Below are positions 1 through 64,000 of a stretch of 64,000 nt of DNA, one piece after another. The stretch comes from Batrachochytrium dendrobatidis JAM81. Lineage: Eukaryota; Chytridiomycota; Chytridiomycetes; Rhizophydiales. The position numbers and the translations under genes are program-made. Every line of letters starts with the position of its first letter. Position 1 is the stretch's first letter. The DNA is taken from NCBI RefSeq assembly GCF_000203795.2, contig NW_006281099.1:2979774-3043773 (forward strand), read 5' to 3'. The notes beneath the pieces were generated by a model. It did not search any database. It saw only the letters and a program-made list of their open reading frames with translations, and had not been told where the DNA came from.

Positions 1-172
1 ATCAAATCTGGATTTTATCACTATTGTTTATTTATAAATGACGCCATAACCCCAACTTATCAGCTTATATATTTTGTTAAACTCACTGAATTGTAATGGC
101 TGGATATAAGATCCAATCCTAACTTGTACCCTATTGGCAAAGACAAATACATCGAGTCAACACGTCGATCTG

Positions 173-1604
173 CTAATCGAATGGAAGTGGACGACGGGGA
201 AGAGCACGATGTTCAGCAAGTCCAGCAGCAATCGCACTTGGCACTCTCATTCCACAACATGTTGGATGTTCCTGACCAAATGCATGAATATGATCGTGTC
301 CGTGATCCTCAGTAGCATCGCCTTCACTAAATGCACTGCCTTTGAATGCAAGCAGCGATCCAAACAAAAAATGCTGCATGATGGGCAGTTTGGCCAGTAC
401 TTCCGCCTTGTACATTTTAATCATGCCTTGATTCACCTTGTCCCATTTCTTTACACCGCTAATATCATCAAGCATTGGCGAGTGCCAACGCAGTGAAGCG
501 GTCTTGACCTAAGTAGCAGCTTAGGGTTAGTAATCCAAACTAAGCCAGTTTATTCCAGTAACCCAACTAGATCTGACAACTTGCCGAATTGATAAACTGG
601 ATGCATGCAAAGTATATATAGTCTTTGGAGAATTCAGCAATGATATCAGGATCATGGATAGATTTTGGACGAAAGTACTTGTGATCTATACATTCAGTGG
701 TGTAAATAAGCTTTTGACCCCAACTCTAAACCCATCCGATCCAGAGCAAAAAGAATGTCATGACATTACCTGCCAGCTGTGATGATCCGAATAGAAAGGG
801 GAGAAAGTGGTAGTCATCCAGTCCCCATACACCATGCGACCCAGCAGGTTCTAACCAATAATTAAACTGCAGTGTCCGCATCACTTTGATATACTTCCAA
901 AACACTCTCAGCACCAGTGCAGGATAGTCTTCTTTTTGTACAATCCCCAACTTCTCCAAACATAGTAAAAAGGCAATAAAATGAGCCTCGTGGCCGGTTC
1001 CGTAATCAATCCGCTTTCTGTTTCCAAATGAGTGGAGTAGATAGACTGCTAGTTCGGGAATGGCAGAACTGTGGTCAGACAGAATGGGAGCAAGAAGGGT
1101 TTGAGCCTGAGAGTCGAGACGGTCGTACCAACGCTGAAAGGCAGGATTACCAAATCGAGACTTTCCTTCTTCATCAGGAGGCAAATCCACAGTCCATCCG
1201 TCCAAGGTTTCAAGGACAGATAACAGTTTGGTAATATTGGGAGACTCTGCAACAGCTGTACTCAGAGTAATGTTTCTGACAGATTGGTTGAGGTCGGTGA
1301 GAAAGTTAATAAAGTCTTGGCAGGCCGGAGAAGTCTGGAATCTCTCCAAATCCTCCTTTGTAAGGATGGCTCGACGAGGAAGAGCATCACTGGGGATATC
1401 TTCAGTCTGAGCAGCAATACTAGTGGTGTGAGAGCAACCTGCTGAGTGAGTGTGACTAGAGTCTGTTTGAGAGCAATGTTCATGTTTAGATTTGATTAGT
1501 TTGGCTGGTGGTTCAGTGACATCAGTAATATTAGATTCTGGCAGTTCAGCAGTGGAAATAGATGATCCAAAAGAGACTGTTTCACTCCCATCTGTGCTCA
1601 TCAT
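173..1604 (-). CDS. PTPA: Serine/threonine phosphatase 2A activator (PTPA / Rrd family)
   Basis: Peptidyl-prolyl isomerase-like activator that promotes folding and metal loading of the PP2A catalytic subunit. Three exons on the minus strand, 1604-770, 685-585 and 508-173, join in phase to about 423 aa. Family motifs seen: a G-S-S-Q-L block at the end of exon 1, then KVNQGMIKMYKAEVL, a QHFLFGSLL segment and GMRVPSAIAA near the C terminus. The first ~90 residues are a Ser/Thr/His-rich extension unlike the core. Intron 1 is GT-AG (84 bp). Intron 2 only closes the frame if it uses a GC donor (gcaagt at 584) and AG at 509-510; the resulting junction (FINS/VKT) matches the family pattern FI..VKTG. 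Identity is firm; the start could lie at a later Met. Confidence 0.93.
509..584 (-). other. GC-AG intron of PTPA
   Basis: The donor reads gcaagt after TCG and the acceptor is ttag. The nearby GT alternative at 579-580 leaves the following exon out of frame by one base, whereas the GC donor gives exact phase and a family-consistent protein junction. Confidence 0.7.
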
Positions 1605-2488
1605 TGTTGTGAATGCCTTTCAGCTGATGAGTTGAGTGTAGAAACTTGCAAAGTTGAAAAGATTTGCAAATGCAATAAACAGTCCAACGATTCCCGATAG
1701 AAAGCTGTATGAATCTAAAATCGATCCATTTGATCTTGGTACAATGTCATGTTGTGTAGACTGCATAGTTTGAATGGTTTCGCTGCAGTTGAATCGGTAG
1801 ATGAAATCTAGTTTTATTTGATTCAAATGATACAAGACTACGGTATCCGTGCATTTTGTTATACTCGATCTATTGAGAGTTTTGTGATGGTCGCCATGTA
1901 TAATGAAATAAACACTGTTTGGATATATTACCGTGTTTTTAGATGCATTCTTGACACATTGATTTAGTGTATTTTCAGGATACTGTTTTAAAACTGACCC
2001 GCCTTGCAGATACTCTAAAGGCGAGATGCGAAAGCTGTTTGCAATACATCTACTAATTTATATCTGGCTAAGATTAGCACTGGTATGATGGCAGTCATTC
2101 GTTTGTTTGCTGTCAAATTCTTTTTAGCTATCCTGACAAGAAACCAAGTATTTTAACAATGTGCAGTAAATACTGTCAAATTGTTGGAGTAATTCAAGTC
2201 TACTAAGCCAGTGTTGTTGGAATAACCGATATTCTTGGCATTCATTATTCCAGTCGATCTGAACACTTGTCTAGTCTGAAATTTCCAATCACGTCGAGAC
2301 CAGTAGAAAAGATATGCCGTCAAAAGTAAAACCCCCGATTTGATACTTTTTAGAGTACGAATGAATAGTCACTGTTTATTGGTCAAGTATAGATTCGTTT
2401 CAAGGGTAAATAATAGAGTCGACTCAGCTGCGCTTGAATGATTTGCCACTATAATAGACGAGGTATATTTAAATTAATACAAAAAGTC
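1605..2488. other. Intergenic region, PTPA promoter side / ARPC2 3' side
   Basis: AT-rich DNA between the start of PTPA and the end of ARPC2, both on the minus strand. The only ORF of note (1620-1835, minus, 71 codons, one hydrophobic stretch) sits directly in front of PTPA and is probably 5' leader or promoter. I see no RNA gene or clear repeat. Confidence 0.5.
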
Positions 2489-4049
2489 TCATTTTTCAAC
2501 AGGTAAATGATATTTAGATCTTTGGTGATTTAGTTGGTCATACCTTGCAGTCTTCTTTTCTTTTTGATCGTCAGGTTTTTCAGGCTTTGCACGGTTCAGT
2601 ACCTTTAGGAAGTTGTCGACGCGTGCACGCATACGAGAGTGCATGTATGCCTTGGACGCCTTGATGTGGAAATGAAAGTAGTCTCGGAATAGCTGGATGC
2701 GAGAAATTGCATCATATGCATTGGCACCATGAAAGTGTCGAGGAAACAAGACTAGATTCAAGCAAGTGTCAGCACAAGCTGCTCCAACTATACTTGGTTA
2801 TACCCAACGGTTCAAGTCTTACCAAATGTGACGTATCCCACAGTGTTGGAGTCTTTGAGTCCGCTCACACCACGAAGTTCTAGAGGAGGTTCCCGAGCGC
2901 TGTATAGCACCTGTGGTGCATTTTGGATGGATGGCTGACGACGAGCATCAACAAATTCTTGCAAGAATACCTTGCCGTAAATCTTGTCTGTTTCATCCTT
3001 GAATTCTGTAGAGAAGATAACAGTTACACGATCAGGAAGAGCCTTTACGTAGATGGCTTCGTCGTCACGATAGTGGATAGCCATGAGTTCAGATTCACGA
3101 CCCTCTTGTTGTGCAACAAATGCAGCTTCAAATGCAGCTGCCATGATGTTTCTTTTGAGAAGGGAGATGGCCCTGATCAATGGCTCTAAAATAGACAAGA
3201 GGTTATATCCATATTCAAAGTAATTCAAAGCATCTACATAGTATGGACTTTACAGGATAGCCGATACGATAGAATATTATTAAAATGACAAACAGAGGCA
3301 TTCAAGCATATCTTTACCACGGTCAGTAGGCAATGTTGTCAAGTCAATCGTCAACGACACATCGTATCCGGGTTCAGTAGATCCGCCGAAATACTGGCCG
3401 TACTCTCGCTTTAGAATTGAAGCAGCACCATATCTCTCCAGCTCGGCATAGCATCGGATAGCAACTGAGATAAGCAGTACGGTTTTAGACTCGGGTGTAG
3501 AGATGCGATAGATAACACCATCAAAGTCGGCCAATGTAATCTGGCATCTCTCTGGATCGCTGCATGAATAAAGTAGTCAAGTATTAGATGCATACATCAA
3601 CAGGACTAATAAAGATGCTTTTGGGAGGTAAAATCATGTATGCTTGAGCAGTATTGGAAGCAATAAGGAAATAGAATACAAGCATATGGCTGTATCCACC
3701 GATGCATTCTCGACCATCTAATAATAGTATGGATTGCATGAGATAATGCTACCGCCATCATCTGGACAAATGCAAACCAGCAGTGAATAAATACTGTTGA
3801 TAGACACTGTAGCCCTTGTTTAACTAGCCATCTAATGAATGGTAATAAACCAGCAGTCCATCTAAAGAGTTTTTTGGATGGTGAGCCTTGATTGTAGTGA
3901 GTCTATTCATTTGACTAGAGTGGAATATAGGACAGCAGTTCTATTGCTCTTCTCAACTCCTGAGTAGTACAAGACTAGTGCACCTGCCTGTTGAGTTTCT
4001 CACGGATAGTTTCTTCCAGGATCTTGCTATGCGGTTCCAGCAGAATCAT
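2489..4049 (-). CDS. ARPC2: Arp2/3 complex subunit 2 (p34-Arc)
   Basis: Scaffold subunit of the Arp2/3 actin-nucleating complex that contacts the mother filament. Exons on the minus strand: 4049-3988, 3559-3318, 3185-2823 and 2751-2489, joining in phase to 309 aa (animal p34 is about 300). Recognised blocks: N-terminal MILLEPHSKILEETI, ADFDGVIYRI, HYRDDEAIYV, DRVTVIFST, QVLYSAREPPLEL, VLFPRHFHG and the C-terminal helix with KASKAYMHSRMRARVDNFLKV. The first intron is long (428 bp) and needs a GC donor (AG/gcaggt); a GT four bases on gives the wrong phase. The other introns are ordinary GT-AG of 71-132 bp. Identity is very strong; the exon 1 donor is the least certain point. Confidence 0.95.
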
Positions 4050-4168
4050 GGTTTCTTGTTGGCCAAGTTGAAACTCAATTCGCGCAATGATCTTCACCTC
4101 ACAATCCAACTGTCGAATCTGACCATTTTCTAATATACCAAACCAGTTCATTTATAAACTTCATTCTC

Positions 4169-7100
4169 TCACGACCAAACATCTTCAAAGTAGCGACCGC
4201 TGGTCTTGATATCCTTGAGCCATTGCTTGCCTCCCTCTTCTGCCATTCCTCCTGTCTTCTCTGCAATCGTGCCAAGTGCTTTCGATACATCATGTGCCAT
4301 GTACTTTGCATCACTATTTCACAAAACACCATCATATAAGTACTTTGTAGTTTAAAAGCATAATTTACAATCAAATAGTCTTTTGGATAATCAAAAACTC
4401 ACCCACAGATGTAAAAATACCCACGTCGAGTATACAGCAAATCCCAGATTTCATCACTGTGTTGGGCCAACAGATGCTGCACATAGACCTTTTGTGCAGT
4501 ATCTCGCGAATAGGCAGTGTGGATACGTAAATCAATCTTTAGATTCTCAGTCTTGCACATTTGTTGCAGTTTTGCAAATTCTTCATGATACAGATCATCT
4601 TCTGCCTTGCGACGACAGCCATTAAAAAGCCATGTAGAACCAACCACTTTGCCTTGCTTGGCTGCCAAAACTCGTTCGATAACAAAGGCACGAAAAGGTG
4701 CTACGCCTGTACCTGGCCCAACCATCATCACCGGTGTAGTTGTATCGGCAGGAAGGCGAAACGTGGATGTGCGGATGCAAATGGGCAAGTAATGGGTAGG
4801 AACACTGCAGTGCTTGTCTGTATCTGCAAACGAATCAATGTTTGTATCACCAATGATTCCTGACAGATGCTTACGTTGCAGACACGATGTGGCCAAACCT
4901 TCCTTTACTACCACCTTTGATTTTTGCTTGCTATCAGACAGTGCAGGGGCTGATGCGATTGCATACCTTACAAGTACTGCAGTGATGGTCAACTTTTCAG
5001 GAGTTTCAGCAGATGAGGAAGAGATTGAGTAATATCGAACTGCAACTCGAGATAGCAGCTCAAAAAGAACAACTCCGAGAGGAACCTGGTAACCATTAGT
5101 TGGATAAATACTTAATGTGATGGACCCTTTTAATTAAATTGCATAGTTTGCTTACCTTGACTGACTTGAATTCTTCGAGAATTTCTGCAAGATTTTTGCA
5201 TCCATTTTGCACAATATCGACGTACTTTTGACGATCCTCAGAGAGTTCAAACAGTCGCTGCTTTTCGGATTCATCAGAAGCATACTTGCCTAGTGTTTCA
5301 AGGTGGTATTGTTTTAAAACTTCAGATAGATCAAGATAGTATGTGAATGCTGCACGAAGTGTACATGGTAGTGGAAAAGGCTTTTTGGTATTCTGCAACG
5401 GATTGTTGGGATGTGGTATAAGATCAATCACACGGTCAAGATCTTTTATATCCAAAGCAGCTGCAAGACGATTCACGGTCACTGGATTGTTGTCTGCCCA
5501 TACACCAACATGATCACCAGTGTGGTACACCAATCCAGACCCAGTAAGATCAAATTCCATATGATAGCATTCACGTTGGATAGATATTTTGGATCCCGAT
5601 ACAGTCCAAAACGGTGGATTATCAGTAGTCATCTGTTTGCCGGAAAATTCAATTGTATCATATGCTTTGTGAAAAAGCGTTTTGCTGGCTACAATTCTGC
5701 TGTAAAAAGGATGTTTAGCATCAAACACAGTTGCAGGTTTGTTTTCTTTATATACTTGGTTGAAAAGAATTTCGAATCCATCAAGATCGCTGCCACTAGG
5801 AGTCCATGTACGAACATGTGATGCCGAGTGCTCACCAGAGAAAACGGATTCGGCATCAGGTACACTGACAACATCAAATACAGGAACATGAGGGCAATCA
5901 CGCATGCTTTTTGAAGATGTAGCATTGACTCCGTAGTATTTCGCTATTGCAGCTATCATGTTTGACTTCCAAGCCAAAAAATCTTCTTCAAGACTATGAA
6001 TATTCAAGCAAATAAAATACAAAATAAGTTGAGCAGAGCATCAGTTACAGAAATATTTTGGAATCAGTCAATCAAATGTCGATTAAACAATCCACCTTTT
6101 ATCATCATCTCCTTCACCACGCTCTCCGACACGCATACCTCCAAGTTTCGTTATTCGTTTATCAATACGGCGGCCAATAGCATTGTAATGTTCGTATGTT
6201 TTGTTTCCAAGAGCAAACACGAAATAGCCAAGCCCGGCCAATGCTTGCGACTCGACCATGGCGTCTTCCTCGTCAGTCTCAGTGTCATCCAAGCCAATAC
6301 CTTTTCCACTCATCAGCCATGTGTAAAAGTCGGCTGCATTGTCAGTAGGTTCACCCTCACCATAACTATCATTACACGAAAGGTTTCCGGTCAAAAATAA
6401 TACAGTTAGAACTGAGGCAGAAATCTTTGCAGGTGGAGTAAATCAGTATAGCAGGGTCTACAACTCTAGAAAAATTCTTGCAACATTTACATGAACAGCT
6501 AGAAAGATGCATAAACATACGTGGAAAAAAAAAATCCAAACAGGTCTTTATGACCATCGGATCTCCAATTTGCCAGCTCGGACAAATCATATTCTTCTGG
6601 GTCACAAATCAACGCGGAGATTCCAAGAGCATCCGATGCTTCCTTGACAAAACGAGTGGCAAGATCTTCAGCTGTACCCGTTTGTGATCCAAAAATCACA
6701 AACAAGCGGCCGTTACCATTAGTAAGTGCAGATGCCTCTTTTATGAGAGACTTCTTTGATGACGAGGCTGGCGTTGCTTTATCAAGGCTAGACTCATTTT
6801 AAAATTTAGCAAGGACACAATCGCTGGGTTTAGTATACAAGATCAATACTTTTGTGGTTTGATGGAATGGCCAACAGCCATCAAGTTAAAATATATTATA
6901 TTCATGCTATCTAACAAAGTACATTCGAGTAAAGAGCATTCAAAGCATTCCTTTGCCGGTACACACCACTCATACATTGAGAATAAAGGTAGTCAAACAA
7001 CCCACCTCATAGTGCCAGTAGTGGGAGGTGCAGCTTTGCCATTTACGCTGGAAGGAGTCTTGTCTGCATTATCAAACAAGCCAAATACAGAGCAGCCATT

Positions 7101-7181
7101 TCGCCAGGCAAAGAAGCCGGCAGTCAGGACAGCAATTGAGGCAAGAATGACAAGGTCGGCCATATCCATTCCATTTTCCAT
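4169..7181 (-). CDS. POR: NADPH-cytochrome P450 reductase
   Basis: Di-flavin enzyme of the ER membrane passing electrons from NADPH through FAD and FMN to cytochrome P450s and squalene monooxygenase. Six exons on the minus strand: 7181-7006, 6787-6521, 6365-6096, 5993-5156, 5085-4403 and 4313-4169, in phase, 792 aa. N-terminal anchor DLVILASIAVLTAGFFAW; FMN domain with GSQTGTAE (about residue 90) and STYGEGEPTDNA (about 150), the latter split by a 155-bp intron; FAD motif RYYS at 534-537; NADPH-binding GPGTGVAPFRAF near 642; C-terminal EDVWS with the conserved Trp next to last. The start ATG has A at -3 and G at +4. It is about 100 residues longer than usual, with extra sequence between the FAD motif and the NADPH domain (about 545-620) whose function I cannot judge. 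Confidence 0.95.
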
Positions 7182-7822
7182 AGTGATGACGCTTATTTTA
7201 GTAACAATTGTTTGATGTAATGCCAAGGATTGATTGCTTGAAGTTGGATTTATTTTTTACAAATCACGTTCATGTTGGCACAAGCTTCATGGATATAGAT
7301 GGATGCACGGTGTTGCAATGGTTGAATCCAGTTGCAGTTGTACTCACGTAAATCCCACTTTGTATCCTAAAATCAATGTTCTAGTTCAAGAAAAAACATT
7401 AGGAATGCAACTGTTGTTTCCATGTTGGTCAGCCCATTTCATGTTTGAATAAAGGAGAGTTTGAAGGTTGAACAAGTGGATTTATTGAAACTGGTGTGAA
7501 GATTGATTGTTTATAGAAAAATGAGCACAAGACTAATCAACTAGAAAGTCCAAAGATAATGTTGAGCATTAAATGTGATGATGCCAATCATTTCATGAGA
7601 CTGGCTGTAATTTGCTTTCACTATTTGCTAGTTGACATACAGGCAGTTCTGTAAAGTTGAACAGCAGCTAACCTGTGACTTTGAATCGACTGGTTGAATT
7701 GACAGCCTTGTAAGGCGGAGTTTCTTGACTGGTTTTCTTTTGATGGCTGTCCAGATAATTCAGATTTACAAACAGACAACTATTTAATCTCGTTGCCTAA
7801 ATATTTTAAACAGCTTATTTTT
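7182..7822. other. Divergent promoter region with repeat remnants
   Basis: Lies between the divergent POR and 393-aa genes. Words typical of the MITE-like family elsewhere in the window (ctagttcaag near 7380, catttcatgagactggc near 7588) appear here, so it probably contains an eroded copy. No gene recognised. Confidence 0.45.
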
Positions 7823-9004
7823 ATGGCATTCAAGGCAGGTCGAGAAGTAGATACAATTGAGAATAGTGTAGACTGTCGAGATGTATTTGAGCTTGTCTCG
7901 CTTGATCGGACGGCTCAATCGATGTCTCTGACCATTCCAGCCAGCTCTCGAGTATCATTTCCAATGGAGACTGAGCACTCACCATTAAGACCTGCTTCAG
8001 TGACTGCCTGGTCTGTTACTAACCGTGGTTTCATATCTCATGCATTTGAGCGCCAGTTAAGCCTAGGGGCTGCACCTGCTGCTGAAGGTACATGTCATGA
8101 TGCTATTCATACCCTTCTCGAGCCTACACCTGCTACCAATGCTTTGAATGTGACAAGTGTTGCAATGGCATCTTATTTGGATCCACTCCAGCCTATCGAA
8201 TCTAGCATTCCATCTGTTTTGCAACATCCCAAACTAGATGCTGCAAGAACTGCCCCATCGTCACCACTATTAAACAGAAGTTGCAGTCAACTACAGATCC
8301 AGAAATCCTATCCACACTATGACTCGAGAGTAGATCCGCTTCAATACACTCTGAATAAAATGGGTCTAGCCACTGCTCGTCACATTGACTATGCATCCAA
8401 CTCGATTCAAGAAACACTTTTGCTGGCCAAGGTTTTGGGATGCACTACAGTATTGCTGGGTGTGCTTGCCATGATGTATCTGCTTGTATCTGGCAATGCG
8501 GCTCTTACCCATAATTTTATAAACTATTCTGGACTGTGGCTCAGTGTCATTGTTTTAATTCTAACGTTCGTTGCTATGGTGATGCTCCATTGGCGGAATC
8601 TGGGTCTCATTATACGTCAATATAGACAGGCTCAGCCTACAACCATGATTTCCGATTCCACTGTAGCAGTGATGCCTATGAACGCGGAGAGTGAGTCTAG
8701 TAGTACCATGTTGAATGCATTTCCATTTTTACGTCGACGTACTTCCACTGTATCTGGTGCTTTACCTGATCCCCGACTTTTAGTAGCAGGCCATGTTGAC
8801 TATGGTATGCTAAGAGATCAGCTTCAACAACGCATGAATCGCACAGAGCAAGTGTTAATCCGACTTCCTGGGTGCGATGAGATGCTTGATCGACTTTCCA
8901 GTCAATGCAGATCAAGCCGTGTTTCCAAGAATGATGTACATTCTGAATCTACTATGGCTGTCTCGGATCTATCGTTACTGGTTGTAGGTGAACGGACGCT
9001 TTAA
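7823..9004 (+). CDS. Hypothetical protein with two membrane segments
   Basis: Uninterrupted 393-aa ORF from the ATG at 7823; an upstream in-frame TTG is not a plausible start. Not recognised as a known family. The N-terminal ~195 residues are Ser/Thr/Pro-rich and probably unstructured. Two hydrophobic helices follow at about 199-222 and 235-256, separated by a short polar loop, then a basic stretch (HWRNLGLIIRQYRQ). The last ~110 residues include an amphipathic, possibly coiled segment (DYGMLRDQLQQRMNRTEQVL). This suggests a hairpin membrane protein with both tails on the same side. The translated composition and long frame support coding; function unknown. Confidence 0.65.
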   Translation: MAFKAGREVDTIENSVDCRDVFELVSLDRTAQSMSLTIPASSRVSFPMETEHSPLRPASVTAWSVTNRGFISHAFERQLSLGAAPAAEGTCHDAIHTLLEPTPATNALNVTSVAMASYLDPLQPIESSIPSVLQHPKLDAARTAPSSPLLNRSCSQLQIQKSYPHYDSRVDPLQYTLNKMGLATARHIDYASNSIQETLLLAKVLGCTTVLLGVLAMMYLLVSGNAALTHNFINYSGLWLSVIVLILTFVAMVMLHWRNLGLIIRQYRQAQPTTMISDSTVAVMPMNAESESSSTMLNAFPFLRRRTSTVSGALPDPRLLVAGHVDYGMLRDQLQQRMNRTEQVLIRLPGCDEMLDRLSSQCRSSRVSKNDVHSESTMAVSDLSLLVVGERTL

Positions 9005-9154
9005 GTTGGTTTATGGCTGCAGTTTTTGTATTACCTTTTATGGCTATTTTGATAATAAATGCAGTTGAAAGTGTACTTTTAGGATGAGTGTTGTAAATGG
9101 CATTTGAAGTCGCAAGCGAGATGTCCAACTTGCCATAAAAATTATATTCCTAGA

Positions 9155-10365
9155 ATGTCGTCTGTAGCTGCATATCGCAACCTGTTTATCATTACTGGTG
9201 CATCCAAAGGGTTTGGAAAGAGTATTGCTCTTGCATTGGCAGATTCTCCATTACTGACTGCCCAGCCAACGGATGTTTTACTTGTTGCTCGCAATCTTGT
9301 CGAGTTGAATGATGTCAAGGCTGCTGTTGAACAAGTAGGTTATATTTGTATTGCTGCATGAGTTTATTATAGATGGAATGGTTCAAGTATATATAGGCAC
9401 TATGTATCCCACCTGTTTAGAGATTATTCTTACATTAGTTTGTGAGCTGTTTTATCGCCATCATCTGCCATGGGATTTCAAAAAAACTGCAATATCATTG
9501 TAAATATGGACATTTATATAACACATCTCGATGAATAGATATTTCAAGAAGCTCATGTTGCACCAAGACACAGTCTATCTGTCCATGTTTGTACAGAGGA
9601 CTTTTCCTCGAACGATATGGATGTCGTTAGCCAACGTATTATTTCTCGTTCAGCAATGCAGTCTCCATTAGCATATACTACTGCAGTGCTGTTCAATAAT
9701 GCTGGTACGCTAGGCACTCTGTCTCGTATTCGTGATCAGACTATATCGGATATGCGTAAAAGTATTGATGTGAATCTAATGGCTCCATTGGTGCTGAGTG
9801 CTGCATTTTTGAAGCAATTTGCAGACTGCTCCAAACTGATCCTGGTGAATGTATCATCCCTTGCAGCGTGAGTGGTTTGTAGGTTAGATTTCATGAATGT
9901 AAAGTTTGGATCTGTAGTAAATCGAGTGATTTAATATGCTGTAGAATCCAACCATTTGATACCTGGGGAGTCTATTCGAGCATCAAGGCGGCCCGAGACA
10001 TGTTTCATCAAGTGATTGCAGTTGAAGAAGCCAATATTGATGCAGAAGAAGCATTGTCAAAACGCACTACCAGTCCATGCTCAAAGGATACTCAAGACAC
10101 TCAAGCACCTCTCAAGTCTGCTAGAGTTCGTGTTCTAAACTATGCACCTGGACCCATGGATACTGACATGCAGACTCGCATTCGAAATGAGATGCCAGAG
10201 ATAGAGTTGAAGCAAGCATACGTCAAGATGCATGACCAAGGACAACTTGTGGATCCCAACGACTCTGCTAGTGTACTAATGTCACTGCTTGAGAGTGATG
10301 ACTACATCAATGGCTCACATATCGACTATTATGATGTACAAAACACAGAACTCTCCAAAAAATAA
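9155..10365 (+). CDS. SPR: Sepiapterin reductase-like short-chain dehydrogenase
   Basis: NADPH-dependent SDR of the sepiapterin reductase type, last step of tetrahydrobiopterin synthesis in animals; the substrate in this fungus is inferred, not shown. Three exons, 9155-9334, 9539-9867 and 9945-10365, join in phase to 309 aa. Rossmann motif TGASKGFG at residues 14-21, FNNAG, Ser in VNVSSLAA near 165, catalytic YSSIK (Tyr180, Lys184). The segment RVLNYAPGPMDTDMQ and the C-terminal end of the fold (LVDP..SA..LMSLLE....NGSHIDYYDV) match sepiapterin reductases better than generic SDRs. A ~30-residue acidic insert follows the catalytic helix. The start at 9155 is the first in-frame ATG. Confidence 0.88.
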
Positions 10366-10439
10366 AAACCAAATGACAAGAGGTTTGATGAATAAAAATG
10401 CTTTATTGAGTTTCTTCTTAATTAAATAAGGGCAAGAGA

Positions 10440-10641
10440 TCAGCACGAGCACTCGGCGTCACCTCCAGATAGTGCAATAGGAGGGACACCTGTGCTCGGC
10501 GAGGCGTTGCAAGCAACTAACCAAGCTCTGCGAACCATCAAAAATAAGTTTGACAACAATCGGAGCGAACTCCGAGTTTCAGTTGTCACACTGAAAAGAA
10601 CAGATACTACACTTGATCTTAGCCAAAAGGCCTGAGAGGAT
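10440..10641 (-). ncRNA. U2: U2 spliceosomal snRNA
   Basis: On the minus strand the 5' end (10641) reads ATCCTCTCAGGCCTTTTGGC, followed by TAAGATCAAGTGTAGTATCTG, which holds the branch-point-pairing GTAGTA and the U2/U6 helix regions. Downstream are a GC hairpin (ACTCGGAG..CTCCGA), an Sm-like site (ATTTTTG, near 10535) and a 3' stem-loop with the conserved TTGCACTATCTGGAGGTGAC block. Length of about 200 nt fits fungal U2. The 5' end is well defined by conservation; the 3' end is approximate. Confidence 0.93.
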
Positions 10642-11046
10642 GCCGGAAAAACATTTCGCTGATCAAAGGCTGTATTTATATTATTTTGGCGGTCGCGGCA
10701 AAAAGGGACATTGTTATCTGCAAGTAGTTGTGGGATTTATTTTTGCATTTATGCAAAACAAAATAAAACAAGATGCCAAATACAAACAACCTCATGGAGT
10801 AATAACTCTCATCACATTTGCTGGACAAGACTGCATTCTTTAGTTGGCTAGTCTGCTCATTTTTGTATAGAAAACCAGCTACTATTCAAAGCAGCATTCA
10901 CATCTCTTTAACCTCCAACTCTTCTCCCATCCAAATTAGACATTGAGTAATTGGATGAAAACGACTGTTACATTTCTGAGACATGTTGAACTAGACTGCA
11001 AACGTATTCAAGTTTGAGAATAGCCGAATTGAATATCTAAATTGTA

Positions 11047-11102
11047 ATGCATGAATTGGATGATTATAGAATGCATGAATTGGGTGATTATAGAATGCAT
11101 GA
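11047..11102 (+). repeat. 24-bp tandem repeat, about 2.3 copies
   Basis: The unit atgcatgaattggRtgatta plus taga occurs at 11047 and 11071 with one difference (a/g), and a third partial unit starts at 11095. Confidence 0.85.
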
Positions 11103-11104
11103 CT

Positions 11105-11286
11105 GCCAAACAAGGACAATTCCAGTTCAAAAACTACAGTTTAATTTTGTATGACATTGTGTTTATTGAATCAAGTATCTAACAGGAAAGCACAACGAAC
11201 ATCTAATCATTTATTTTAAAGCAATATGGTAGTTGATGCAAGATAAACACAAGTGATCCATTTTACATGAATACGGTTGTAAATAA
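11105..11286 (+). repeat. Partial MITE-like element
   Basis: Ends with cattttacatgaatacggt followed by tgtaaataag, the terminal signature shared with the copies at 30.9, 33.6 and 40.0 kb. Internal words (aggaaagcacaac, atctaatcattt) also match the family. The left terminus is missing. Confidence 0.55.
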
Positions 11287-11361
11287 GCCAAGGGGCGAAG
11301 CAGACCAGCTGTGGCAGAAAAAATAGTATGGAGTAAAATATGGGTCGAATTGCAAACAATC

Positions 11362-11399
11362 GAAACTTGCAGAACACTGTAGAAGATTCAAGTAGATTC
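11362..11399 (+). promoter_or_regulatory. Eight-unit heat-shock element upstream of HSP70
   Basis: Alternating 3-bp units in an exact 5-bp register starting at 11362: GAA, TTG, GAA, CTG, GAA, TTC, GTA, TTC. Five units fit the nGAAn/nTTCn consensus perfectly, two have one mismatch and CTG has two. The array ends 145 bp before the HSP70 ATG. This is the binding-site format of trimeric heat shock factor (Hsf1). Confidence 0.8.
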
Positions 11400-11544
11400 T
11401 TGCTTATGAGAATAAAAATAATGCAAAGGGCGGCGAATATTTTGATTATTTTTTCAGCAACCAGCGAGACTCACGCACAACAAAAAGCGACTGAATTTCC
11501 CTTTTTTTCTTTACTACCTTTTTACATTTGTTCTAATCGCAATC

Positions 11545-13819
11545 ATGTCCAAGGCTGTTGGAATTGATCTTGGAACCACATACTCGTAAGTTGTCTTGCT
11601 GATTTCCCCTGTTCCTACCCACTTGAAGCGTAGGAAACTATGCATGATTATGTCATTGTAGCTACTTTTCCATCGTGTTCTGCCATTCCCAATATTCCCA
11701 ACTCATAGTGGATTTCTATCCACTATTTTGCTGATATGGTTTAGGCTGTTTCAATAAAGCCTTGTGACCTTTTTGGGTTTCAATCTTTGTTCAAGGTTTC
11801 TAAACCAATACTTGGTTGCCTTGAACCGCTGCTAATTGTCAGATTTTTGTTTTTTTTCTTCCATCAAATTCTTACATCTAACATCACGTGTTTTGTCATG
11901 TTGAATACTTTTATAGATGTGTCGGTGTCTGGCAAAACGATCGTGTTGAGATCATTGCCAACGACCAGGGTAACCGTACTACTCCTTCATACGTTGCCTT
12001 CTCTGATAGCGAACGTCTCATTGGTGATGCCGCCAAGAACCAGGTCGCCATGAACCCCACCAACACAGTCTTTGATGCCAAGCGTCTGATTGGTCGTCGT
12101 TTTGAAGATGCCGAAGTCCAGTCTGACATGAAGCACTGGTCCTTCAAGGTTGTTGACAAAGGTGGCAAGCCCATCATCCAGGTCGAGTTCAAGGGTGAGA
12201 CCAAGACCTTCACTCCAGAGGAAATCTCGTCAATGGTTCTTCTCAAGATGAAGGAAACCGCCGAGGCTTACCTCGGTACCGTTGTCAAGGATGCCGTTGT
12301 TACCGTTCCCGCCTATTTCAATGACTCTCAGCGTCAGGCTACCAAGGATGCTGGTGTCATTTCCGGTCTCAATGTGCTCCGTATCATCAACGAGCCCACT
12401 GCTGCTGCCATTGCTTACGGTCTTGACAAGAAGACTGCTGGTGAAAAGAATGTTCTCATTTTCGATCTTGGTGGTGGTACTTTTGATGTGTCTCTTCTTA
12501 CCATTGAAGACGGCATTTTCGAAGTCAAGGCCACTGCTGGTGACACCCATCTTGGTGGTGAGGACTTTGACAATCGTCTCGTCTCTCACTTCTCTGACGA
12601 GTTCAAGCGCAAGTACAAGAAGGACTTGACCACCAACGCTCGTTCTCTTCGTCGTCTCCGCACTGCTTGCGAGCGTGCAAAGCGTACCCTTTCGTCTGCT
12701 GCACAGACCACCATAGAAATCGACTCGCTCTTTGAGGGTGTTGACTTTTATACCTCCATCACCCGTGCTCGTTTCGAGGAGCTCTGCGCTGATCTTTTCC
12801 GTGGAACCATTGATCCCGTTGACAAGGTTCTGCGCGACTCCAAGATTGACAAGGGCTCTGTCCACGAAGTTGTCCTTGTCGGTGGATCCACCCGTATCCC
12901 CAAGATTCAAAAGCTTATTTCTGACTACTTTAACGGAAAGGAGCCCAACAAGTCCATCAACCCCGATGAGGCTGTTGCATATGGTGCTGCCGTTCAGGCT
13001 GCCATTCTCACTGGTGATACTTCTGAGAAGACTCAGGATCTTCTTCTTCTTGATGTTGCACCCCTTTCTCTCGGTATCGAGACTGCTGGTGGTGTCATGA
13101 CTCCCCTTATCAAGCGTAACACCACTGTTCCCACCAAGAAGTCCGAGACTTTCTCCACCTTTGCTGATAACCAGCCCGGTGTGCTTATTCAGGTCTTTGA
13201 AGGTGAGCGTACTCGCACCAAGGACAACAACTTGCTTGGCAAATTCGAGCTTGCTGGTATCCCCCCTGCACCCCGTGGTGTTCCTCAAATTGAGGTCACT
13301 TTTGATGTTGATGCCAACGGTATCTTGAACGTTCACGCCATTGACAAGACTACCGGCCGATCCAACAAGATCACCATCACCAACGACAAAGGTCGTCTTT
13401 CCAAGGAAGACATTGAGCGTATGGTTGCCGAGGCTGAAAAGTACAAGGCTGAGGATGAGGCAGCTGCTGAGCGTGTTCAGTCCAAGAACGCTCTCGAGTC
13501 CTATGCTTACAACCTCCGTAACACTCTTCAGGATGAAAAGGTCGGTGGCAAGCTCGAGGCTGCAGACAAGACCAAGCTTGAGGCTGCTATTGACGAGGCT
13601 ATCAAGTGGCTCGACCGTAACCACGAGGCTGACAAGGAAGAGTATGAACATCACCAGAAGGAGCTTGAGAAGGTTGCAAACCCCATCATGATGAAGCTTT
13701 ACTCTGCTGGCGGTGCTCCAGGCGCTGGAGGTCCAGGTGGCTTCCCAGGTGCTGGTGCTCCAGGTGGTTTCCCAGGTGCTGGTGGCGATGCCGGCCCTAC
13801 TGTTGAAGAAGTTGATTAA
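11545..13819 (+). CDS. HSP70: Cytosolic heat shock protein 70
   Basis: ATP-driven chaperone of the cytosolic Ssa/HSPA class. Exon 1 (11545-11585, [14 protein letters not shown]) and exon 2 (11917-13819) join in phase across a 331-bp intron to 647 aa. Signatures: IDLGTTYS at the N terminus, [12 protein letters not shown] near 197-208, [14 protein letters not shown] near 335, the substrate-binding domain from about 395, a Gly/Pro repeat tail (GGFPGAG units) and the terminal EEVD that docks TPR co-chaperones. Codon choice is strongly C-ending and more biased than in neighbours, consistent with high expression, and this bias produces a long antisense shadow ORF. The HSE array at 11362-11399 predicts heat induction. 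Confidence 0.98.
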
Positions 13820-14075
13820 TTGAATCGCGCTGATCTAACTGAATTCACAATAGCTTTAACTTTTTTACCAAACTTTTCTATATGGTTTTATGTTGAAAAT
13901 GAACTTCTGCATCACATCTTTTACAACCGTATTTGTGTAAATGGGTCACTTTATATCTGCTTGTAGTATTCTAAAAATCAGCATATCGATATAACAATCT
14001 TATTGATTCATGATATCAAGTTGGATTGCTTGACAAAATATAAATGCTGCAATGATCAATGTTGTTGCTGTTGGT

Positions 14076-14426
14076 TTACAGTTTGGCAGCACCGCCTTGG
14101 AAACGAGTACAAACATCGGTCCAGTTGATGACATTCCACCAGGCAGCAACGTAGTTGGCACGAACATTGCGGTATTTGACATAGTAGGCATGTTCCCAGA
14201 CATCAAGAGCAAGTAAAGTCATGGCACCAGTACCTGCAAACTGAGGTGCAAACTCGGGATGATCTTGATTGGCAGTGGTCACGATCGACATGGTAGAACT
14301 CGAAGGAGTCCAAGTAAGAAACACCCAACCAGATCCGAATACACCAAGAGCTGCTGCTGTAAACTGCTGCTTGAATGTCTCGACAGAGCCAAACGACTTG
14401 ACAAGCTGCTTGCCAAATTCAAAATA
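14076..14426 (-). pseudogene. Mn/Fe superoxide dismutase, terminal exon only (unit 1)
   Basis: Minus-strand frame of 116 codons encoding the C-terminal half of an iron/manganese SOD. It starts right after an acceptor-like atag with [12 protein letters not shown], then GSGWVFL, the metal-ligand segment [14 protein letters not shown] and an end of NVINWTDVC and a short tail. The N-terminal helical domain that supplies two metal ligands is absent, and no upstream exon is visible between here and the secreted gene at 14743. The frame is intact but there is no start codon before mid-fragment, so it cannot make a normal SOD alone. Confidence 0.85.
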
Positions 14427-14742
14427 CTATTTTGACTATCTGATTTGGGACTCTTGATGTGTGTGCGTAGTTGTACAACTTGACAGAGTATGATGCCAAT
14501 ATCATGTATATTACCAGTTGTGCAACTATTGCGATTGATGTAATACAAATATTACTGTATTTCAACCATCAGTCATCAGTCATCAACCATGACTCGTATC
14601 CAACCCAATCTACAAACATTAGAAACTCGATCAAAATTGTAAATGCAATGGTTTATTCAAATCAGTTGATGATTATGGAAACATAAATCACAGTTGACTT
14701 GCAAACCATGTCAGTAGTTTGATAAAGTAGTTGAGTGTAGCT

Positions 14743-15663
14743 TTATGCATTATATCTTTGCATTGATGTTTTAAACTTTTGGAGCCATGAATCCAATTCT
14801 GGTTTCAAATTCGTGTTATACCAGTCACCTCTAGAATGATGACTGAATAATCTTTCAAGCAGCTCTTGTAGATCCGTTTGTCTGCTAATAAACTGGGTTA
14901 CTAGACTGAGTATATCTTCAATTACCTCTCCAATTAAACTTGGATTCCTATTTAAACCAAGTATTTCCTCGTAAATTTCTACTCGAAGCAATTTGAAAAT
15001 TTCCATAAGCTTGTCCAAAATCTCTCGAAGATCGTCGACAAACTCGGATGCTAGTTGACTATCGGGTGTAAATCTATTAACAAGACTTAAAATATCATAG
15101 ATCCATCTTTCGTAGCTACCAAGGTATGACCAAAATAAAGCCAATTCCGCTCTAAAATTGGTTTCTTGAAGATTTGGTCCAGAACCCATGCCTTTCAGTA
15201 TTGCTTCGGCAGCACGTTGGTGCTGCCTTGAGTTTTTTTTAACAAGATATGTGGATCCATGAGCACCACCTTGATAGCCCGATTGTGAAAATCCCGGTAT
15301 ATTTGTAATTGCCATCAATAGTGAATCAATCTTGCCACCTCGTTCATATTGGTTTTTGGTTTTTTGACGACCAAGTCTGTGTTTTTTCCCAATACCACGT
15401 AAAAGCCCACCGAGATTATAAGACTTTATACGAGCTCCGGGAGTTTGGTTTGAATGATCACCTTGACTGCCGCCAGGACCTTGAGTTGTTGAAGTACTCG
15501 GAAATTCCGGACCACCTGTTGCTTGTGGAACACTTTGGCTATTTAGACTTGGACTTGGACTTGGATCAACAGAGTCGATTGTCTCGCTGGGTTGTGGCAA
15601 AATGGCATGAACACTGGTGGCCAAGGCTGCAATTGTAAAGGCTGAGATGTGTGTGAATTTCAT
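14743..15663 (-). CDS. Secreted protein, lineage-specific family (copy 1)
   Basis: 306 aa from the ATG at 15663, chosen because it starts a clear signal peptide (MKFTHISAFTIAALATSVHA). A Pro/Ser/Gly/Gln-rich low-complexity stretch follows (about 21-75), then a basic patch, then a helix-rich domain of about 200 residues with almost no cysteine, ending WLQKFKTSMQRYNA. No known domain recognised. Its twin lies 2.5 kb downstream (17302-18213). The architecture of signal peptide, disordered linker and variable helical domain resembles expanded secreted families of Batrachochytrium; an effector role is inference only. Confidence 0.8.
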   Translation of the reverse strand: MKFTHISAFTIAALATSVHAILPQPSETIDSVDPSPSPSLNSQSVPQATGGPEFPSTSTTQGPGGSQGDHSNQTPGARIKSYNLGGLLRGIGKKHRLGRQKTKNQYERGGKIDSLLMAITNIPGFSQSGYQGGAHGSTYLVKKNSRQHQRAAEAILKGMGSGPNLQETNFRAELALFWSYLGSYERWIYDILSLVNRFTPDSQLASEFVDDLREILDKLMEIFKLLRVEIYEEILGLNRNPSLIGEVIEDILSLVTQFISRQTDLQELLERLFSHHSRGDWYNTNLKPELDSWLQKFKTSMQRYNA

Positions 15664-16277
15664 TTGATCAAGTATAACTATGTATGTATTATTGGAGGTC
15701 AACGAGCCTGCTTTTATAACCATCACAACAATCGGTTGGAATATTTTTATACATTATTGCTATGTGTTTATTCCGCAGATCAGGGATAAAGGCCAGTATG
15801 AATACACGGTAAGGTGTTGTATGCTAAAATAGATCTACACAGGGCTAGGGTGGTTAGCCCTAAAAGGGTCAAGATTGACAGTGTATGTTCAAATGCTTGG
15901 TTCAAATCCAAACTGAAAATCTTATTCTAGTAGATTGACTATCACAGTTTTGTGTCGTCAATTATTACATCTTCACTTATGACCCTGATGTCTGGTGACC
16001 CTTTTTGGCCATTATACAGAGTACAATCACTTAGTTACAGTCACCGCACAACACCGAGCCTGACGACTTTCTGTTTAGTCAATATGCGGCCCATCAAACT
16101 GAATCGATGATTTGTCCGCATCAACAGTTGTCGATAGTTTAAATTGCCACTCAATTTGGACATCAATGTATACAATCAACTCACATCTAGATTATATCAA
16201 TCTATCAACTTGACGACATTCACACCCACAATCAACATTAACAATTTGGGTTCAATTGGATTGTCCACTATTGGTTC
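15664..16277. other. Upstream region of secreted gene copy 1
   Basis: Promoter side of the secreted gene, duplicated at 18214-18787. Holds blocks identical in both units (e.g. near 15914-15975 and 16031-16265) separated by a divergent patch (about 15770-15900). No gene recognised. Confidence 0.5.
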
Positions 16278-16491
16278 ATGATATGGCCAGCAACCATGTG
16301 TATGGTGAATAGCAAACAGGCTTTATCCGCACTTTCACAAGAGATCAGTCGTGTATATGACATTCCAACCACTACAACTGAAACTGCAACTACAGCCAAC
16401 GGTGATCCAATGACAGTTTCTGGTCATCAGATCATACACTCTGCAATGCCGTTACTATATCCAAACCGTGACTCTGAATCGATATATTTGT
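16278..16491 (+). pseudogene. Short ORF / orphan first exon (unit 1)
   Basis: Opens with ATG at 16278 and reads through QALSALSQEISRVYDIP and a Thr-rich run to ...DSESIYL, where a good donor (TTT/gtgagt, near 16490) stands just before the stop. It looks like the first exon of a gene whose remainder was cut off by unit 2, which starts about 40 bp later. In unit 2 the same ORF (18788-18931) diverges after DPM and stops at once. Product unknown. Confidence 0.4.
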
Positions 16492-16637
16492 GAGTATATT
16501 GTAAAATGGTTGTTTTCAGATCAAAAAGCCAATAAAATCAGCATATCGATATAACAATCTTGTATTGATTCATGATATCAAGTTGGATTGCTTGACAAAA
16601 TATAAATGCTGCAATGATCAATGTTGTTGCTGTTGGT

Positions 16638-16988
16638 TTACAGTTTGGCAGCACCACCTTGGAAACGGGTACAAACATCGGTCCAGTTGATGACATTCCA
16701 TCAGGCAGCAACATAGTTGGCACGAACATTGCGGTATTTGACATAGTAGGCATGTTCCCAGACATCAAGAGCAAGTAAAGTCATGGCACCAGTACCTGCA
16801 AACTGAGGTGCAAACTCGGGATGATCTTGATTAGCAGTGGTCACGATCGACATGGTAGAACTCGAAGGAGTCCAAGTAAGAAACACCCAACCAGATCCGA
16901 ATACACCAAGAGCTGCTGCTGTAAACTGCTGCTTGAATGTCTCGACAGAGCCAAACGACTTGACAAGCTGCTTGCCAAATTCAAAATA
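16638..16988 (-). pseudogene. Mn/Fe superoxide dismutase terminal exon, disrupted (unit 2)
   Basis: Counterpart of 14076-14426. A Trp codon of the conserved AAWWNV motif has become TGA (minus strand, 16703-16701), cutting off the last 21 residues including NVINWTDVC. The upstream part is nearly identical to unit 1. Clear pseudogene. Confidence 0.9.
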
Positions 16989-17301
16989 CTATTTTGACTA
17001 TCTGATTTGGGATTCTTGATGTGTGTGCGTAGTTGTACAACTTGACAGAGTATGATGCCAATATCATGTATATTACCAGTTGTGCAACTATTGCGATTGA
17101 TGTAATACAAACATTACTGTATTTCAACCATCAGTCATCAGTCATCAACCCTGACTCACATCCAACCCAATCTACAAACAATAGAAACTCGATCAAAATT
17201 GTAAATGCAATGGTTTATTCAAATCAGTTGATGACCATGAAACAGATCACAGTTGACTTGCAAACCATGTCAGTAGTTTGATAAAGTAGTTGAGTGTAGC
17301 T

Positions 17302-18213
17302 TTATGCATTATATCTTTGCATTGATGTTTTAAACTTTTGGAGCCATAAAGCTAACTCTAGTCCCAAATGCATGTAGTACCAGTCAATTTTAGAATAACG
17401 CTCAAATAACTCTTTGAATAGTTGTTGTAGATCCGTTTGTCTGCTCATAAATTGGTCGGTTAAATCGAGCATAGCTTTAACTGCATTTTCGAGCAAACCT
17501 GAATCCTCATTTAAATGCAAAACTATTTGATAAATACTTTCATAAAGTACATGGATAATCTCCAGAAATTCTTTAAAAATCTTTCCAAGCCCGTTGATAA
17601 ACTCGGATGATAGTTTACTAATGGCTTCAAATCCATCAAGGAAATTTAGAATATTCTTGACCCATACTTCGTATTCGCCAAGATATGCTGAAAATGAAAG
17701 TAAATGTTTTTTAAACTTTGATGTTTCAGCATTAATGCCTTTCGCTATTACTTCGATAAGTTGCTGTTGTCTTGAATTTTCTTCAACGTGATCTGCGAGT
17801 CCGTAGTCACCACCTTGATAGCCCAATCCTGAAAATTGCGGTATGTTTAAAAGCGATTCCAAGAATAAATCAATAGAATCATTCTGCCCATCTTGAGGTC
17901 GTTTTTTGTATTTTCGATGGCCAGATTTGCGTCCTTGTCCAATACCACATAAAAACTTACTGAGCTTGGAAGATTTTAGACGAACTCTAGGAGTTTGGTT
18001 TGAATGATCGCCTTGACTGCCGCCAGGACCTTGAGTTGTCGAAGTACTCGGAAATTCCGGACCACCTGTTGCTTGTGGAACACTTTGGCTATTTAGACTT
18101 GGACTTGGACTTGGATCAACAGAGTCGATTGTCTCGCTGGGTTGTGGCAAAATGGCATGAACACTGGTGGTCAAGGCTACAATTGTAAAGGCTGAGATGT
18201 GCGTGAATTTCAT
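17302..18213 (-). CDS. Secreted protein, lineage-specific family (copy 2)
   Basis: 303 aa from the ATG at 18213. The signal peptide and first ~75 residues are nearly identical to copy 1 (MKFTHISAFTIVALTTSVHA), as are the last ~15 (WLQKFKTSMQRYNA) and a short internal block (SRQTDLQ). The core between them is only loosely alignable, with many substitutions and small indels but the same helical pattern. The frame is intact, so divergence happened under coding constraint or by recombination with another family member. Function unknown. Confidence 0.8.
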   Translation of the reverse strand: MKFTHISAFTIVALTTSVHAILPQPSETIDSVDPSPSPSLNSQSVPQATGGPEFPSTSTTQGPGGSQGDHSNQTPRVRLKSSKLSKFLCGIGQGRKSGHRKYKKRPQDGQNDSIDLFLESLLNIPQFSGLGYQGGDYGLADHVEENSRQQQLIEVIAKGINAETSKFKKHLLSFSAYLGEYEVWVKNILNFLDGFEAISKLSSEFINGLGKIFKEFLEIIHVLYESIYQIVLHLNEDSGLLENAVKAMLDLTDQFMSRQTDLQQLFKELFERYSKIDWYYMHLGLELALWLQKFKTSMQRYNA

Positions 18214-18933
18214 TTGATCAAGTATAGCTATGTATGTATTAATGAAGATCAACGAACCTGCTTTTATAATCGGCATAACCATATATTAAAATATTTTTAT
18301 ACATTATTGCTGTGTTAATTACCGCATATCAGGGATAAATGTCGGCATTAATATAGGGCTGAGGTGTTCAACCCTAAAATAATCAAGATTGATAATGTCT
18401 GAATGCTTGACTTGAATTAAAGTTGGAAATCTTATTCTAGTAGATTGACTATCACAGTTTTGTGTCGTCAATTATTACATCTCTACTTATGATCTTGATG
18501 TCTGGTGACCCTTTTCAATCACTATACAGAGTACAATCACTTAGTTACAGTCACCACACAACACCAAGCTTGGTGACTTTCTGTTTAGTCAATATGCGGC
18601 CCATCAAACTGAATCGATGATTTGTCCGCATCAACAGTTGTCGATAGTTTAAATTGCCACTCAATTTGGACATCAATGTATACAATCAACTCACATCTAG
18701 ATTATATCAATATATCAACTTGACGACATTCACACCCACAATCAACATTAACAATTTGGGTTCAATTGGATTGTCCACTACTGGTTCATGATATGGCCAG
18801 CAACCATGTGTATGGTGAATAGCAAACAGGCTTTATCCGCACTTTCACAAGAGATCAGTCGTGTATATGACATTCCAACCACTACAACTACAACTACAGC
18901 CAACAGTGATCCAATGTTCCAATTTGCGTGAAT

Positions 18934-19889
18934 ATGGCAGGAGTGCAAATTGATTTGATTTTGCAACTTGCACCAATTGAGATGATGTCTGAACAGATTC
19001 AAGCTGCTGCTCAACGTATGTCAATAGACTGACATTTGCTGTTTTTGCTTCCCTTGCTAGTTTATCTTTTGAAACTCTATAGAACCGTGAGTTGAGTTAG
19101 CCTCACCAGGTGCTTTCAACCCTTTGTCTTGTCTGCCGTATAGAGGATTGACTGCTAGTTGCCAAGTTACACAGTGATGCTACCATCAAACACTAACTCC
19201 GTTCCCACCACATGCTATTTAGCCAAGATCCGCCATGAATGGTTTCAAACCGATACCCATGTCACTGTCTCCATTTTTATTAAAAAGGTCGATCCAGCAT
19301 CCCTAAAGGTCGAAATTACTTCCCGAAATCTCTCTATCCGCATCCAGTCTCCATCCATAGGCACTTCTGAAACAGTGCTGGACTTTGACCTTTTACTCCC
19401 AGTCGTCTCTGCCGAATCATCCTATGAGGTTCTATCTACCAAGATCGAAGTCAAGATGAAAAAAGAGTCTGTCGGTGCCAAATGGACCGCTTTGGAAGGA
19501 GATGGAAATATAGATGCAATGGGAAGCTTGGCATCCGTTTCCATGACTGCTCCACCAGCCTATCCCTCCTCTTCTAAAAAGGTACTACTTTTTACTTGGC
19601 TGGATTTGGGTCCACTCACTCACCTTGGTTTGCTGAACATTATTAGAAGAACGATTGGAACAAGCTGGATAAGGCTGTCGAGGAGGACAAACCCGAGGGC
19701 GATGCTGCGCTGAATGCGCTATTCCAGCAAATTTACAGAGATGCTAGCGAGGATACACGACGTGCAATGATGAAGTCATATGTAGAGAGCAATGGCACAT
19801 GTCTGTCTACCAACTGGAAAGAGGTCGGCTCCAAACCGGTTGCAGTAACTCCTCCTTCGGGTATGGTGGCCAAAAAGTTTGAGTTTTAA
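18934..19889 (+). CDS. SGT1: SGT1 co-chaperone (CS and SGS domains)
   Basis: Hsp90 co-chaperone acting in kinetochore/SCF and immune-receptor assembly in other eukaryotes. Certain coding: 19159-19581 and 19647-19889. CS domain begins KIRHEWFQTDTHVTVSIFIKK and ends VLSTKIEVKMKK; the SGS domain has GDAALNALFQQIY and the hallmark LSTNWKEVG, ending KKFEF. Start is uncertain: the first ATG in that exon is 19177 (215 aa). Two small upstream exons (18934-19015 and 19061-19086) would join in phase to give 257 aa but the first intron would be only 45 bp. No N-terminal TPR domain is visible, unlike yeast and plant SGT1; the tandem duplication ends just upstream, so a 5' part may have been lost. Confidence 0.85.
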
Positions 19890-22800
19890 TTTGGATTATT
19901 ATTTCGTATATTTTGGAATGAATTGAGGAGCCAATGGCTTGATTGTCTCTTTCATTTGCTGCTGTATTTGGGAGTCAAATTGGTCCTATACTTTCCAGCT
20001 CAAAGTATTTATAATCGTGCAGTAGAATAAACCAGAAAAGTATCTATTAGATTGCTATGGCTTGAGATCGATTACTTGATGAGTTGGTGATTCGACTGCT
20101 GCAGGCGTATGGGATCGCATAGGTATAAGAGTTGGTTTCTGACTGCTTGCACTACCATATCCGTCTTGCATTCATTTTAAAGTGTTCGCGTTCAACTTCT
20201 TTCTATCAGATCCTGTCGCAATCGTTTCCTCTTCAACATCTGCAGCTCTTCCCTATTGCACCAACCATCCTATTTGCAGCTGTATTGAATTTATTTATCC
20301 CAGTAGCAACTATCCGTGGCATTACATGCACATCAGTTGTATTTAATGAACATCGGATGATACCGGTTTACTTGAACAAGAGTGTTAAATCCGTTGGAAT
20401 AAATATAATTTAGTCGTCCATTTCTGTACTACATTTTACACCCTCATTGTTACACAATATCAAATGTCTGCAAAGAAAACAGCTGGAAATGGAATGCGTT
20501 TGTAGGAATAGGAAACACCATACACAAGATGACAGTAGTATTGCATACATACAAATCAAAGTATGCTCTCATGATTGTCAACGGATTGATTGAAAACAAC
20601 TTTATATCCAACTTGCCCATCAACAACCAACAACTCTGCAAGATCCTTCTTGCCAATATCACAGTATCTGGATGGAAATACGGAACCTATTCAAACTGCT
20701 GTCAATCAATACTGTCATTCAACACTGCAAGGCTGACATTGACAAGTTGTTTGACGTCTCATTATCTCCAAAGAAAAACGGAATCCAGATCAGATTCGCT
20801 TGGAATGTCAACAACAACTGACTGTTTGTTGCTACATCAAGACTCGTCAGTACAGACCCACACAATACAATGTAAGAGATATCAGGCAACCAGATACAAA
20901 TGAACTGCTTGTCTGCAATATGCTGCATCATATTGGAATGGGTTCTGAAACTCGTTTTATCATTGCATCTCACAGCACCAAAACAGTCTACATTGCTATC
21001 AAGTATTGCCATGTGGTGCTATTGTCCGAGTTGACAAAGATACAGCAAACAATACCCAACTTTAATTGGATTTGATATTTCGTATCCTGTGTATATGCGA
21101 TTGTGCTGTCAACTCATCAAACTGCGGTCAAGTCGATGATAAAGCAATGATTGTCGACTTTTGTATCGAAAAACAGTCAAAAACTACATTAAAACAGACA
21201 TTATGGACAGATTCTACAAAGGAAATGGTAAATTCTGTTGTTCTGGGTTGATGCAAATCGCAGTCAAAACAACAAACGCTGTAAACATGGATACGATGAA
21301 CAAGTCGTTGTAGGAATGGAATGCAAGTTGCTGGAGAGTATTGAGCGAGCCGAATCGGAGATTGATGGATTGGTTTAAAATGGGGTAACAGACTGATATT
21401 TGAAACGATTTACAACGATATGTCCATGACCTTGAAGCAACAGTTGCAGTTCTAATGGAATATTTTGTTGGTAGCATTCATCTTTAAATGTAGGCATATT
21501 GGTATCCAGCAACAATGGAAAATGTGTAATATTACAACTGTAATGTCTGGACAACTGACTGTCTGAATAACAGTAACTATTTCCAGTGATGCTGATTTGT
21601 AAACACTCGAATTATTCAACAACACTCTATCAATGCATTTGCAAGAGTCATTGGACGTATCTGTTGTTTGAAAGTTGATTCTCATACATTCAGAAGTGGA
21701 AGTTATAAAGCTTATTTCCATGCAGACACGATCAATGTATTACTTTCTGTTGGATAGGCTGTATCATCTGTCATCAATTCAGACACACTTGTCAGTCCTG
21801 TTCCGTATACAATGAGTCACATATGGACACCAATGCAACAATCAAGAATCAATTGTCATTTACAAGTCCGAATTGCCAACCAACAATCGTACTAATGGAC
21901 CAACGGACCAATGCCAAAACACCTGCACATCAGACAGTTTATTGGACATGACTTGATTGTTCTTGAAAACTGTTTGAAAACTGCTTGATGACTCGAGTAA
22001 TCCAATCACACATTGCTGGCAATTAAATGTAACTATACAATGTGTCATGTATACATTGGATACTATCAGTTTATCAGTGACTATCTGGTGTTTGTTTATG
22101 CATGATTACTTGGACTACTATTTGCAATCAACACAATCACTGGTATCAATGACCGATAACAATGAAACCAAACGATTGACTACATCAGATTATACACGTT
22201 CATTCTGGAATGCAACTTTGCATCGATATTGTAAATATCAACCAGAATCCGAGCCAAACGAGTCAAGCGAGTGTCGCAAGCTTGCATTCATTTGAAAATA
22301 CTCGATATCAGGCTAAAGTTGCATGTGAAATGGTCATTTGTACAAGGTTAAACAACCTCGACATTTACAATCAATGTGATGTTGGAACAGAGCTGCTATT
22401 TCCGAATTTAAAAGTCCAAATTGTACACATTGTTATCAAGTCTAATCTACACCCTTCATACCATACCATGCCATGCTTGATAGTTTTATACACTGCTACA
22501 AGAGTTGTATTGTGTGTATTTCGAGTATTTCCATCACTCCATCACACTGTATTGGCTCAAACAACTTGAACAGATTGTCATAATCTGACATGATTCCAAA
22601 ATAATTGCAATCGGTTATATTTGACATGATCGGATCATTGTAAACCATTGATTTCAGTAATTCAAGATTAAACAAGCCAATGTTACTTTTTCCAAATTTG
22701 AATCAGCATGTTGTTGTAATATCGTCAATATTGTGAGCAACTCTGAGCAGACACTTGGACATTCAGTATCAAGTGATATTGGATACTTTCAAATATGAAT

Positions 22801-23806
22801 CCCGGTGATAAATAAGCGGTGATGTGTTTGAAATCAATTTACCATTACAAACCATTGTGTATTTGCCAATACACTTGATGGTATCAATGACCACTAATGG
22901 ATTCAACTCGCATTCTGAATGAGCCATCATGTGGTAACCCAATTGTTTAGTATTGGTTGTTATTTGATAATGTCACATTTTGTGTCCTGCCATGAGATTG
23001 ATTTCATCTGAACATTTGACAACCGTGCAAGAAACATTGATTGAACTCGTACAGTTTCATATGCAAGTGCATCAATAGTATATCGACCAACGAGACCAGT
23101 TTTGTTGGTTGATACTCACTGATACTCGCTGGTAACTTGATGAAAATGTGTCAAAACCATGACTTTTATGACAACACTGTACAAACTGTACGAGTTTAAA
23201 AGATTATTGGTGGATATTGTCCAAGTCTGATGATATTACTCATTGACGGGCGATCGATGAATATCTTGTATCAAACTACCATGCAAATCAAGCACATTTC
23301 AAGCAAATGGGTTACAAAGTTGAATATTTGGAGATGCGAATTTCAACTTTCGGAAACACTGAAATGGACAGCATCATCAAATGTAACAATAACTACCAAA
23401 TGATTTCAAACAGGTCATTTGCATCCAAAGACACTCTGTCATACTTGTCACCCAATACCTCGCAGTACCTCACAGTACATCCATAGATCAGTTCTTGACA
23501 GCATTCAATGCTGAAATGCAAATGGGTGGACTTACCCAGAGTAACCCAGAATACATACAAGAACGCAACGGAAAACTAGCTGCTATGCTTCGATATTGTT
23601 TTAGAATCAAGCAAACGATTTGATCAGACATTACAATTGAAAGTCCAATTGGATTTGGAAATTACAATATTGGATGGTACACATGAATTGGAATCATTAT
23701 CCTGTAATGGCTTTTGTTTGATGAAACTAGTTCTTTGATAACTTTATAATCAACGGAAAATAAAAGTTTATCGAGGTAAATTCGTACTAGAGACATTTGG
23801 AGTGAT
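19890..23806. other. Gene-poor stretch with decayed coding-like sequence
   Basis: Nearly 4 kb without a convincing gene. Short frames in several phases (for example 20529-21075 and 23280-23660) have protein-like composition but are broken by stops and shifts, suggesting old degraded genes. I could not name a family. A 44-bp segment at 21609-21652 recurs at 25482-25526, beyond the Crinkler-like gene. Confidence 0.5.
21609..21652 (+). repeat. Direct repeat left of nuclease island
   Basis: Starts gaattattcaacaacactct and continues through atcaatgcatttgcaagagt. The copy at 25482-25526 differs at about two positions. The two flank the nuclease-like gene pair. Confidence 0.8.
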
Positions 23807-24301
23807 TTATGGGCTATTGATAAAAGACTGCTGAATGACATGGTGTACAAGTCGATAAATGTGATTGAATTCTTCCTCGACATAATGATTGACGTTTAGC
23901 GGCTTATCTCCCGATACATAGACGACTTCTTGACTAACCTTGATAAACTTCCAAATGCTTGCTGTGGAATGGATTCCATACACGCAACAATTCGACATTT
24001 CATCCTGCTTTCTGCGATAACGGATGGAAGCACACTCTCCAATACACTGAAGCATGGTCTCATTGTTCGTTATTTTGGCTACAATAACAACTAGATGAGG
24101 GAGATTGCGGTGGCCGCGATGGCAAATCGTGTAATTGCAGAAGCCATCCAAGCGTCGTTTCTTTGCTTGGTTCACTTGCGTCATACGGTATTCACAAATG
24201 ATCTGGAAGTCTGGAAACTGTGATACAATCTCTCGCAAGTAGTATATAAAGAGCACCGGATAATACCGTTTTACTCGGATGAAAATGTCAGCTAAAATCA
24301 C
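23807..24301 (-). pseudogene. Crinkler/REase-like nuclease fragment
   Basis: Minus-strand open frame of 164 codons without a proper start (the first codon is GTG; the first Met is near residue 39). The stretch LDGFCNYTI, LPHLVVIVAKI, QCIGECASIR..RK and VYGIHSTASIWKFI resembles the restriction-endonuclease-fold domain found in many fungal and oomycete Crinkler-type proteins. The expected E-x-K in the core strand reads V-A-K, so the catalytic Glu seems replaced. With no N-terminal header visible it is probably a broken copy. Divergent to the intact gene at 24411. Confidence 0.5.
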
Positions 24302-24410
24302 TTGGAAAGAAACTACGTTATGAAAATTTAGTTAAATCGAATGAATTTGTTTGATTTTTTTTAAATTTATTAGCTACATAATTAGCACTTGTTTAACATT
24401 TTTTTTTCAA

Positions 24411-25409
24411 ATGTTTTCTCGTGCTATCATTCCTTGTCGTTTACGTTACTATTCTACACCCACAGCAGCTTTGAATCTATGGGTCAAACATAATGGAGGC
24501 CCATCGACTCAAGTCTCCACCAAAAGCTGTATCAATATCGATGACTTTGCAAAGAAAGTGAAGCAAGAGCTCAATACCTCCTCTCAAATTGCTCTATTTA
24601 CTTCTCTCGACAAGGAAGCTCTTCGCCCTGGTCTTGCAGTGAAGGAACTACTCAAAACTGATGAATTCAAGAACAACACTGATGAATCACCTTTATTCGT
24701 CAAAATCATTCCTGTAACTTCAGATTCAATTGCCTCTAAAACAATTTATGTTCAAGACATCGATGAGGAATGCAAACCTGTTGACAGATTTACAGAGGTT
24801 GTAGTTGAAAATGATACTGATTTGAGACAAATTCTTGGCAGCAAAGGAGAGGCTCTTTATCAATTGTCTAATCCGAAGAAACGAATCACGAAATTGAAGC
24901 AGTTGATTGATGGTGAAAAGTACAATGTTTATTCTCGCTACGAGCAATCATTTGCTGATGAAGTTCGTTGGCAGAAAAAGGAGAATGCCGCTATGGAAGA
25001 AGAAGTCGCTCTGGCTTTGAAGAATTACTTGCATTTGCACCTTGGCTCTGCTGTTATTGACATGCCTACTGACGTGCTCGGAAGTAACGGGAACATTGTA
25101 CAAGAATGGGATGCCGCTTTCAAGGTCGATGATGTTTTATATCTTTGCGAAGCCAAACATGTCATGTCTACTGACAAGTTACCAAAGATTTCTCAAAGAA
25201 TCCAAACATTCAAGGAGCAATTTCAACCACATGCCCAGGAGCAGCTCTCTATTGGCATCAACAAGATTATTGGTATTGCATGCGCTACCTACTTCCCCCC
25301 TCTTGTCCGTAAAGAAGCTCACGACCTTGGTTTAATTTGTGTGTATCCTTCTGACTGGCGTTACCGTGTTGACAAGACGTTACCAATTGAGTTTAAAATC
25401 GAACGTTAA
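24411..25409 (+). CDS. Crinkler-like protein with PD-(D/E)xK-type nuclease domain
   Basis: 332 aa, one exon, ATG at 24411. Residues 1-15 (MFSRAIIPCRLRYYS) are basic and resemble a mitochondrial presequence. Residues ~20-115 fit a Crinkler header with ubiquitin-like fold (ALNLWVKHNGGPST, FVKIIPV). A helical segment (VRWQKKENAAMEEEVALALKNY) leads into a C-terminal domain with EWDAAFKVDDVLYLCEAKH: an acidic D followed by E-A-K fits the PD-(D/E)xK nuclease core, and a Gln-containing helix follows. The NTPase module of larger Crinklers is absent. Such proteins are abundant in Batrachochytrium. Nuclease activity and secretion are not shown; no classical signal peptide is seen. Confidence 0.72.
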   Translation: MFSRAIIPCRLRYYSTPTAALNLWVKHNGGPSTQVSTKSCINIDDFAKKVKQELNTSSQIALFTSLDKEALRPGLAVKELLKTDEFKNNTDESPLFVKIIPVTSDSIASKTIYVQDIDEECKPVDRFTEVVVENDTDLRQILGSKGEALYQLSNPKKRITKLKQLIDGEKYNVYSRYEQSFADEVRWQKKENAAMEEEVALALKNYLHLHLGSAVIDMPTDVLGSNGNIVQEWDAAFKVDDVLYLCEAKHVMSTDKLPKISQRIQTFKEQFQPHAQEQLSIGINKIIGIACATYFPPLVRKEAHDLGLICVYPSDWRYRVDKTLPIEFKIER

Positions 25410-25988
25410 TTAAATTGCATTGTTACAATCTTCTTGTGAATTTACTATTAAATATTTGTCAACTCTAGGCCCAAATGACTTGAATTATCCAACAACACTC
25501 TATCAATGCATTTGCAAGAGTTATTGTGTTGAAATAGCTGATATAACATTGATTCTCAATATATAACGAGAAAAGAATAAAAAGTTGAATAATCCAAGAG
25601 CACTTGCTAATCAAGATCAACTAATCTTGTTTTCAGTATTGAATAACTAAACTAGTAATAAGGGTAGTTGATAGAATCAGCAGGATTAGTGTATTTATAC
25701 AAGATGAACAAGTACTTGATATTGATTGGTGATTGCAGTTCATCTTGGATCCCAATGGTTGTTGTGATGCAATCTAATCATAGTAATAGTTCATTGGATG
25801 ATTGCATCCGGAATAGACTATATGTCATAGCAACACTTGTCGTTGCTTTCCAAAAGTCTCCACCATAACAACCTTGACAGTAGATGCATTATGAATAAAA
25901 AATTATATTTATTCCAATGAATTTAGCATATTCTCATTCAAAGAAAACGATATTATCCGATGCTCATTATATACTACTGCTGGTACAG
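25410..25988. other. Intergenic region after Crinkler-like gene
   Basis: AT-rich; holds the right copy of the 44-bp direct repeat (25482-25526) and the 3' side of the RasGAP gene. No gene recognised. Confidence 0.5.
25482..25526 (+). repeat. Direct repeat right of nuclease island
   Basis: Matches 21609-21652 almost exactly (atcaatgcatttgcaagagt is shared). It lies 73 bp past the stop of the Crinkler-like gene. Confidence 0.8.
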
Positions 25989-28900
25989 TCAGTCCATTGA
26001 CACCGTGTCTTTTAAATGAGGTAGTTTTGGATTCATTGATGATGCTGGTGGCTCACATAAAGAGTTTTCTGAGGGGTTTGATTTGGACACGTCATGCCGA
26101 GACGAGAGTGTCAATTTACGTACCAAAGATTCCGGAGACCGAGCAGCAGAGGTTTTAAAAATGTTTGGCTCGTTGATGATATCATCCAGCAATGCACCGG
26201 AGCTATGCGTGCGTTGTGGTATGGATGGAATTGATTCAGAATTTGATCCTAAAAATGATGAGGCACTAGTTAAAGGTGAAGTTGAATGAATAGTGGATGC
26301 TGCAGAAAGATTTGTCCTGCTTGGACTGTTATGCCTTGGATCAATGGTATCCATTGACCCATGACTCATATTCGAGGCGTCTTCAGGTATAGAGCCAAAC
26401 ATGCCACCAATATTCGTATCAAAGTTGACAGAAAAAGGAGAAAAGGTTGTCTCTGAATCGAGTCGTGGGGCTTCAGCTCGAGCACGAGGCAACTGAGGTT
26501 CAACAGAATCTAGTCGAATTGGAACACTAAAAGATGTTCCCCGCGATGAAGTGGGAGAAGCAAAAGTGCCAAGTGATGGGGGGATAGGAATGGTAGGTGT
26601 TGCTCGCAATGGACCAGGTCGTCGTACAGGAGATGCCGCGACAGGTACAGTCTCTGATATGCCTGCTGCATTTGAACGAAGCGTGTGATCAAGCGAAGAT
26701 GATACCAAACTCACTGTACCCGCAGCAGCAGAAGAAATGCGCGGAGTGGAAATATGGATAGGTACATTGTTTTTATTCACTCCTGCCTGTTTGTTATCCT
26801 TGCGAATAGTCTGAGCTGAGCTGAGATCGTAACGATGAGGACTGGCCATAACCGGCGATTGTGAAAGAAGTTCATTAGGTGATGCATATGCATCACTGGC
26901 CAATTTAGTCGGAAAAAGGGTACGATCGGTTGATGCAGTAACTGGACTACTGAGTGCAGATCCTGACACACTGCCATTACCAATCACCACTCGAGTTGCC
27001 GTCATTCGTTGTTCGGAGCGAGGTGGGATAGTAGGCGCTGTTCCAAGAGTCGTTACTGAACTATTAGATAATGTGCTCTGAAGATCACCTAGCAGTGGCA
27101 TATAGTTTTCTGTCTTGGATATACAAATAGGTGGAGGTATCTCGCGCGATAGGCTTTGAATATTTAAACGTCCAATTTCTGCTCTTGTGTTGCCACCTCC
27201 ATATCCTCGATCCTCATCGTCATTGCGCTTGCAACTCTCTACAAACTCTGCCATCCCGTCAGAGTGACTTTCATGTGCACTCTTTATGGATTCAATGGCT
27301 GCTGCTAATACATGATATTCAGGTACCTGGCCAACAGTATAAATGTAATAAGTAGACTTGATACTGAAAATGTGTACAGGTTTAATATTGCACAAAAAAA
27401 TAAATTTCAAACCTTGTTTGCTGCAGCAATAGATACATTGTAGCGCTCAAAAAATTGATACATGGATTCGCAGTAACGATCCACGTCGGTATCCGATTCT
27501 TGAATATCCAAAGGTGCATCCAAATCAATTGGTATTGTCTACAAAAACCATATAAAGTGTGTTTAATAGCTCTGTTCAAAAATACTTGTCCATTGTAGCC
27601 AGAGTATCTACAAATAAAATATTGCAACTATAGACTCACCGATACACGCTCCAATAAATCGCGCATGGCATCTTTTTGTCCACGGATAAATCCATTCACC
27701 TAGCAATGACAGTATTCAAAATTACAGTTTAGTTGGTATTGAATGCCAATTTGCTACTTTATGCTTTAAATGGATATGCTTACCTCTGTCATGTATGAAT
27801 CTTTTAGCTCGGTCAAATTTGCCAAATTTTGCAAGATTTTGGCAATCATTGTCAAGGTTCGTAATACATTCCCCGTAGGAATATCGTTGGTTAGTCCAAA
27901 TTGGTGCGGCTAAATTTTAAAATAAACAACGTGTAGTTGGTTCAGAACTATTTGATCCATGTTGAGTGCCCCATTCCAACTAAAATCCCATACTCACCGA
28001 AATAATAGCAGGACAAAAAAATCGAAGAAATAAAAATCCACTATAGTTGCAAATAAGCCAAATGATTAAAACTACTAAAACCCGTGTAGGTAATAAATGT
28101 GAGCATTAATGATAGGCAAATTCACCTACCTAATTGCTGGGTATTTGACTTGCTCACCACGACTTTGTTGATCGACAAACCGTTTGGATACAACTTCTTT
28201 AATATATGCAAAAATCTCGACAATTTTGGACGGGAATGCATTGGATGATTTTTGAATCGAGTCCCAGAAAAGAAAAACAAACTGTAAGAGTCGCTTGACA
28301 TTTTTTTTTGCAGACTCAAAAGAATCAAGCCTAGTGGGATCTGCCTCGCAGGATTCTCCGTTCTCATATACTGCGGCAATAAGTGGTGACAGTATGCTTT
28401 GGAGGTACTCGGCACCAACAGCTTTCATATACTGGTCAACTACCTTTGTTGCCAAGGTGTTGCCACGGAAAATGATATTGGGATCTTCCGTGGATGAAAT
28501 TTCATCGTGGACCAAAATGCAAATGCCTTCACGCTCTCTGTTCAGTGCTCTCATCAGATTCAAAAACTGACAAAAAGTATTGGATTCGATAATTACAGGA
28601 AATTGTGGTATAATTCAAAAAATTCAAAGTAAAAATCGCTGTAGCAGTGTTATCTCTTTCAACACGTTGATAAAGTAATCAAAATAGTGAGCAAATCGGC
28701 TTACAGATCGAGCAAACTCTTCACGTTCTTGAGTAATAATACGTCCAAGTGTTTTTACAGCTGTCAAATTCGGTTCGGTGATCAGCTCTAGAAATTGTCC
28801 ATATACAGAACTTTGCAGGATTTGCTCATTCTGTACCATTTAAAAAGTGCGAGCTGAGCAAATTAACACGAGATCAAAGTTATCAAAGCATGACAGAATC

Positions 28901-31900
28901 AACAACTCGTACCATGAGAGTGCATGAAATGCGAAGCGATCCTATTGCTCCATCCTCGGTGATATTTTTAATTTGATGCCATTGGTCCATTTTTACTCCA
29001 CTAAACAAGGATTGTAGGTTAATGGTCACATAGCCAATAGTAGTATCTTTTGAAAGTCGATTTGGATGAAGTAAAATAATCCTCAATGTTCCAAAGTGTG
29101 CAGCAATATCATGAAACATAAACGACTCTGTCCAAATTGAAGTTTCCGCAGTTTTGGCGACCGTACGGGCAAAATTCACATCATCAAGAAAAATAGCGCA
29201 GTATGGTGTTATGGTCTTCATTCCAGGGGGAGTTTTCAAGTCCTTGGCTTCAATAATACGAAGCGTTAAAGATCGCTTGTACTTGCTGCTATTTTTGTTT
29301 ACAAGATTCTCGTTGCGTTTCGTGTTTACACTAAATCCATTTAAACGAGCACATTTGTTACAGCAGCGGGCATACTGTCGTAGCACCTCTGCCCAGTCAT
29401 CCCGTGCAAGCTCTGATTCTGTTACACATGTGTACGAGATTGATTTGTCTCCTTCGGACTGAATAATTTGAAAACTGGGTTTACCAAATGCAGAGGAATC
29501 GATGCAGTGGATAGCACAATTTTCAATAAAAATAACCTCTTTTGGGCGAATCATCTAGTGTTGAATAAAAATGTTACCAGTCCACAAATAACTGTAAAGC
29601 ACTTGAATCCAAGTCAACGGATTTCCAGCAATCAAATGGCTAAATGTCTTACATCAGACATGTCGTAGAGATTAAGCAGGTGTTGTTCTTGACGGAAAAT
29701 TGCCACCCGGACTTTCCAATTTCCCAAAGTATCATCTGTTCAAAAGTAATCATCAGCCCAGCTCAATTATGATGCAAGTTTGATTGGTGCAATTCAAATA
29801 ATATTACTTTTTCGAATATGCATAATTCCTCGTTTCAATTCTCCAGACAAGAGATAATGGAAGCCTTTTATCATTTCTCTATCGTCATTCCGAGTCATCT
29901 GGGAATTATATATTCAAGTTAAAGACCAAACAATAAAAACAATACCAGAGTAAAAACTTACATGGCAAGAAACAAAACTTTCAATGTCGTCTTCAACATT
30001 AATATTTGAAATTTTTTGAGCCAGATCTTTGAGAGCATTCATATGGGACTCGGCCATCTTTATCTCCAATAGGTTTGCTCGTTCTAAAACACTTTTTGAA
30101 GCATAGCAACGATCCTCTTCGTGGCGCCGTAGATTCTAAATAATCATGCCCACAATCATATTAGTATCTTTTTGGTCAATACATACAAAGATATCATTAT
30201 ATACCTGATACAGTTCAGGCAAAAGTCTGCCATAATAATCTTCTTCAGCAGCATTCGCAATCATTTCGCAGGCAGTAAATTTATCTTTGGCATGATCCGC
30301 CTTGTCTTGCGCTGTAGTGGCTTTGATCGCATACTAGTAACAAAAATATCAGCACAACTTGAAATAATATACAATCGAGTTTACATGAAAATGCACATTG
30401 TTGAATATTACCTTTGAGATCTCTTTTTCTTTTGTTCCAGGATTATACTGCGCACGTTGAAAATTTTGCGAAGCGTCAATAGCAGCAACTTGAAGTGAAT
30501 CCATGTCTTTCTTGGACTATATTGTGCATTGAAGAATCAATCAGGATCAGATTTAATCACGATAATGCAACATCAACAACATTCGGGCCATTTGGCATCA
30601 TTTCAAATATAGTGGTAACAAGCCACATTTCATAACAGATTTAAATACCTTGCGCATGGCATGAAATGCATCTCGAACATTTCTATTGTGCTCCTGTCCA
30701 GTCGCAAAATACTATACATAATTGAATGAGTTGGTTGAATATTTAAGCACAAGGAATGTCATAAATCAACAACATACAGCCTTTTTTGATGCCTCCAATT
30801 CCTTGATTTGGTTTTGAAATGGTTCAATAATTAAAAATTGTAACTTTTTTGACATATCATCCTACACCAAAAAATTAAAATAAGTTGATATTGCGTATAT
30901 GTACACCTTTACAGCCATACTCATGCAAAATGTAACACTAAATAGGGATTTCAAAATACATAATAAACTGCCAGTCACATCAAATAATGGGTGCCAAATT
31001 ACTGTACAACACTGTCCACTGATTCTTTTCGTGGTGATTGGTATGCAAACAGTTGCATTCCTAAACGTGCAATCTGCTCCATTGAACTAGATCGCAAACG
31101 TATCTATGGAACTTTATAATACATCACATATAAGTTGTATTGGGAATACTCGAATCCAATATCTGGATTACAATCAACACATCTGGCGATTGTACAGTGT
31201 ACAACCATAGTAAATGAGGACAACCTCAGTTCAAAACTATGGTTTAATTGTGAGCATCATACGATGGATGTTGTGTCGATTGAACAAGAATTGAGTGGCA
31301 ATCTCCAATAGGAAAGCGCAACAAATGCCCAATCATTGTCTATTCCAAAGTAATATGCAAGATAGTGATCCATTTTACGTGAATATGACTATAAATCAAA
31401 GGCATTTAAATGTACATGTGCTTTGGCCAATTGCGCAGTTTGATCAGCCGCTTCTACAAATGCCGCCCAAAGTGAGCTATTTCGTTTAAAATATGATTGC
31501 ATATTGAATTCATAAATTAGTCGTTTAGTCAAAATATTTTGAATGGGTATTCAACAGTAACTATACAAGGTAAAGCAATAGTATGCAATATCAATACCTG
31601 TTTGTGATACTGGATTTGGTGCTAGTCATTGACATCAAATCATTTCCCGGGCTGATCAAATCTGGCATCTCCACGGAAGTAGGACTCATTATAGATTGCT
31701 TTTGCACCATTTGCGATATTTTGCCTGAGTATACGAAATATTTCAAAAATTAATATTTAGTCCAAGTAGCAAGAGTTTGAAAAGACCCGTGATTGGTATT
31801 GTAGCCAGTTGGCAATTGATTACATTCAATTTTGAGTATTGGTATGTGGAGTCATGCAAGTTGAAATGCCGCGTGTCAATATAAAGCAAAGAATAAAGCA

Positions 31901-32349
31901 GAGGTTTAAAAGCCACCCCGACGAGTGATGCAAAGTCATAAAGAATCATGACCAAGATACATTAATACAAGGAGAATGGTAAATGGATTGAGCATGGCAT
32001 GAATACAATGCGTTTGTATAAATGTGGTTCATTCAGTTGTTGATAGTGTAGATGCATAGCCTAGTGTTGGCATCATCCGAATATGATTATTGAGTACAGC
32101 GTAGATTTTGCAAAGTAATGAATGTAATCACCCAATGTAGTGATGCATCTTGCATTCATTTGATAGTAATAGTGCTATTGAAACACTATGGCAATAAGAG
32201 GAATGCAGCCACATATGCCATGTTATCGTCCTACCTAGTGATTTTGCATATTCTATCTCGATAGTCTGCCTGCGTTTGAGAAAATTCGCAATCTCCTTGC
32301 TCAGTCGAACCGACTCGTCAAGATACTCAAATACTGTATCTACAGTCAT
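25989..32349 (-). CDS. F-BAR / PH / C2 / RasGAP multidomain protein
   Basis: Predicted Ras GTPase-activating protein that would sense curved membrane. Eighteen minus-strand exons join in phase to 1309 aa: 32349-32235, 31724-31598, 31476-31416, 30861-30778, 30711-30649, 30516-30412, 30333-30205, 30135-29962, 29898-29808, 29735-29653, 29554-28913, 28830-28705, 28566-28130, 28040-27998, 27909-27784, 27699-27640, 27538-27413, 27326-25989. Residues 1-286 are F-BAR (FLKRRQTIEIEYAKSLGK; LAKAHDDMSKKLQ..IEPFQNQ). About 290-430 is PH-like; C2 about 438-530 (LTLRIIEAKDL); RasGAP about 560-800 with IIFRGNTLATK (arginine finger, Arg634) and GFLFLRFFCPAIIS. From 865 the tail is Ser/Thr/Pro-rich. All catalytic landmarks are present. 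A MITE lies in the intron after residue 101. Confidence 0.9.
30908..31397 (-). mobile_element. MITE-like element in RasGAP intron
   Basis: About 490 bp with imperfect terminal inverted repeats (tttacagccatactcatgca at the left; cattttacgtgaatatgact at the right). Nearly identical in reverse orientation to 33577-34068. Starts about 20 bp past the donor at 31415 and leaves splice sites and frame intact. No transposase inside. Confidence 0.82.
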
Positions 32350-33456
32350 GTAAAACTATGCGTATCCAGCAGCAGATATTAGACAGCGATGGTTTTGAGT
32401 CCTGGTCGTGTTGATTTCTGGTAAGAATGATTTATAGCTGTATTCACGTAAAATGGAACACTATTTATCCTGCAGTGGTTGCTTTGGGAATAAATAGTGA
32501 TTAAACATCCGCTACTTTTCTATTAGAGATTGGCTTTTTCAGCAGCATTCTCAATTCTTTACAAACACAACATCCATCATATAATGCGCACACTGTAGTT
32601 TTGAATTGAGATTGTCCTCTTTTGGCAGTCACACACTGTACGATCACCAAATTGATTGATTACAATCCAGATACTAGGTTGGACTGCTTTCGAGTTTGTG
32701 CAGCCTGCACTATGTTGTAACCTAATCTCAGATACGTTCGCGATCTGGTTCAAGAGAATATCTCGGAAATACAACTATACATACCAGTCAACTAAAGAGT
32801 TTAGGACACTATTGCCCAGTAAATGTAATGAACATCATTTCATGAGACTGGCAATTTGGTTTGGGTCGAATCTCGACAAGTGTTTGGATCCAGTTGGAAC
32901 ATCACATTGGTTCTGTTGTGTTGCTGCAGTGGGAAATAGCTGTTGTTTGGTTTCACTCATTTGTTGATTAAATATCTTGTGTAATAGGCTTACTATATTC
33001 ACTGAGTTGGAAATGCGGTCCAATCCAATGGCTGGATGTCAGCATGTGCGACTTTGCAAGCTCCAAGTGGCCTTGAAATAAAGCTCAATGTCTTGCTTAT
33101 ATCAAACATCTTCACAATAGTCAACTATTCCCATCTACATCGAATCAGCTTATTCGCAAACCACCCACTACAAGATATATCAGGCTCTTCCAACAGCATA
33201 CAAACTCATTGGCCAATCCATTGCGGCTGACGAGATACTGAGTTTGTTTTTTAATAGTCTGCCGGAATTTTCTTATTTCCACATCACTTTTATTCATTTG
33301 AAGGTTGCATCTTCAAGAGCCTTATTGGTGCCTGTCATCACTTTTCTAGGCCTTCATACATTGTCATTCACTCTCTTGTTGGCTTCATCATTCTCGCTGC
33401 CTTGATTTGATATTTCTATCAAGAAACGAAAAGTGGCATCGATAAAGCGTACTGTG
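32350..33456. other. Divergent intergenic region between RasGAP and lipase
   Basis: About 1.1 kb holding a partial MITE-like copy (32431-32860). No transcription unit recognised. A short frame before the lipase (near 33300-33400, hydrophobic) could be an upstream lipase exon but cannot be joined with confidence. Confidence 0.45.
32431..32860 (+). mobile_element. Partial MITE-like element
   Basis: Left terminus ttatagctgtattcacgtaa followed by aatggaac; internal sequence aligns with the 33.6-kb and 40.0-kb copies (ttctattagagattg, acaacatccatc). Right terminus not found. Confidence 0.65.
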
Positions 33457-35307
33457 ATGATTGATAAAGTGGGCAGTAGTGTTACCAATTCACAAATGCA
33501 CGTCGGATATATTGTTGCTGAGCGACTCAGAGCACCAAAGAATCCTGTTATTTTATGCCATGGTAACTTGTCTTTTATTACAGCCATATTCACGTAAAAT
33601 GGATCACTATCTTGCATATTACTTTGGAATAGACAATGATTGGGCATTTGTTGCGCTTTCCTATTGGAGATTGCCACTCAATTCTTGTTCAATCGACACA
33701 ACATCCATCGTATGATGCTCACAATTAAACCATAGTTTTGAACTGAGGTTGTCCTCATTTACTATGGTTGTACACTGTACAATCGCCAGATGTGTTGATT
33801 GTAATCCAGATATTGGATTCGAGTATTCCCAATACAACTTATATGTGATGTATTATAAAGTTCCATAGATACGTTTGCGATCTAGTTCAATGGAGCAGAT
33901 TGCACGTTTAGGAATGCAACTGTTTGCATACCAATCACCACGAAAGGAATCAGTGGACAGTGTTGTACAGTAATTTGGCACCCATTATTTGGTGGGATTG
34001 GCAGTTTATTATGTATTTTGAAATCCCTATTTAGTGTTACATTTTGCATGAATATGGCTGCAAATTATGAATCCAGTTGCTACTCCCTCGAATATCGAAT
34101 TTTCCATTATATTAATTTACCAACTGTCGATTTGAAATTAAATGATATTATTGGATATGTCAAACTCAGGTTTATTTGGCTATGATAGAATAGGTAAGTT
34201 GATTAAATTACATGCATTTGATGGGGTTTGAATAAACAAAGCTAATTTTGGTTTGAATTCAAACACTCATCTTGACTCTTGTTGACTATATCCCACATAA
34301 CAGGGCCACAGTCAGTACCATTTCTACAGCTAAAATACTGGAGAGGAATCTATGATGCTTTACAAGATCTAGGATGCGATGTGCATATTGCCCGTGTTGG
34401 TTCAGTTTCACCCATTAAAACTAGAGCTCACCAACTTACCTCCTATATTGATCGTACCACCCCCGGAAAATCCGTTAATCTTATTGCTCATTCTATGGGT
34501 GGTTTAGATTGTCGCTACATGGTTACTCACATATCACCCAAATCGTTCCGTATTGGATCCATCACAACTGTTGCAACGCCTCATTGCGGCTCCTCTTTTA
34601 TGGACTGGTGTCGCGATGCACTTGGTCTTGGAAAGCTTCAACGCTATGTTCAACATTATGCCGATGATAGTATTGCTACCTCTATTTTAAACACTACAAG
34701 TTCAACCTTGTGTGATATTGACAATGACAGATCTTGGTCACCTACACAATCCTTATCATCACAAGTGTCGGCCAAAAAGTCGTCATCACAGCTGTCCAAG
34801 CCACGTTCTTTTAAATCTAAACAACAGTCTGATTCTGTGTCAAAAACAATACACTTTTTGGAGAGTCGGGATATTTCATCTGATTTTCCGTCCTGCTCAT
34901 ACAAACCAGTGGCCAAGTCTCATCCTATTATTCGTGCAATATTCTCACCTATGGATGCTCCTGCATTTACAAACCTCACACGGGCTTACTGTGCAGCATT
35001 CAATCAAGCAACACCAGATGATCCTAATATATATTACGCCTCCTATGCCGCTGTTGCGGATGTTAGTAAACTGGCTCCGCTTCACTTTTCCCATCAAATC
35101 ATTAATCGATTAGAAGGAGCTAATGATGGTTTGGTATCTTTAAAATCTGCACAATGGGGTGAGTTTATGGGTGCAGTAGACTGCGATCATTGGGATTTGG
35201 TACCTCCCAAAGTGCGTGGATTGACTAGCGCGATTACTGGTAAACGATTTGATGCCATTGGGCTATACCTTCGAATGGCCACCGAATTGGCTGATCGTGG
35301 GCTATAA
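33457..35307 (+). CDS. Alpha/beta-hydrolase lipase (triacylglycerol lipase-like)
   Basis: Exons 33457-33562, 34170-34193 and 34304-35307 join in phase to 377 aa. The first exon ends KNPVILCHG and the 24-bp second exon encodes LFGYDRI, together forming the oxyanion strand HGLFG. Exon 3 has the nucleophile elbow LIAHSMGGLD, then ATPHCGSSF; the likely acid is in NDGLVSLKSAQWG and the His in CDHWDLV. A Ser-rich insert (about 155-215) lies in the cap region. The 607-bp first intron carries a whole MITE (33577-34068). The start at 33457 is the first Met in the open frame; there is an in-frame stop at about 33400, and a further 5' exon is possible. Substrate inferred from family only. Confidence 0.8.
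33577..34068 (+). mobile_element. MITE-like element in lipase intron 1
   Basis: Left end attacagccatattcacgtaa, right end cattttgcatgaatatggct; about 490 bp and nearly identical to the inverted copy at 30908-31397. Begins 14 bp after the exon 1 donor. Relative to host-gene transcription both copies have the same orientation. Confidence 0.85.
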
Positions 35308-35419
35308 GTTTGAATTGACATACTGTTGCTTTCAAAATACATTTTTTTATTTCAAAACAATGTGTGGTATTTTGTTTTCTAGATACTTGGTCGGTATATC
35401 TAAACATTTGCAATGATTG

Positions 35420-36265
35420 CTGAAAGGCTGTTAATGATGTGGAACTTGATTCGTCTTGAATGCCCATTCTGCTACTCTTTAGTTGGAATATGATCTGTTT
35501 CCTTTCAAAACTGTAGTTTTAACTTTCAATGGACCAGCAGCTCCAAAAACTCGAATTATGACAAAGTATTTTAACCATTCGACAATTTCAAAAAGGATTC
35601 GCGTAATAAACGCTTGCATTATCTTGCAGTTGAATCTCTTGTTTTGGAATGGGAAATGGTTGACTATTGATTGCTGTTGGATATTGACTACGTTGATGAA
35701 TATTTTCAGTTGTCTATCAACACAATGGTCATTATATAATACAGTTACACCACGGATTTAAACCGAGATGGTTTTTGGTAGTCATACATTGTGCCATCAC
35801 CAGATTCATCCATTGCAATCCAAATATTAGATTCGACTATTTCCAATACAACTCATGTCTGTTGTAACTTGAAATCAAACATGGTTGTTTTAGTTCAAGA
35901 AACCAATGATTGCAGTCTAGGAAATTCAACATGTTCCATGTCAATCATCAGGAGAAAGTCTAGTCAACTAAAGAGTTTAAGAGTACAATGTTGTCCAGTA
36001 GATTGACACTCATCATATCATGAGACTGACTTTACTTTGACATCCTTATTTAAATGGTTCATTTTACATGAATGCTGTTGTAGATACAACTCCAGTCATC
36101 GTAGTCGTTTGAAAAAGATAGACTTTATTGATTGATAATGAATCTTGCAACAATGACCCATATTGAAAACAAAGTATATCGCTACAGGATCTAGAAACTC
36201 GCCCATAGTGTACTAAATCAAATGATAAAATGATCACAGCACACGATATGTGGGACTACCAGGTA
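35420..36265 (-). repeat. Inverted duplication of the LeuRS-carrier intergenic region (copy A)
   Basis: About 0.84 kb that is the reverse complement of 58037-58889 with, by eye, a single 1-bp indel near 35608. It contains the last ~11 codons of the LeuRS gene, the intergenic repeat and the first ~17 codons of the carrier gene (MGIQDESSSTSLTAFQQ), now between the lipase and ALDH7A1. The ends fall inside coding sequence of the source genes, not at transposon termini. Confidence 0.92.
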
Positions 36266-36395
36266 AATGCTCAGTCAGTGTTTCAATAAATACTCTGCAA
36301 AGTGAATGCAATTACAAGTGTTTAAGCAATCAAAATAAATGTATTTTTTTGGATAATTTCCTTCACTTACAAGTAATTCAACCTACACATTCATC

Positions 36396-39124
36396 ATGCT
36401 CGCTGCTATGAGATTTGGTCGTTCCATGTCTATTGCCCGCACTGCTAGAAGCTCTGCATTCGGGTCATCAGTAGCTGCTCGCGCTGCTTTTAGGTCATTG
36501 GCTTCTACTGCCACTTCTGGTGATGAGCATATTAAACATGCCGATCTTTTGAAGCGACTTGAGCTTGAGGCTGTCAACAAAGGTGTTTATAATGGCACAT
36601 GGGGTGGTAATGGCGAGGTAATATGACCAAAGATTTTTCAGTCTATGTAGTTTGGTCATGGCTATAAAATAGTATTGATTTCTATAGAGTATCGAGCCAG
36701 TATTGACCCAAGTGTTGCCATGACTGATTGATCACTCAATGACCTTGTTAAATGCATTAAACAATCGAGGGTCCTGATCAATTTCTTACTTTTTCAACTG
36801 TAATGAAACTACTTATGGTTAGGTTGTCCATTCTATCAACCCTGCTACTGGCAAGATCATTGCTAGCACCAAGGTTGGAACTCCTGCTGAGTTGCAAAAG
36901 ACTCTTGATATGATGGACAAGATTCAGCCCATGTGGAGAGATGTATGTATTTAATTTTTAAACAGAGTAGATTTACGTATACAAGGGCTTTTACATGGCT
37001 GTTGTATGTTGATACTTGCTTTATGCATTTAGACTCCGGCTCCACGCAGAGGTGAGATTGTTCGTCAGATGCGTGTTGCTCTCAACGATCGCATTCACGA
37101 TCTCGGCAAGCTGGTTGCACTCGAGATGGGCAAGATTCTCCCCGAAGGTGTTGGTGAGGTTCAAGAGTATGTGGATGTTTGCGACTATGCTCTTGGTTTG
37201 AGTCGTATGATTGGCGGAGGTGTATTTCCTTCTGAGCGTAAGTTTGAATTTTCACCCATTAGATCTGCACATGCATTAATGTATGATTTTTAAGCATTCC
37301 CAACACTAATACACTTGAATTTGGGGTTGACTATGCTAGGTCCTGGTCACTTTATGATGGAACAATGGAATCCTATTGGCAATGTTGGAGTGATTTCTGC
37401 ATTCAACTTTCCTGTAAGATGATTTGCATTCCAAGCTATCAAGTTGATTCGGAGTTATAGGTTTAAAGTAAATTTTTATATAGGTTGCTGTTTACGGATG
37501 GAACAGTGCTCTTAGTTTAGTCTGCGGTAACCCTGTAGTCTGGAAGAGTGCTCCCACCACTAATCTATCTGCTGTTGCGGTGACCAAGATTCTTGGACGT
37601 GTTTTGGAGGAGAATAATCTTCCTGGTGCTCTTTGCTCACTCGTCACTGGTGGTGTTGATGTTGGTGAAGCCATGTCAAAATCCTCTCAAGTAAACCTTC
37701 TTTCCTTTACTGGAAGTACCGAGGTATGGTATTTTGATTGCTGATTGACTTTTATAGGGTTTGTAGCTTACAGTTTTTGCAATATAGGTTGGCCGCCGCG
37801 TTGGTGAAACTGTGCAGGGGCGTTTTGGTCGTTCTCTTCTTGAGCTTGGTGGTAACAATGCGATTGTTGGTGAGTATTGCAGCTACAGTTTAATTTGAGT
37901 AGGTGAGCAAGAATAGCGATTGCAATATTTACTATTTTTATGCTTGACCATTGTAGTTATGGAGGATGCCGATCTTGATTTGGCCATTCGTGCCGTTCTT
38001 TTTGCTGCTGTTGGTACTGCTGGTCAACGCTGTACCACTACCCGTCGTCTGATTCTCCAAGAATCTATTCACGACGAATTCATTGCCAAGCTTACCAAGG
38101 CCTATGAGCAGATTCGCATTGGCGATCCACTTGTTGGTTAGTTGTGTGCTTTGCTGAGATGGGCGGTGGGCTTTAGTATGCTAAACTTTTGTACATCATT
38201 GTGTTGTTCAGAGGGTACTCTCTGTGGTCCACTTCACACTGCCAATGCTGTTGAGCAGTACAAAAAGGGACTTGAAAGTGTTATTCAGCAGGGCGGCAAG
38301 ATTCTTTATGGTGGCAAGGTCCTTGACCGCCCAGGAAACTTTGTGATGCCCACCATCACCTCTATTGATGCGTCTGCTCCAGTGGTCCAGAATGAGATCT
38401 TTGTGCCTGTATGTTATGGCTGTGATTTGTCAATCTAGATCGAGACTGCTAATCTTTTAGTTCTGTTTATTGATAGATTCTCCACACTTTTAAATTCAAG
38501 GTAATGCTGTAGATTTCAATGGCACATGTCTTTTAAATCATGTTTCTAACTTTTAGTTTGATTTGAAAGACTCTTGACGAGGCTATCAAGATTAACAACT
38601 CGGTGAAGCAAGGTCTTTCCAGCTCCATCTTTACAAGTGATGTTTCCAAGCTGTTCAAGTGGACTGGGTATAGTTTAATAGTGTGCCGCTTGTATATTTT
38701 TCCACATTGCTATCGAAAAATGAGACTCATGCCTTTTTTTTTATTTCATGGGATAAATATGTTTTGAATACTCAGACCAAACGGATCTGACTGTGGCATT
38801 GTCAACTGCAATATTCCAACCAACGGAGCCGAGATTGGTGGTGCCTTTGGTGGTGAAAAGGAGACTGGTGGTGGCCGTGGTAAGCTTATTATTTTTGTTT
38901 ATGGATGATGCCTGGAGATCAATACTGACGGCTATTTAACTGTCGAATATGATGAAATAGAATCGGGCAGTGATTCGTGGAAGCAATATATGCGTCGCCA
39001 GACTTGGTAAGTGATTGCATCGAAGCTTTAAAAAAATTAACCGTTGAATTAATGATGTTTTCTATGCAGTACGGTCAATTACAGCGGGGCTATGCCGCTT
39101 GCTCAGGGCATCAAATTTGAATAA
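36396..39124 (+). CDS. ALDH7A1: Alpha-aminoadipic semialdehyde dehydrogenase (antiquitin)
   Basis: NAD-dependent aldehyde dehydrogenase of the ALDH7 family, oxidising aminoadipate semialdehyde in lysine breakdown and betaine aldehyde in stress. Thirteen exons join in phase to 548 aa: 36396-36617, 36823-36942, 37033-37237, 37340-37413, 37484-37723, 37788-37869, 37957-38136, 38212-38408, 38477-38500, 38570-38667, 38776-38879, 38961-39006, 39070-39124. One exon is only 24 bp. The Arg/Ser/Ala-rich N terminus ([20 protein letters not shown]) predicts mitochondrial import. Catalytic Glu306 in [10 protein letters not shown] and Cys340 in [16 protein letters not shown]7-specific: [35 protein letters not shown] and the C-terminal PLAQGIKF. 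Length matches human antiquitin. Confidence 0.96.
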
Positions 39125-39254
39125 ACTACCAGCAAGCATTTGAATGAATCAATTGTTTATTTGACGGTCAATAATGAGACTAGGACATTATAGAGATTGA
39201 TTGGTTGGTGTTTTGGGATCGGGCAAATTCAGACGGATCAGTTCAAAATGGTTG

Positions 39255-39914
39255 ATTTACCGCTGCATTCACGTAAATGAAATATTTGATCTGGCAGTCA
39301 CCGCCTTTTTGGAATAAATAATGATTGAATCATTGTCGTGCTTATTAGAAACTAGTTGCTTTTTCAGGACGTTTTCAATTCATTCTCAGTGTTTGGATCG
39401 CACGCCATACAAAGCCACTTTGTTGGTGATTTTAGCAGTCCAGAAATGAAAAAGTATGAAGCTTTTAGGCTCTGCGATATTGCTGTTTATTGGACAATTG
39501 GCAGATTATGTTTAATCAGTGAGTGCGTAGCTTTATGGAATGATGTGTTGCCTAGAATCGAACAAGCATTAGGAAATGTCCTTCCGATGTCGCTGCTCAG
39601 AAAATCCTAAAATATCAAAGCATTTACAGCTCACTTGATCAATCTCCAGATACAACACCCGTTATGATCCACAAACTCCTTTGTATTCTAAAATCTCATA
39701 CACTCGCGCTCTAGTTCAAGAGAATAGTGACCACATGCCTCGAGAATTCAGCTATTTTTATTCCAATCACCAGAAAAAAGATCAGTCAGTTTTAAAAAGC
39801 TCAAAAAGCACAATGCTGTCCAGTACATTGGCGTCCATCATGTCATGAGACTGATTGTACTATACACTTTGGCACACTTGGTGCTATATTTTACATGAAT
39901 ACAGCTGTAAAAAC
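39255..39914 (+). mobile_element. MITE-like element, about 660 bp
   Basis: Left end atttaccgctgcattcacgt, right end attttacatgaatacagctg followed by taaa. Internal family words ctagttcaagagaa and catgtcatgagactg present. More diverged than the 490-bp copies. Confidence 0.65.
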
Positions 39915-40016
39915 GTGTTTCCGTATCCACACAAGAGTAGAGACTGCTTGAGCTGTAGCCAAAGTTGAAGCTTTCATGTTCATTTGAAAAATCAAATCCG
40001 AAAGAAACGCCGCATA

Positions 40017-40383
40017 TTTACAGCCGTATTCACCTAAAATGGAACCTTGTATTATCTTGCAATCGCTATTTTATTCTTGAATGATAGTGGCTAGATATTC
40101 GTTGTACTTTTCTATTGGATCATCTTTATAGATACAGCGTCCACCATGTAATACAATTCGAGTATTGGTTTGAACTGGGATTGTCCTTATTAGTAGTTGC
40201 ACATTGTACGATCGACAAGTTTGAAACTTGATTCATTCATTGCAGTTCATATATTGGATCCAATTGTTGCCAATACAACCGTCAAGCGGCTTAAAAACAA
40301 TATTTGGTATATTTGATGGACTGGCGGTTTATGTACTCTGATACCTCGAGTGCTTCATTTTACGTGAATACGGCTGTAAATAT
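40017..40383 (+). mobile_element. Compact MITE with well-preserved terminal repeats
   Basis: About 365 bp. Left terminus catatttacagccgtattca then cctaaaatg; right terminus is its reverse complement with one mismatch over about 28 bp (cattttacgtgaatacggct then gtaaatatg). The best-defined ends of the family in this window. Confidence 0.85.
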
Positions 40384-40992
40384 GGATAGATTGAATGCTG
40401 TAGAGCATGAGCTTCAAGACAGTTTGGGGATATTTGATATATTGGCGTTATTCTTGGAATGGGGGCTTTAGTTACTAGCAACTTGGACAGGTCCAAAGCC
40501 ATCCCTTAGCCCTCATTTGTCAAGAGTGCAAGTCACACGGTCACCGCCCTTTAGCAATGGCTCTTCATACCATGAGTTTTGCTCATCGGAGTAAATGCGC
40601 GGATTGAGGCGGGATATCATGCAATTCGGTCACAAGTAATACACTGCAGTCTGATATGTGAAGGGTTTAAAATGCAAAATCGATTTTACTTTGCGGCCTC
40701 GACCAACCATCTTCAACCCACGTATAAAGCCGTGTGTTTCCCCACCAATTTAACAGCTTACTTTTTAGTGTTGGTGTAGCTTTTTGTCTGCATTTTCCTA
40801 CTGGACTCAAGTTTCCTGTTCTACAAACATATCGACTCTTCATTTTAGCCCTTCATATTCCAATCAACTGCTAGCTTGTACCTCAAGCCTTTTTTTTCGA
40901 GTCATACATTCACATACGCTGTAAGATTAATTTGCTCTCCAAACGATTGATCACGCTGTCCTCGAGTATTATCAGTTTGGCTGCACTTGATT

Positions 40993-41040
40993 GCAACCAG
41001 TTATTTGTGCCTATGTGACCATAGACAAGTAACTGGTTGC
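40993..41040. promoter_or_regulatory. Strong inverted repeat (hairpin) upstream of FAS
   Basis: Arms begin gcaaccagtta and end taactggttgc with 11 perfect outer pairs, then a T/C difference, TTGT pairing with ACAA, and a further CTATG/CATAG block around a tiny loop (tga). About 590 bp before the FAS start. Could be a cruciform, a palindromic binding site or a remnant of a small element; role unknown. Confidence 0.6.
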
Positions 41041-41625
41041 CTTTGGCGGATTGAGCCAACTATTACCCTAAAAGTCAGACAAAACACTTTCCGATTGTGC
41101 GGATCGTCATCTTCCTATTCGGGCATGGCATTTGATATAAATCATTGCTGCCTGTCATTCACTTGCTTGCATATCACCATGAATGCACTGTTCAAGTTTG
41201 ACTTTATCAATCCATCGACTGTTTCCATTATTGCATTTCGTGTGTGGACATTGTCCCTTCAATCATAGCCACCAAACGACCCTCAAGTGTTCATGATGGT
41301 TAGGGTCGCACACACGTGATGTATTAGGTGCAACTGTTGATGAAGCAAGTGTTTATAGGATTGATCGTATTATTGGCCCATCTGCAGATTGCTTTTATTG
41401 TTGCTACATGATCTGTGATTTAAATCCAAACCCACTTTACCTTGAATCTTGAACCATTAGTTTGCCAGCATCGCTTATTTGTATGTATTGAACTTGACTA
41501 ACCTTTTGCTTTCATGTATTTTACTATTGCGTCTGATGTTGACTGATATACTTGCTGATCTGCATCCAATCTTTTTCCGATCTGGTCATTCCTTAAAATA
41601 TCCATTATTGAAATTTTTAGTAATA

Positions 41626-44600
41626 ATGGCAATGCTAGCCAACACTAATCGTAGCCATTCAATTTCGAGCCAAGCCTCTCCCATGCTTGTTCAACAGCAT
41701 CATCGCCAGTTGCTGATCAAGCAAAACGGTGTCGAGCTTGCCATTCTTGTGCCTGCTGGCTTATGGCCTGTTGCCGAATACGTCAAGGAACTATTTCCAG
41801 GCAGTACTGCTGCCGCACCCGAAACTACAGATGCGGCAGTTGCTGCTACGTTGGCCAAATCTATGCCTTTGCCAACCACCCCAATCGAGCTACTCGCCAG
41901 CTTGATTGATTTTGTGCATTCGCTTCTTGTTCATGCACCTCACACTGCAGCCCCCAATGCTGACACGCTCGTCCTATTGGTAGATACTCTGCCCTTTCTC
42001 TCCGTGTTGTTCCTGCACTTTCATGAACGATTCCTGCGCGACAACAATGTCCACGTTGTCGTACGGACTCTTGTTACTGCAGAGGCTCGTCTTCCTGTGA
42101 TCCGCATCTACTATGCAGCTTTGGCTTTGCTGTCCAAAAACGGCCTTGTGTCCAAGGAGCAATTCCTACCCAAACCTCCTGCTCTCTTGTCTGCAGTGGA
42201 ATGGGGATCTGTTGTTCTCTTTCCTATATTTGGTGGTCAAGGCAATGCCGAGGATTACTTTGAGGAGCTGGTTACCCTTCATGCTACCTACGATACATTC
42301 ACACGCCCATTCATCTCCAGAGCTGCAGTCACTCTTGCAAAGCACTCTGGATCTGTCGAGGCTCAGAGTCATCATGCTACTCTGATTAATGTTCTTTCAT
42401 GGCTTGAACAGCCAGACACTCGTCCTTTGACCGAGGACCTTCTTGCTACTCATTTGAGTCTTCCCTTGATTGGTCTGACTCAGTTGGTCGCATACTATGT
42501 GCTGCTCAAAACCCTCGATCTGACTCCTGGTCAGCTTCGACAGCATTTTATTGGCTCTACTGGCCACAGTCAAGGCATTGTGTCCTCGGTTGCAATTGCT
42601 GCGTCAAACACTGAACAAGAGTTTTTTGATAACTGCCAAAAAGCTCTTGCACTTCTTTTCTGGATTGGTCTGCGCTCCCAAAACGCATCACCCTCTACCA
42701 CCATTAATCCTAGCATTCTTGAGGATTCTATTACCAATAACGAGGGTGTTCCCACTCCTATGCTGGCTGTAACTGGTCTGCAGTTGTGCGAGATTAAAAA
42801 GCATGTTGATGCTACAAATTCTTTTTTGCCTGCTGATCGTCACATCAGTCTTGCACTCATCAATGGTCCCCGCACCGTTATCTGCACTGGATTGCCGCAG
42901 TCTCTCTATGGTTTAAATGTGGCTCTTCGTAAGCTCAAGGTTCAGCCAGGTGTAGATCAGTCGCGCATTCCTTATTCTGAGCGTAAGATTCGATTCTCCT
43001 CGCGCTTCCTTCCTGTGATGGTGCCTTTCCACTCGAACTATCTTGAGAGTGTTCCTGCTATTTTAAAACAAGATATTGAAACGCATAGTCTCGAATTTAA
43101 CAGTGCCGAGCTTACCATTCCCGTTTTCAATACACATACTGGCGAGGATGTGCGCAAAGCAGAAAGCATTGCCATGTCGCTTGTCAAACAGATTTGTGTG
43201 CAATCTGTCGAGTGGGAAAAGGCAACCAATCAAGCCAACATTACTCATGTGATCGACTTTGGTCCAGGTGGTATATCGGGTGTCGGTGGTCTTACTTATC
43301 GCAACAAGGAGGGAACTGGCGTTCATGTTATTTTGGCCAACAATTTAGATGTTTCTGGATCCGAGTTACTTGATAAGTCAAGTCTCTACAACTACGATTC
43401 AAAGTCAGTCAAGTACGCAACTAACTGGGGCGAAAAATACCGTCCTCGTCTTGTCAAGATTGCAAGCACCAACGAAATTCACATTGATACTCCCTTTAGC
43501 CGTCTTACGGCTAAACCTCCCGTTATGGTTGCTGCCATGACGCCTACTACTGCAAACGAACAGTTTGTTGCTGCTGTTATTAATGCTGGCTATCACGTTG
43601 AGCTGGCTGGCGGTGGTCAGCACACCGAAGCATATTTGCGCAATCGTATCCAGAAAATTATGGATCTTGTTCCTGCAGGTGAAGGAATCAACTTGAATAT
43701 TCTGTTTCTCAATCCCCGTCTTTGGGGATTCCAATATCCCGCTTCGCAGGCCATGCGTCGCGAGGGTATCCCCATTGAAGGTATCTGCGTTGCCGCAGGT
43801 GTTCCATCGCTAGACGTTGCTGATGAGATTTGCACTAATCTTGAGGCTGCTGGCCATCGTTATGTTGCCTTTAAACCTGGCTCAATCGAAACCATTCGCC
43901 GTGTTGTGTCGATTGCCAAAAACCATCCCAACCTGTCAATTGTTCTCCAGTGGACAGGCGGTCGTGGTGGTGGTCACCACTCTTTTGAAGATTTCCATCA
44001 ACCCATGTTTGAGACCTATGCTGCTATTCGTCGTCTTGATAACATTATTCTGGTTGTTGGATCTGGATTTGGAGACCACACTGAAACGCTTCCTTACCTT
44101 ACTGGTGAATGGAGCATCAAGTTTGACTATGCTCCTATGCCCTTTGATGGTATTTTGCTTGGAACTCGTGTCATGGTTGCTCAAGAAAGTTTGGCATCAC
44201 GCGGAGTAAAGGAGCTAATGGTTAATGCCAAAGGTATCACAGATGAATCTCATTGGGAAAAAACCTACAAGGGCGAGACTGGTGGTATCATCACTGTCAA
44301 GTCTGAGCTTGGCGAACCTATCCACAAAGTTGCCAATCGCGGTGTGTTATTCTGGAAGGAAATGGACGACATTATCTTTAGTCTCCCTCCAAAGAAGCGT
44401 CTTCCGGTTTTGCTCGAGAAAAGAGATTATATTATCAAGAAGCTGAATGAGGATTTTCAAAAGCAGTGGTTTGGTCGCAAGGCTGATGGAAGCACTTGCG
44501 ATCTTCACGAAATGACATATGCCGAGGTAGTGAACCGATTGGTATCGTGTTTGTATTTTGCGGATAGTGCTCGCTGGGTCGATGTCACTCTACGTGATGT

Positions 44601-47600
44601 TACTGGCGACTTTCTTCGCCGTGTTGAAGAGCGGTTTTCAAAAACTTCGGCTGCCTCTCTTCTTCAATCATACACTACTTTGGATCACGATCCATTGTCG
44701 TTTGTTGCTGGGTTCCTTGAGGCATTCCCCGAGGCTTCTTCACAGATTCTGACTCAAGAGGATGTATTCTACTTTCTTGCAGTGTGTAGCAATCCTGTTC
44801 GTAAACCCGTCAACTTTATTCCCGTCTTTGACGACAAATTTGAATTTTGGTTCAAGAAAGACTCTTTGTGGCAATCTGAAGATCTGGATGCTATTGTTGA
44901 GCAAGATGCCCAGCGTGTTGCTATTCTTCAGGGACCTGTTGCTGTGCGCCATTCAGCTGTTGTCGACGAGCCTGTTAAGCATATTCTTGACGGTATCTAT
45001 CATGGTCAGATTTCAGCCATCAAGGCCAAATACTACAACAATGACGAGTCTACTATCCCTGTTATTGAGTATATTGCACCTATTACCAATAGCCAGGTTA
45101 AACTTGCACATGTCCAAGTCTCCGAGTCAAACGAAGGATCAGAGCTTTCTACTATGCTTGAGCTTTCTACAAATGCTTCTGAACTTCCTTCAGTCAATGA
45201 CTACTTTGAGTATCTTGCAGGACCTGAAACCAGTTGGATGCGTGCTTTGCTAGCCTCTGATTCCATTGTTCAGGATAAACTGCTTGTGAGCAATCCTATC
45301 CGCCGTATCCTCCGTCCTCGTCCCGGACAGACCGTTTTCTTGCGACACGATAGCAAGCACAAGCCCATAATTTTGTCTGTCTATGATCGTCGCAAGGTGT
45401 TGAGTCAAATTCCTCAACGTCACCCGTCTGTCATTATCCGTCGCCAGGATTGTGGTCTTATCTCAGTTACGCTTTTCGAGCAACGCCACGATAAGCAAAT
45501 TCCTCTCGAGTTTAAATTTGTTTATATTCCCACTCAGGGTCGTAATCCTATCCACGAGGTCATGGAAGGACGTAGCGATCGTGTCAAGAAGTTTTACGCT
45601 TTATTGTGGAATATTTCTAGTGCCGAGTGTTCACTTTCTCCTCACGACATTTTCAAGAGCAGCTTCACTGTAGATTTGCAGCGCGTATCCGACTTTGTCC
45701 ACTTTATTGGAAACGAGGCTGAGCTTTATGCCAAGCCCAGCAAAGAAGGAAAAACTGTTGCTCCAATGGACTTTGCAATTGTTGCTGGATGGCGCTCACT
45801 TGTGACTGCTCTGCAGCCCAAGGAGATTGACGGTGATTTGCTGCGTCTCGTTCATCTCTCCAACGAGTTCCGTATGCTTGATTCGCGCGAAATGATCGAG
45901 TCTGGTGACGTTATTGACACGGAAGCCAGCATTCAATCAGTTCTTATCAGCGACTCTGGAAAGACTGTCGAGGTCAAGGGCATTCTTTCCAAAACTGTCA
46001 ATGGTGTCAGCAAACCCATTGTTGAAATCACTTCTCGCTTCCTTTATCGTGGAAAGTTTACCGATTTCCACAACTCGTTTGCCAAAACGATTGAAAAGAC
46101 TGTTCGTCTGGAGCTGGCTTCAAACAAAGACATTGCAGTTCTCAAGTCTAAGCCATGGGCCAAATGGAACAAATCCTCTGTTTCTGAACAGTATCTCCAG
46201 CCCGGTGTCACTCTTTTGTTCCGCCTTGAAACCGTTGCCAAATACAGTAGCGCCAATTTGTTTTCCAGCGTTCAGTGTAATGGCTCCATTTTACTCAAGA
46301 CCACTCGAGAGACGATTGAGATTGGACGTGTTGAATGTGAATCCACAAACTGTCACGGAAATGTTGTGATGGAGTATCTTAATCGCAATGGTTCTCCAAT
46401 AGAAAAGGAGGTTTATTTCCCATCAGGAGGCTACTCGCTTCTTCCTGATTCCAAGTTGTTTTCGGCTGTTGCTCGTGTTCCTGCCAACAACGTTGGATAT
46501 GCAGAAAGCTCTGGTGACTTGAACCCCATTCACGTCAATCCTTACTTTGCTGATCTTGCTTCCCTTCCCGGAACCATTACCCACGGCATGTGGACCAGTG
46601 CTTCTACTCGTAAATTTGTCGAGGTATATGCTGCCAATAATCAGCCTGAGCGTGTTCGCGAATACCAAGTCACTTTTATGGACATGGTTCTTCCCGGCGA
46701 GCTTCTTGAGACCAAGCTGTCTCATGTTGGCATGAGTAATGGAAAGCTTTTGGTCAAAATCGAGACTTTCAACACACGAGGCGCCATCGTTTTAACTGGA
46801 TCTGCTCTAGTTGAACAATCTACAAGTGCATATGTTTTCACTGGTCAAGGCTCTCAGGAGGTTGGCATGGGCATGGATTTGTACAAATCATCCGTGCTTG
46901 CGCGTGAAGTATGGGATCGTGCTGATCTGTATATTTTGGACACTTATGGTCTCTCGATTCTTGAGATTGTGCGTGACAACCCCAAATCCAAAACCGTATT
47001 CTTTGGTGGACACAAGGGTGCCAAGATTCGTGACCATTACATGAGTATGATGTATGACATTGTCAATGCAGCTGGTGTTACCGAGCATATTTCTATTTTC
47101 CCCGAAATCACATTATCTACCATGTCATATACCTTTTACCATCCCCAAGGTCTGCTGTCTGCTACTCAATTTACCCAGCCAGCACTCACTCTGCTTGCCA
47201 TTGCATCATTTACTGATATGCGTGGCAGTGGTGTTGTTCAAGCTGGTGCTCCATTTGCTGGTCACAGTCTTGGCGAGTATGCTGCCCTTTCTGCTTTTGG
47301 AGAGGTGCTCACTATTGAGAGCATGGTTGACATTACTTTCTACCGTGGTATGACCATGCAGGTTGCTGTGCCTCGTGATAGTTCTGGTCGATCTCAGTAT
47401 GGTATGGTTGCTGCTAACCCTGTTCGCGTCAGCACCACTATTGGTGAAATGGGTCTCAAGTTTATTATTAGCTCCATTGCCCGATGCTCGCAAGGACTGA
47501 TTGAGATTGTCAACTTTAACGTTGAAAACTTCCAGTATGTTATTGCTGGCGAGCTGGTCTATTTGGACACTCTGCGTCTTGTGTTGGACAAACTCAAGAC

Positions 47601-50600
47601 CCTCAACATGAACTTTGTTGAGCTAACCAAGGTTAAATCTGTTGCCGAGATTGAAAAACTTCTTGATGATATTGTGATGGAAAAGATTGAGATCTCACGT
47701 GCCACCAAGAAGGCTGGCGGTGGTATTATTACTCCTCAACGTGGTGTCGCAACTGTTCCGTTGGCCGGAATCGATGTACCATTCCATTCAACCTTCCTTA
47801 CCAATGGTATTGCTGCGTTCCGTAACATTCTGTTTGCAAACCTTGACATGCGTTTCATTAATGTTGAACGTCTTCACAGCAAGTATATTCCCAACTTGAC
47901 TGCGCGTCCATTTACCATTGACTTGTCCTACTTTGAGTATGTGTACTCTTTCACCAAGTCTTCTCATATCAAGACTGTCTTGGATTCTTGGAAAGAACAC
48001 GATGCAAAAGACCCTGCTGTTCAGCAACAGCGTGCATACACTCTTTTGATTGAACTACTGGCTCATCAGTTTGCCAGCTCTGTCAGATGGATTGAAACTC
48101 AGGATGTACTTTTCCGTGATTTCCAGGTTGAGCGTTTGATTGAAGTTGGCCCTAGTCCTGTATTGGCTGGTATGGCTGCTCGTACCCTCAAAATTAAATA
48201 TGAGGCTTATGACGATGCTGTTAATCAGAAGCGTACCCAGCTTTGCTCTACTAAAAATCGTCGTGAGATTTACTACGAATTTGAAGATGCTGTTGCAGAG
48301 ATTGCCGAACCGGTAGTTTCCGACGCTCCTGCTGCCGCACCCGCTGCTGCTGCCGTTGCTGCTGCTCCAGTTGCTGTCTCGGTTAGTGCTGCTGGCCCTG
48401 TTTCCGAAGAGCCTGTCACGGCAAGCGAGGTGCTGTATGTTTTGATTGCCAACAAACTGAAAAAGTCTCTGGATGAAATTCCATCCAGCAAAACCATCAA
48501 GGATCTGGTTGGTGGAAAGTCTACTTTGCAAAATGAAATTCTTGGTGATCTTGCCGCTGAATTTGGCAACGTTCTTGCAGACAAATCTGAAGAATTGCCT
48601 CTTGGCGAAGTTGCATCTGCTTTGCAAAATTCCCATTCTGGTACTCTTGGTAAAACCTCTACTACTCTTGTTAACAAATTGGTTTCTGGAAAGATGCCTG
48701 GTGGATTTGGTATGGGTCAGGTCAAGGCTCACATGTCTTCTGTTCATGGCCTTGGACCCAAGCGTACTGAAGGTGTTTTGCTTCACGGTCTCGTTCACGA
48801 ACCTGCCGCACGTCTTGGTTCTGAGATAGAGGCCAAGGCTTGGCTTGATAAGATTGCTGTTTCTTATGCTTCCAAACTTGGTATTTCACTTGGTGGTGGT
48901 GTTGAAGCTGCTGGCGGAGCTGCCGGTGGAGCCGCTACTGGAGCTGTAACTGTCAATAGCAAAGATTTTACTGATCTTAAAGACAAGATGAACAAGATGG
49001 TGCGCCAGCAGTTGTCTTTGTATGCCAAATTCCTTGATGTCGATCTTTTGGAAGGCTCGCGTCTTGCTGATGCTCACAGCAATCTCAATGCAGCTCTGCA
49101 GCTACAGTTGGACATGTGGCAGACTGAGCATGGAGATGCTTACGGTGATGGTATTCGTCCATCCTTTGACATTCTCAAAGCTCGAATTTTCGACTCTCAC
49201 TGGAATTGGGCTCGCCAAGATGCTCTCCAGCTGTACTATGACTTTGTCTTTGGACGCATTACAAGTGTTGATCGCGATCTGATGAATCAGGCCGTGCACT
49301 TGATGAATCGCACTGACGATGCTGAAGCTGTTATTAACTTTATGGAGTACTACATCAACAACTGCGATGAAAGCAAGGGCGAAAACTATGCTCGTGCCAA
49401 GACACTTGGCCGTGTTCTCATTGATAACTGCAAGGCAGCTCTCAATGCTGACCCTGTGTATAAAAACCTGGCTTATCGTCCAACCAAGCCAGTCACAACC
49501 ATTAATGATAAGGGCGAGCTACTGTATGTTGAGGAGCGCCGCAGCACTAGCAATATGAAGGATTACGTCAATGAGATGCGCGTTGGTAGCAATCTCACCA
49601 AACTGCCCGACTCTTCCTCATTGATTGCAGATTTTAGTGCTCTTAATGATCTTGTCAAGACCAATGGTGTTGCCAATGTCGAGTTCAAAAACAAGTTGGA
49701 TACCATCTTCAAGTCTATTAAGGATAACATTCCCCAGCCAACGTTTAATCAGCCCAATTTGCCCTTTTTGTTCCTCAAGCGTCGCTCTGTTGCTGATCCC
49801 AGTCATTGGGAGCCCGATGCAGAACTTACCAATGTCTATCTTGACTCGTTGGCTGAAATGGCCAAGGATGGTATTAGTTTCAAAAATCGAAACGTGCTCA
49901 TTACTGGCTGCGGAAAGGATTCTATTGGCGTGGAAATTCTAAAAGCACTGCTTTCTGGAGGTGCTCAAATCATTGTTACTACGTCTCGTTTCCAAAAGTC
50001 TAATCTTGAGTATTATCAGTCCATCTACGAGTCACACGGTTCAAAGGGATCGCGTTTGGTGGTTGTTCCGTTTAACGGAGGCTCGCACCAGGATGTCAAG
50101 GCTATTGTTGAATACATCTACAACAAGGATCCCAAGCTAGGACTTGGTTGGGATCTTGATGCAATTATTCCATTTGCTGCTATTCCAGAACAAGGTCGCG
50201 AGCTTGATGGTATTGATTCCAAATCTGAGCTTGCTCATCGCATCATGTTGACCAACCTGCTTCGCCTGCTCGGTGAAGTCAAGACCAAAAAGGCTTCGTT
50301 TGGATACGATACTCGTCCTGCTGCCGTGATGCTTCCACTTTCTCCTAACCACGGTACTTTTGGCGGTGATGGTCTATATGGCGAGTCCAAGATTGCTTTG
50401 GAGACTCTTATGAACCGGTTCCATTCTGAAAAATGGAGCAACTATCTTACCATGATTGGTGCAGTTATTGGTTGGACTCGTGGCACTGGTCTAATGTCTG
50501 CCAATAACATGGTAGCTCAAGGAATCGAGTCTCTTGGTGCCCGTACCTTTTCTCAACATGAGATGGCATTCAATCTAGTTGGTCTGCTTCATCAGTCGAT

Positions 50601-53541
50601 TGTTAACCGCACCTACACTGAACCTATTTGGGCAGATCTCAATGGTGGCTTGCATTTTGTAGCCGAACTCAACAAAATTTCATTTGACTTGAGGAGCAAG
50701 CTGCTCGAGACCTCTGAGATTCGTCGTGCTGTTGCTCGTGAAACTACTCTTGATCATCAAGTCGTCAAAGGACCTGCCAAGGGAGCCAATATTACTGTTA
50801 CTCCCCGTGCTAACATGAAGTTTGATTTCCTTAAGCTCAAGAAGCCTACCATGACTCATCTACGCGGTATGCTTGACTTGGACAAGGTTATTGTTGTTAC
50901 TGGCTTTGGAGAAGTTGGACCTTATGGTGGTTCGCGTACTCGTTGGGAAATGGAAAGCTACGGCGAGCTATCACTTGAAGGCTGCATTGAATTGGCATGG
51001 ATCATGGGATACATTACTTTCCACCGTGGTCCTCTTGGAAAGATTCCCAACTATTCTGGATGGATTGATGTTGAGACCAAGCAGCCAGTTCAAGACTCTG
51101 AGATCAAGAGCAAGTACGAGACCAAGATTCTTGAACACACAGGTATCCGTCTGATTGAGCCAGAGATTTTTGAAGGCTATGAGCCTACCAAAAAGATGTT
51201 CATTCAAGAAATCGCCATCACAGAAGAGATGACTGCCATTGAGGTTAGCAAGGAAGAAGCTGCTGCCTTCAAACTACACAATGGCGAATCTGCCATTATT
51301 GAGCAGCGCGGTGATCAATGGTTTGTCAGTTTTGCCAAGGGTGCTAGCATTTATGTGCCAAAATCACTTCGTTTTGATCGTCTTGTCGCTGGTCAAATCC
51401 CATCTGGATGGAGTGCGCAGCGTTATGGTGTTCCCGAAGATATTGTTGCACAGGTTGATCCAATTACTCTATATACTTTGGTTGCGACTGTTGAAGCACT
51501 TATTTCTTCTGGTATCACTGATCCGTACGAGTTTTACAAATACGTTCATGTTTCCGAGGTTGGAAACACAGCTGGCGGTGGTATGGGTGGCATGCTGGCC
51601 ATGCGCAAAATCTTTAGAAGATATGCTGAAATGCCCTCTTCCAAAGACATTTTACAAGAAAGCTTTATCAACACCATGCCTGCATGGATTAATATGTTGC
51701 TTCTTTCGTCGTCTGGACCAATCAAGACACCTGTTGGTGCATGTGCTACTGCTGCCGAATCTGTCGAGATTGCAGTGGATACTCTCTTGTCTGCCAAGGC
51801 ACGCGTTGTTATCTGTGGTGGCTATGATGATTTCCAAGAGGAAAGCTCATATGAATTTGCCAATATGAAGGCCACATCCAGCTCTGATGCTGAGTTTGCC
51901 ATGGGTCGCGAACCCCGTGAGATGTGCCGTCCTGCTTCTGACACTCGCAGCGGCTTTATGGAGTCTCATGGTGCTGGTATTGCAGTATTGATGACTGCCA
52001 GTCTTGCTCTCAAGATGGGTGTTCCTATTCGTGGCATTATTGCATCAACCAGCACTGCTACAGACAAAAACAGCCGATCTGTTCCTGCTCCGGGACAAGG
52101 TGTGCTCACTACTGCTCGCGAAGCTTCATTTGGCACTGCCAAATCATACCCACTTTTAGATATCAAATACCGTGCTCGTTATCTCAAGCGCGAGCGCGAG
52201 TTTATTAAACAGTGCGTTGCCGAAGAGTTGGAAGACTTGAAGGGTGAACTCCAAACCGGTCTTGCAAATGGTCTCATCACCGACAAAGATGTATTCATGG
52301 CTGAGCGCACTGCTCTTATTGAGCAAGATGCTTGCCGTAAGGAAAAGGCAGCCTTGTCCACATGGTCTCACGACTGGTGGCGCAGCAACCCTCACGTTTC
52401 TCCTCTACGTGCCGGTCTATCCACATTTGGTCTTACTGTTGACGACATTGGAGTTGCGTCTTTCCACGGCACAGGAACCAAGGCCAACGACTACAACGAG
52501 TCGTCTGTCGTGAATCAGCAAATGGAGCATCTTGGCCGTACATCTGGTAATGTTCTTCCAGCTGTTTTCCAGAAGCATCTTACTGGACATCCCAAGGGTG
52601 CAGCAGCAGCTTGGATGCTCAATGGTGCACTTCAGATGCTTGAAACTGGTATTGTTCCAGGTAATCGCAATCTTGATAACGTAGAAGATCGTCTTCGTAA
52701 ATTCAAGTACATTGTGTATCCCAGCCGATCTGTTCAAACTGACGGTCTCAAGGCGATTGTGCTCAAGTCGTTTGGATTTGGACAGGCAGGTGCAGAAATA
52801 CTGGTTCTTCATCCCGACTACCTATTTGCAGCGATTGATGATGCCAATTTCGAGGCATATGCCAAGGAGCGCGAGATTCGTCAAGTTGCTTCGTACCGAT
52901 ACTACCACGAGATGCTTACTAGTACAGCACCTCTTGTCCGTGTCAAGGATGCTGCACCATATACTGATGCACAACAGTCTACTGTTTATCTCAATCCGCT
53001 TGCACGTGCTACATTTGACAAGAAGACCGGATCCTACAACTTTAACAACAAGGATGCTCTTGCAGGAAAAGAAACCATCAAATCCTCTGATTTGGCGGTT
53101 ACACACGCGCTCGTTGAACAAGCTGCTACCAAGCTTGGTGCCTCATCTACCGACGGTCTCGGTGTTGATGTGCAGCTGATTTCCGAAATGTCAATCACTA
53201 ACGATGTGTTTGTTGCTCGCAACTTTACGCCTGAAGAGATTGCATATTGCAAGGCATCTGCCAACCCCACAGCCAGTTTTGCAGGTCGTTGGGCAGCCAA
53301 AGAAGCTGTGATCAAGGCAGTTTCGAATGCAGCAGGTAACAAGGTTGTATGGACCAAAGGTGCAGGCGCTCCATTGAATGAGATTGAGATCACTCGTGCA
53401 GAAGGACAAGCACCTATCGTGGTTCTCCACGGCGACGCCAAAAAGGCTGTTGCATTAGCCGGTGTCGCAGGACTCAAGGCCACCATTAGCCATAGCGGCT
53501 CATATGCTGTTGCCGTAGTATCAGCTTCTCATAAAGCCTAA
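41626..53541 (+). CDS. FAS: Fatty acid synthase, fused beta+alpha single polypeptide
   Basis: Fungal type-I FAS making palmitoyl/stearoyl-CoA in the cytosol, here as one intronless 3971-aa chain instead of separate FAS1 and FAS2. Order: acetyltransferase (GHSQG, Ser315), FMN enoyl reductase (from about 628, VMVAAMTPTTANEQFV), dehydratase (HVNPYFADLASLPGTITHGMW, about 1636), malonyl/palmitoyl transferase (FTGQGSQEVGMG; GHSLGEY, Ser1881), Ala/Pro linker (about 2230-2265), ACP (DLVGGKST, phosphopantetheine Ser2299), ketoreductase (LITGCGKDSIGVEIL, about 2752), ketosynthase (GACATAAES, Cys3373; His3614 in FHGTGTKAND; HLTGHPKG) and C-terminal phosphopantetheinyl transferase (GLGVDVQLISE, RWAAKEAVIKA). 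All active-site residues seen. ATG 41626 was chosen; 49 upstream codons are open but begin at TTG and match nothing in the family. Confidence 0.97.
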   Translation: MAMLANTNRSHSISSQASPMLVQQHHRQLLIKQNGVELAILVPAGLWPVAEYVKELFPGSTAAAPETTDAAVAATLAKSMPLPTTPIELLASLIDFVHSLLVHAPHTAAPNADTLVLLVDTLPFLSVLFLHFHERFLRDNNVHVVVRTLVTAEARLPVIRIYYAALALLSKNGLVSKEQFLPKPPALLSAVEWGSVVLFPIFGGQGNAEDYFEELVTLHATYDTFTRPFISRAAVTLAKHSGSVEAQSHHATLINVLSWLEQPDTRPLTEDLLATHLSLPLIGLTQLVAYYVLLKTLDLTPGQLRQHFIGSTGHSQGIVSSVAIAASNTEQEFFDNCQKALALLFWIGLRSQNASPSTTINPSILEDSITNNEGVPTPMLAVTGLQLCEIKKHVDATNSFLPADRHISLALINGPRTVICTGLPQSLYGLNVALRKLKVQPGVDQSRIPYSERKIRFSSRFLPVMVPFHSNYLESVPAILKQDIETHSLEFNSAELTIPVFNTHTGEDVRKAESIAMSLVKQICVQSVEWEKATNQANITHVIDFGPGGISGVGGLTYRNKEGTGVHVILANNLDVSGSELLDKSSLYNYDSKSVKYATNWGEKYRPRLVKIASTNEIHIDTPFSRLTAKPPVMVAAMTPTTANEQFVAAVINAGYHVELAGGGQHTEAYLRNRIQKIMDLVPAGEGINLNILFLNPRLWGFQYPASQAMRREGIPIEGICVAAGVPSLDVADEICTNLEAAGHRYVAFKPGSIETIRRVVSIAKNHPNLSIVLQWTGGRGGGHHSFEDFHQPMFETYAAIRRLDNIILVVGSGFGDHTETLPYLTGEWSIKFDYAPMPFDGILLGTRVMVAQESLASRGVKELMVNAKGITDESHWEKTYKGETGGIITVKSELGEPIHKVANRGVLFWKEMDDIIFSLPPKKRLPVLLEKRDYIIKKLNEDFQKQWFGRKADGSTCDLHEMTYAEVVNRLVSCLYFADSARWVDVTLRDVTGDFLRRVEERFSKTSAASLLQSYTTLDHDPLSFVAGFLEAFPEASSQILTQEDVFYFLAVCSNPVRKPVNFIPVFDDKFEFWFKKDSLWQSEDLDAIVEQDAQRVAILQGPVAVRHSAVVDEPVKHILDGIYHGQISAIKAKYYNNDESTIPVIEYIAPITNSQVKLAHVQVSESNEGSELSTMLELSTNASELPSVNDYFEYLAGPETSWMRALLASDSIVQDKLLVSNPIRRILRPRPGQTVFLRHDSKHKPIILSVYDRRKVLSQIPQRHPSVIIRRQDCGLISVTLFEQRHDKQIPLEFKFVYIPTQGRNPIHEVMEGRSDRVKKFYALLWNISSAECSLSPHDIFKSSFTVDLQRVSDFVHFIGNEAELYAKPSKEGKTVAPMDFAIVAGWRSLVTALQPKEIDGDLLRLVHLSNEFRMLDSREMIESGDVIDTEASIQSVLISDSGKTVEVKGILSKTVNGVSKPIVEITSRFLYRGKFTDFHNSFAKTIEKTVRLELASNKDIAVLKSKPWAKWNKSSVSEQYLQPGVTLLFRLETVAKYSSANLFSSVQCNGSILLKTTRETIEIGRVECESTNCHGNVVMEYLNRNGSPIEKEVYFPSGGYSLLPDSKLFSAVARVPANNVGYAESSGDLNPIHVNPYFADLASLPGTITHGMWTSASTRKFVEVYAANNQPERVREYQVTFMDMVLPGELLETKLSHVGMSNGKLLVKIETFNTRGAIVLTGSALVEQSTSAYVFTGQGSQEVGMGMDLYKSSVLAREVWDRADLYILDTYGLSILEIVRDNPKSKTVFFGGHKGAKIRDHYMSMMYDIVNAAGVTEHISIFPEITLSTMSYTFYHPQGLLSATQFTQPALTLLAIASFTDMRGSGVVQAGAPFAGHSLGEYAALSAFGEVLTIESMVDITFYRGMTMQVAVPRDSSGRSQYGMVAANPVRVSTTIGEMGLKFIISSIARCSQGLIEIVNFNVENFQYVIAGELVYLDTLRLVLDKLKTLNMNFVELTKVKSVAEIEKLLDDIVMEKIEISRATKKAGGGIITPQRGVATVPLAGIDVPFHSTFLTNGIAAFRNILFANLDMRFINVERLHSKYIPNLTARPFTIDLSYFEYVYSFTKSSHIKTVLDSWKEHDAKDPAVQQQRAYTLLIELLAHQFASSVRWIETQDVLFRDFQVERLIEVGPSPVLAGMAARTLKIKYEAYDDAVNQKRTQLCSTKNRREIYYEFEDAVAEIAEPVVSDAPAAAPAAAAVAAAPVAVSVSAAGPVSEEPVTASEVLYVLIANKLKKSLDEIPSSKTIKDLVGGKSTLQNEILGDLAAEFGNVLADKSEELPLGEVASALQNSHSGTLGKTSTTLVNKLVSGKMPGGFGMGQVKAHMSSVHGLGPKRTEGVLLHGLVHEPAARLGSEIEAKAWLDKIAVSYASKLGISLGGGVEAAGGAAGGAATGAVTVNSKDFTDLKDKMNKMVRQQLSLYAKFLDVDLLEGSRLADAHSNLNAALQLQLDMWQTEHGDAYGDGIRPSFDILKARIFDSHWNWARQDALQLYYDFVFGRITSVDRDLMNQAVHLMNRTDDAEAVINFMEYYINNCDESKGENYARAKTLGRVLIDNCKAALNADPVYKNLAYRPTKPVTTINDKGELLYVEERRSTSNMKDYVNEMRVGSNLTKLPDSSSLIADFSALNDLVKTNGVANVEFKNKLDTIFKSIKDNIPQPTFNQPNLPFLFLKRRSVADPSHWEPDAELTNVYLDSLAEMAKDGISFKNRNVLITGCGKDSIGVEILKALLSGGAQIIVTTSRFQKSNLEYYQSIYESHGSKGSRLVVVPFNGGSHQDVKAIVEYIYNKDPKLGLGWDLDAIIPFAAIPEQGRELDGIDSKSELAHRIMLTNLLRLLGEVKTKKASFGYDTRPAAVMLPLSPNHGTFGGDGLYGESKIALETLMNRFHSEKWSNYLTMIGAVIGWTRGTGLMSANNMVAQGIESLGARTFSQHEMAFNLVGLLHQSIVNRTYTEPIWADLNGGLHFVAELNKISFDLRSKLLETSEIRRAVARETTLDHQVVKGPAKGANITVTPRANMKFDFLKLKKPTMTHLRGMLDLDKVIVVTGFGEVGPYGGSRTRWEMESYGELSLEGCIELAWIMGYITFHRGPLGKIPNYSGWIDVETKQPVQDSEIKSKYETKILEHTGIRLIEPEIFEGYEPTKKMFIQEIAITEEMTAIEVSKEEAAAFKLHNGESAIIEQRGDQWFVSFAKGASIYVPKSLRFDRLVAGQIPSGWSAQRYGVPEDIVAQVDPITLYTLVATVEALISSGITDPYEFYKYVHVSEVGNTAGGGMGGMLAMRKIFRRYAEMPSSKDILQESFINTMPAWINMLLLSSSGPIKTPVGACATAAESVEIAVDTLLSAKARVVICGGYDDFQEESSYEFANMKATSSSDAEFAMGREPREMCRPASDTRSGFMESHGAGIAVLMTASLALKMGVPIRGIIASTSTATDKNSRSVPAPGQGVLTTAREASFGTAKSYPLLDIKYRARYLKREREFIKQCVAEELEDLKGELQTGLANGLITDKDVFMAERTALIEQDACRKEKAALSTWSHDWWRSNPHVSPLRAGLSTFGLTVDDIGVASFHGTGTKANDYNESSVVNQQMEHLGRTSGNVLPAVFQKHLTGHPKGAAAAWMLNGALQMLETGIVPGNRNLDNVEDRLRKFKYIVYPSRSVQTDGLKAIVLKSFGFGQAGAEILVLHPDYLFAAIDDANFEAYAKEREIRQVASYRYYHEMLTSTAPLVRVKDAAPYTDAQQSTVYLNPLARATFDKKTGSYNFNNKDALAGKETIKSSDLAVTHALVEQAATKLGASSTDGLGVDVQLISEMSITNDVFVARNFTPEEIAYCKASANPTASFAGRWAAKEAVIKAVSNAAGNKVVWTKGAGAPLNEIEITRAEGQAPIVVLHGDAKKAVALAGVAGLKATISHSGSYAVAVVSASHKA

Positions 53542-54067
53542 GTACGCCAGTTTTTATCAGTCATTATCATCTTTTTAGATGGTACACAATAAACATTTAT
53601 TGTTTTTGAATTAAAGAATTACAAGTGTAACTATACAGAATGGAACACATCTAGTTGATTGTTGAACTAGAGCGCGAATATTGAGTAGATTGTATCGAGA
53701 CCCAACCTATTGTCTAGATTGAAACTTGGTGATTGTACAGCGCATTCAGCGATCGTTTCCGATAGGAAAACAATTCCAGTTCAAGCAACGACTCAAGCTG
53801 CGAGAATACAGAAATTGATCGAAAACATTACTTTGGAGCGACTGTCTTGCTACGGATTGCCATCACAACACTCGTCCATCTTGACTGCTTTTCTATTCCA
53901 TTGAATTCATCACTCTGTCTTACTCACACCGTCTTTCTTCCTGCAGACCGTTTCTGATTCCTTCTTGGGCCAGTCGTCCATTCACTGCACTTACTTTTTC
54001 ATATCAAACATCGAGGATTTCAACCCGACGCTGCTTGGCCAACTTGACTTCATTCCGACCAACTGTT
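53542..54067. other. Intergenic region FAS to LeuRS
   Basis: Contains AT-rich 3' sequence of FAS, possibly eroded repeat words (ctagttgattgttgaactag near 53651), and a pyrimidine-rich tract before LeuRS (ctttcttcctgcag, near 53933) typical of a promoter or leader intron. No gene seen. Confidence 0.45.
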
Positions 54068-57000
54068 ATGTCTACACCCGCTGAAGAGCCCGGCAAGGTG
54101 AGTGGCAGTGATCGGAACGGCTGTCTTGCAGCAATGCTTGCACTGGTCTTGCTTTGCATAACATTCACTTGACTCGGAATAAACCAAAACTCTCATTGCT
54201 GACTATTGAAAAGGCTTTTAAAAAAAGAGATGCTCTGCTAGAACTTGAAGTCAAGGCTCAAGCTGGCTGGGAAGCCGCTAAAGTCTTTGAAATCGATGCG
54301 CCTGGACCAGATGAACCGCTTGATCCCAAATACATGGTCGCCTTTCCCTTTCCTTACATGAATGGCACTCTCCATCTGGGCCATGCCTTTTCTTTTTCAA
54401 AAACTGAATTCGCTGTCGGCTATGAGCGACTCAGAGGAAAACGTGCTCTGTTTCCATTTGGGTTTCACTGCACTGGCATGCCAATCAAGGTAGATTCTTG
54501 CAATCTTTTGCTGGTCTATCTGACAGGTTGCTGGCACTAATATTGGTTTCAACCCTGATTTCCAACTAGGCATGTGCTGATAAACTCAAGCGCGAAGTTG
54601 AGCTATTCGGTCTCGAGTTTGAAGGCTATAACGGTATTGTTGAAACTAAAACCTAGACTTGACATTTCTGGATATGTGAAATCATTGATTCGTTTCTATT
54701 TTAGAGGAAACAGAGGAACAGGAAACCTTTGATCATGTCGAGCCGGCTCTTGATGTTGAAAAAAACAATGATCCTAGCAAGATCAAGAAAAAGGTAGCTT
54801 TTTGATTACTTTGAGAATTTAGTCTTGATCATTGCATTCTTTATCTTGGTCTAAATACTGTTTGTATATTAGCACGCAAAACAGGCCGCCAAGTCAACTG
54901 GTCTCAAATACCAATTTCAAATCATGAGATTCATGGGTATTCCAAACAAAGACATTCAACATTTTGTAGATCCCTATTTTTGGATGTCGTATTTTCCTCC
55001 CATCGCAATGGTAATTTTTTGCAGCATTTTTATTTTGAAATGGTCATTGAGTCGAATGATTTGATTTCTAGTAAAACTATATCAACTCTATCTATTTTTT
55101 AAATATTGATGTTTAGACTGATTTAAAACGTCTCGGTGCCCATGTGGACTGGCGTCGTTCTTTCATCACCACCGATATCAACCCTTATTATGATTCGTTT
55201 ATTCGATGGCAATTTAACACTCTTCGTAGCTCGAATCCCGCCAAGATTCTGTTTGGTGAGAGATACACTGTGTATTCGCCTGTGGATGGCCAGCCTTGTA
55301 TGGACCACGATCGTGCATCTGGCGAAGGTGTCGGCATTCAGGAATACACTGGTATCAAGCTTAAAGTAAAGTTGGAGCAACTCAACAAGACACCAGTTGC
55401 TGATCGAAGTCGTGTCAAGGACAACAAGCCTGTCGGTGAATTGATATCATCTGAAAAGTTTGTCAAGGCTCTCGGTGGTCGAACTCTTTATCTTGTTGCT
55501 GCTACGTTCAGACCAGAAACCATGTATGGTCAAACCAACTGCTATGTTGGTGTAGATCTAGACTATGGTGTTTTTGAAGTCAGCGATACTGAGGCATGGG
55601 TCTGTACATATCGTGCTGCTCGCAATATGACCTACCAGTCACTTTTCAAGGAAAAGGGGAAAATTGTCAAGCTTGCCGATCTTAAAGGCTGGGATCTTGT
55701 TGGTCTTCCATTGTCATCTCCGCTTACTTCCTACGAGTGCTTGTATACTCTTCCAATGGAGGGTGTCCTTGCCAACAAGGTATGTTCAAGTCTGCTTGCT
55801 TGATATTTATTTGACTCTAATACATTTGTAACGCTATTCTGACTTGTTTCCTGATAAAAATCATCAATTTCAGGGAACTGGTATTGTTACCTCTGTGCCA
55901 TCGGATTCTCCAGATGATTACATTACCCTACTGGATCTTGTCAAAAAAGCATCCTACTATCATGTTCAGAAGGAATGGATCGAACCCTACTTACCACCCA
56001 AGCCCATTATCAGCACTCCTAACCTGGGCAACTTGCCTGCCGTCGCTGCTGTTGAAAAATTCAAGATCAATAGTCAAAAAGACAAAAAGCAGCTTGCTGA
56101 TGCCAAAGATGTAGTGTACAAGGAGGGATTCTACAACGGTACCATGATGGTTGGTGCGTATGCTGGAAAACCTGTGCAAGAGGCAAAACCCATCATTCGA
56201 ACCCTGCTAATCGAAAGCGGTGATGCATTTCCATACTCTGAGCCTGAGAGCTTGATCATGAGTCGTAGTGGTGATGAATGTGTTGTAACGCTTGCTGCTC
56301 AATGGTATATGAATTATGGTGAGGATAGCTGGAAAGCTCTTGCCAAGGAATGCTTAGATAGCATGAACACGTACACCGTCGAGGCACGTAATGCATTTGA
56401 GCAGACTCTGAATTGGCTTGGCCAATGGGCCTGTTCTCGCAGCTTTGGTCTTGGAAGTCGCTTACCTTGGGACAAGGAATGGCTGATTGAGTCCCTTTCT
56501 GACTCTACTATTTATATGGCCTACTACACTGTCGCCCACATGTTACATGGTGGAACCCTCAATGGTTCTCAGCCTGGACCTGCCAACATTAAACCAGAGC
56601 AAATGACAGATGAGGTGTGGTCATATATTTTCCTTAAAGGACCAAAGCCTGAAAAGTCGGAAATCCCCAATGAAACTCTCGAAAAAATGCGTCGCGAGTT
56701 TGAGTACTTTTATCCTCTCGATCTTCGATGCTCTGGAAAGGACTTGATCAACAATCATTTGACGTTTTTCTTGTATAATCATACTGCCATTTTCCCAAAA
56801 GACAAATGGCCACAGGCTGTTCGTGTGAATGGGCACTTGCTTCTCAACAGTGAAAAAATGGCCAAATCTACTGGCAACTCTCTTTCTTTGAGCGAATCTC
56901 TTGAAAAGTATGGTGCAGATGCTACTCGCTTTGCTCTTGCTGATGCCGGAGATGGTCTGGAAGATGCAAACTTTGTTGAAAAAACTGCCGACGATGCCAT

Positions 57001-58071
57001 TCTTAAACTTTATACGGAAAAGGAATGGATTGAAGAGTCTGTTGCGCTGATTTCCAAGGACAGTCTTCGCTCAGGTCTACTCACTTGGAACGACAAAGTG
57101 TTTGCCTCTGAGATAGATTATGTTATCAATAATGCTGAAAAGGCTTATAGTGGCATGATGTACCGTGATGCCTTGAAATGCAGTTTCTATGATTTACAGC
57201 ATGCGCGTAACGAGTATCGCAAAGCTACTACTGGTCAAGGAATCAATCTCGCCAATTCGCACAATGAATCGTTTGAAGGCCTGCACAAGGACATGATTAT
57301 CCGCTTTATTGAAGTTGAAGCTGTACTAATGGCTCCTGTCACTCCACATTGGTCTGAGCACATTTGGTCAGATGTTCTTAAAAAGTCAAAATCGATCATG
57401 TTTGAAAAATGGCCCAAAACATCTCCAGTTGATATTGGTCTTCTTGCTGCTGCTTCGTATGTTCGTGAACTTGGCTCCAAAATCAGATCTGCCGATGACA
57501 CAGCTGCCAAGAAGCGATCTAAAAAGGGTGCCAAGTCTGAGCCTGTTGTTGAATCGGACAAGCCTAAAAAACTTCATCTCTATATTGCAATTGAATTTCC
57601 CGAATGGCAAGAAAAGGTCGTGGCCATTCTCCAGCAAACCTGGGACGAAGCCACTCAAAAGCTCAATGGTCAGGAAAAGGAGATCTTGGCCAAAGAAGGT
57701 CTTTTGCAAGATAAACGCGTCATGCCTTTTGTTGCTCTGATCAAGGTATAGTTTCTATAATGCCTGGTGTACTTGATTGCATTACTTTCAATTATACTGA
57801 TCAAGTTGTATGATGCTGTAATTTATGTTGAAAGAAAAATGTCGAAGTTGCTGGAAAAAGTGCTATGGATCGCAAACTGCTATTTTCTGAAATGGATACT
57901 CTTAACTTGAACCTCGACTTTCTCCGTCGTGACTTGATTGTGATGAAGATTTCAGAAATTCGTCTTTTGGCAAAGGAAACCCTTGTTGCTGGCGTGGATG
58001 GCATAGACGAAGAGGATATTAAAAAGGCCAGTGCTGCTTTACCTGGTAGTCCCACATATCGTGTGCTGTGA
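54068..58071 (+). CDS. LARS1: Cytosolic leucyl-tRNA synthetase
   Basis: Class Ia synthetase charging tRNA-Leu in the cytosol (yeast Cdc60 / human LARS1 type). Eight exons join in phase to 1122 aa: 54068-54097, 54214-54489, 54570-54633, 54705-54793, 54873-55010, 55117-55779, 55874-57745, 57835-58071. HIGH-type motif in [16 protein letters not shown] near residue 55; large CP1 editing insert with [20 protein letters not shown]-type motif [10 protein letters not shown]; a Lys-rich C-terminal segment ([12 protein letters not shown]) and the eukaryotic C-terminal extension. No mitochondrial presequence. Its last ~11 codons are duplicated in inverted orientation at 36.2 kb. Exon 2 start rests on an AAAG acceptor and is slightly uncertain. 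Confidence 0.95.
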
Positions 58072-58889
58072 TCATTTTATCATTTGATTTAGTACACTAT
58101 GGGCGAGTTTCTAGATCCTGTAGCGATATACTTTGTTTTCAATATGGGTCATTGTTGCAAGATTCATTATCAATCAATAAAGTCTATCTTTTTCAAACAA
58201 CTACGATGACTGGAGTTGTATCTACAACAGCATTCATGTAAAATGAACCATTTAAATAAGGATGTCAAAGTAAAGTCAGTCTCATGATATGATGAGTGTC
58301 AATCTACTGGACAACATTGTACTCTTAAACTCTTTAGTTGACTAGACTTTCTCCTGATGATTGACATGGAACATGTTGAATTTCCTAGACTGCAATCATT
58401 GGTTTCTTGAACTAAAACAACCATGTTTGATTTCAAGTTACAACAGACATGAGTTGTATTGGAAATAGTCGAATCTAATATTTGGATTGCAATGGATGAA
58501 TCTGGTGATGGCACAATGTATGACTACCAAAAACCATCTCGGTTTAAATCCGTGGTGTAACTGTATTATATAATGACCATTGTGTTGATAGACAACTGAA
58601 AATATTCATCAACGTAGTCAATATCCAACAGCAATCAATAGTCAACCATTTCCCATTCCAAAACAAGAGATTCAACTGCAAGATAATGCAAGCGCTTTAT
58701 TACGCGAATCCTTTTTGAAATTGTCGAATGGTTAAAATACTTTGTCATAATTCGAGTTTTTGGAGCTGCTGGTCCATTGAAAGTTAAAACTACAGTTTTG
58801 AAAGGAAACAGATCATATTCCAACTAAAGAGTAGCAGAATGGGCATTCAAGACGAATCAAGTTCCACATCATTAACAGCCTTTCAGCAG
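58037..58889 (+). repeat. Source copy of the inverted duplication (copy B)
   Basis: Spans the 3' end of LeuRS, the 0.77-kb intergenic DNA and the 5' end of the carrier gene; reverse complement of 35420-36265. Includes a MITE-like segment with a terminus near 58217 (aacagcattcatgtaaaatg). Regarded as the source because both flanking genes are intact here. Confidence 0.92.
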
Positions 58890-60572
58890 CATTTAAAAGG
58901 GTTTGTTGCTGGTGCTCTTGCAGCTTGTGGTGAGTTGCAGCTTGAAATGCAATCCCAATCATGATTTCAGAACAACATTCTTGACAAAAAACCTACTCTT
59001 GCATTATATTACACTATGCTGAAAGAACTGTCAGGAAATGCTTATAATCAACTCCTTTAATGTCTGGGAATAAATTGTAAACGAATTTCAAAGATCACAA
59101 TTTTACTTGGCACTTATTAACAGCACAATTCAATGGCTAATTCTACCTAGGTGCCGTTACATTCACCAATCCTTGGGAGGTAATGTTTAAGTCTAATTAT
59201 TCTATTACTGTCAACCCCTGTCTTACAAATCCAAAGCTGCTCAAATACAAACCACAAGCATCTAAATCCTGCGGCTGTGTTGGTTCTATTACTAATGCTA
59301 TACCATGAATAATATTGGATAAACTGGATTCCAACTCTTGTAGGTAGTCAAGACGCGGCTTCAACTCCAAGGTGAGCTACAAGCCCGGCTCGCTAAAGGC
59401 ACAAATGCTCCCCCAAAACAATATCCCAACGCCTTTTCTGCGTTTGGGCGGATTTTTAAAGCCGAAGGATTCAAAGGGATTCAAAAAGGATTGGCTCCTG
59501 CCTACATTTATCAAACGCTGTTGAATGGCACCCGGTTGGGATTGTACGATCCACTCAAGGCTGTAATTCAGTCAAGCGTGGATTATGCTGCGTTGAGTTT
59601 GAGTAATGGGGAAAAGGTGAATACGCCTATTGCACCTGCATTTGCTATGGTTACTTCTGGAGCCATGTCGGGTGTTTTGGGTGCATTTATTGCGTCCCCG
59701 CTGTTTCTGATCAAAACGGTAAGACTTTATTCAGCGGGTTGACGTCTGCATCTCTAGCATAATGACAGTCTATACGATCGAGGGTTTTCTAACTTGAACT
59801 ATTATGTAATGCCATGCACATTTCAACTTTAGCGAATGCAATCGTACACTAAAGGAAGTATTTTGGCTGTTGGTCACCAGCATAGCTACGTTACAAAGGG
59901 AACGCTGCATTCTTTAGCGACTGTATATCGTCAAGGTGGTATCAAGGGATTGTGGCGTGGTGTTGATGCATCCATGATGCGAACTGGTGTGGGATCAGCA
60001 GTACAACTTTCTAGCTACGATGGATGTAAGCAGGCTTTGCTTCAAAGTGGATGGTTTGACGCGGTACATGACGGTCATGGTGGAATTGCTCTGCACTTTA
60101 TGGCCAGTCTTGCTACCAGTCTTTTGGTTTGTATTGCCATGAATCCGTTTGATGTTGCCAGCACCCGAATGGTAAGCCCATTACAATATGCACTACAGAT
60201 TGTGATGACAGATTTCTCATTTAATCTTATCTAACTGGTGATATCATCATTTTCACACATCATAGTATAATCAACACTCTACAGCCGATGGAAAGACTGG
60301 ATCATTGTATAAAAGCGGCTTTGATTGCTTGGTAAAGACTGTACGCGCTGAAGGGGTGTCTGCTCTTTACAAGGGATTTTTTGCTCACTATCTTCGTATT
60401 GGGCAAGTCATACTATGCAATTGCTAGTTTATCAAAAAACACTACTGCATAGCTGGATAATTTTGGAACCCACTAACAGTTTTTATTTATTTCTAGGCCT
60501 CATACCATCTTCACATTTGTGTTTTTGGAACAACTTCGAGCTGCTGCTGCCAAAATTGAATCACATTTCTTA
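58839..60572 (+). CDS. OAC1: Mitochondrial oxaloacetate/dicarboxylate carrier (OAC1 / SLC25A34-35 type)
   Basis: Inner-membrane carrier of the SLC25 family, three repeats of two helices. Six exons join in phase to 348 aa: 58839-58929, 59151-59179, 59344-59718, 59833-60171, 60266-60402, 60497-60572. Carrier signatures: TNPWEVVKTRLQLQGE, SPLFLIKTRMQS and NPFDVASTRMYNQ, each a P-x-(D/E/L)-x-x-(K/S)-(T)-R variant; LYKGFFAHYLRIGPHTIFTFVFLEQ at the end is characteristic of OAC1. The middle repeat lacks the usual acidic residue (PLFLIKTR), as in Oac1 relatives. The last intron uses a GC donor (GG/gcaagt at 60403). A 40-residue insert separates helices 2 and 3. Its promoter and first 17 codons are duplicated at 35.4 kb. 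Confidence 0.9.
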
Positions 60573-60660
60573 TAATGGTCCACCTTTTAACTTTTGTACC
60601 AACTGTTTTCAAAACGGCCTCATTTTTGCAATATTGCTGATCAGATTCAAATACATATGT

Positions 60661-62747
60661 TTATTGACTCTGAATAGCAGTGCTTCCACCCTCTGCATGG
60701 GCAATAGTAAGGGATTCTTCGCCAGTGACGCCTACTCTAAATGATACAAACCTGGATGGAGTAACGTGTTTTGATTTCTTTGGTAAACGTCGCGCTTGAC
60801 TAGTAGTTACCTTTCGGGCCTTGGTTGGTTGGATCGGTCTGGAAGAGTAAGAAGGAAGGATTGGCAAATGGGGATATATTTTGTTTGTGAATGCCAAGAG
60901 CGAATAATTCAGAGAGTGTAAATGGATTTGACGGATCGAGCTACCTAGAGTTGGTGATGTTTGACCACCAAGAAATGCTTGTATGGACAGTAAGCCATAA
61001 AAGTTTGGAGCATGTTCGACGAAACTTGTCATTGCATTTAGCATTGTCCACTGCAGCATACATTAGATCATTCAAATGGGGTTAGTTGTGTTGAAAGCTT
61101 TTGCTAGTATTCAAGCAACAAAATTCTACACGCATGGCTAACCACACCATAGCAATCAATGGCTGTTTAAAACATTCAATATTTGGGAATAATTCAATCT
61201 AAAAGTACGTACCAAATATTTCCACGCAAGGCAGGAAGGAGGCATGCATAAAACAAAAACTTTGCTATGCTTTTTCGAGTAGGTTGGATAGCTTAAAGAA
61301 ACTCGAGTAGCCAAACTTTCAAATACTTTTTTTTGCGACGAAGCAAATGAACTGTACTCGCCAACTTCCATTTCGCTGATTAGTCCTGCAAGCTCAATAG
61401 CCCAGAGTTTGCACATTGTCGCTTCAGTTGGTCGAGGTACAAATGGGTTTGTGACCCAAGGAAATGACGGTGTGACGAGAATGGTTTCTCTCAAAAGAAT
61501 TTGTTCTACACATGTCCAAGCTAATGGACCAGATTGTGCCATTGTTTTTATAATCTCAAAACAGATGATACGAAGCGTGATAGAGTGGTCATTACAGGGT
61601 GTGTTTTGTATGAGAATGCTCGGTATATCGATAGAGGATTGGATAGGCTGCCATGTATACCCAAACGTGTGCTTTGATCGTCTCCATATCCAACTTATAT
61701 CTGCTGTATTCAAGGGATTGAGTATATGGTGACTTAATGCAAGTTTCAGCACGATTTTCAAGCATTGAACGAGCAACGTTCCATCTACTTGCATTGCCAT
61801 GGCTTCCTATGTAATTAAACTGATGGTTTTAATATAAATGCAAACGATGTAATCCGAAAGAGTATGCAAACCTTGCTCTGTATAATTGTTTGAACAATCT
61901 TGACCCAAATTGTTTGGATTTTGAATCCCCAACAACACCTATAGTTTAATCACAGGAAAATCAGTCATTCCTGGATATAATAAAATTTGGACTGCATATC
62001 CAACCAGATCGTATTATCAAGCAACATACCTTCCAAGCGGCGAAATGGCTGCATCGCCTAAATTCAGTATACTCACGAATCCATCATAATACATAAACTC
62101 AACCAGATAGCTAATGGGTTGGTACTTTAAATCCCATAGTATATTTTTTAACCATTTTTTACATGTTTTCGTCGACAAGGTACGTGGGCTCATTAAACGT
62201 TTGTTTTTCTTATCCGTCAAAAACTGTGTCATTCTTGTGAAATGACAGAGATGATTGGCAATCGTGTCACATGGTTTGTAAGGATCAGACTCTGTTTGAT
62301 GTCGAGTACTGGAGGGATGAGGAATGTCCGGATCAAAATGAATTGGAATAACGGTATCAAGTGAAAGGGACACACTTTCAGAAAGTGTATTCATCAATCG
62401 AGTCTAACACAATGATATACACAAGTTAAAAAGCAATATAAAATTCAACTACAGTCCAAAAATACATCTTACCCATTCTTCCGAGTAGCATTTTTTAAAA
62501 TTTGTACACAGAATATGCTGTTCTACATCGTTCAGCAGTAAATCCAGAATGCCTAGTTTTCTCTACACATTAAAATACCATGTTGGAAATGTGGAATGAC
62601 TCGGTATATATTAAATGAACCCTTTAATATGCCAACAAGATGATCAAGTGAGTTGGCAATACTTTATACCTGTATTTTACCGCAAATAGTTTGCAGTGGG
62701 GTTGGCTGCTGTCTGAACCCTGCACCAGTACGTCCAGTCGTACTCAT
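60661..62747 (-). CDS. Putative helical-repeat protein, formin GBD/FH3-like
   Basis: Eight exons on the minus strand join in phase to about 470 aa: 62747-62670, 62562-62473, 62403-62030, 61938-61872, 61806-61213, 61050-60945, 60838-60811, 60736-60661. No family recognised with certainty. The N-terminal part (LGILDLLLNDV, CYSEEWTRLMNTL) and the segment LKYQPISYLVEFMYYDGFVSIL recall the GTPase-binding/FH3 armadillo region of diaphanous-type formins, but no FH1 or FH2 actin-assembly domain follows. The remainder is alpha-helical and Leu/Ile-rich. The last two small exons are supported only by phase; an alternative 3' end reads a basic tail in another frame. Could be a regulatory FH3-only protein or another armadillo family. 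Confidence 0.55.
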
Positions 62748-64000
62748 TATATGAATGGTCCTGAATCAATATATGCTGGCACGACACGCAAGACAAACAC
62801 CAACTCTGGTATCTACACCACTTGAACGCGTCAAAGTATTGAAGTGCAATGAACTGGTTCAATAACCAAGTTTAAACTAGATGATGCAGTATCTAAAATG
62901 AAAGCAGTCTGACTGAAAGTTGAGTATTAAAACAGTTCAGGCCGACGGTTTACAAAACTAAACGTCGTTTTTGCTGATATGCACTACTGGTTAAGCTACA
63001 CGTTTATAACCTGAAATATAATATATATTAAAATGTTTGAATTAAACAAGGTCAATGATGTTGGTTGAATTCAAAACAGCGCTTTGTTTAAATATAACGT
63101 GAACTCGTTTTCAACAAGTGTTTGTGTACCTCCGCCTGTTACTCGAGTAACTTGCAGTAGTATTGAGATAAAATGAAACACTTGTATTATTTGCAGTAAT
63201 TGCCTTTTTGCTCTGGAGTAGGTGATGGTTAGATATTCATTGCACTTTCCTATTAGACATGCTCAATTTTTCAATCAGCACACCATTCACTATATAGTTT
63301 TAGTTCAACTACAGTTGCAGACTGTAATGATTTCCTTTTTGGCACAACCATACATTGCACGATCAACAGGTTTGGGACTAGATTCACCCATTTTAATCCA
63401 CATGTTGGTATTGTGTAGTACATTGGGCATACATTATCATATCATGAAGCTGGCTGCTTATATATTTCGATCTAGTGCTCTGGTTTACGTAAATACGACT
63501 GCAATGACATGCCAAGCAAATGCCAGTCTAAATAGGACTAGAGTGTAATGTTCAAAAACAAGCAAGAGCATGCAGTCACAAATGACTAATATCACGTTTG
63601 TTTAACCTTGCAGTAAATATGCCAAAACACATGAACACAACAAAATAAATCCAAGGATGCGAGTAAAATCGAGGTGACGGAATATATTTGACTGGATTTT
63701 GCATATAATGAAAAATAAGCAGCACACATACACGTACGAATCAAGCAACCATGCTGCAAACAAAAGTAAAAATATATAGCAATAACCAAAAAATAGATTG
63801 ATTGAAATTAAAAAAGGAGCAAAAATAAAAAAGGCAAGCAATAGCGTAGTGGCTTGGGTTAAGTTGCAGTGCATAAAAACAACAGGCTTATGTTATCCAA
63901 AGAATGCTTTTTGTAGAGCCGACTTTATCCTTGTATGATCCTAAAAAACTACATGGTCGAATTTTTTGAGCCGCATACCCTAAATAGCTTTTTCCACCAT
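62748..64000. other. Intergenic end of window with repeat debris
   Basis: A degraded MITE-like copy occupies about 63150-63510 (atattcattgcactttccta, and a right terminus gtttacgtaaatacgactgc). A short minus-strand frame (63874-63602, 90 codons, four hydrophobic stretches) starts with a real ATG but has very skewed AT composition; it could be an exon of a membrane protein or chance. Nothing else supported. Confidence 0.4.

What the first reader, a model, noticed from the sequence alone, without database searches (positions are those of the whole stretch)
14743..18213. Tandem secreted-protein twins: identical flanks, diverged core
The two genes sit in a recent tandem duplication whose noncoding flanks and SOD remnants are nearly identical by eye. 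Their signal peptides, first ~75 residues and last ~15 residues are also nearly identical. Yet about 200 residues in the middle have diverged so far that only short blocks align, while both frames stay open. Neutral drift would alter flanks first. The pattern implies either strong diversifying selection on the secreted core or replacement of the core by gene conversion with another family member, a cassette-like way to generate variants in a presumed host-facing protein.
Basis: partly seen in the sequence, partly recalled or inferred. Interest (0 to 1): 0.88.

Follow-up and report, generated by a model that had tools for sequence, protein, structure and literature searches.

The report
Fungal secreted-protein family with exchanged ends
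Two neighbouring genes of the frog-killing chytrid fungus belong to a family of about ten secreted-protein genes whose start and surroundings appear to be kept alike by exchange of DNA between copies, while the middle of each protein is old, stable and shaped by selection for difference.

Summary
The pattern is real. Genes A (14743-15663, -) and B (17302-18213, -) share codons 1-75, the last ~15 codons and most flanking DNA, but differ at 210 of 609 core bases. The genome is Batrachochytrium dendrobatidis, probably JAM81. It holds nine complete family genes and one cut at a contig end; eight of the nine share the constant N-block, m3148's has diverged.

A and B are not a recent duplicate pair: their cores are old (dS 0.51, against 0.08 at the N-end; 3' flank 3.2%). 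A's core is 99.5% identical to that of a gene 270 kb away, whose flanks differ more than its core. Of those flank differences 30 of 39 are variants shared with other copies; upstream and core trees reject each other. So ectopic exchange probably keeps the ends alike and stops where cores differ too much.

Diversifying selection on the core is also supported (29% of codons at omega ~3; LRT 43 against at most 9.4 in 120 null simulations), but cannot explain the synonymous contrast. Function and fold remain unknown.

The parts
14743..15663 (-). Gene A: secreted protein, 306 aa, single open frame from the conserved ATG
   Evidence: family hits
17302..18213 (-). Gene B: secreted protein, 303 aa
   Evidence: family hits
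15439..15663 (-). Gene A constant N-block (codons 1-75): signal-peptide-like start, then acidic S/T/P-rich segment
   Evidence: 97% identical to B; ten copies in genome. Signal peptide judged by eye, no predictor was run
17989..18213 (-). Gene B constant N-block (codons 1-75)
14789..15438 (-). Gene A variable core: basic linker, then a region with helix-like periodicity (computed on B); 99.5% identical to C1:3264909-3265826 (m3264), 65.5% to B
17348..17988 (-). Gene B variable core; nearest core is C1:3267484-3268503 (m3267), 88%
14743..14788 (-). Gene A C-end, shared with B and m3264
17302..17347 (-). Gene B C-end
15664..15913 (-). A proximal upstream region, class I (with m3264, m17a, m3146; m3070 intermediate)
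   Evidence: support 99 for the class II clade in the upstream tree
18214..18463 (-). B proximal upstream region, class II (with m3267, m3141, m3148); 81% identical to A
15942..16440 (.). Upstream flank of unit A, 90-100% identical to unit B in 50-base windows
18452..18916 (.). Upstream flank of unit B; copies at further places in the genome
14076..14420 (-). SOD remnant of unit A: 3' part of an Fe/Mn-SOD last exon, frame open
16638..16982 (-). SOD remnant of unit B: same fragment with one in-frame TGA
   Evidence: the match to the longer SOD copies ends at window 16982

Best explanation
A and B are two members of a secreted-protein family whose named hits are all B. dendrobatidis; this genome has about ten copies. 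The cores (after residue ~75) are old paralogous types under diversifying selection. The surroundings of each core (upstream region, N-block with signal peptide, C-end, 3' flank) are kept alike, and are re-dealt among cores, by ectopic recombination (gene conversion and/or unequal exchange) between copies up to 270 kb apart and in both orientations. Exchange is inferred to stop at the core because the cores are too different to pair, so a border forms at about the same place across the family. Shown here: family-wide pattern, old cores, shared variants in flanks, conflict of upstream and core trees, a class of core codons with excess nonsynonymous change. Inferred: that gene conversion is the process, that heterology stops it, and that the proteins act outside the cell, plausibly at the host surface, as a set of variants presented on one common export segment.
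For: Old cores: core dS 0.51 for A-B, median 0.50 over 36 pairs of nine genes, against N-block median 0.08. Core stable where recently shared: A against m3264 differs at 3/624 core bases but 39/1497 flank and N-block bases (Fisher p = 9e-4); 30 of those 39 differences have both states in other members, where 18.5% of columns are polymorphic (binomial p = 4e-15). Same core in other records: 9 pairs, core 21/1752 against N-block 25/667 residues (p = 1.5e-4), the reverse of the paralog pattern (0.57 core, 0.08 N-block; m3148 and the pairs A-m3264 and B-m3267 left out). Trees: upstream data reject the core tree (AU 1e-5) and core data reject the other three trees (AU < 1e-39); PHI p = 0.001 for upstream plus N-block. 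Flank distance shows no significant correlation with core distance in 15 overlapping Mantel tests on 6-9 genes (lowest p 0.129). m3070 and m3141 have sister cores but lie on opposite sides of the upstream split. Selection: M1a-M2a LRT 43.3, class omega 3.1 with 29% of codons; each third on its own tree LRT 7.7, 32.5, 11.6; N-block LRT 0.56; 0 of 120 null simulations reached it, max 9.4.
Against: N-block data alone do not reject the core tree (AU 0.10), nor do 3' flank data (0.067); PHI is not significant in the 3' flank (12 sites, p = 0.80) or SOD segment (9 sites, p = 0.41). Of the nine same-core pairs, three have no N-block change and mB/P0002 is about even (core 11/199, N 5/73). Core omega over all codons is 1.19, not clearly above 1 (p = 0.084), so much of the core divergence could be loose constraint. 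PHI is also significant inside the core. Partners of the other records' proteins were chosen by core similarity, not by position. The Mantel tests have little power. No expression or fold data.
Confidence: 0.74

Rival explanations
1. Core-cassette replacement: a unit keeps its flanks and receives a different core from another family member. Not exclusive of the best explanation.
For: A and m3264 share a core 270 kb apart that is less diverged than its flanks, and the longest difference-free run of the pair lies in the core. PHI is significant within the core, and the first third of m17a's core is 85% like A but later thirds at most 64% like any member.
Against: Between records the core is the steadier part in the pooled counts. 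No silent donor core turned up: a genome search with the whole B protein gave 12 matches, which are the family genes (one in two pieces) and one weak hit without signal peptide; this was not repeated with A's core alone or with a profile.
Confidence: 0.25
2. Diversifying selection alone on a recent tandem duplicate, with ordinary drift in the flanks.
For: Codon models give a class with omega about 3 in the core and none in the N-block.
Against: Synonymous core divergence is 0.51 against 0.08 in the N-block and 25/778 bases in the 3' flank; the A-m3264 pair shows the opposite contrast.
Confidence: 0.05
3. Ends and flanks conserved by purifying selection on sequence (export signal, regulation, SOD exon), while cores drift.
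For: N-block omega 0.71 is below that of the core; six of seven SOD remnants keep an open frame.
Against: N-block omega is not clearly below 1 (p = 0.22). m3148's N-block is only ~80% identical to the others although its core is not an outlier, so the block can diverge. Noncoding flanks and synonymous N-block sites are also alike, and the variants are shared between copies.
Confidence: 0.12
4. A local mutation hot spot or targeted hypermutation in the core.
For: Synonymous as well as nonsynonymous sites are diverged in the core.
Against: The A core differs from m3264 at 3/624 bases, and same-core proteins of other records at 21/1752 residues; a hot spot would show there first.
Confidence: 0.02

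Closest known systems
Secreted-protein 'tribes' of Batrachochytrium (PMC5364385, PMC9926174; passages seen)
   Same: Families of secreted proteins, some without recognisable domain and lineage-restricted; PMC9926174 reports positively selected Bd genes enriched in repeat-rich regions
   Different: Whether these genes are in a named tribe could not be checked; the passages seen report no constant-end/variable-core pattern or conversion between copies
Uncharacterised secreted genes with omega >= 1 in Bd lineages (PMC3744429; passages seen)
   Same: Secreted, uncharacterised, signs of positive selection, in the same species
   Different: That work measured dN and dS for each gene across isolates; here selection and exchange are between paralogs
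Arrays of fast-evolving secreted proteins in snakes, such as small serum proteins (PMC6609765; passages seen), and venom toxin families (recalled)
   Same: Gene arrays; accelerated coding sequence beside less diverged noncoding sequence
   Different: Unrelated proteins; there little-diverged introns were read as recent branching, while here the flanks look younger than the cores because of exchange
Conotoxin-like precursors: constant signal and pro-part, variable mature part (recalled)
   Same: Layout of constant export segment and variable mature region
   Different: No cysteine-rich mature peptide here (0-2 cysteines after residue 20 in eight members)

Membership tests
Multigene family under concerted evolution by ectopic gene conversion | Similarity of the converted part independent of core relatedness and physical distance | tested here: met
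   B's 3' flank and SOD segment is 96-97% identical to five copies 73-270 kb away and 98% to the neighbour A, over about 790-840 bases; shorter matches include m3148 at 89%. 15 Mantel tests not significant, on few genes
Multigene family under concerted evolution by ectopic gene conversion | Conflicting trees or recombination signal along the unit | tested here: met
   Upstream and core trees reject each other, PHI p = 0.001; but N-block and 3' flank data do not reject the core tree
Multigene family under concerted evolution by ectopic gene conversion | Paralogs within a species closer than orthologs between species | not testable with these tools
   No homolog outside B. dendrobatidis in three searches
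Secreted effector family under diversifying selection | Signal peptide | tested here: inconclusive
   The N-end looks like a signal peptide by eye; no predictor available
Secreted effector family under diversifying selection | Codon class with omega > 1 in the mature part | tested here: met
Secreted effector family under diversifying selection | Expression or action during host contact | not testable with these tools
   No expression data; six gene ids found in no held paper text
Known Bd families (M36, CBM18, aspartyl protease, S41, lipase) | The family's Pfam domain | tested here: not met
   10 members scanned at E up to 1: 17 families listed, none of these; best E 0.0029, each family in at most 2 members
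Batrachochytrium secreted tribes of PMC5364385 / PMC9926174 | Membership in the published gene lists | not tested
Cysteine-rich toxin precursors | Cysteine-rich mature peptide | tested here: not met
   0-2 cysteines in eight members

The most novel reading that the evidence does not exclude
The family is a standing variation system in a mostly clonally spreading (recalled) vertebrate pathogen: near-identical flanks and export segments act as recombination handles, so that old, selected cores can be re-paired with different upstream classes and N-blocks (and occasionally copied whole), while heterology protects the cores from being homogenised.
Probability: 0.15. Interest if true: 0.8.

Novelty: new variant of a known kind. 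Interest (0 to 1): 0.55.

Why it matters
If right, this separates two processes often confounded in pathogen gene families: exchange that keeps the frame of a gene uniform, and selection that keeps its exposed part different. It gives a defined, roughly ten-gene test case in B. dendrobatidis where upstream class, N-block and core can be followed as separate modules across isolates. It also warns that tandem copies with near-identical flanks need not be recent duplicates, and that flank identity must not be used to date them.

Tried and rejected
Known domain or fold: Pfam scans and a profile search of solved structures gave only weak, scattered hits, many of them to helical proteins; Exo70_C (E 0.0036, below cut-off, 1 of 10 members) was not accepted. 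Structure prediction was asked for 14 times and never accepted, so no fold search was made. Relatives outside the species: none. The C7:64108 hit lacks the signal peptide and looks low-complexity; dropped. Papers naming six gene ids of the family: none; a search for three locus-tag prefixes gave 37 papers, and none of the 20 listed is on this fungus.

Rows dropped: the gene truncated at the C17 end (m17b) from all core work; m3264 from codon models (near copy of A); m3148 and m17a from SOD counts, because they have no SOD remnant directly downstream. still included those unalignable columns, so its run lengths in the SOD segment are inflated and not used. The first A-m3264 flank count (56/1727) included edge columns beyond the repeat and the distal upstream part; (39/1497) replaces it. 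In one search, P0010 (N-end differs), P0013 (no partner core) and P0016 (truncated) were left out, as were P0001, P0003, P0005 and P0011 (taken to be this genome's own). P0009 was paired with A; paired with m3264 it differs more (core 4/202, residues 21-75 7/55).

Full report
What is there. Gene A (window 14743-15663, minus) and gene B (17302-18213, minus) are open frames of 306 and 303 residues. Both begin MKFTHISAFTI.., which looks like a signal peptide (by eye), then an acidic S/T/P-rich stretch to residue 75, a basic linker, and a region whose hydrophobic moment, computed for B, suggests amphipathic helices. Downstream of each lies the 3' part of an Fe/Mn-SOD last exon; B's copy has one in-frame TGA. 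An apparently full SOD gene stands at C1:3072441-3073300 (reading) and, by longer open frame, two more on C17, so the remnants look like pieces carried along with the unit.

Where it is. The window is C1:2979774-3043773 of a 23.49-Mb genome. C1 has the same length (4,429,270) as the longest contig given for proteins named B. dendrobatidis JAM81, so this is probably JAM81. Searches of 5.8 billion proteins gave 16, 15 and 16 hits; every named one is B. dendrobatidis. The genome has nine complete family genes: A, B, m3070, m3141, m3146, m3148, m3264, m3267 on C1 (named by position in kb) and m17a on the 18.8-kb contig C17, plus m17b cut by the C17 end. C17 shares 1.28 kb at 100% with C1:3073299-3074581 and may be an unplaced piece of the array.

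The pattern is family-wide. The mean identity over 36 pairs is 92-96% in alignment codons 1-60, 83% in 61-80 and 63-73% in the core windows. The SOD segment is 96-99% alike among the seven genes that have it; the 300 bases after the stop are 92-99% alike, 88-91% for m3148. The 250 bases before the ATG fall into two classes, A in one and B in the other (81% alike), with m3070 intermediate. The nearest relative changes from segment to segment: for A it is m3070 (far upstream), m17a (mid upstream), m3264 (proximal upstream), m17a (N-block), m3264 (core and C-end), m3146 (3' flank) and m3141 (SOD).

The cores are old, the ends young. For A-B, core dS is 0.51 and dN 0.46, N-block dS 0.08 and dN 0.012; synonymous counts, rounded, 45/120 against 4/53, p = 4e-5. 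Over 36 pairs the medians are 0.50 against 0.08. m3148 is a useful exception: its N-block dS to the others is 0.20-0.32, while its core dS (0.36-0.51 to seven members, 0.88 to m3146) is like theirs, so its N-end seems to have escaped homogenisation.

Signs of exchange. A and m3264, 270 kb apart, differ at 3/624 core bases but 39/1497 flank and N-block bases; 30 of the 39 have both states elsewhere in the family. Nine same-core pairs between this genome and other records differ at 21/1752 core residues and 25/667 N-block residues; in 19 of the 25 the other record's residue occurs at that place in another gene of this genome (counted from the list). For m3148 against P0014 the core is unchanged (0/205) while six N-block residues differ, five of them with this genome's residue being one found in other members. 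Three of the nine pairs have no N-block change. One record prefix, MT418, is given as Bd-BRAZIL strain CLFT044 in PMC12204190 (passage); strains for O5D80, QVD99 and BDV3 were not established. AU and PHI tests support reassortment of upstream against core; N-block and 3' flank data alone do not reject the core tree, and PHI is not significant in the 3' flank or SOD segment.

Selection. With eight genes and 207 core codons, M0 gives omega 1.19 (against 1: p = 0.084), M2a is favoured over M1a by LRT 43.3 with 29% of codons at omega 3.1, and M8 over M7 by 46.3. The middle third is strongest (omega 1.61, p = 0.006; LRT 32.5); the N-block shows nothing (LRT 0.56). The codon code was written here and not checked against PAML; the simulated 95% points (5.2 and 4.6) lie near or below the chi-square value, which is its only validation.

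How it most likely works. Units of about 2.5 kb (upstream, gene, SOD piece) multiplied long ago and were spread in blocks; the A-B pair has a counterpart pair m3264-m3267 in the same order. Homologous exchange between units keeps the alike parts alike and moves upstream classes and N-blocks between cores. Where cores differ by a third of their bases, pairing is expected to fail (inference), so tracts end there and the border stays sharp. Selection on the core adds nonsynonymous change. The secreted place of action and any host contact are inference.

What is known. PMC5364385 and PMC9926174 (passages seen) describe secreted tribes and a two-speed genome in Batrachochytrium; PMC3744429 (passages seen) reports an enrichment of uncharacterised secreted genes with omega >= 1 in two lineages. 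The term superoxide does not occur in the main texts of PMC5364385, PMC9926174, PMC12204190 and PMC11797018, nor gene conversion in PMC5364385, PMC9926174, PMC12204190 and PMC3744429. Literature searches (listings) showed no description of this family, but supplements could not be read and subscription papers are mostly not held. Constant-end, variable-core secreted families are a known kind; the part that may be new here is exchange that re-deals upstream class and export segment among stable, selected cores in this fungus.

Noticed in passing
window 16638-18213: The JAM81 gene model behind P0005 (BATDEDRAFT_85342, source name Manganese/i..., with PF02777) joins most of gene B to the SOD remnant and ends where the remnant has its TGA. 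It looks like a mis-annotated fusion that puts an SOD name on a family member.
   Followed up: partly
window 35418-36267 and 58038-58888: A pair of inverted repeats, about 850 bases, 100% identical, 22 kb apart, with only shorter, weaker matches elsewhere among the 40 scored of 277 candidates; could be a recent transposed or inverted duplicate.
   Followed up: partly
window 30908-31394 and 33578-34064: Inverted repeat, 487 bases, 98% complementary, 2.2 kb between arms, like a transposon with terminal inverted repeats; part of one arm matches a dispersed repeat on C17.
   Followed up: no
C1:3267484-3268503 (L013): m3267 carries an internal duplication of about 40 residues early in its core, absent from the other eight genes.
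   Followed up: no
C17:14813-15694 (L015): m17a has a long acidic, N/P/E-rich repeat tail after the core and no SOD remnant directly downstream; its core looks mosaic (first third 85% like A, later thirds at most 64% like any member).
   Followed up: no
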